DNA of 27,596 bases from a virus. The notes beneath the pieces are model-generated. The model was given only the letters and a program-made list of their open reading frames with translations. It made no database searches and was not told the origin of the DNA. Shown in pieces: positions 1-27,596 of the stretch (the first letter of the stretch is position 1; every line of letters begins with the position of its first letter). The stretch covers positions 1 to 27,596 of the IMG/VR virus record IMGVR_UViG_3300042445_001315; one strand, written 5' to 3'. Made by a program: the position numbers and the translations under genes.

Positions 1-586
1 GCATGGACTAACTAAGTATAATATGGCGAACGCTCCATCCAACCAATTCTTTTTAGAATACATTGCTCGTCCACAGACAGCAGAAATATTCTTTGAAGAA
101 GTGTTGATGGCGTGCGTGTTCTATGGAATGCCAATACTTGCAGAGAATAATAAAGCCCGATTACTATACCACTTTAAGAACCGTGGCTATAGAGGCTTCT
201 CTATGAATAGACCTGACAAGCATGCTAACAAGCTGTCATTTACTGAACGTGAGATTGGTGGTGTACCTAACTCAAGTGAAGACATGAAGCAAGCACACGC
301 CACAGCTATTGAGACTTACATCGAGAAATTTGTTGGATTTGATGCAGAAGGAATCTACAGAAGTCCAGATGAAATAGGCGAAATGCAGTTCAATAGAACG
401 CTTCAAGACTGGGCTAAATTTGATGTAAACGACAGAACAAAGTTTGATGCATCAATTAGTTCGGGTTTAGCTATTATGGCAAATCAAAAGCACGTATATT
501 TGCCTGAGAAAAAAGAGTCAAAAATAAGCATTAAATTTGCAACTTACGATAACACTGGTTCTTCGAGCAGAATTAAAAGAATATGA
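1..586 (+). CDS. Terminase large subunit, C-terminal part (partial at window start)
   Basis: This reading frame has no stop codon back to the window edge, so the ATG at 23 is probably internal and the gene starts outside the window. The visible ~195 residues look like the end of the RNase H-like nuclease domain of a large terminase subunit, the motor that cuts and packages phage DNA into the prohead. The block around residues 10-65 (FFEEVLMACVFYG, then PILAENNKARLLYHFKNRGY) reads like the TerL nuclease region of Bacteroidota phages. The assignment rests on this resemblance and on the position directly before the portal gene. The ATPase motifs would lie outside the window. Its stop codon overlaps the portal start by four bases (ATGA at 583-586), suggesting translational coupling. 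The C-terminal tail is basic (SSSRIKRI). Confidence 0.75.
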   Translation, partial: HGLTKYNMANAPSNQFFLEYIARPQTAEIFFEEVLMACVFYGMPILAENNKARLLYHFKNRGYRGFSMNRPDKHANKLSFTEREIGGVPNSSEDMKQAHATAIETYIEKFVGFDAEGIYRSPDEIGEMQFNRTLQDWAKFDVNDRTKFDASISSGLAIMANQKHVYLPEKKESKISIKFATYDNTGSSSRIKRI

Positions 587-3015
587 GCAACCCCCCTGTA
601 GTATTAATCAACCCAACTGCATTCCCTTCTCAGTTAGCAACTGACCAAGAGAAAGCTTCCTGGGATTACGGACTAAAAATAGGGCAAAGCATTTCGTATG
701 AATGGTTTGCTAAAACTGGAAATAGTTGTAGATACTATTCTCAATGGATTGATTTCCACCGCACTAGACTATATGCTAGAGGAGAACAACCTATCGCTAA
801 ATATAAAAACCAATTTGAGGTGGACGGAGATATGTCCCACATTAACTTAGATTGGACTCCAGTACCTATCATCCCTAAATTTGTTGACATTGTAGTAAAC
901 GGTATGAATGACCGTTTATTTGAGGTTAAGGCTTATGCTCAAGACGCTATGTCAATGAGTGAGCGTTCTCACTTCCAACAAATGGTGGAGCGTGATATGG
1001 CTGCCAAAGATATTCTTAAGATTGGTAAAGAGCAGTTGGGTGTAGATGCATCTAACGTTCCAATGGAGGACCTTCCTGAGAATGACCAAGAGTTATCATT
1101 ATACATGCAATTAAAGTATAAGCCGGCAATTGAGATTGCAGAAGAAGAGGCTATTAATACTTTGTTGGATTTAAACCACTACCCTGACGTTCGTAAAAGG
1201 GTCGACTATGATATCACCACAATCGGTTTGGGTGTAGTAAAGCACACGTTCCAACCGGGTTCTGGAGTTAAGATTGAGTATGTTGACCCCGCTAACATTG
1301 TTTATAGTTACACTGAGTCTCCAACATTTGAGGATTGCTTCTATTTTGGAGAGGTTAAGCAAGTGCCTATCACTGAGTTGATTAAGATTAAACCAGACAT
1401 TACTAAAGAAGAGTTGGCTGAGATTCAGCAGCTTGGTACTGCTTGGTATAATTACTACGGCATTATGCGTCCATATCGCAGTGATATTTTTAACAGAGAC
1501 GTAGTTACTTTACTTTATTTTAACTACAAAACTGATAAAACATTTGTCTATAAGAAGAAGTATCTTGAAAACAATGGTGTTCGTATTATTCCTAAGGACG
1601 AGAATTTTAATCCTCCTGCTGGAACTGAAGAATTGTTTGAGAGAATAGAGAAGCGTATTGATGTATGGTACGAGGGTATTATGATTCCAGGATCATCTTA
1701 CTTGCTTAAGTGGGAGTTATCTCGTAACATGGTTCGTCCTAAGGCTGCTACTCAAAGGGCAATGCCTAATTATATCTGTGTGGCACCAAGAATGTACAAG
1801 GGTGTGATTGAGTCATTGACTCGTCGCATGATTCCTTTTGCTGACTTGATTCAAATGACACACTTAAAGATTCAACAAGTTCAACAACGTGTTGTGCCAG
1901 ATGGTGTGTTCATCGATGCTGATGGTATCAATGAGGTTGACTTGGGAACAGGTGCAGCATACAATCCAGAAGACGCTTTACGTTTGTATTTCCAAACGGG
2001 TAGTGTAATTGGACGTAGCATGACAGTCGATGGTGATTTAAACCATGGTCGTATTCCTATCCAAGAATTAAACACAAATAGTGGCCAAGCTAAGATTGCT
2101 TCATTGATTGGTTTATACAACCAGTACATGGGCATGATACGTGACGTTACAGGGCTTAACGAGGCTCGAGATGCATCAACACCTAACCCAGATGCTTTGG
2201 TGGGCGTACAGAAGCTTGCAGCGTTAAATTCAAACACTGCTACTCGCCACATCATTGAGGGAAGTAAGTTCATTACTAGAACTTTAGCTGAGGCGTTATC
2301 TTACCGCATATCTGACATCTTAGAATACTCTGACTTTAAAGAAGAGTTTACTATGCAGATTGGTAAGTATGCTGTTGGTATTTTAGAAGATATCAAAGAC
2401 TTACCATTGTATGACTTTGGTATTTTCATTGAGGTATCTCCAGACCAAGAAGAGCAAGCCCAATTAGAAGCTAACATTCAGATGGCTATGCAGCGTGACC
2501 AAATTACTTTAGAGGACGCAATTGACATTCGCCAAATGAAGAACATGAAACTTGCTAACGAATTGTTGAAGCTAAAGCGCAAGAACAAGGAGAAGAAAGA
2601 CATGGAGAATGAGCAAGCTAAGATTCAGATGCAAACTCAAGGTAACATCCAATCATCTCAAGCTGCTGCTCAAGCAGGACTACAAAAAGTTCAAGCGGAG
2701 GCTGCGGCTAAAGCGCAACTAGCTGAGGCTCAAATGAACTTTGATATTCAGAAGATGCAAGCTGAGGCTGCTATTAAGCAACAGTTGATGGAGGTAGAGT
2801 TTAACTACAATATGCAACTTAAAGGCATGGAGATTGAGAGAATCAAGCAATTAGATATGGACAAAGAGAAAGCTAAGGATGACCGCACAAAAATCCAAGC
2901 TACTCAACAATCTAAGTTGATTGAACAGCGTCAAAAAGACCTACCAGCAATGGACTTCGAGAGCGAAGAAGATTCTTTGGATGGTTTCTCTTTAGAGCAG
3001 TTTAATCCAAGATAA
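583..3015 (+). CDS. Portal protein
   Basis: This 810-residue protein is predicted to be the portal, the dodecameric ring at one capsid vertex through which DNA is packaged and ejected. The N-terminal ~200 residues contain the aromatic-rich start and a segment (PVPIIPKFVDIVVNGMNDRL) typical of portals of Bacteroidota podoviruses. Residues ~390-560 carry the conserved middle section, including RRMIPFADLIQMTHLKIQQ and MIRDVTGLNEARD, the latter resembling the portal helix region. From ~residue 620 to 770 the protein is a long Gln/Ala/Lys/Glu-rich helical stretch, consistent with the crown or barrel helices of long portals. The tail end is acidic. It lies between terminase and scaffold, as expected. 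Annotation is by recognition and synteny, not by database search. Confidence 0.85.
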   Translation: MSNPPVVLINPTAFPSQLATDQEKASWDYGLKIGQSISYEWFAKTGNSCRYYSQWIDFHRTRLYARGEQPIAKYKNQFEVDGDMSHINLDWTPVPIIPKFVDIVVNGMNDRLFEVKAYAQDAMSMSERSHFQQMVERDMAAKDILKIGKEQLGVDASNVPMEDLPENDQELSLYMQLKYKPAIEIAEEEAINTLLDLNHYPDVRKRVDYDITTIGLGVVKHTFQPGSGVKIEYVDPANIVYSYTESPTFEDCFYFGEVKQVPITELIKIKPDITKEELAEIQQLGTAWYNYYGIMRPYRSDIFNRDVVTLLYFNYKTDKTFVYKKKYLENNGVRIIPKDENFNPPAGTEELFERIEKRIDVWYEGIMIPGSSYLLKWELSRNMVRPKAATQRAMPNYICVAPRMYKGVIESLTRRMIPFADLIQMTHLKIQQVQQRVVPDGVFIDADGINEVDLGTGAAYNPEDALRLYFQTGSVIGRSMTVDGDLNHGRIPIQELNTNSGQAKIASLIGLYNQYMGMIRDVTGLNEARDASTPNPDALVGVQKLAALNSNTATRHIIEGSKFITRTLAEALSYRISDILEYSDFKEEFTMQIGKYAVGILEDIKDLPLYDFGIFIEVSPDQEEQAQLEANIQMAMQRDQITLEDAIDIRQMKNMKLANELLKLKRKNKEKKDMENEQAKIQMQTQGNIQSSQAAAQAGLQKVQAEAAAKAQLAEAQMNFDIQKMQAEAAIKQQLMEVEFNYNMQLKGMEIERIKQLDMDKEKAKDDRTKIQATQQSKLIEQRQKDLPAMDFESEEDSLDGFSLEQFNPR

Positions 3016-3025
3016 ATTTTATTAT

Positions 3026-3033
3026 TACTTTTG
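3026..3033 (+). promoter_or_regulatory. Bacteroidota-type -7 box upstream of scaffold gene
   Basis: TACTTTTG matches the Bacteroidota -7 consensus TAnnTTTG and sits in the 37-base gap between portal and scaffold. A weak -33-like TTTA lies at 3001-3004, 21 bases upstream. Transcription would start near 3038, giving a ~15-base AT-rich leader before the ATG at 3053. It is predicted from motif and position only. Confidence 0.5.
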
Positions 3034-3052
3034 TGCAACTAAATTAAATTAA

Positions 3053-4162
3053 ATGGATAATATTCAAGTAAAACTTGTAGACTTTGAGGAAAAGTCTGTG
3101 CAAGAAATCGAGCAACAATTGCTTGATCAGCACGAAGAGAAAATGAATGGGACAGCTGAGGAAACAGAGGCACCCACAATTGACATGTCACAGTTGGAGG
3201 CTCCAACAGAGACAGAAAATAGTCAACCAGAATTTGGTGACAACGACGTTCTTTCATATTTAAAAACAAAGTTCAATAAAGAAGTTAATTCTTTGGATGA
3301 ACTATTTGCAGAAAGAGAACCACAACAAGAGTTACTTCCTGAGGATGTAAATGCTTTCTTAAAATTCAAGAAAGAGACAGGTCGTGGTTTAGAAGATTTC
3401 TACCGTATTAACAAAGATTATTCTAGTGTTAGTCCGGAGAGACTTATTGCTGACTACATGCGTGAGACTAACCCAGATTTAGATGACGAGGATATCGCAT
3501 TTGAATATGAGTCTAAGTTTGCAATCGATGAAGATATCGATGAGGACAAAGACATCAAGCGCAAGAAGTTAGCCTTTAAAAAAGAACTTGGAAAAGCTAC
3601 TAAGTACTTTAACGAACAGAAGGAAAAATACAAAGCTCCCCTTGAGTCGAGGATGGAGTATCAAATTCCTGCTGAAGATAAAGAAGCGATAGAGCAATAC
3701 AAGCAATATATTAGCCAATCATCTGCTATGCAGGAGGAGAACGCTAAAAAATCACAGTACTTCGTGAATAAGACGAAAGAATTGTTTTCCAGTGAATTCA
3801 AAGGTTTTGATTTCAAGATTGGTGACAAGGAAATATCTTACAAGCCTGGTGCACCCGAGCAGCTTATGGCGGCTCAATCAGATGTATCTAAATTCTTAAA
3901 CAATTTTGTTGACGAAAGCGGATACCTGAAGGATGCTAAACAGTATCACAAAACAATTGCTGCGGCAATGAACCCCGATGCAATGGCCAGATTCTTTTAT
4001 GATATGGGCAAAGCTGATGCGATTGATGAGTCTGCCAAATTGAGCAAGAACATCGATATGGGAAATGTAAGAACATCTCCCCAGCATGTTGAAAAAGGTG
4101 GTTTTAGTGTTAAAGCGTTGGATAGTGACCATGGTAGCAGACTAAAGATTAGAAAACTATAA
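3053..4162 (+). CDS. Capsid scaffolding-like protein
   Basis: This 369-residue protein is strongly acidic and charged, and predicted largely helical. Residues 1-80 are Glu/Gln-rich, residues ~140-180 contain repeated acidic runs (DLDDEDIAFEYES, DEDIDEDKDIK), and the C-terminal ~30 residues are basic (GSRLKIRKL at the end). An acidic helical body with a basic tail, encoded between portal and major capsid protein, is the usual profile of a scaffolding protein that co-assembles with the capsid protein and leaves before packaging finishes. No protease motif is apparent. A promoter-like TAnnTTTG box lies just upstream, so the scaffold and capsid genes may be transcribed as a unit ending at the terminator at 5606. 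I recognise no specific family. An internal capsid protein is the alternative. Confidence 0.65.
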   Translation: MDNIQVKLVDFEEKSVQEIEQQLLDQHEEKMNGTAEETEAPTIDMSQLEAPTETENSQPEFGDNDVLSYLKTKFNKEVNSLDELFAEREPQQELLPEDVNAFLKFKKETGRGLEDFYRINKDYSSVSPERLIADYMRETNPDLDDEDIAFEYESKFAIDEDIDEDKDIKRKKLAFKKELGKATKYFNEQKEKYKAPLESRMEYQIPAEDKEAIEQYKQYISQSSAMQEENAKKSQYFVNKTKELFSSEFKGFDFKIGDKEISYKPGAPEQLMAAQSDVSKFLNNFVDESGYLKDAKQYHKTIAAAMNPDAMARFFYDMGKADAIDESAKLSKNIDMGNVRTSPQHVEKGGFSVKALDSDHGSRLKIRKL

Positions 4163-4183
4163 ACCAAAACAAAAAACAAAAAA
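4163..4183 (+). promoter_or_regulatory. A-rich translation leader of the capsid gene
   Basis: The 21 bases between the scaffold stop and the capsid ATG consist only of A and C and are almost all A, with no Shine-Dalgarno sequence. Unstructured A-rich leaders are known to support strong initiation in Bacteroidota, where anti-SD pairing is little used. It is the most extreme A-rich leader in the window and precedes the gene expected to be most highly expressed. Confidence 0.6.
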
Positions 4184-5599
4184 ATGGCTGGATCAGTTCA
4201 ATCGACCCCAGGGTTTCAATTACAACCCTCAGCGGTAAAGGCAACATTGCCTACAAACTACATTACTAACTTCGACTTCTTAAACCAGTATCTTCCTGAT
4301 ACTTACGAGGCAGAATTCGAGCGTTATGGTAATCGCTCTATTGCATCTTTCTTACGTATGGTAGGTGCTGAATTACCTTCTAACTCTGACTTAATTAAGT
4401 GGGCAGAGCAAGGTCGTTTACACACTAAATATGTAAACGTTACAACAACTGCTGTTGCTGGTGCTGACACTGCAACTTGGACAGTTAACGATGCTAACGT
4501 AGTAGTTAACTTCCGTGTTAACCAAACTGTCTTCTTATCAGCTAACGCTGGTTCTGCTTCTGACAAAGCTGTTATCACTGCAGTAAATAGCTCTGCTAAC
4601 ACTTTCACAGTTGCTTACTACAATGGCCCAGGACAAACAATTGCTGCTTCTACTGCTTCAACTGCGTTTGTTTACGGTTCTGAATTCACTAAAGGTTCAA
4701 CTGGAATGATCGGTTCTTTAGAGTCTCAAGATTTATTCTTCGAGAACAAGCCAATCATCATCAAAGACAAGTACACTGTATCAGGTTCTGACATGGCTCA
4801 AATCGGTTGGGTTGAAGTAACTTCTGAGAATGGTGCTGCTGGTTACTTATGGTACATCAAATCTGAGCACGAGACTCGTTTACGTTTCGAAGACTACTTA
4901 GAGATGTCAATGGTTGAAGGTGTTCCTGCAGAAGCTGGATCAGGTGCTTTAACTTACTTAACAGTTGCTTCTTCTCAAGTACAACCTGGTGACGCTGGTA
5001 CTCAAGGTTTATTTGATGCAGTTGAGACTCGTGGTAACGTTTGGGCTGGTGGTAACCCTACTACTTTGTCTGACTTTGATGCTATCATCCAACGTCTTGA
5101 CAAGCAAGGAGCTATCCAAGAGAACGTGTTATTCGTTAACCGTAAATTCTCTTTCGATATCAACGATATGTTAGCTTCTCAGAACTCTTACGGTTCAGGT
5201 GGTACTTCATACGGTTTGTTCGACAACAAAGAGGACATGGCGTTAGAATTAGGATTCACTGGATTCCGTCGTGGTTATGACTTCTACAAGACTGATTGGA
5301 AATACTTAAATGATGCTACTACTCGTGGTGGAATCGTTGGTGGTGGTATCAATGGTATCTTAGTACCTGCTGGTTCTACTTCAGTATACGATCAAATCTT
5401 AGGAAAGAATGCGAAGCGTCCGTTCTTACACGTTCGTTACCGTGCTTCTGAAACAGAAGATCGTCGTTACAAAACTTGGATCACTGGTTCTGCTGGTGGT
5501 GCTCAAACTAGCGACCTTGATGCAATGGAGGTTAACTTCTTATCTGAGCGTGCTTTATGTACTCTTGGTGCGAACAACTTCTTCATCTTCGAGAACTAG
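4184..5599 (+). CDS. Major capsid protein
   Basis: This 471-residue protein is predicted to be the major capsid protein (HK97-like fold), the main building block of the head. Residues 20-80 contain the N-terminal section (YLPDTYEAEFERYGNRSI, then IKWAEQGRLHTKYVNV) that resembles capsid proteins of Bacteroidota phages. Residues ~85-165 form a Thr/Ala/Val-rich beta stretch that could be an inserted surface or E-loop domain. The rest (DFDAIIQRLDKQGAIQENVLFVNRKF and FTGFRRGYDFYKTDWKYLN) fits the P-domain and A-domain region. Every arginine codon I checked is CGN, with no AGA or AGG, unlike neighbouring genes, which fits very high expression. It has an extremely A-rich leader and is followed at once by a strong terminator. 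Position after the scaffold gene supports the call. Confidence 0.85.
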   Translation: MAGSVQSTPGFQLQPSAVKATLPTNYITNFDFLNQYLPDTYEAEFERYGNRSIASFLRMVGAELPSNSDLIKWAEQGRLHTKYVNVTTTAVAGADTATWTVNDANVVVNFRVNQTVFLSANAGSASDKAVITAVNSSANTFTVAYYNGPGQTIAASTASTAFVYGSEFTKGSTGMIGSLESQDLFFENKPIIIKDKYTVSGSDMAQIGWVEVTSENGAAGYLWYIKSEHETRLRFEDYLEMSMVEGVPAEAGSGALTYLTVASSQVQPGDAGTQGLFDAVETRGNVWAGGNPTTLSDFDAIIQRLDKQGAIQENVLFVNRKFSFDINDMLASQNSYGSGGTSYGLFDNKEDMALELGFTGFRRGYDFYKTDWKYLNDATTRGGIVGGGINGILVPAGSTSVYDQILGKNAKRPFLHVRYRASETEDRRYKTWITGSAGGAQTSDLDAMEVNFLSERALCTLGANNFFIFEN

Positions 5600-5605
5600 T
5601 AAACT

Positions 5606-5641
5606 TAGGGGGAGGCTTCGGTCTCCCCTTATTTAATTTTT
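5606..5641 (+). terminator. Intrinsic terminator after capsid gene, UUCG tetraloop
   Basis: The arms 5606-5616 and 5621-5631 form an 11-bp stem (with two G-T pairs) closed by the very stable cUUCGg tetraloop at 5617-5620. The core GGGGAGGC pairs with GTCTCCCC. The T-rich stretch to 5641 is interrupted by two A's. It lies seven bases after the capsid stop codon. Confidence 0.88.
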
Positions 5642-5642
5642 G
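5634..5642 (+). promoter_or_regulatory. Imperfect TAnnTTTG-like box upstream of 5666 gene
   Basis: TAATTTTTG has one extra base compared with the Bacteroidota -7 consensus TAnnTTTG (or reads AATTTTTG with a T-to-A change at position one). It directly follows the capsid terminator and could restart transcription for the 5666 gene. It overlaps the terminator's T-rich tail, so the resemblance may be accidental. Confidence 0.22.
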
Positions 5643-5665
5643 TTTAAAATTTAAAATCAAATATA

Positions 5666-6412
5666 ATGTTAAATTCCAAAGAAATTTCGGACAAACTATA
5701 CGTCCTTAAAAGAAGAACTTTCCCTATTTCATTTATGTTAGCGTCACGTAATACTACACGTCGCTCTTTATTGTACTTCGATACAAAGACCAACATGAAT
5801 CGTCCACTTAGATATGCTGTTAACCAAAAGTCTCCTTTCGAGGATGAACAAGATGGTAACTTCATTTTAGAGCCAATCATCTTTGAAGATGGTTTATTAT
5901 CTGTACCAAAAGAGAATCAAGTATTACAAATGTTCTTAGCTTATCACCCAGATAATGGTTCGATATTCGAAGAGGTTGATACCAAGCGTGATGCTTCAGT
6001 TCAGATTGATAGTATTAATATCCAATTAGATGCTCAGATTGCAGCACGTGAATTAGATATTGCTACAGCAGAAGCTATTTCTAGAGTAACGATGGGTACT
6101 AATGTAGATAGATTATCGAGCGAAGAATTGAGAAGAGACTTGATGTTATTCGCTAGAAACAATCCATACGACTTCTTGCAACTATTAAACGATCCAGAAC
6201 TTAAATTGCAGAACATCGCAGTTAAATCTTTACAAGATGGTACGTTTTTATTAAAGAACAAGAACCGTGATATCTTCTTTAACTTGCAAGACAACAAGAA
6301 GAAGTTAATGGGTGTTCCATTCGGAGAAGACCCAACAAGGTTACTAGCTGCATGGCTCCAGAGCAATGATGGCTTAGATACTTATGAATATCTATCTAAG
6401 AAATACCAATAA
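5666..6412 (+). CDS. Conserved capsid-adjacent protein of unknown function
   Basis: This 248-residue soluble protein has no signal peptide or membrane segment. The N-terminal half is a compact, probably conserved domain with FDTKTNMNRPLRYAVNQKSP and FEDEQDGNFILEPIIFEDG at about residues 35-80. The middle (~110-165) is helical with regular acidic and basic residues. The C-terminal part (GTFLLKNKNRDIFF, then GVPFGEDPTRLLAAWLQ) is mixed. I recognise the type as one found beside the capsid gene in Bacteroidota phages but know no function. Plausible roles are a minor or auxiliary capsid protein or a head-completion factor. The gene is isolated between two strong terminators (5606-5641 and 6418-6443), so it either depends on read-through from the capsid gene or has its own weak promoter. 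Confidence 0.6.
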   Translation: MLNSKEISDKLYVLKRRTFPISFMLASRNTTRRSLLYFDTKTNMNRPLRYAVNQKSPFEDEQDGNFILEPIIFEDGLLSVPKENQVLQMFLAYHPDNGSIFEEVDTKRDASVQIDSINIQLDAQIAARELDIATAEAISRVTMGTNVDRLSSEELRRDLMLFARNNPYDFLQLLNDPELKLQNIAVKSLQDGTFLLKNKNRDIFFNLQDNKKKLMGVPFGEDPTRLLAAWLQSNDGLDTYEYLSKKYQ

Positions 6413-6417
6413 GAAAT

Positions 6418-6443
6418 AGGGGGACGAAAGTCTCCCTTTTTTT
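6418..6443 (+). terminator. Intrinsic terminator with GAAA tetraloop and T7 tract
   Basis: Arms 6419-6425 (GGGGGAC) and 6430-6436 (GTCTCCC) pair over seven positions, one of them G-T. They are closed by a GAAA tetraloop at 6426-6429 and followed by seven T's at 6437-6443. This is a classic rho-independent terminator six bases after the stop codon of the 5666 gene. Confidence 0.92.
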
Positions 6444-6471
6444 GTATATTACATATGCCAAAATTTATGCT

Positions 6472-6479
6472 TATTTTTG
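6472..6479 (+). promoter_or_regulatory. Bacteroidota-type -7 box before connector/tail genes
   Basis: TATTTTTG matches TAnnTTTG and lies between the terminator at 6418-6443 and the next gene. A start near 6484-6486 would leave a ~27-base leader before the GTG at 6512. I see no convincing -33 TTG at standard spacing. Its placement after a strong terminator supports a real restart of transcription for the tail genes. Confidence 0.55.
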
Positions 6480-6511
6480 TAGAATAAAGGTATCATAAAC
6501 AAATACGTATA

Positions 6512-7204
6512 GTGATAAATTCTGTGAGAAACACGGTTCTGAGTATTATAAATAAACAGAACAACGGATACATAACACCAGAAGAATTCAACAGCTTTGC
6601 AAAACAAGCTCAGTTAGAAATCTTCAATCAATACTTTGTGGACTTTAGAAACTCTAAAGTAAAAGATAGCAAGGGTTTTGAGACATCTGGTTACTCTGAC
6701 GTAACAAAGCAGATGGACCAGACTATTGACTATTTCTCAAAGAATGTAGATTTAAACTTTACATCATCTACAGGTAGGTTCAATATGCCAAGTGGTTGGT
6801 TTTTATTAAACGTATTATATTATAATGGTAAAGAGGTAACTCACGTTAATCAAGAAAAGCTACACTACCTTTTAAACTCAAATCTTACAGCACCTACACA
6901 AACATACCCTACGTATGTTTTGCAAGGAAACGATATTACTATTTATCCAAATACTATTACTAGTGGGGTTAGTACATATTATGTGCGTTTTCCATATGAT
7001 CCCAAGTGGACATATACAACTGTAAACGGAAGCCCGTTATTTAATCAGTCAGCTAATGACTATCAAGACTTTGAGTTAACTGAATCTGATTTTCCTAGAT
7101 TAGTTGCTAAGATTTGTGGATACGCAGGAGTAAGCATTCGTGAGAGTGAAGTCTCTGCAGCTGCGAGAAATGAAGAACTTTACATGGATCAAACTCAACA
7201 ATAA
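6512..7204 (+). CDS. Head-tail connector/ring-like protein 1
   Basis: This 230-residue protein starts at GTG. The frame is open back to 6488 but has no ATG, TTG or other GTG upstream, so 6512 is the best start; it also leaves room for the promoter-like box at 6472. The N-terminal region (INKQNNGYITPEEFNSFAKQ, residues ~12-31) is a helical segment that I associate with connector or adaptor proteins of Bacteroidota podoviruses. The middle contains beta-rich segments (STGRFNMPSGWFLLNVLYY; DITIYPNTIT) and the end is helical. Position after the capsid genes, and a TAATG stop/start overlap with the next connector-like gene, suggest that it builds the neck under the portal. The exact role (adaptor versus ring protein) cannot be decided from the sequence. 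Confidence 0.6.
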   Translation: MINSVRNTVLSIINKQNNGYITPEEFNSFAKQAQLEIFNQYFVDFRNSKVKDSKGFETSGYSDVTKQMDQTIDYFSKNVDLNFTSSTGRFNMPSGWFLLNVLYYNGKEVTHVNQEKLHYLLNSNLTAPTQTYPTYVLQGNDITIYPNTITSGVSTYYVRFPYDPKWTYTTVNGSPLFNQSANDYQDFELTESDFPRLVAKICGYAGVSIRESEVSAAARNEELYMDQTQQ

Positions 7205-8100
7205 TGAATCAAGAAAAATATTATACCAACGACGGGGTCAACCCTACTGATTCAAACTGGGGTACATATCAGAACGTTACATTAGGTGATGTAGTTAATA
7301 ACTTCATTCTAATGTACATGGACGATGGTGATTTGTTGACAAATGTTAACAGATACAAAGTATTGTTCCATGCCAAGCGTGCTGTTCAAGAATTGAACTA
7401 TGATGGCAATCGCCAAGTTAATGCCCTACAATTAGAAGTTGGAGATGACCTTAAGTTTATCTTACCTCCTGACTATGTGAACTATGTTCGTATCTCTATG
7501 TTCTGGGGTGGTGTATTATACCCAATGAGCGAGAATGTTCAAGCTAACTCAGCTACTGAATTCTTGCAAGACCAAGCGTATAATATTTTATTTGACGACC
7601 AAGGCAATGCTTTGATTGGAGAATCTAAATTAGATATATCAAGAATTGACAATGTCAACTACATATTATGCCCATTCAATAATCAATGGGGATGGTATGT
7701 AGATGGCTTGTGGTATTTTAATTATAACTACGGTGCTCGCTTTGGCTTAAATACTGAGACAGCAAATACTAACCCTACATTTAGGATTGACAAGGTTTCT
7801 GGTGTTATTAACTTTAGCTCAGGAATGCGTGATCGCTCTGTTGTATTAGAATACATCTCAGACGGATTGTATCCAGGTGATGACAATCAAATTGTTATTA
7901 ACAAGTTGGCTGAAGAATATATCTACTCCTACATTAAGTGGGCTATTCTTAACACCAAGTCAAACCAACCAGAATACGTTATTAATAGAGCTCGTAAAGA
8001 GAAAGTTTCTAACTGGAGAAACGCAAAAATTAGATTAAGTAATTTACACCCGGGCCGCTTGTTGATGAACATGAGGGGTCAATCTAAGTGGATTAAGTAA
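7204..8100 (+). CDS. Connector/ring-like protein 2 (tail-tubular type)
   Basis: This 298-residue protein is translationally coupled to its predecessor by a TAATG overlap. The N-terminal third includes VNNFILMYMDDGDLLTNVNR and an FHAKRAVQELNYDGNRQV helix, followed by LKFILPPDYVNYVRISMFW. This pattern resembles the helical plus beta core of tail-tubular or ring proteins that join the portal to the tail hub in podoviruses. The C-terminal part (LAEEYIYSYIKWAILNTKSN, then PEYVINRARKEKVSNWRNAK) is a basic helical region matching proteins at this position in crAss-like phages as I remember them. No signal peptide or membrane segment is visible. The role is inferred from position and general resemblance to P22 gp4/T7 gp11-type proteins. 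Confidence 0.6.
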   Translation: MNQEKYYTNDGVNPTDSNWGTYQNVTLGDVVNNFILMYMDDGDLLTNVNRYKVLFHAKRAVQELNYDGNRQVNALQLEVGDDLKFILPPDYVNYVRISMFWGGVLYPMSENVQANSATEFLQDQAYNILFDDQGNALIGESKLDISRIDNVNYILCPFNNQWGWYVDGLWYFNYNYGARFGLNTETANTNPTFRIDKVSGVINFSSGMRDRSVVLEYISDGLYPGDDNQIVINKLAEEYIYSYIKWAILNTKSNQPEYVINRARKEKVSNWRNAKIRLSNLHPGRLLMNMRGQSKWIK

Positions 8101-8103
8101 ACG

Positions 8104-11100
8104 ATGGAGCTTCAAAGAAATTTCCTTTCAGGGGTCATGAATAAAGATCTTGACCCTCACTTTTTGCCTGATGGTACCTATCGGGATGCGATGAATATTA
8201 TCGTAGGCGACTCTGAATCTTCTAACGATGGTGCAGCTCAAAACCTATTAGGTAACACTATGCTTAATAGTGATTTAGGTTTAGTTAATGCTAGATGCAT
8301 TGGAGCCTTGTCTTATGATGCAGAGAACTTAATATACTGGTTAGTTACATCTGATTTAGCTGATGTGATTTATGAGTATAATGAATTGCTTGCTACTACT
8401 ACTGTAGTACTTAGAGCAAGTAAGGGTTTAACAACAAAGTCTATTTTAAACTTTAATAAAGACTACCCTATAACAGGGATAAACTATATTAATGGTTTAT
8501 TATTCTGGACAGACAATTACAACCCTCCACGTAGAATAAATATTTCTCGTTGCAAGTCTTACCCTACAAATGGGTTTACTGAATCAGATATCAATGTAAT
8601 TGTAAAGCCACCTATCAGTGGACCAATAATTGGTTTAACAAAGGAAGGAGATGCAACAAGTCTTGATAATAGATTTATCTACTTTGCTTATAGATATAAG
8701 TATGTTGACAACGAGTACAGTGCCTTGTCTCCATTTTCTCCGGTAGCTTTTTCACCTAAGACTTTTGCTTATGACTATGGTGTATCTGAGAACATATCAA
8801 TGGTTAACACTTACAATACAGCAAATGTTAGCTTTAATTCAGGAGATAGAAACGTAAAAGAGATTCAGTTAATTTATCGTGATACATATAACTTAAACGC
8901 ATATGTTATAGATAATATTGTTAAGGCTGATAATTTTTATGCAGACAACCAAATCTATACTTATACATTTAAGAATGATAAGGTATATACGGTATTGCCT
9001 CAAGACCAGATAAATAGATTATTTGATAACGTACCATTAAGAGCAAAATCTCAAGAATTAATTGGCAGTAGATTAGTTTATGGAAACTATACTCAGTTCT
9101 TTAGTTTAAATACTTGTTTGGGTACAGGATTAGATCCGGCATTTTCTTTATCATTAACAACTAGTAATATCGAATTAGGTGTACCTAAGCCTACATTTAA
9201 AAGTAATAGAGATTATGAGATTGGTCTTATATACTTAGATGACTATGGTAGATCAACTACAGTAATTACGCCTACAGCTAATACAAATACAATTACTATT
9301 CCGGGCTCGAACTCAACGAAAGCAAATAACATTCGTGTTACAATCTCAGGTTCTTATAATCCTCCTTGTTTTGCGACTAGCTATCGATTGACGCTTAAGC
9401 AGAATAAGCAAGACTATTATAATATCTATCCTATTACTTATTTTATTGATGGTCAGTTTAAGTGGTTTTTAATTAACCAATCTGACCAAGACAAGATTAG
9501 TGTTGGGTCATACTTCTTTTCTAAAACACCAACTAACCCAGCACCTGATACAAGATACAAGGTGTTAGATTTAGCTGTAAAGAGTTTAGACTTCTTAGGT
9601 AATGATACCACTCAGCCTGCTGGTGTGTACTTTAAAACTAAGATTAATGACACAGCACTCCCTGCATTATACTCTTATAGTAATTGGAGTGCGGCTGGAG
9701 TAAACCCTGGTCTCCCAATTAATAATCCTTTTGTTGTAGCTGAGAAAGCTATATTCTATGGCAAAGGATTAAATGATATGATTACGAGTAATGGTAATAT
9801 ATTTACTAGTACTAAGTACGATGCAAGATTTTATATTGAAATAGCAGAGGTTGGATTGGTTGATAAATTCGCTTGGTATATTTGGGTTAATGGAGAGGGG
9901 AAAAAATACGTTGGAACCTTATCTATTACAGCAGGTGTAAACCAATTATTATCTTATACTTATACAAATAACAATATTGTATATACAATATCTTGCACCA
10001 TTAGATTTGCTACAGCAACAGGTCATACAGCTAGTGATTTCTGGACTATTATGGGCCGTGCTCCATTAACAGGAGGCTTTAGTATATTTGGAGGAGATAG
10101 AGCAGGAGGGGCATCTTACCCTATTGTAACAATGCAACCTTGGCAGTTAGACACTAACTCTCCTAGAGATAGACCTATTGAGGCAGGAGCTCTTGTTACA
10201 TTTAGCACTAAATACAATCCGGAGGACTATGAGAATACAGTAAACCAATCATTTGTAGCAACAGGCAAGTACACTAATATTGAGGAGTGGTTTATTGAAG
10301 ACGGTGTTTACTCTAAATTAAAATCATCTCTTTTGATTGATGGAGAGAAAGACGTTCAGTTTAGAAGAGTTAATGCGTTACCTACAAGTAACACAAATGC
10401 TACAACTAACCAGGGTGGTTCTATTTCTGCAACTACATTGAACAATACTGTTGCGATGTATTTCCAAGGTGGAGGAGGTGCATCATTGTATGCAAGAATG
10501 ACTGTTATTCAGCAGTCTGCGTTGACCATATTAGAAACGGTACCTAGCGAATCAAACCAAGATATATACTATGAGCTTTCAAAAACGTATCCTATTGTCA
10601 ATGGTAATCATGTTGGAAATGTTCAAAATCAAATTACTGCAAGTAATACGCCAGCCATAATTGACTTAAATACGTTTGATATCAATTCTGACTTTAATGC
10701 TTTTTGCTTTGGTAACGGAGTAGAGAGTATTCAAATTAGAGATGACTTCAACTCTCCTAAGATGGAATTTAGCCCACGTGCTAACTCAACCATCGAAGGG
10801 TACGATCAGCAGACATTGGTGCAAGCGTTAACTTATAGTGGTGTATACCAACAGACTACAGCTGTAAACAGACTCAATGAATTTAACTTGTCTCTTGGAA
10901 ACTTTAAGTACTTGGATAGATTCTTTGGTTCTATTCAAAAGTTATACTCAAGAGATACAGACTTAGTCGTATTCCAGGAGAACAAAGTTTCGAAGGTATT
11001 ATATGGCAAAAACTTATTGAGTGACTCTACCGGTGGTGGTGTTGTTGCATCAATTCCTGAAGTACTAGGTACTCAGATATCTTATGTGGGGGAATATGGT

Positions 11101-11628
11101 ATTAGTAATAATCCAGAAAGCTTTGCTAGATGGGGTAATAACTTATTCTTTACAGATGCAAGACGTGGTGCTGTATTGGCATTACAGGGTGATGGATTGT
11201 TTGAGATTTCTTCTCGAGGAATGAAGAACTGGTTTAAGGCTAACCTTAACACGAACACTCAAAAACTTGGAATGTTTGATCCGTATTTTGAACAATATAT
11301 TGTTTCAAACAATAATATTTCTGTTAAAGTTTGTAACTTTAGTTTATCTAATACTACTGTTGTAGTTTCTGGTAACGGTGTTACTAACGGATTTGGATTT
11401 AATATTGATTCAAATACATCTTGGACAATTGCAACACCGAGTGTCAATTGGATAACAGTTAGTGACTCTTCTGGAAATGGAAGTCAGACTATTAACATTA
11501 CTGTTTTGGAAAACTTATCATCAGCTAGACAGACTACATTAACAGTAACAAATGGATGTGGTCCATCAAAGCAAGTAATAATTAAACAAAATGAAACTTG
11601 TGCATTTACAGGCACTGTTACAGCATAA
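8104..11628 (+). CDS. P22 gp10-like tail stabilisation/hub protein with C-terminal BACON domain
   Basis: This 1174-residue tail protein begins with LSGVMNKDLDPHFLPDGTYR, then DAMNIIVGDSESSNDGAAQN and LLGN. That arrangement is characteristic of P22 gp10-like tail stabilisation proteins, whose body is a beta-propeller sealing the tail below the connector rings. Propeller-like repeats follow (ALSYDAENLIYWLVTSD, ITGINYINGLLFWTDNYNPP), and the body remains beta-rich and Asn/Thr/Tyr-rich. A second recognisable section at ~930-1060 (KYLDRFFGSIQKLYSRDTDL; YGISNNPESFARWGNNLFF) is conserved in such hub proteins. Residues ~1077-1164 form a BACON-type beta-sandwich: TSWTI, VNWITVS, SGNGSQTINI, then an R-x-TTLTV strand. 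BACON domains are frequent in Bacteroidota and crAss-like phages and are thought to bind carbohydrates. The ATG follows the previous stop by three bases. Confidence 0.75.
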   Translation: MELQRNFLSGVMNKDLDPHFLPDGTYRDAMNIIVGDSESSNDGAAQNLLGNTMLNSDLGLVNARCIGALSYDAENLIYWLVTSDLADVIYEYNELLATTTVVLRASKGLTTKSILNFNKDYPITGINYINGLLFWTDNYNPPRRINISRCKSYPTNGFTESDINVIVKPPISGPIIGLTKEGDATSLDNRFIYFAYRYKYVDNEYSALSPFSPVAFSPKTFAYDYGVSENISMVNTYNTANVSFNSGDRNVKEIQLIYRDTYNLNAYVIDNIVKADNFYADNQIYTYTFKNDKVYTVLPQDQINRLFDNVPLRAKSQELIGSRLVYGNYTQFFSLNTCLGTGLDPAFSLSLTTSNIELGVPKPTFKSNRDYEIGLIYLDDYGRSTTVITPTANTNTITIPGSNSTKANNIRVTISGSYNPPCFATSYRLTLKQNKQDYYNIYPITYFIDGQFKWFLINQSDQDKISVGSYFFSKTPTNPAPDTRYKVLDLAVKSLDFLGNDTTQPAGVYFKTKINDTALPALYSYSNWSAAGVNPGLPINNPFVVAEKAIFYGKGLNDMITSNGNIFTSTKYDARFYIEIAEVGLVDKFAWYIWVNGEGKKYVGTLSITAGVNQLLSYTYTNNNIVYTISCTIRFATATGHTASDFWTIMGRAPLTGGFSIFGGDRAGGASYPIVTMQPWQLDTNSPRDRPIEAGALVTFSTKYNPEDYENTVNQSFVATGKYTNIEEWFIEDGVYSKLKSSLLIDGEKDVQFRRVNALPTSNTNATTNQGGSISATTLNNTVAMYFQGGGGASLYARMTVIQQSALTILETVPSESNQDIYYELSKTYPIVNGNHVGNVQNQITASNTPAIIDLNTFDINSDFNAFCFGNGVESIQIRDDFNSPKMEFSPRANSTIEGYDQQTLVQALTYSGVYQQTTAVNRLNEFNLSLGNFKYLDRFFGSIQKLYSRDTDLVVFQENKVSKVLYGKNLLSDSTGGGVVASIPEVLGTQISYVGEYGISNNPESFARWGNNLFFTDARRGAVLALQGDGLFEISSRGMKNWFKANLNTNTQKLGMFDPYFEQYIVSNNNISVKVCNFSLSNTTVVVSGNGVTNGFGFNIDSNTSWTIATPSVNWITVSDSSGNGSQTINITVLENLSSARQTTLTVTNGCGPSKQVIIKQNETCAFTGTVTA
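11332..11595 (+). other. BACON domain region within the gp10-like protein
   Basis: Residues ~1077-1164 show the BACON pattern: strand, Trp (SNTSWTI), a second Trp before the turn (SVNWITVSDSSGNG), then TINITVLEN and RQTTLTVTN strands. Two cysteines flank it (CNFSL and NGCGP), and a short Cys-containing tail follows. The domain is at the C-terminus of the polypeptide, so it may be exposed at the tail surface. Confidence 0.75.
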
Positions 11629-11639
11629 AATAAAAACAA

Positions 11640-14600
11640 ATGAGCAAGTCGCTTTACGTAAAAATAACCAACACTCAGTCACTTGGACCGTATGCTATAT
11701 ACTATGATGCAGTTAGTGCAGCAAATTTTGCATTTTTCTACGGGACTACGACAGAAACAGAAAACATTCCGGTTACTTTATTAGTAGAGGGTAGTGGTGT
11801 AAGAGTTACAGTACCTAGTTCTGCGACTAAAATTATATTGCAAAATGCAAATGGCGACTGTCATAACTATAAAGATTTTTCAATAGCACCGCCTACCCCA
11901 ACGACTGCTCCACCTACTACTGCTCCACCTACTACAACTTTATTTCCACCTGTTGTGTTTACTAGCGTAACGACAGCTTGTGTGTTATATTATGATGGAA
12001 GCGGGCAGATTGTTATTAATATAACAGGAGGAAGTGGGTTGTATCAATACAGTATTGACGATGGTGTAACATATACCGCATCAACATCAAATCTTAGTGC
12101 AACTTTTAATAACCAACCAAACAAGGTTGGAGGATATAAGATTAAAGTAAAAAGTGTTACAGACAATAGGGTTTTTGCTTATCCTTCAAATCCAGTAAAC
12201 TTAAACTGTGCTCCTAAATTTGTCGCATCTCAAACAAGTAATTGTGACCAGAATGGATATGGTGCAATTTTATTTAGTGCATCTGGAGGTAGTGGTACGT
12301 ACCAATACAGCATTACAGATAGAACAACAGGACAAGTATTTCCTAAGCAAAGTTTTTTAGCGTTTACAAATTTAGATGGAACCCATTCATTTGATACATA
12401 TGCTTATGATTCAGGTAATCCTATTCCAGAATTAGCAAATAGTCCTGTATACACTGGACAGGTTGATTTCGCTTGTGTTCAACCAACACCAACGACATTA
12501 AATCCACCTATTGTTGTTACAGCAACATTTACTTGTAGTAATGATAATACAGCAAATGTTACATTAGCCGCAACAGGTGGCGTAGGTTCTCCATATGAGT
12601 ACGCTATGACAACCAGTATTTCGGATGTTCCTGTTTATCAGAATTCAAATCTATTTACTAATAAGTCAGCTCCAACTGGAGGTATAAATTATTATTTGTG
12701 GGCTAAGGATGCAAACGGCAAACAAGGGACTGGTATTAAAAATATAACATGTGCTGCTGTACCTCCACCTCCAATTACATTTACATCTGTTACTTCTGTA
12801 TGTGATTTGTATTATGTTGGTAGTGGTAAGATTACAATCAATGTATCTGGTGGTACTGGAGTATATCAATATAGCATTGATAATGGAACTACGTTTACTA
12901 GTTCAACAACAAATGCTACATTTTCTTTTACTAATTTAGCTAACGGTACATATAATATTAAAGCTAAAAGTATAGGTGATAATGTTATTTATACTTACGG
13001 ATCAAATCCTGTTACAATTGCATGTGCTGCTGATTTCACTGCTACTAAATTCTCGTCGTGTGCACAAAATGGCACAGGAACAATTACTGTTTCTGCATCT
13101 GGAGGTAGTGGTACTTATCAATATAGCTTGCAGAATGTAACAACAGGTGCTGTTATTCCAAAGCAAAGCTTAAATGTATTCGGTGGGTTAAATGGATTAA
13201 ACACATACGATGTTTATGCGTATGACGTAGGCAATACAGTAAACCCTAACTACCAAATATACGTAGGGCAAGTAGTGTTTAACTGTCCTCAACCGACAAC
13301 AGCACCTCCAACTCTTGCTCCTTTGTCAGTTACAGCTACAGCAGGATGTGCTCCTAGTGGTATATCTGGAACAGGCCGATTAACTGCTGGAAGCTTTAGT
13401 GGTGGTACTGGAATATATGTTTATGCTGCATATGGTTCATCAGAATCAAATGCTATTTCCAATGTTAGAAACCCTAGTGCAAGAATTACATTAAGCGGTG
13501 CCTTATCATATACTTGGCAGAATTTAGCTAACGGACCATACTTCGTTGCTATACAAGACAGTAGAGGTGATGGGTATGAAGATGTGTCAAATGGCGTAAC
13601 AATTAGTTGTACATCAACAGAGGCACCTCATCAGCAGTTCTTAGTGTATAATCTTGCAACTAATACATGTGCTAACACAGGTACAGCTACAAGATATTGG
13701 ACATATAACATGTCACTTACTACTGGATACTATAGATTAAATGGTAGTACAACTCGTGTTAAGATTGAAAGTGCAGCACCAATAACTGATAGAGGTACTC
13801 AAATTACTTCTTCTGTTGCAGATAACTGCCTTACATCAACTGTTAGATTAACACCATTTAATGATGTGCCACCAAGTGCATATACATTATTTGTAAATGA
13901 TGTGCCATATCCTGACTTTGATGAGGGTGAAAGATCTTACCCTGTTGGATCTGTTATAAAATTAGTTTACGATGGAGTTAATAATGTTTGTGGTGTTGTA
14001 TTAAATGACACAGCATACGTATCTAGCACCAATGTAACACTTGTTAATGGAGTTAGTTATACTTTTAAATTGTATAACTATAATTTCTGGTCTAACGCAG
14101 GAACTACCTATTGCAGCAATAATAAAACATTTCAGCCTCAAGCAAATGCTTGTGGAAATACTAGACAAGTAGAAGTATTCCCTTGTTCCACTAAATGTAC
14201 TGCAACAACTTTCACAGATGTTTGTACTGGAGATTATGGACAGAATGTAACAAGAACATTCTATTATGCTTGTAATGGTCAAGCTACAGGTACTGTAACT
14301 CAATTGACTTGTGGTGGCACATGTACAAGTGTGGCTCAAGATTGGGAAGTTACAGCTACTTATTGCAAACCAGGATTTTGTAATTTATTTAATGAAGAGA
14401 CGCAATCCAACCCTTGTGCTCCTAACCCAGGTAGTACACGTGAGGTAGCATTACAAACAAATAGTTGCGATTGTGGAGAGACTTGCGCTGGAACATATTC
14501 TACTTCTACTTGCGACCCTAATAACCCAGGGACACAAATAACAGTTGTTAGATATACATGCTTCCCTAATAGTGTTGTTAGCTCAACATCTACATCATGT

Positions 14601-15884
14601 GTTGAAGCTTGTGGAGCAAATACATCTCAAAACTGGGTTAATGAAGGAGCAGTTTTTTGCAGCAGTTGTATTAAAAAGCAAACTCAAAGACAATTAAATC
14701 CTTGTGCTCCTGGATATAACACAACAAGAGTAGTAGATGCAACCGATGGCAATACAACTTGCGAATGCGGTGAAGAGTGTAAAGGCACAGAAACGTATAA
14801 CTTCTGTAGTGGCACACAAGGTAAAAGTTATTATAGTGTTCAAAGATACGTATGCCCTCCGAATTCATATACTACTACGCCTCAACTAGTTGGTACATGC
14901 CTTGTTGGTACATGTGGTGTAACTACAACACCACAATACGATGCTAAGGGATATAATGCATGTTATTCTGGAGCAGGTTATCCTTGCACAACAGGTCCTG
15001 TATATCAAGATATAAATTATTGTTCTAGTACTTATAATAATTACTTTATTGAAGTAAGTGGAAATAAAATTAATGTAGGGACTCAACCTACGCAAGGGGC
15101 ATGTAATACAACTGAAAATTGGGTAGATACAGGAGCTGTTAGATGTTCAAGCACTTGTGTAAACGAGAAACAACAACAACAACAAAATCCATGTGCAACT
15201 GGATACAACACTACTCGTTGGGTAAGTAATCCTGGTGGAACTTCTTGTAACACAACTCCTAATTGGGTAGATACAGGAGCTGTTAGATGTTTTGAATGCG
15301 CAAATCAGAAAGAACAACAACAAACTAATCCGTGTGCATCTGGTACTATTCGTTGGGTAAGTAATCCTAGTGGAACTTCTTGTAACTATAATGCTAATTA
15401 CTCAGACCTAGTTGGCAATATTTATAGTTGTTCTGGTGGCGTTATAAGTGCAACACCTGTATATGAAAATTCTAATCTTTGTTTTACTGCTAGTAATCAA
15501 TGGCAAGCTGGTGGTACAACATATACATCGAATCCTTCTCAATCTTATCCTAACACTGATCCACTTTGTCTAGATACAGGTGCTCCATATTGTATAGAAC
15601 CTAACATAGTAGTTAATCTATACCAAGCAAATCCTTGCTCAACAGGAACTTGTCCACCATACAGAATCACTATACCAAATGGATGTGCACCTGCTTGCAA
15701 AACTTATAATTGGTCTTGTAATAATGGATTTGGAGTAAATTGTAATATTGTAGCGACAAGATGCGATGGAAGTTCTTATAACGATTCTGTACCAGATAAT
15801 TCAAGTGGTTCTGTATGTGCTCAAACGGGTGCTTTTGCAATTGATAATGATGGTAGTTATACCGAGGGTGGAACTTGTTCATAA
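11640..15884 (+). CDS. Modular tail fibre/adhesin with SprB-like and Cys-rich repeats
   Basis: This 1414-residue protein is probably a tail fibre or receptor-binding protein. Residues 1-80 are an N-terminal domain that may anchor it to the tail. Residues 82-103 are a Thr/Pro linker. Residues 105-657 contain six beta-sandwich-like repeats of the SprB type (GGSGxYQYSI core, then an NLANGTYNIKAKS-like strand) in the order A-B-C-A'-B'-C', separated by further Thr/Pro or Pro linkers at ~281-290, 374-379 and 550-561. Residues ~840-1414 are very Cys-rich, with repeats of a Trp/GAxxC/NPCA/TTRxV pattern and CxCGExC clusters. There is no signal peptide, enzyme motif or obvious chaperone domain. The leader is A-rich (11629-11639). 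It lies between the tail hub and two sugar transferases. SprB repeats are known from gliding adhesins of Bacteroidota. Carbohydrate or protein receptor binding is inference. Confidence 0.7.
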   Translation: MSKSLYVKITNTQSLGPYAIYYDAVSAANFAFFYGTTTETENIPVTLLVEGSGVRVTVPSSATKIILQNANGDCHNYKDFSIAPPTPTTAPPTTAPPTTTLFPPVVFTSVTTACVLYYDGSGQIVINITGGSGLYQYSIDDGVTYTASTSNLSATFNNQPNKVGGYKIKVKSVTDNRVFAYPSNPVNLNCAPKFVASQTSNCDQNGYGAILFSASGGSGTYQYSITDRTTGQVFPKQSFLAFTNLDGTHSFDTYAYDSGNPIPELANSPVYTGQVDFACVQPTPTTLNPPIVVTATFTCSNDNTANVTLAATGGVGSPYEYAMTTSISDVPVYQNSNLFTNKSAPTGGINYYLWAKDANGKQGTGIKNITCAAVPPPPITFTSVTSVCDLYYVGSGKITINVSGGTGVYQYSIDNGTTFTSSTTNATFSFTNLANGTYNIKAKSIGDNVIYTYGSNPVTIACAADFTATKFSSCAQNGTGTITVSASGGSGTYQYSLQNVTTGAVIPKQSLNVFGGLNGLNTYDVYAYDVGNTVNPNYQIYVGQVVFNCPQPTTAPPTLAPLSVTATAGCAPSGISGTGRLTAGSFSGGTGIYVYAAYGSSESNAISNVRNPSARITLSGALSYTWQNLANGPYFVAIQDSRGDGYEDVSNGVTISCTSTEAPHQQFLVYNLATNTCANTGTATRYWTYNMSLTTGYYRLNGSTTRVKIESAAPITDRGTQITSSVADNCLTSTVRLTPFNDVPPSAYTLFVNDVPYPDFDEGERSYPVGSVIKLVYDGVNNVCGVVLNDTAYVSSTNVTLVNGVSYTFKLYNYNFWSNAGTTYCSNNKTFQPQANACGNTRQVEVFPCSTKCTATTFTDVCTGDYGQNVTRTFYYACNGQATGTVTQLTCGGTCTSVAQDWEVTATYCKPGFCNLFNEETQSNPCAPNPGSTREVALQTNSCDCGETCAGTYSTSTCDPNNPGTQITVVRYTCFPNSVVSSTSTSCVEACGANTSQNWVNEGAVFCSSCIKKQTQRQLNPCAPGYNTTRVVDATDGNTTCECGEECKGTETYNFCSGTQGKSYYSVQRYVCPPNSYTTTPQLVGTCLVGTCGVTTTPQYDAKGYNACYSGAGYPCTTGPVYQDINYCSSTYNNYFIEVSGNKINVGTQPTQGACNTTENWVDTGAVRCSSTCVNEKQQQQQNPCATGYNTTRWVSNPGGTSCNTTPNWVDTGAVRCFECANQKEQQQTNPCASGTIRWVSNPSGTSCNYNANYSDLVGNIYSCSGGVISATPVYENSNLCFTASNQWQAGGTTYTSNPSQSYPNTDPLCLDTGAPYCIEPNIVVNLYQANPCSTGTCPPYRITIPNGCAPACKTYNWSCNNGFGVNCNIVATRCDGSSYNDSVPDNSSGSVCAQTGAFAIDNDGSYTEGGTCS
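11952..12476 (+). repeat. SprB-like repeat pair A-B, first copy
   Basis: Residues 105-279 hold domain A (CVLYYDGSGQIVINITGGSG) and domain B (ASGGSGTYQYS and a PKQS motif). Both reappear ~273 residues later at 12771-13286. The similarity is evident at protein level and partly at DNA level, indicating an old-to-intermediate tandem duplication of a block of ~820 bases that also includes domain C. Confidence 0.75.
12771..13286 (+). repeat. SprB-like repeat pair A'-B', second copy
   Basis: Residues 378-549 repeat the A-B pair: CDLYYVGSGKITINVSGGTG parallels the first A domain, and ASGGSGTYQYS with VIPKQS parallels the first B domain. A C-type domain follows each pair (residues 291-371 and 561-657), though the two C domains are more diverged. 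Confidence 0.75.
15117..15147 (+). repeat. 31-base exact direct repeat, copy 1
   Basis: These 31 bases, encoding NWVDTGAVRC, recur exactly at 15261-15291, 144 bases (48 codons) away. Exact identity in a protein repeat points to recent duplication or gene conversion. Confidence 0.9.
15171..15185 (+). repeat. (CAA)5 microsatellite in the fibre gene
   Basis: Five CAA units encode QQQQQ between two Cys-rich motifs. A shorter run of the same kind occurs near 15313-15322 in the next repeat. Trinucleotide slippage here would change the linker length without a frameshift. Confidence 0.85.
15216..15251 (+). repeat. 36-base direct repeat with one mismatch, copy 1
   Basis: These 36 bases, encoding RWVSNPGGTSCN, recur at 15351-15386 with a single G-to-A change, 135 bases downstream and in frame. 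The offset differs from that of the 31-base repeat because the second unit lacks three codons. Confidence 0.88.
15261..15291 (+). repeat. 31-base exact direct repeat, copy 2
   Basis: This is identical to 15117-15147. The spacing of 144 bases keeps the reading frame. Confidence 0.9.
15351..15386 (+). repeat. 36-base direct repeat with one mismatch, copy 2
   Basis: This is the second copy of the 15216-15251 sequence, encoding RWVSNPSGTSCN. The only difference is the first base of the GGT/AGT codon. Confidence 0.88.
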
Positions 15885-15899
15885 ATAAAATAAAATAGA

Positions 15900-16814
15900 A
15901 TGAATTTAAGATTTATATGTGCACAGCCTGCCACGTTGTATTATGCGTGGCAGGTTGATGTTATGTTGAATAACTTTATACAAATGGGGGTCAACCCAAA
16001 ACAAATAGATATTGTTTGTTTCAACGAGCTTGACAATACTATAGACGAATGGATTGAGGTTGTCAAAAAGTATCCAGCTAATTTCTTTTTCTACAAGGAC
16101 ACAAGAAAGACCAAGCATTATATATCTTCTATTAGACCCAATATATTAAAACAACATTGGGAGGCATATCCTGAACTTAAGGATCAAACTGTATTCTACC
16201 ACGATTGCGACATCGTCTTCACTAAGCCTATCTCTGAATGGATAACCGATGAGATGGTTAATGATAGCAATTGGTATGGGTCAGATACTAAATTCTACAT
16301 TGGACACAACTACATTAAATCAAAAGGAGAAGATGTGCTTGAGGCAATGTGTGATATTATTGGTATATACAAAGAAGTTGTTGAGCGTAATGAGGAGAAC
16401 ACCATAGGTGCTCAATACATTATTAAGAATGTAGATGCCAAGTTTTGGGAATTAGTAGAATTAGATTCAGAGGATTTATACAAAAACATAACTGATTTAA
16501 ATAACACTAAGAAGATGTTTGACCCTACATACCATGAACTACAAATATGGTGTGCAGATATGTGGGCTTTATTATGGACTGCTTGGAAGGCAGGTAATAC
16601 AACCATAATACACCCTAACCTAACATTTGCATGGGGAACAAGTAATATATCTCAATGGGATGATTATAATATCATGCATAACGCAGGTGTTACATCATCT
16701 AGTACGGGATACTTTTATAAAAGTGCTTATACAAATCAGTATCCACCAAAAGATTTAGACATAAATAAAGATACATGTAGTTATATGTATTATCAACTAG
16801 TAAAGCAATTGTAA
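15900..16814 (+). CDS. Putative DxD-type glycosyltransferase
   Basis: This 304-residue soluble protein has features of a GT-A-fold glycosyltransferase. The N-terminal strand RFICAQPA and the DIVCFNE strand at ~37-43 fit a nucleotide-sugar binding Rossmann-like half. The sequence VFYHDCDIVFTKPI at ~98-111 contains a DxD motif (D102-C-D104), which usually coordinates the metal ion and the sugar nucleotide. Later aromatic-rich segments (WCADMWALLWTAWKAG; HPNLTFAWGTSN) could form the acceptor site. There is no membrane segment. It follows the fibre gene by 15 bases and ends with a TAATG overlap with the GT29-like gene, so the two enzymes are probably made together. A strong hairpin lies at codons 10-19. 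Donor and acceptor sugars cannot be read from the sequence; family assignment is by motif only. Confidence 0.6.
   Translation: MNLRFICAQPATLYYAWQVDVMLNNFIQMGVNPKQIDIVCFNELDNTIDEWIEVVKKYPANFFFYKDTRKTKHYISSIRPNILKQHWEAYPELKDQTVFYHDCDIVFTKPISEWITDEMVNDSNWYGSDTKFYIGHNYIKSKGEDVLEAMCDIIGIYKEVVERNEENTIGAQYIIKNVDAKFWELVELDSEDLYKNITDLNNTKKMFDPTYHELQIWCADMWALLWTAWKAGNTTIIHPNLTFAWGTSNISQWDDYNIMHNAGVTSSSTGYFYKSAYTNQYPPKDLDINKDTCSYMYYQLVKQL
15927..15954 (+). other. Perfect 9-bp GC-rich hairpin in the 5' part of the glycosyltransferase gene
   Basis: CCTGCCACG at 15927-15935 pairs perfectly with CGTGGCAGG at 15946-15954 across a 10-base loop, in an otherwise AT-rich region and 27 bases after the start codon. 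No T tract follows, so it is not a standard terminator. It could impede translation or stabilise the downstream mRNA. Confidence 0.7.
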
Positions 16815-17380
16815 TGAGTATAATTATTGTAGGAAATGGACCCACGTTACTTGATAAGGACAATGGTCGCAAGATTGACAACTTCGATATAGTTGTTAGA
16901 TTTAATGCATACTCTATTGAGGGGTTTGAAATGCAGGTTGGAACTAAGACTGACTTTTGGTTCAACACAGTAAACTTCCAAAATAAGCAGAAAGAGTCTA
17001 GGCTTAATAAACACTACAAGCGTATTGTTTGGCATTCATGGCAATGGGATGAGCAGATGGATGAAGCCTATCAAGAATTTGTTGAATTCTTTTCAGACAA
17101 AGATGTGAATCTTTCTAAGACAGTAAAGGAAACAACCACTGAGATGTGTGAGTATGTGGATGATATGACGTACGTTAATTATTCAACAGGAGCGATTGCT
17201 ATATGGATGCTTGTTAAAGAGTTTGGTCATGTCACTATTACTGGTTTTGATTGGTGGGAGTCATTAGATAAGCATCACTATAACGACAATGCAAGAAGAG
17301 GTACATTGCATAAGCCAGAAAAAGAAATGGTATTAATAGGCAAGTTAATATTCGAGAACAAGCTATCTATTCTTAATTAA
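16814..17380 (+). CDS. Sialyltransferase-like (GT29-type) glycosyltransferase
   Basis: This 188-residue protein shows the four signature motifs of GT29 sialyltransferases in the correct order. The L-motif-like start is IIIVGNGPTLLDKDNGRKID followed by VVRFN (residues 3-31). The S-motif-like segment is NYSTGAIAIWMLVKEFGHV followed by GF (122-145). The motif III-like HYND is at 155-158, and the VS-motif H-x4-E is at H166-E171. These elements bind CMP-sialic acid and supply catalytic His residues in known enzymes. The paired L/S-motif cysteines of the animal enzymes are missing, as is an N-terminal membrane anchor, so this would be a small cytoplasmic form. It is coupled to the preceding glycosyltransferase by TAATG. 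Transfer of sialic acid or a related sugar is inferred; another donor is possible. Confidence 0.75.
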   Translation: MSIIIVGNGPTLLDKDNGRKIDNFDIVVRFNAYSIEGFEMQVGTKTDFWFNTVNFQNKQKESRLNKHYKRIVWHSWQWDEQMDEAYQEFVEFFSDKDVNLSKTVKETTTEMCEYVDDMTYVNYSTGAIAIWMLVKEFGHVTITGFDWWESLDKHHYNDNARRGTLHKPEKEMVLIGKLIFENKLSILN

Positions 17381-17388
17381 TTAATATG

Positions 17389-17396
17389 TAAATTTG
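17389..17396 (+). promoter_or_regulatory. Bacteroidota-type -7 box with near-leaderless start
   Basis: TAAATTTG matches TAnnTTTG and ends only seven bases before the ATG at 17404. Transcription would begin at about 17400-17402, so the mRNA would have almost no leader. The 23-base gap after the GT29-like gene is otherwise AT-rich. No clear -33 element was found. Confidence 0.5.
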
Positions 17397-17403
17397 TAAG
17401 CAT

Positions 17404-18129
17404 ATGGCTGACTATACTATTTCATATTCTCCTAAGTTATCAGGATGGACATCCTATCATTCATTCTATCCAGAGTGGATGGTATCGATGAATAACTTCT
17501 TGTATACATTTAAGAACGGTAACCTATATAAGCACAATACCAATCAGACAAGAAACTCTTATTATGGTGTGGTATCTCCTTCTAGGTTAACAACTATCTT
17601 CAATCAGGAGCCAACGCAAACAAAGGCATTTAAGACACTAGCTCTTAATGCTACTAGTCCATGGCAGTCAATCATTACATCTGACCAAGGAGAGGGCGTT
17701 ATCAATTCCTCATGGTACGATCTAAAGGAGGGTACATGGTATGCTTACATTCGTAGGAATGTAGATGACAATAATTTGTCCATGATATCAACTCAGGGTA
17801 TTGGGAATGTATCGTCTAAGTCATCTAACGTATTGTCGTTTAGCTTCCCGATGGATGACATTGTTAGTACTGGTGATAAGTTATATTCTGTTATTAATGG
17901 AGGCTTGACTTTTGTGGGTAACATCACAGCACATACAGATATATCTATAACAACCGATGGGTCGGGACTATCTCCTGCTATTGGTACATTCTTGGTATTC
18001 CAAAAGAACGCAACAGCTGAATCATACCCTACATTAGGTACGTATTTAAACGTCGAATTTATTAATGCGGATACTTCGTATACTGAATTATTCTCTGTAA
18101 CTTCGAGCATATTTAAATCCTACCCATAA
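17404..18129 (+). CDS. Conserved phage structural-type protein, function unknown
   Basis: This 241-residue protein begins with YTISYSPKLSGWTSYHSFYP, then EWMVSMNNFLYTFKNGNLYK. I recognise this pattern from tail or virion proteins of Bacteroidota phages, where it typically reads WTS.hSF.P.....N.fyTF.nG.LY.hN. Asn/Tyr-rich and beta-rich segments continue (NQTRNSYYG; IFNQEPTQTKAFKTLALN), with a second beta domain from ~110 to 240. There are no membrane segments, signal peptide or catalytic motif. It is preceded by a promoter-like box rather than a terminator, and followed by the GNAT-like gene, which has its own box. A minor tail component near the fibre is the most likely role. A carbohydrate-binding accessory protein cannot be excluded. 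Confidence 0.55.
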   Translation: MADYTISYSPKLSGWTSYHSFYPEWMVSMNNFLYTFKNGNLYKHNTNQTRNSYYGVVSPSRLTTIFNQEPTQTKAFKTLALNATSPWQSIITSDQGEGVINSSWYDLKEGTWYAYIRRNVDDNNLSMISTQGIGNVSSKSSNVLSFSFPMDDIVSTGDKLYSVINGGLTFVGNITAHTDISITTDGSGLSPAIGTFLVFQKNATAESYPTLGTYLNVEFINADTSYTELFSVTSSIFKSYP

Positions 18130-18135
18130 TTTAAT

Positions 18136-18143
18136 TATATTTG
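18136..18143 (+). promoter_or_regulatory. Bacteroidota-type -7 box giving a leaderless GNAT transcript
   Basis: TATATTTG matches TAnnTTTG. A TTTA at 18112-18115 lies 20 bases upstream, in the position of the -33 element. The ATG at 18148 is only five bases past the box, so a start at normal distance would fall on or next to the start codon, predicting a leaderless mRNA. Confidence 0.55.
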
Positions 18144-18147
18144 TAGA

Positions 18148-18555
18148 ATGGTATTTACTATTAGGTTGCTAAACGAAAGCGACTACGATAATACATTGGT
18201 GAAATGGTGGAAAGACTGGCGATGGTCAGCACCTCCAAAAGAAATGTTACCTAACAATGGCTTAGGTGGATTTATGGTTTCTAAGGGAGATGTGGATATC
18301 TGTGCTGGCTTTGCGTACTTTACTAACTCTGGGATAGCATTCTGCGAGTTTATTGTATCTAACTTTGAATACAAAGAAGATGATCGCAAAGAAGCTATTG
18401 AGTTCTTGATAGAATCCATTTCAGTAGCCTGCAAGAATGCAGGTCACAAGGCCGTTTGGACTGTTTTAAGAAACAAAGGCTTAATAGAGAAATACGAAAA
18501 TTGCGGATACAAAAGAACGCAAGAGAATTGTACAGAAATGATAAAATTATTATAA
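18148..18555 (+). CDS. GNAT-like N-acetyltransferase
   Basis: This 135-residue protein fits a compact GNAT fold. Residues 3-14 form the first strand and helix (FTIRLLNESDYD). Residues ~50-70 form the central strands (DICAGFAYF, then GIAFCEFIVSN), and a charged helix follows at ~76-98. The segment AGHKAVWTVLRNKGLIEKYENCGYKR (98-123) has the usual strand, Asn and x-Y-x-x-x-G-F/Y end of GNAT enzymes. The canonical acetyl-CoA pyrophosphate loop (R/Q-x-x-G-x-G/A) is degenerate here: DDRKEAIEFL replaces it. Substrate is unknown. It could modify a protein, an amino sugar or a small molecule. It sits between structural genes but has its own promoter-like box, as expected for an accessory (moron-type) gene. 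The ATG at 18557 of the next gene follows after one base. Confidence 0.6.
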   Translation: MVFTIRLLNESDYDNTLVKWWKDWRWSAPPKEMLPNNGLGGFMVSKGDVDICAGFAYFTNSGIAFCEFIVSNFEYKEDDRKEAIEFLIESISVACKNAGHKAVWTVLRNKGLIEKYENCGYKRTQENCTEMIKLL

Positions 18556-18556
18556 G

Positions 18557-19228
18557 ATGGCAATAGCAACATCAACAGCAATTGGATTAGGTGTAGCGGC
18601 TGCAGGTTCAGCGTATCAGATATACCAAGGAGAACAAGCAAAAAATGAGGCAGCACAAGCAGCTCAAACTGCTCAAGACCAGTTAGCAAAAGTAACAGAG
18701 GCTAATCAATTCCAAGATTTACAAATACCGACCCTTGGCCTAGACATGGCTCAAGAGAATATTCAAGCAAGACAAGCAGGTGAGATTCAAGCATTAAGAG
18801 AAGGTGGTGCAAATACCCTACTTGGTGGTTTGACTGCATCTTCAGAGAACGCTCGTAGGGCAGACTTAGAGTTAGCTGCGGAGGCCCAAAAGGCTCAATA
18901 CCAAAGAGATTTAATGGTTAGGCAAAATGCTCAACAACTTGAGTCTAACAGGGTTCAACGTGAATCAGGATTACTTGGATCTCAATTAGCTGGTGCTCAA
19001 GTAGCTAGAGCTGAGGGGCAGAATCTTATGAACGCTGGTATATCAGGACTTGCTAGTGCAGGATTAAATGCTGGGCTTGCTGGAATGAGTGGTTCTGGGG
19101 CATCCGGACTTAGTTCTGCAGATGCAGCTGCTGCTAAAAGCTTAAAGGCTCAAAATGTAACTGGATACAAAAACGCAGCAGACAAAATGTTAGAGTATAA
19201 TATTTCTGCACCTAAACCGATAATTTGA
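18557..19228 (+). CDS. Ala/Gln-rich internal virion (ejection-type) protein
   Basis: This 223-residue protein has a small hydrophobic Gly/Ala segment at residues ~4-20 (TAIGLGVAAAGSAYQIY), followed by a long helical region rich in Ala, Gln, Glu and Arg (residues ~24-150). A second Gly/Ala/Leu/Ser-rich, membrane-interacting-looking segment lies at ~155-187 (LMNAGISGLASAGLNAGLAG). Such amphipathic, low-complexity helical proteins encoded before long internal proteins resemble DNA-ejection proteins of podoviruses (P22 gp7/gp20/gp16 or T7 gp14 type), which leave the capsid with the DNA and line the cell envelope. Family membership is not established. The gene ends two bases before the ATG chosen for the next gene. 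Confidence 0.55.
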   Translation: MAIATSTAIGLGVAAAGSAYQIYQGEQAKNEAAQAAQTAQDQLAKVTEANQFQDLQIPTLGLDMAQENIQARQAGEIQALREGGANTLLGGLTASSENARRADLELAAEAQKAQYQRDLMVRQNAQQLESNRVQRESGLLGSQLAGAQVARAEGQNLMNAGISGLASAGLNAGLAGMSGSGASGLSSADAAAAKSLKAQNVTGYKNAADKMLEYNISAPKPII

Positions 19229-19230
19229 TA

Positions 19231-20775
19231 ATGGCAGCATACGGAGGATATGTAGCAACACAACCTGTTGATTTTGGAGCAATGGCATCTGATTTCACTG
19301 GAAAGGCTATTGCTATACAAAAAGCACAAAAAGCTAAAGAAGAGAAGCAGTCATTGCTTAACCAACAGAAAGCCGAGAAGATTGCGGCTAAGACTGAAGA
19401 ACGTACGTATAAAGAGCAACAAGATGCTTTAAAGGATATAGAAAAACAAGCTATAGATGACAATAAAATCATCAGCAAGCCTATCCCATTTACTGGTTCT
19501 AAAACAATGGATGACTTGTCAGCTAAAGTTGTTCCTTTAGTTGCAGATAAAGTGGCTTTATACACTAAACTAATGAAACAAGACCCATCTAAGTCTGCTG
19601 AATTAAGTGCAAAAAAATCCAATATGACTAGGGATTATCAAAGTTATGTAAACATCCCAGGAGTAGCGATTAAGGGTAAGGAGTATCTAACTAAAGTAGC
19701 TAAAGATCAATCACCGATTGGAATTATGTTAGGCTCAAAGTGGAATAGCATGCTTGATGTTGGAACAAAAAATGTTACTGATAATGAGGACGGAAGACTT
19801 ATTTTCTTTGATAGAGATCAAGAAGGAAATGAAATACCGGATAGTGGTATTCCAGTTAGTGCTATTGCAAACTATGGTGCTTATCAAGATAATTCCGTAG
19901 ATTATGATAAAAAGATAGCTGATTTGCAATTAGCAGAATATAGTCAAATAACTAGTTCTGGTGGAAGAGGTCAAATAGAAACAAAATCAGCTAAACTTAA
20001 CCCAAACTATGAACCAGTTGTTAATTCATTTGTTACTAAAGAAACTACTACTCCTCCAGATATTGCTAGGATATTAGTTCAATTTGGCGGGTATGGAGCT
20101 TATGTCGATGGGCAAAGCAATATCCCCCCTAAGGGTCAAATTGACCCAGCAACTGGAAATGAATTTGTTAAGCCAGTTATCAAGTTTGAATTAACAGATA
20201 ATGGTGGATACTATCCAATTGTAACAGAAGGTATGCGTAAGGAAGCTGAGGCTATAATGAAGCAGAAGGTTGAAGCTTCTATTGGTGTTGATGTTAGTAA
20301 GACTAGAAATCCTGATGTTATTGCTAACACAGGTGGAGGTAGTGGTGCTAGAGATATACCAAGGGGTGATGTAGCTGAAGCTAAAAAAATGGTAGCAAAA
20401 CTTGCAGACAAACAAAAAGCAGAAAGTATATTTAGAAGGGAGGCAGGCTACTTAAAATCATTGAAATCCATGGTTGATCCTCGAATAAAAAATATGCAGA
20501 TAGTTTATTTGCCTGGAGGTGGGTTAGGTATTCGTGGTTTTAGAACTGGGGAAACAAAATCAAAAACAAGGGTATTGGAAGAATTGACAAGTGCTGCTGA
20601 CGTATACGCTTATATGAAAGGATTAAATATTGCTGCAGGTGCTAATGAATTTAATCAATTAGTTGATGAAGATATAAATGAATACAAAGAAATAGTTAAT
20701 GCAGGAAAAGGCCAAATGTTGAATAGAGCAGCAAAAAGTACAGGTAAAAAAATAGTAAAGGGTAAATACGATTAG
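19231..20775 (+). CDS. Internal virion-type protein, function unknown
   Basis: I chose the ATG at 19231 (514 residues). A TTG two codons upstream at 19225 is possible but would overlap the previous stop codon. The N-terminal ~30 residues (AAYGGYVATQPVDFGAMASD) are followed by a strongly charged coiled-coil-like helix of Lys, Glu, Gln and Ala (~30-80). The rest is mixed, with a Gly-rich loop near residue 365 (NTGGGSGARDIPRG) and a C-terminal helical part. No catalytic motif, signal peptide or membrane segment is obvious. It is encoded between the Ala/Gln-rich protein and the 1875-residue protein, so it is probably a second internal virion component. The call rests mainly on position and composition. 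Confidence 0.45.
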   Translation: MAAYGGYVATQPVDFGAMASDFTGKAIAIQKAQKAKEEKQSLLNQQKAEKIAAKTEERTYKEQQDALKDIEKQAIDDNKIISKPIPFTGSKTMDDLSAKVVPLVADKVALYTKLMKQDPSKSAELSAKKSNMTRDYQSYVNIPGVAIKGKEYLTKVAKDQSPIGIMLGSKWNSMLDVGTKNVTDNEDGRLIFFDRDQEGNEIPDSGIPVSAIANYGAYQDNSVDYDKKIADLQLAEYSQITSSGGRGQIETKSAKLNPNYEPVVNSFVTKETTTPPDIARILVQFGGYGAYVDGQSNIPPKGQIDPATGNEFVKPVIKFELTDNGGYYPIVTEGMRKEAEAIMKQKVEASIGVDVSKTRNPDVIANTGGGSGARDIPRGDVAEAKKMVAKLADKQKAESIFRREAGYLKSLKSMVDPRIKNMQIVYLPGGGLGIRGFRTGETKSKTRVLEELTSAADVYAYMKGLNIAAGANEFNQLVDEDINEYKEIVNAGKGQMLNRAAKSTGKKIVKGKYD

Positions 20776-20790
20776 TTATAATTAACATTC

Positions 20791-23700
20791 ATGGATAACG
20801 GAAAAAGTTTATATAAACAATTGAGTTCTGATAAATTGTACACAAAATCGTATGACGAATTTGTTAAGCAATATGGTAATCCTGAAGGGCAAAAAGAACT
20901 ATTTAATAAGTTAAGTGCAGACAATTTATATAGCAAATCTGAACAAGAATTTGTTAATCAATATTGGGCACCTGTAAAAAAAAAAGACCAAGCACAAGCA
21001 GCAGTCGCCGCTCCTTCGGTTTCAAAATCTGTATCGGCACCTACGAAATCTTCTTTGGTTGTACCTTCCAAAAGTCCTGAGAAACCTGAAGAGGTAGGAT
21101 ATGTTGAGGATATCTGGAATAGATTTAAGGGATCCGGAACCAAAGTATTAAGCGCATTCTTGCAAATTCCTTCTGCAGCACAATCATATATTTATGATGT
21201 AGCTCTTGCTGCTACAGGGAAAGATGAAGAGTTTAATCGTCTTCCAGCTGCTGCTAAGAAAGAAGTTAAGGATGCAGTTCGTTCGGTAAGCAGGGGCCTT
21301 CCTAATGGTGAGCTTACATACCAAACAAAAGAAGCTGCTAATTACTTAAATAAAAAAGCAGAAAGTATTTATCAAAAAACAATTAATGATGAAACATCAC
21401 TTTCAGACGAGATAAGCAAATTAGCTACTAATCCAACCTCTGAAGGAGTTCTTAAAATAGTTAACAAATCAATTCGCTCTACGGCTGAATCTTTGCCGTA
21501 TATGCTTACATCTATGGTTCCTGGCGGTGCTGCTGCTATCGGAGTGTCTACTGCTGCAGAAAAAAGAGAGCAAGAGCTAGAAGAAACTGGTGATTATGGA
21601 ATGGGATTCCTAATAAACTCTGCTGTTACAGGAGGTTCTAATTACTTAGGAGAAAAATATACTGGACGTATTCTAAATAAGATAGGTGCTAAATCATTAG
21701 GCAATCCTGAGTTACTTAAAAAAGTTACTCAAGCTCCTCTTGTGGAATTAGGTAAGGATTTAGGAATTGAATTTAGTACTGAAGCTTTACAGTCTTTTAC
21801 ACAAGAAGTGTCTGATAAATGGACTAAAGGCCAAGAAGTTCAATGGATACCTACATTAAAGAAAGCATTGGATGATGGCTTATTAGGAGCGGCTTCAGTT
21901 GGAACATTTGCTGCAGGAGGTAAAGGAGTTCAATTAACTGGTAAAGTAGCAGAGCCTCTTAGGAAGTATTTAGCTAGTAAAATAATCAATAAAAAAGATG
22001 CATCTTACATAAATAAAGGAATAGATGCTATCCAAGAATTAAATACGCAGAAAGCAGATGACCAAGATCCTATTGTTAATGAAGCAATTGACAATAAAAT
22101 CAATGAGATAAAAACCAAAATTGCTGGTAAGATTCAGGTGGCTGAAGACATGATTGATAATATGTCTGATGAAGAAATAAAGAAAGCCATTCTGATTGAT
22201 CGTGATTTAGAAGACACAAGATTAAAAGCAAAAGCTATTGAAGATAATCCTACACTAGATGATGCTACTAAAGAATTATTAAGAAAAGATTTAGCTGATA
22301 AATACATTAACCTTAACAAACAAAAAGATGCCATTCAAGAGCAAGCAACAAGTCAAATACCTGTACAGCCAGAAGCCGGAGTTAGCGGAGAAATGGCGCA
22401 AGGAGAACCCCAAGCAGAACCTCAAGTCCCTGCCGAAGAAGTTAAAGTCGAAGAAGTAACAACCCCGCAAGGAGAAGTAGTTGCTACTGAAGAAGTAACT
22501 GCACCTGCAGAAATGTCTAAAGAAGAGTGGACAAAAGTTCAAGATTTAGCAGACAGAATATCTAATGGTGAAGAAATTACTTCACAAGAAGATTTAAAAC
22601 TTCAAGAGAGTTATCCTCAAACAGTTGAAAAATTAATTGCAAAAAAAGAGGAGGCTGCACCAAAAGAAGAATTCAAACCAGAAGAGAAAACAAAACTATC
22701 TGATACTCAAAAAACAGCAATACAAGAAGCTGTAAAGAGAGGAGAAGATATGGTTAAAAGATATCCTAAGCAGGATGATTTAATTCTAAAGTATAAAGCT
22801 TTACAACAATTTCAAAAGAAGAACCAAGAGTATATTGATGCTGACCAGTCTCAGAAAGATGAGATGACTAGACAGATTAATTTTGCTTTAGGTTTGGCTG
22901 CTAAGAAATCTGCACAATCTACTAAGAGTATCCTTGGTATTAAACCAACAATGGTTACTGTGGATCAAATGGCTTCATTGGAGGACCAGTTGATGATGCA
23001 AGAAAAGGCTGCTCAAGGAGGTGTTGATTTTGCTAATAAGGCTAAGAAAATAGTTAATGAAACCATCAAAGGTATGGAGAAGGGAGCTTTAGACTCTAAG
23101 GCTACTAACTCTTTGTTAACAGCGCTTAATGCTAAGGCTGAGACACCAACACAAAGACGTGATATTATTAGCAAGGTGATTGCAATATTTAAGAAGTCTG
23201 CAGGTAAAATAGCTATTGATGAACTTAAGTTGTACAACGACCAAATTAAAATAGAAAATAAAGCTTCTGCTAATGCAAATAAAATAAGAAAAGAAGTAGT
23301 AGATAAAATTAAATCTTTTGTTACTCGTGGTGCATTAAGCAAAGCACAACAAAAGTCATTGCTTAACTCTTTGGCTAAAACTAACATACTAAATCCTGGT
23401 ATGCGTGATCGCTTGTTCGAACGTATGCAGAAGATGTTTAAACGTGCTGACTATCAAGACAGAATCAAGGAGGCTACTACATTTAGAAATAGAATCAAGA
23501 AGTTAGCTAAGTCTGAAACACTTCAGGGTTCTGTTGCTAAGATGGCAAAAGATTTCTCTAAAGTTATTCCAGAGTTTACTGACATTGATACATATTTAGA
23601 AAATGCTAGAGAAGTATACGGTGCAATTAAATCTCCAATTAGAAAGGCCGCTGTAATTGAAAACATTGCTGATTTTTCTAAAAAAGAATTAGCTAAACAA

Positions 23701-26418
23701 GAGGAAAGATTAAAGAATACTTTACTTGACCAATATAGTTCTTTGGTTGACGAAGGTAAGATTAATGAGTCTATGAGCCTTGCTGAAATCCAGAAATACA
23801 TAATGGATGTGGAAGCTGGTATAGCATCAGATTCTATTGATAATGAAGCTGAAATTAGGGGCAACATAAATGAGTTGTTTAACTCAATGTTAGATATCAC
23901 TGATTCTATTTTAAAAGATGGTTACAACCCATTAACTAATGAAGATGTAGAGCTTGATGCATATACTAAAAAGTTACTTAAAGACTTTACTAGTATGGAT
24001 TTAGACTTGATGTCTATTAGAGATGCATATCGGGCTACAGAGGCTTTAGATAACTATATTGTTAATGATATTATTGATAACATGGAAACTATGTATAAAA
24101 ACTACATAGGTGCTGAGAAAGCTAAAGTTATTGAAAATAAAGGTATCGTTGCTAATAGTTTTAGGCGTGTATTTGGAAGTAAGCCTGTTAATTATCTATC
24201 TAGAATGTGGACATCTGCTTTTTCTCCAGTTAAATCTATATTAGATTTAGTTCATAGAAGTAGAAAAGTTGGGTCAGAAGTATTTGACGCAATGGGTCTT
24301 AGAGGTATATCGAATGCAAATAGTCAGGCTAATGCAATTGCTAATAGGATTGAAGAAAGTTATTATAATAAGTTTAAAAATTCAAAACCGAACGGAAAGT
24401 CTTTCAATGATATAGAAAATGTTTTTGAGAGAGAAACTTATGCATATTTAAAAAGATCCGTAAATGGAACAATAGAAGAAAAACAGGCTGAATTTGAAAG
24501 AAGAAAGAATATTATTGATGAATCTATACAAGAGTTGCTAAATTCAGGTGATTCTAAATTAGTTAAAAAAGGTAAAATTGAAGATGCTATATATGATAAA
24601 ATGAGATTGTCTTCAAATCCTGAACAAATAGGAGAGTTAGTTGATCCTATTAATAAAGAGGCTGCTGATTTCTGGGTAAATGTATATAGAGATATTTACC
24701 CAGAAGTTAAACAAATTGCTTCTTCTGTGTACAATACAGTTTTAGAAGATGACGTTGACTATACTCCAGATATATTTGAACAAATAATTGAAAAAGAAGT
24801 AGGCGATGTAGGTGAATCATCGGTATATAAAATGGCATTTGATTTCTTAAATCAAAAACCATCTGGTACTTTAATGAAGAATAATCGAATTAAATCTTTA
24901 CCCAAGGGTAGGGTTTTAAGTTTTGATTTTGATTATAATAATTCTGTTGCATTGCGTAAAATGTTGGTAGATATCAAAACAGCTCCATATGTACAACAAT
25001 ACAGAGGCTTTACTCAATCTCCATCATTTGAAAAGATATACCCTGACCCAAAAGATAGGGCTGTAATTAAAGATAGATTAAACTATTATGTAAATGAAGT
25101 TCGTTCAAAAAATGTAGGTACTGGTTCTGTAGATGAAAAAGCTGCGGCTAAAGTAATACAATCTATTAGTAGATACGGAACGTCACGTGCATTGGGATCT
25201 CTTACATCATTCTTTAAACAAGGTGGAACTGCACTTGCAAATACAGCTATAAACTTAGTTAATGATCCAACATCGATGAGAGATGGATTTATGTTGTTGT
25301 ACAATAAAGATGCTACTAAGCTATTAGAAGAATCTGGATATGGAATAGCTAGTCGTGGTTTAGAAGCTCAAACAGCTATAGAATCGGCAAATAAAATAAT
25401 AGAGCAAGTTGATTTAGGCTCTTCAAATAAAGCTAAAGAGGTATTAAATAAATCTTCGGAACTTATCGGTAAAGCTGGTAAAATATATCTAGACAATTTT
25501 TTAAAGAAGGGTGATATAGTAGCAGCAAGAGCCTCTTGGTTTGCTTATTATTTACATGACTTAAAGAAACAAGGAATCAATACCCAAAATATTGATTGGA
25601 AGAATCATGAGTTAAATAAGAAAGCGGCAGATTATGCAGAAGACCAAGTAAATCTTCAGCAAAATGTTTCTGAATCAGAAATGATGGGTAAGTTCTTGAT
25701 AACTAAAAACCCATGGACCACAATAGCTAGGTCAATGATATTGCCTTTTAGTAGTTTTATTTTTAACGCTAAAGATAAGATTACTACGGATGTAACTATT
25801 CTTACATCTAAGGCTTCGAATAAGCAAGACAAGGTTGATGCAATGAAATCTCTTGCTGCTACTAGCTTTGAAATGGTTTTGTTTGAAGCATTTGCCGCAA
25901 CAATAAACTCAGGAATTGTAATCGCTGCAAACTCAATACTGGGTTACGAAGAAAGTGAAGAAGAGAAAGATAAGCGTATTAGCAAATATGTTAATACAGC
26001 TACAACTAAGTTTGCTACTGATGTATTATCTCCTATACCAAATATAGGTGATACAGCTATTTTAGCACTTATAAACAGTTTAGCTGACTTAGCTCAATCT
26101 GAATTAGATGAAGAAGAGAAGTTTAAATTATTTGAATATAAACCACAGAGTAGTTGGGATGCGCTGCTTAGTTTTATAGGAGGTGTTCCTGAAATTGCGG
26201 CTAGACCTTTTATTGATATGTCTGATACTATCAATATGATTACTAGCGATACGTATACTGATAGATTTGGCAATGAGATAGAATTCTCTTATGAAGACAA
26301 ATCAAAGTTAGTTTATGTTCTAGCTGTCGAATTACTTTCGGCTACTAATATATTGCCAACTGAGGCTATAAGATTAAACGAAAAAGTAAAAGATAAAATA
26401 GAAAAAGAAGCTAAATAA
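20791..26418 (+). CDS. Giant internal virion/ejection-type protein
   Basis: This 1875-residue protein is the largest in the window. Residues 8-31 and 38-61 are two copies of a 30-residue-period motif (LSSDKLYTKSYDEFVKQYG and LSADNLYSKSEQEFVNQYW). An Ala/Pro/Lys/Ser-rich linker follows (~62-100). Residues ~234-258 (MLTSMVPGGAAAIGVS) are weakly hydrophobic. A Pro/Glu/Val-rich linker lies at ~523-580. Most of 600-1130 is charged coiled-coil-like helix. Near the C-terminus, NPWTTIARSMILPFSSFIFN (~1641) and an amphipathic-to-hydrophobic stretch at ~1693-1719 could contact membrane. I found no RNA polymerase motif (such as DxDGD), lysozyme motif or protease motif. Length, low complexity and location at the end of the virion module suggest a DNA-ejection or polyvalent-type protein delivered into the host. 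Confidence 0.5.
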   Translation: MDNGKSLYKQLSSDKLYTKSYDEFVKQYGNPEGQKELFNKLSADNLYSKSEQEFVNQYWAPVKKKDQAQAAVAAPSVSKSVSAPTKSSLVVPSKSPEKPEEVGYVEDIWNRFKGSGTKVLSAFLQIPSAAQSYIYDVALAATGKDEEFNRLPAAAKKEVKDAVRSVSRGLPNGELTYQTKEAANYLNKKAESIYQKTINDETSLSDEISKLATNPTSEGVLKIVNKSIRSTAESLPYMLTSMVPGGAAAIGVSTAAEKREQELEETGDYGMGFLINSAVTGGSNYLGEKYTGRILNKIGAKSLGNPELLKKVTQAPLVELGKDLGIEFSTEALQSFTQEVSDKWTKGQEVQWIPTLKKALDDGLLGAASVGTFAAGGKGVQLTGKVAEPLRKYLASKIINKKDASYINKGIDAIQELNTQKADDQDPIVNEAIDNKINEIKTKIAGKIQVAEDMIDNMSDEEIKKAILIDRDLEDTRLKAKAIEDNPTLDDATKELLRKDLADKYINLNKQKDAIQEQATSQIPVQPEAGVSGEMAQGEPQAEPQVPAEEVKVEEVTTPQGEVVATEEVTAPAEMSKEEWTKVQDLADRISNGEEITSQEDLKLQESYPQTVEKLIAKKEEAAPKEEFKPEEKTKLSDTQKTAIQEAVKRGEDMVKRYPKQDDLILKYKALQQFQKKNQEYIDADQSQKDEMTRQINFALGLAAKKSAQSTKSILGIKPTMVTVDQMASLEDQLMMQEKAAQGGVDFANKAKKIVNETIKGMEKGALDSKATNSLLTALNAKAETPTQRRDIISKVIAIFKKSAGKIAIDELKLYNDQIKIENKASANANKIRKEVVDKIKSFVTRGALSKAQQKSLLNSLAKTNILNPGMRDRLFERMQKMFKRADYQDRIKEATTFRNRIKKLAKSETLQGSVAKMAKDFSKVIPEFTDIDTYLENAREVYGAIKSPIRKAAVIENIADFSKKELAKQEERLKNTLLDQYSSLVDEGKINESMSLAEIQKYIMDVEAGIASDSIDNEAEIRGNINELFNSMLDITDSILKDGYNPLTNEDVELDAYTKKLLKDFTSMDLDLMSIRDAYRATEALDNYIVNDIIDNMETMYKNYIGAEKAKVIENKGIVANSFRRVFGSKPVNYLSRMWTSAFSPVKSILDLVHRSRKVGSEVFDAMGLRGISNANSQANAIANRIEESYYNKFKNSKPNGKSFNDIENVFERETYAYLKRSVNGTIEEKQAEFERRKNIIDESIQELLNSGDSKLVKKGKIEDAIYDKMRLSSNPEQIGELVDPINKEAADFWVNVYRDIYPEVKQIASSVYNTVLEDDVDYTPDIFEQIIEKEVGDVGESSVYKMAFDFLNQKPSGTLMKNNRIKSLPKGRVLSFDFDYNNSVALRKMLVDIKTAPYVQQYRGFTQSPSFEKIYPDPKDRAVIKDRLNYYVNEVRSKNVGTGSVDEKAAAKVIQSISRYGTSRALGSLTSFFKQGGTALANTAINLVNDPTSMRDGFMLLYNKDATKLLEESGYGIASRGLEAQTAIESANKIIEQVDLGSSNKAKEVLNKSSELIGKAGKIYLDNFLKKGDIVAARASWFAYYLHDLKKQGINTQNIDWKNHELNKKAADYAEDQVNLQQNVSESEMMGKFLITKNPWTTIARSMILPFSSFIFNAKDKITTDVTILTSKASNKQDKVDAMKSLAATSFEMVLFEAFAATINSGIVIAANSILGYEESEEEKDKRISKYVNTATTKFATDVLSPIPNIGDTAILALINSLADLAQSELDEEEKFKLFEYKPQSSWDALLSFIGGVPEIAARPFIDMSDTINMITSDTYTDRFGNEIEFSYEDKSKLVYVLAVELLSATNILPTEAIRLNEKVKDKIEKEAK
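20812..20973 (+). repeat. Two-copy 30-residue repeat at the N-terminus of the giant protein
   Basis: Residues 8-31 and 38-61 align closely: Y/F-x-KLSxDxLYxKSxxEFVxQY, with a period of 30 residues. The rest of the protein lacks further copies that I can see. Confidence 0.8.
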
Positions 26419-26425
26419 TAAAAAT

Positions 26426-26447
26426 GGGGACCATGAGTCCCCTTTTT
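26426..26447. terminator. Terminator between convergent modules, possibly bidirectional
   Basis: GGGGAC at 26426-26431 pairs with GTCCCC at 26437-26442 around a CATGA loop, followed by five T's. On the minus strand the same hairpin is followed by an AT-rich run of mainly T, so it may stop transcription of both the rightward structural module and the leftward small ORF. Confidence 0.88.
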
Positions 26448-26470
26448 AACTAATCACCTTATACGCAATT

Positions 26471-26587
26471 CTAACTTAAAAATCTTAATTTATATAGAGT
26501 TGAACTTAACAACTCTTGTGTGTTGTCAACCATTTGTTGCAGGTACCCTTCGGTCAATGTATTACGATACGCATCAAATGCTGTCAT
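26471..26587 (-). CDS. Small 38-residue ORF of unknown function
   Basis: This ORF encodes MTAFDAYRNTLTEGYLQQMV followed by DNTQELLSSTLYKLRFLS. The composition is that of a helical, soluble peptide and no motif is recognised. A TAnnTTTG box on the same strand (26610-26603) lies 16 bases before the ATG, and a strong hairpin terminator (26442-26426) lies 29 bases after the stop, so the pair could frame a short transcription unit. The metallophosphoesterase gene ends at 26611 on the same strand. A perfect 7-bp inverted repeat lies inside it. Without comparative data, a chance ORF remains possible. Confidence 0.45.
   Translation of the reverse strand: MTAFDAYRNTLTEGYLQQMVDNTQELLSSTLYKLRFLS
26496..26516. 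repeat. Perfect 7-bp inverted repeat inside the small ORF
   Basis: AGAGTTG at 26496-26502 and CAACTCT at 26510-26516 are separated by AACTTAA. There is no adjacent T run in either direction. It may be an operator-like or structural element, or chance. Confidence 0.5.
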
Positions 26588-26602
26588 AATCTTATATTTT
26601 TA

Positions 26603-26610
26603 CAAAAATA
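26603..26610 (-). promoter_or_regulatory. Bacteroidota-type -7 box on the minus strand before the small ORF
   Basis: Read on the minus strand this is TATTTTTG, matching TAnnTTTG, and it directly follows the metallophosphoesterase stop codon. A TTG lies 23 bases upstream, slightly beyond usual -33 spacing. The box is half of a 16-base inverted repeat (TATTTTT, GT, AAAAATA). Confidence 0.5.
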
Positions 26611-27596
26611 CTAAAAGATATTGACTAGTCTAGCAACCTGCCCATTTTCTTTGTGGTGGATGAACCCCTCAACCGCTTTAGGTGCGTGTTGATAGCCATT
26701 TCTATGGTGCCATGAATCGGTACCACTGGGAGATCGGAGAGACTCGACGCAAACGCCCATGTAATCCTTAGAAGACTTGTGATGAACGTGGTGAGTATAT
26801 ACGTAACGGTGTTTGGAGTCTGCCCACTCCTTGCTTGCTTCATGAGCCATTAATAAAGGTAAGTCTTGGGACTTAGCACCATCGCCATGTGTAGTTCCAA
26901 TTAAATTGTTTCCATATTTTGTATACTTTCTGTGTGCGATAGAACAGTCAAATGTAATATTAGAGTTGTTGTGGAACCAAGACTGAATAGCATCAGCTAA
27001 AAAGAAGCCATTGGTATAGTCATGGTTAGATGGATTGAACACAAAGTGAACATCAGCTATACTAATTAACATTTCGATGACCTCGATATATAGCTTCTTA
27101 GCGACTCTAAAGTTGTCGTACCACATTCCATCTGTATCCTGTGGAGTTCCGCCCGTGGTGGTCCGTTTTGGGGTGTCTATGTGAAGGATGTCATTACCTC
27201 CAACAAAAAGTATCTGGTCGATATTAAACCCAGACGCTTTCTGAACAATACCACGTACTCCATCAAGTACACGCTGAACAGCAATCTGATTATTGTAGTC
27301 ATCTCCTGTCTCAAAAGCGGAGGCTAACTTACCAATGTGAATATCAGCCGGGTCAATCACAAGAAGGTGGCCATCCACAATATTGCTGCGATCTAACTTA
27401 GGGTATACGGGTGCATGCTTTTGCATCTCAGCCACGATGTCGGCTCGCATGTCATGATATGTCTGCACTGGGTCTCTCTTGTCAACCTTGACAAAAATAG
27501 ACTGTTTGTCGGTCTTCAACCAGTAGTGCGAGACTTCACCGATTGGTGCACCTTCTTTATCACACTCATCGTTGAGGCTCTTGTGCTCTGACTTTA
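26611..27596 (-). CDS. Calcineurin-like metallophosphoesterase (partial at window end)
   Basis: The frame is open to the right edge of the window; a TTG near 27519 is only an internal codon, because the coding sequence continues upstream with a plausible protein (ending GEVSHYWLKTDKQ). So the N-terminus is missing. Visible motifs of the calcineurin-type phosphoesterase fold, in order, are DPADIHIGK (D-x-H, near 27340), LFVGGNDILHID (G-N-D, near 27190), NPSNHD (near 27025), THGDG (near 26885) and YTHHVHHK (in place of the usual GHxH, near 26785). These residues would hold two metal ions. The substrate may be nucleic acid, nucleotide or phosphoprotein. Coding on the opposite strand suggests a different, possibly early, module. 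Downstream lies the small ORF with its own box. Confidence 0.75.
   Translation of the reverse strand, partial: KSEHKSLNDECDKEGAPIGEVSHYWLKTDKQSIFVKVDKRDPVQTYHDMRADIVAEMQKHAPVYPKLDRSNIVDGHLLVIDPADIHIGKLASAFETGDDYNNQIAVQRVLDGVRGIVQKASGFNIDQILFVGGNDILHIDTPKRTTTGGTPQDTDGMWYDNFRVAKKLYIEVIEMLISIADVHFVFNPSNHDYTNGFFLADAIQSWFHNNSNITFDCSIAHRKYTKYGNNLIGTTHGDGAKSQDLPLLMAHEASKEWADSKHRYVYTHHVHHKSSKDYMGVCVESLRSPSGTDSWHHRNGYQHAPKAVEGFIHHKENGQVARLVNIF

Follow-up and report, generated by a model that had tools for sequence, protein, structure and literature searches.

By sequence and predicted structure, the open reading frame at positions 16814–17380 of the window (the whole 27,596-nucleotide stretch analyzed here, virus record IMGVR_UViG_3300042445_001315) is a complete minimal domain of the glycosyltransferase family GT29. 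Membership of this family is firm, since the protein matches the Pfam profile PF00777, its top PDB matches are exclusively GT29 structures and the catalytic positions are kept in its relatives; the protein is a predicted enzyme. Enzymes of this sialyltransferase family are usually regarded as animal enzymes. The gene lies in a 27.6-kb record which comprises the structural module of a crAss-like phage, with portal, capsid and tail proteins, a fibre-like protein and a muzzle C-terminal protein, and the fibre and muzzle genes flank a two-enzyme pair consisting of a phrog_4417 gene (15900–16814) and the GT29 gene (16814–17380). We give about an even chance to the reading that this pair is a virion-glycosylation cassette, in which the phrog_4417 enzyme acts first and GT29 then caps the glycans of Thr-rich tail segments, probably with Kdo. 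The locus contains the following features:

8104–11628, + strand: conserved tail protein, 1174 aa, left border of the slot that holds the pair; immediately 5' of the muzzle C-terminal gene in most relatives (relatives' loci)
11640–15884, + strand: large tail-fibre-like protein, 1414 aa, with SprB repeats, candidate glycan acceptor (PF13573, E 5.2e-15)
11886–11942, + strand: Thr/Pro-rich linker APPTPTTAPPTTAPPTTTL, fibre residues 83–101, candidate O-glycosylation segment (looser Thr-rich test passed, strict test failed)
13293–13343, + strand: second Thr/Pro-rich fibre linker, residues 552–568 (Thr-rich tract test)
15900–16814, + strand: predicted phrog_4417 glycosyltransferase, 304 aa, GT8/glycogenin-like GT-A fold (phrog_4417, E 1e-68; predicted structure)
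16203–16211, + strand: DxD motif of the phrog_4417 enzyme, D102-C-D104 (neither Asp varies across 31 aligned sequences)
16814–17380, + strand: GT29 glycosyltransferase, 188 aa, minimal catalytic domain (PF00777, E 2.9e-16; fold; residues conserved among 26 close relatives)
17404–18129, + strand: crAss muzzle C-terminal domain protein, right border of the cassette (PF25729, E 2.8e-16)

The phrog_4417 and GT29 genes share one base, within the TAATG that joins stop and start codon, and the GT29 frame runs from the ATG at 16814 to the stop codon ending at 17380. SprB repeats are known from the gliding adhesins of Bacteroidota; besides these the fibre-like protein (11640–15884) carries a long Cys-rich repeat region. 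Nearly all crAss-like relatives have, 3' of the muzzle gene, a small conserved protein of unknown function, phrog_17252 (18148–18555 in the window), which is GNAT-like by eye and has no Pfam match. On the minus strand, a 302-aa ORF (26611–27519) appears metallophosphatase-like by eye and has no meaningful Pfam match.

With respect to the GT29 assignment, the PF00777 match reached 60.1 bits against a cut-off of 23, residues 4–180 covering positions 58–269 of the 272 in the profile, whereas no family was found for this ORF among the PHROGs and NCBIfam profiles. A phmmer search of the single sequence against the PDB retrieved ST6GalNAc2 at 2e-6, and a profile of 16 relatives aligned ST3Gal1 end to end (E 7.9e-11). 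This profile alignment places the GN, RMN, STG, HY and H-x4-E elements of ST3Gal1 at N8, N31, S124-T125, H155-Y156, and H166 with E171. All eight residues are conserved in the close family of 26 sequences, except for L in place of Y156 in one and S in place of T125 in two. The four sialylmotifs, including the catalytic His, Tyr, His and Glu, are located as follows:

16832–16843, + strand: start of the L-motif, G7-N8-G-P (N8 aligned with N147 of ST3Gal1, a donor/acceptor-contacting residue)
16898–16906, + strand: L-motif R29-F30-N31 (invariant in the close family)
17183–17191, + strand: S-motif S124-T125-G126 (family and ST3Gal1 alignments)
17243–17248, + strand: end of the S-motif, G144-F145, inside the subfamily's invariant ITGFDWW signature (family alignment)
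17276–17287, + strand: motif III H155-Y156-N-D158, H155 being the predicted catalytic acid (ST3Gal1 alignment; role in hST3Gal1 according to PMC6884586)
17309–17326, + strand: motif VS H166-x4-E171, H166 being the predicted catalytic base (ST3Gal1 alignment; PMC6884586)

The corresponding histidines and tyrosine of human ST3Gal1 are essential (PMC6884586). The AlphaFold2 model of the phage protein (pLDDT 82.6, pTM 0.84) is least confident at motif III, with a pLDDT of about 50 at residues 151–160. The model shows the GT-A-like fold of GT29: all 30 of its PDB matches at E <0.001 were GT29 structures, the next fold following at 0.02; superposition on ST3Gal1 (2WNF) gave Z 13.8 and an rmsd of 2.9 over 166 residues, and Foldseek matched 6APL with E 3.5e-8. 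GT42 (CstII type) was rejected as a better family (Z 10.5 versus 13.8 for GT29; no GT42 Pfam match listed), as were HPPK-like and thiamin pyrophosphokinase folds, which appear in the structure list and rank beneath all GT29 and GT42 matches. Relative to the relative L002 the gene has a dN/dS of 0.16, based on only 14 differences at 97% DNA identity, which suggests purifying selection.

The earlier note on this DNA had listed all four GT29 motifs in order within 188 residues and pointed to H155/H166-type residues for the CMP pocket. The motifs are there: a loose pattern of the four ordered motifs was satisfied by none of 200,000 shuffles of the protein. The ST3Gal1 alignment makes H155 and H166 the predicted acid and base, in line with the note's guess. 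The profile search and the structural superposition returned GT29, and neither a prediction unlike GT29 nor a stronger match to an unrelated family was encountered. Profile, fold and synteny together back GT29 membership, an active site for a CMP-sugar and the placement in a tail module. The note was likewise right that the L/S cysteine pair and the membrane anchor of animal enzymes are missing, as the protein has a single cysteine (C112), so no disulphide pair, and no predicted membrane segment (highest 19-residue Kyte-Doolittle mean 1.22). The L/S disulphide and the type II membrane anchor belong to animal GT29 only and are not a requirement of the family. Their absence is not peculiar to the phage protein, for PMC5811610 describes 23 bacterial GT29 proteins that carry the four sialylmotifs and likewise have neither a transmembrane segment nor the cysteine pair.

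For the phrog_4417 partner, a Pfam search at E 1 gave no match, and it is therefore left without a CAZy family. Its AlphaFold2 model (pLDDT 95, pTM 0.92) is closest to glycogenin-1 (Z 14.8) and LgtC (Z 14.4), and we predict from it a GT8/glycogenin-like GT-A glycosyltransferase. The family, listed as of unknown function, occurs in more than 300 viral stretches and 74 isolate records, and its relatives extend to phages of Gram-positive hosts. Among 34 crAss-like loci fetched with a muzzle gene, 28 have no gene in the slot, and relatives lacking the cassette have a 1370-aa tail gene directly followed by the muzzle gene. Of the other six loci, a near-identical relative of the window (L103) carries GT29, while five (L104, L109, L112, L113 and L130) combine phrog_4417 with a methyltransferase, a family-2 glycosyltransferase or a radical-SAM protein. 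Since the partners of phrog_4417 differ in this way, with GT29 as the one present here, the slot looks like a swappable modification cassette. In L130 a radical-SAM/SPASM protein (5933–6961) occupies the place of the window's GT29, which suggests other kinds of tail-protein modification.

The ORF immediately 5' of phrog_4417 is frequently Thr-rich and mucin-like. In a strict test this was the case at 60 of 77 viral loci compared with 40 of 833 other ORFs; because numerous loci in these counts are related, the counts are not independent. Among crAss-like loci, Thr-rich tracts were present in 5/6 with phrog_4417 and in 0/25 without (p 3.5e-5). The strict test was used for all statistics because a looser one also caught three crAss-like loci lacking the cassette; the Thr-rich linkers in the window itself are short, passed the looser test only and hence leave the window uncounted under the strict test. 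Nine isolates were inspected as well, and seven have a Thr-rich tract beside phrog_4417 (521B, R3.3, LpeD, F1, 1706, phiFL1A and MA9V-3). The tract is a C-terminal tag on the major tail or another structural protein in phiFL1A, R3.3, 1706, F1 and 521B, an internal linker in MA9V-3, and part of a separate small protein (orf68), already annotated as a glycoprotein, in LpeD; in bIL285 and Planchet the capsid genes 5' of phrog_4417 are not Thr-rich. Two proteins of the phiFL1A head-tail cluster (L089, 2960–3955 and 5345–6001) both bear Thr-rich C-terminal tags; one of them is the annotated major tail protein, whose gene lies immediately 5' of phrog_4417. Judged by these gene neighborhoods, the phage's own Thr-rich tail proteins are a more likely target than the host surface.

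Scans of viral contigs yielded 38 GT29 loci of the same subfamily, and proteins similar in length to the 188 aa of the window's GT29 are common among the relatives. A genome scan added one bacterial locus, in a Verrucomicrobiales MAG (L102, 48% identical); as only 1 of 195 Verrucomicrobiota genomes has a GT29 over the cut-off, this relative is not a common host gene. Distant GT29 proteins were found in phage DLP6 and in two huge phages, one of them with several copies. Four kinds of neighborhood were seen. In the first, GT29 lies immediately 3' of phrog_4417 in tail modules (the window, L098, L184–L186, L188–L190 and L191); the pairs of L184–L186 and L188–L190 adjoin a tape-measure gene, and L191 is another crAss-like muzzle locus. 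In the second, the tail type of L168–L182, phrog_4417 stands farther along the same module as GT29, on 6 of 11 contigs, and has a Thr-rich ORF immediately 5' of it. In the third, a family-2 glycosyltransferase adjoins GT29 (L004, L005, L093), with fibre-like genes nearby in L004 and L005. In the fourth, GT29 is distant from tail genes and lies by a GDP-mannose dehydratase gene, in several cases also by a terminase gene. A separate lineage (L006, L007, L094–L097 and others) sits beside terminase and GDP-mannose dehydratase with Thr-rich proteins in 0/8, so not every GT29 relative need act on tails. Altogether, at least four tail modules contain GT29 together with phrog_4417. The tree places the window's GT29, with moderate support, among relatives of the third kind that lack phrog_4417, apart from the L184/L191 group; from this position the pairing has probably arisen more than once.

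GT29 enzymes use CMP-sugars, and a search for a cytidylyltransferase or other donor-synthesis gene in the window found none. Among the close relatives, L095 has a KdsB-like gene immediately 5' of GT29, although below the family cut-offs, and L163/L192 has a KdsB over the TIGR00466 cut-off 2.7 kb from GT29. The huge phage LR756500.1 (L137, about 130 kb) carries KdsD-, KdsB- and KdsA-type genes about 9 kb from GT29 and apparently encodes the whole CMP-Kdo route from pentose phosphate; its GT29 is very distant and lacks a clear motif III, and therefore its donor cannot simply be carried over. The 484-kb phage record LR756508.1 (L153/L091, 309–327 kb) has a tandem GT29 cluster and a further copy beside a cytidylyltransferase gene; for this enzyme NCBIfam gives PseF alone, below the cut-off (E 2.8e-12). 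A weak cytidylyltransferase match in G013/L141 was dropped, being another kind of sugar nucleotidyltransferase. The enrichment is small: cytidylyltransferase genes occur in 4/42 GT29 viral records and in none of 40 phrog_4417 control contigs, and record sizes differ. The plant GT29 RCKT1 has been proposed as a CMP-Kdo transferase from genetic and chemical evidence (PMC11288761). Given the KdsB genes near relatives, the LR756500 route and the plant enzyme, Kdo, or another ulosonic acid, is more likely than sialic acid as donor of the subfamily, and for the window's own GT29 we infer Kdo by extension.

In the cassette reading, GT29 would work in the infected cell's cytoplasm and carry out the second step of virion glycosylation. 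The phrog_4417 enzyme, probably with a metal and a UDP-sugar, would start or extend a glycan on the Thr-rich segments of the fibre, and GT29 would then transfer a CMP-activated ulosonic acid, most likely Kdo from CMP-Kdo that serves host LPS synthesis. The transfer would be inverting, H166 serving as base and H155 as acid, and would leave a tail glycan with a negatively charged cap.

The same cassette and acceptor might instead use CMP-sialic acid or a bacterial nonulosonic acid (pseudaminic, legionaminic), which we consider rather unlikely. The solved GT29 matches are all sialyltransferases and the LR756508 enzyme with its weak PseF match lies near a GT29 copy, but the cytidylyltransferases near close relatives are of the KdsB type. 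Moreover, nearly every Gram-negative host has CMP-Kdo, while nonulosonic acids are distributed patchily. The earlier suggestion of sialic acid or a related sugar is partly supported, Kdo or another ulosonic acid being more likely than sialic acid. The same note had left open whether the fibre or the host surface receives the sugar, and here the Thr-rich link favors the fibre. That GT29 modifies host LPS or capsule during infection and masks receptors against superinfection appears unlikely: Kdo is an LPS sugar, and genes for Kdo, GDP-mannose dehydratase and other sugar functions are found near some GT29 relatives, but the protein has no predicted membrane segment, the overlapping phrog_4417 is strongly tied to Thr-rich virion proteins and has relatives in Gram-positive phages too, and GT29 is found in the structural modules of four or more tail types.

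We regard it as very unlikely that the protein lacks catalysis and uses its GT29 fold solely to bind a nucleotide or sugar. At 188 residues it misses about 57 positions at the start of the Pfam profile, and model confidence is low around motif III; however, close relatives keep the residues of acid, base and donor site, the dN/dS is low and relatives of this length are common. Still more remote is glycosylation of phage DNA or a nucleotide, of which phage glycosyltransferases are capable (PMC12619734) and for which the terminase-linked lineage would leave room; the window contains no base-modification genes that we noticed, and the locus is a tail module. As to the earlier remark that such an enzyme is unusual in a tail module, this is correct for the GT29 family, which is rare there, but not for glycosyltransferases in general, which are common in phage tail modules.

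A GT29 in a phage structural module points to a route of virion glycosylation and suggests a role for phrog_4417, a family that is widespread in phages and has so far lacked an assigned function. Among phages that can be cultured, Enterococcus phiFL1A, Chryseobacterium MA9V-3 and Lactobacillus LpeD carry phrog_4417 next to a Thr-rich protein of the virion module. More broadly, and with somewhat less than even confidence, we propose that tailed phages of many hosts run their own mucin-type O-glycosylation with Thr/Ser-rich capsid or tail tags, phrog_4417 and exchangeable finishers, the GT29 finisher here capping with Kdo, a sugar otherwise typical of LPS. If true, surface sugars of crAss-like phages could affect adsorption, stability and recognition.

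A GT29 in a phage is not new in itself, as UniProt already holds automatically annotated viral GT29 folds in an uncultured Caudovirales phage (A0A6J5NLG3) and in Mimiviridae sp. ChoanoV1 (A0A5B8IFN6), for which we found no described function or gene context. In the part of the literature covered, we found no description of a phage GT29 or of Thr-rich phage tags tied to glycosyltransferases. With the animal GT29 enzymes ST3Gal1 (2WNB/2WNF) and ST6GalNAc2 (6APJ/6APL) the phage protein shares the fold, the four sialylmotifs and the catalytic histidines; it differs in being phage-encoded, in lacking membrane anchor and L/S disulphide, and in having 188 residues compared with about 270–300 in the solved animal catalytic domains. 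GT42 (CstII, Cst-I) has a related fold with Z about 10, weaker than every GT29 match listed. Bacterial GT29 proteins share the motifs and the absent anchor and cysteines, whereas the phage copy is set apart by its site in a tail module and its coupling to phrog_4417. The plant RCKT1/MGP2 of rhamnogalacturonan II belongs to the same family and likely uses the same donor (PMC11288761), but is a Golgi enzyme with a polysaccharide acceptor. Finally, virion glycosylation of mycobacteriophages, as summarized in PMC12619734 from Freeman et al. 2023, places sugars on the C-termini of both capsid and tail-tube proteins; sugars on virion proteins would be common to both systems, whereas the hosts differ.
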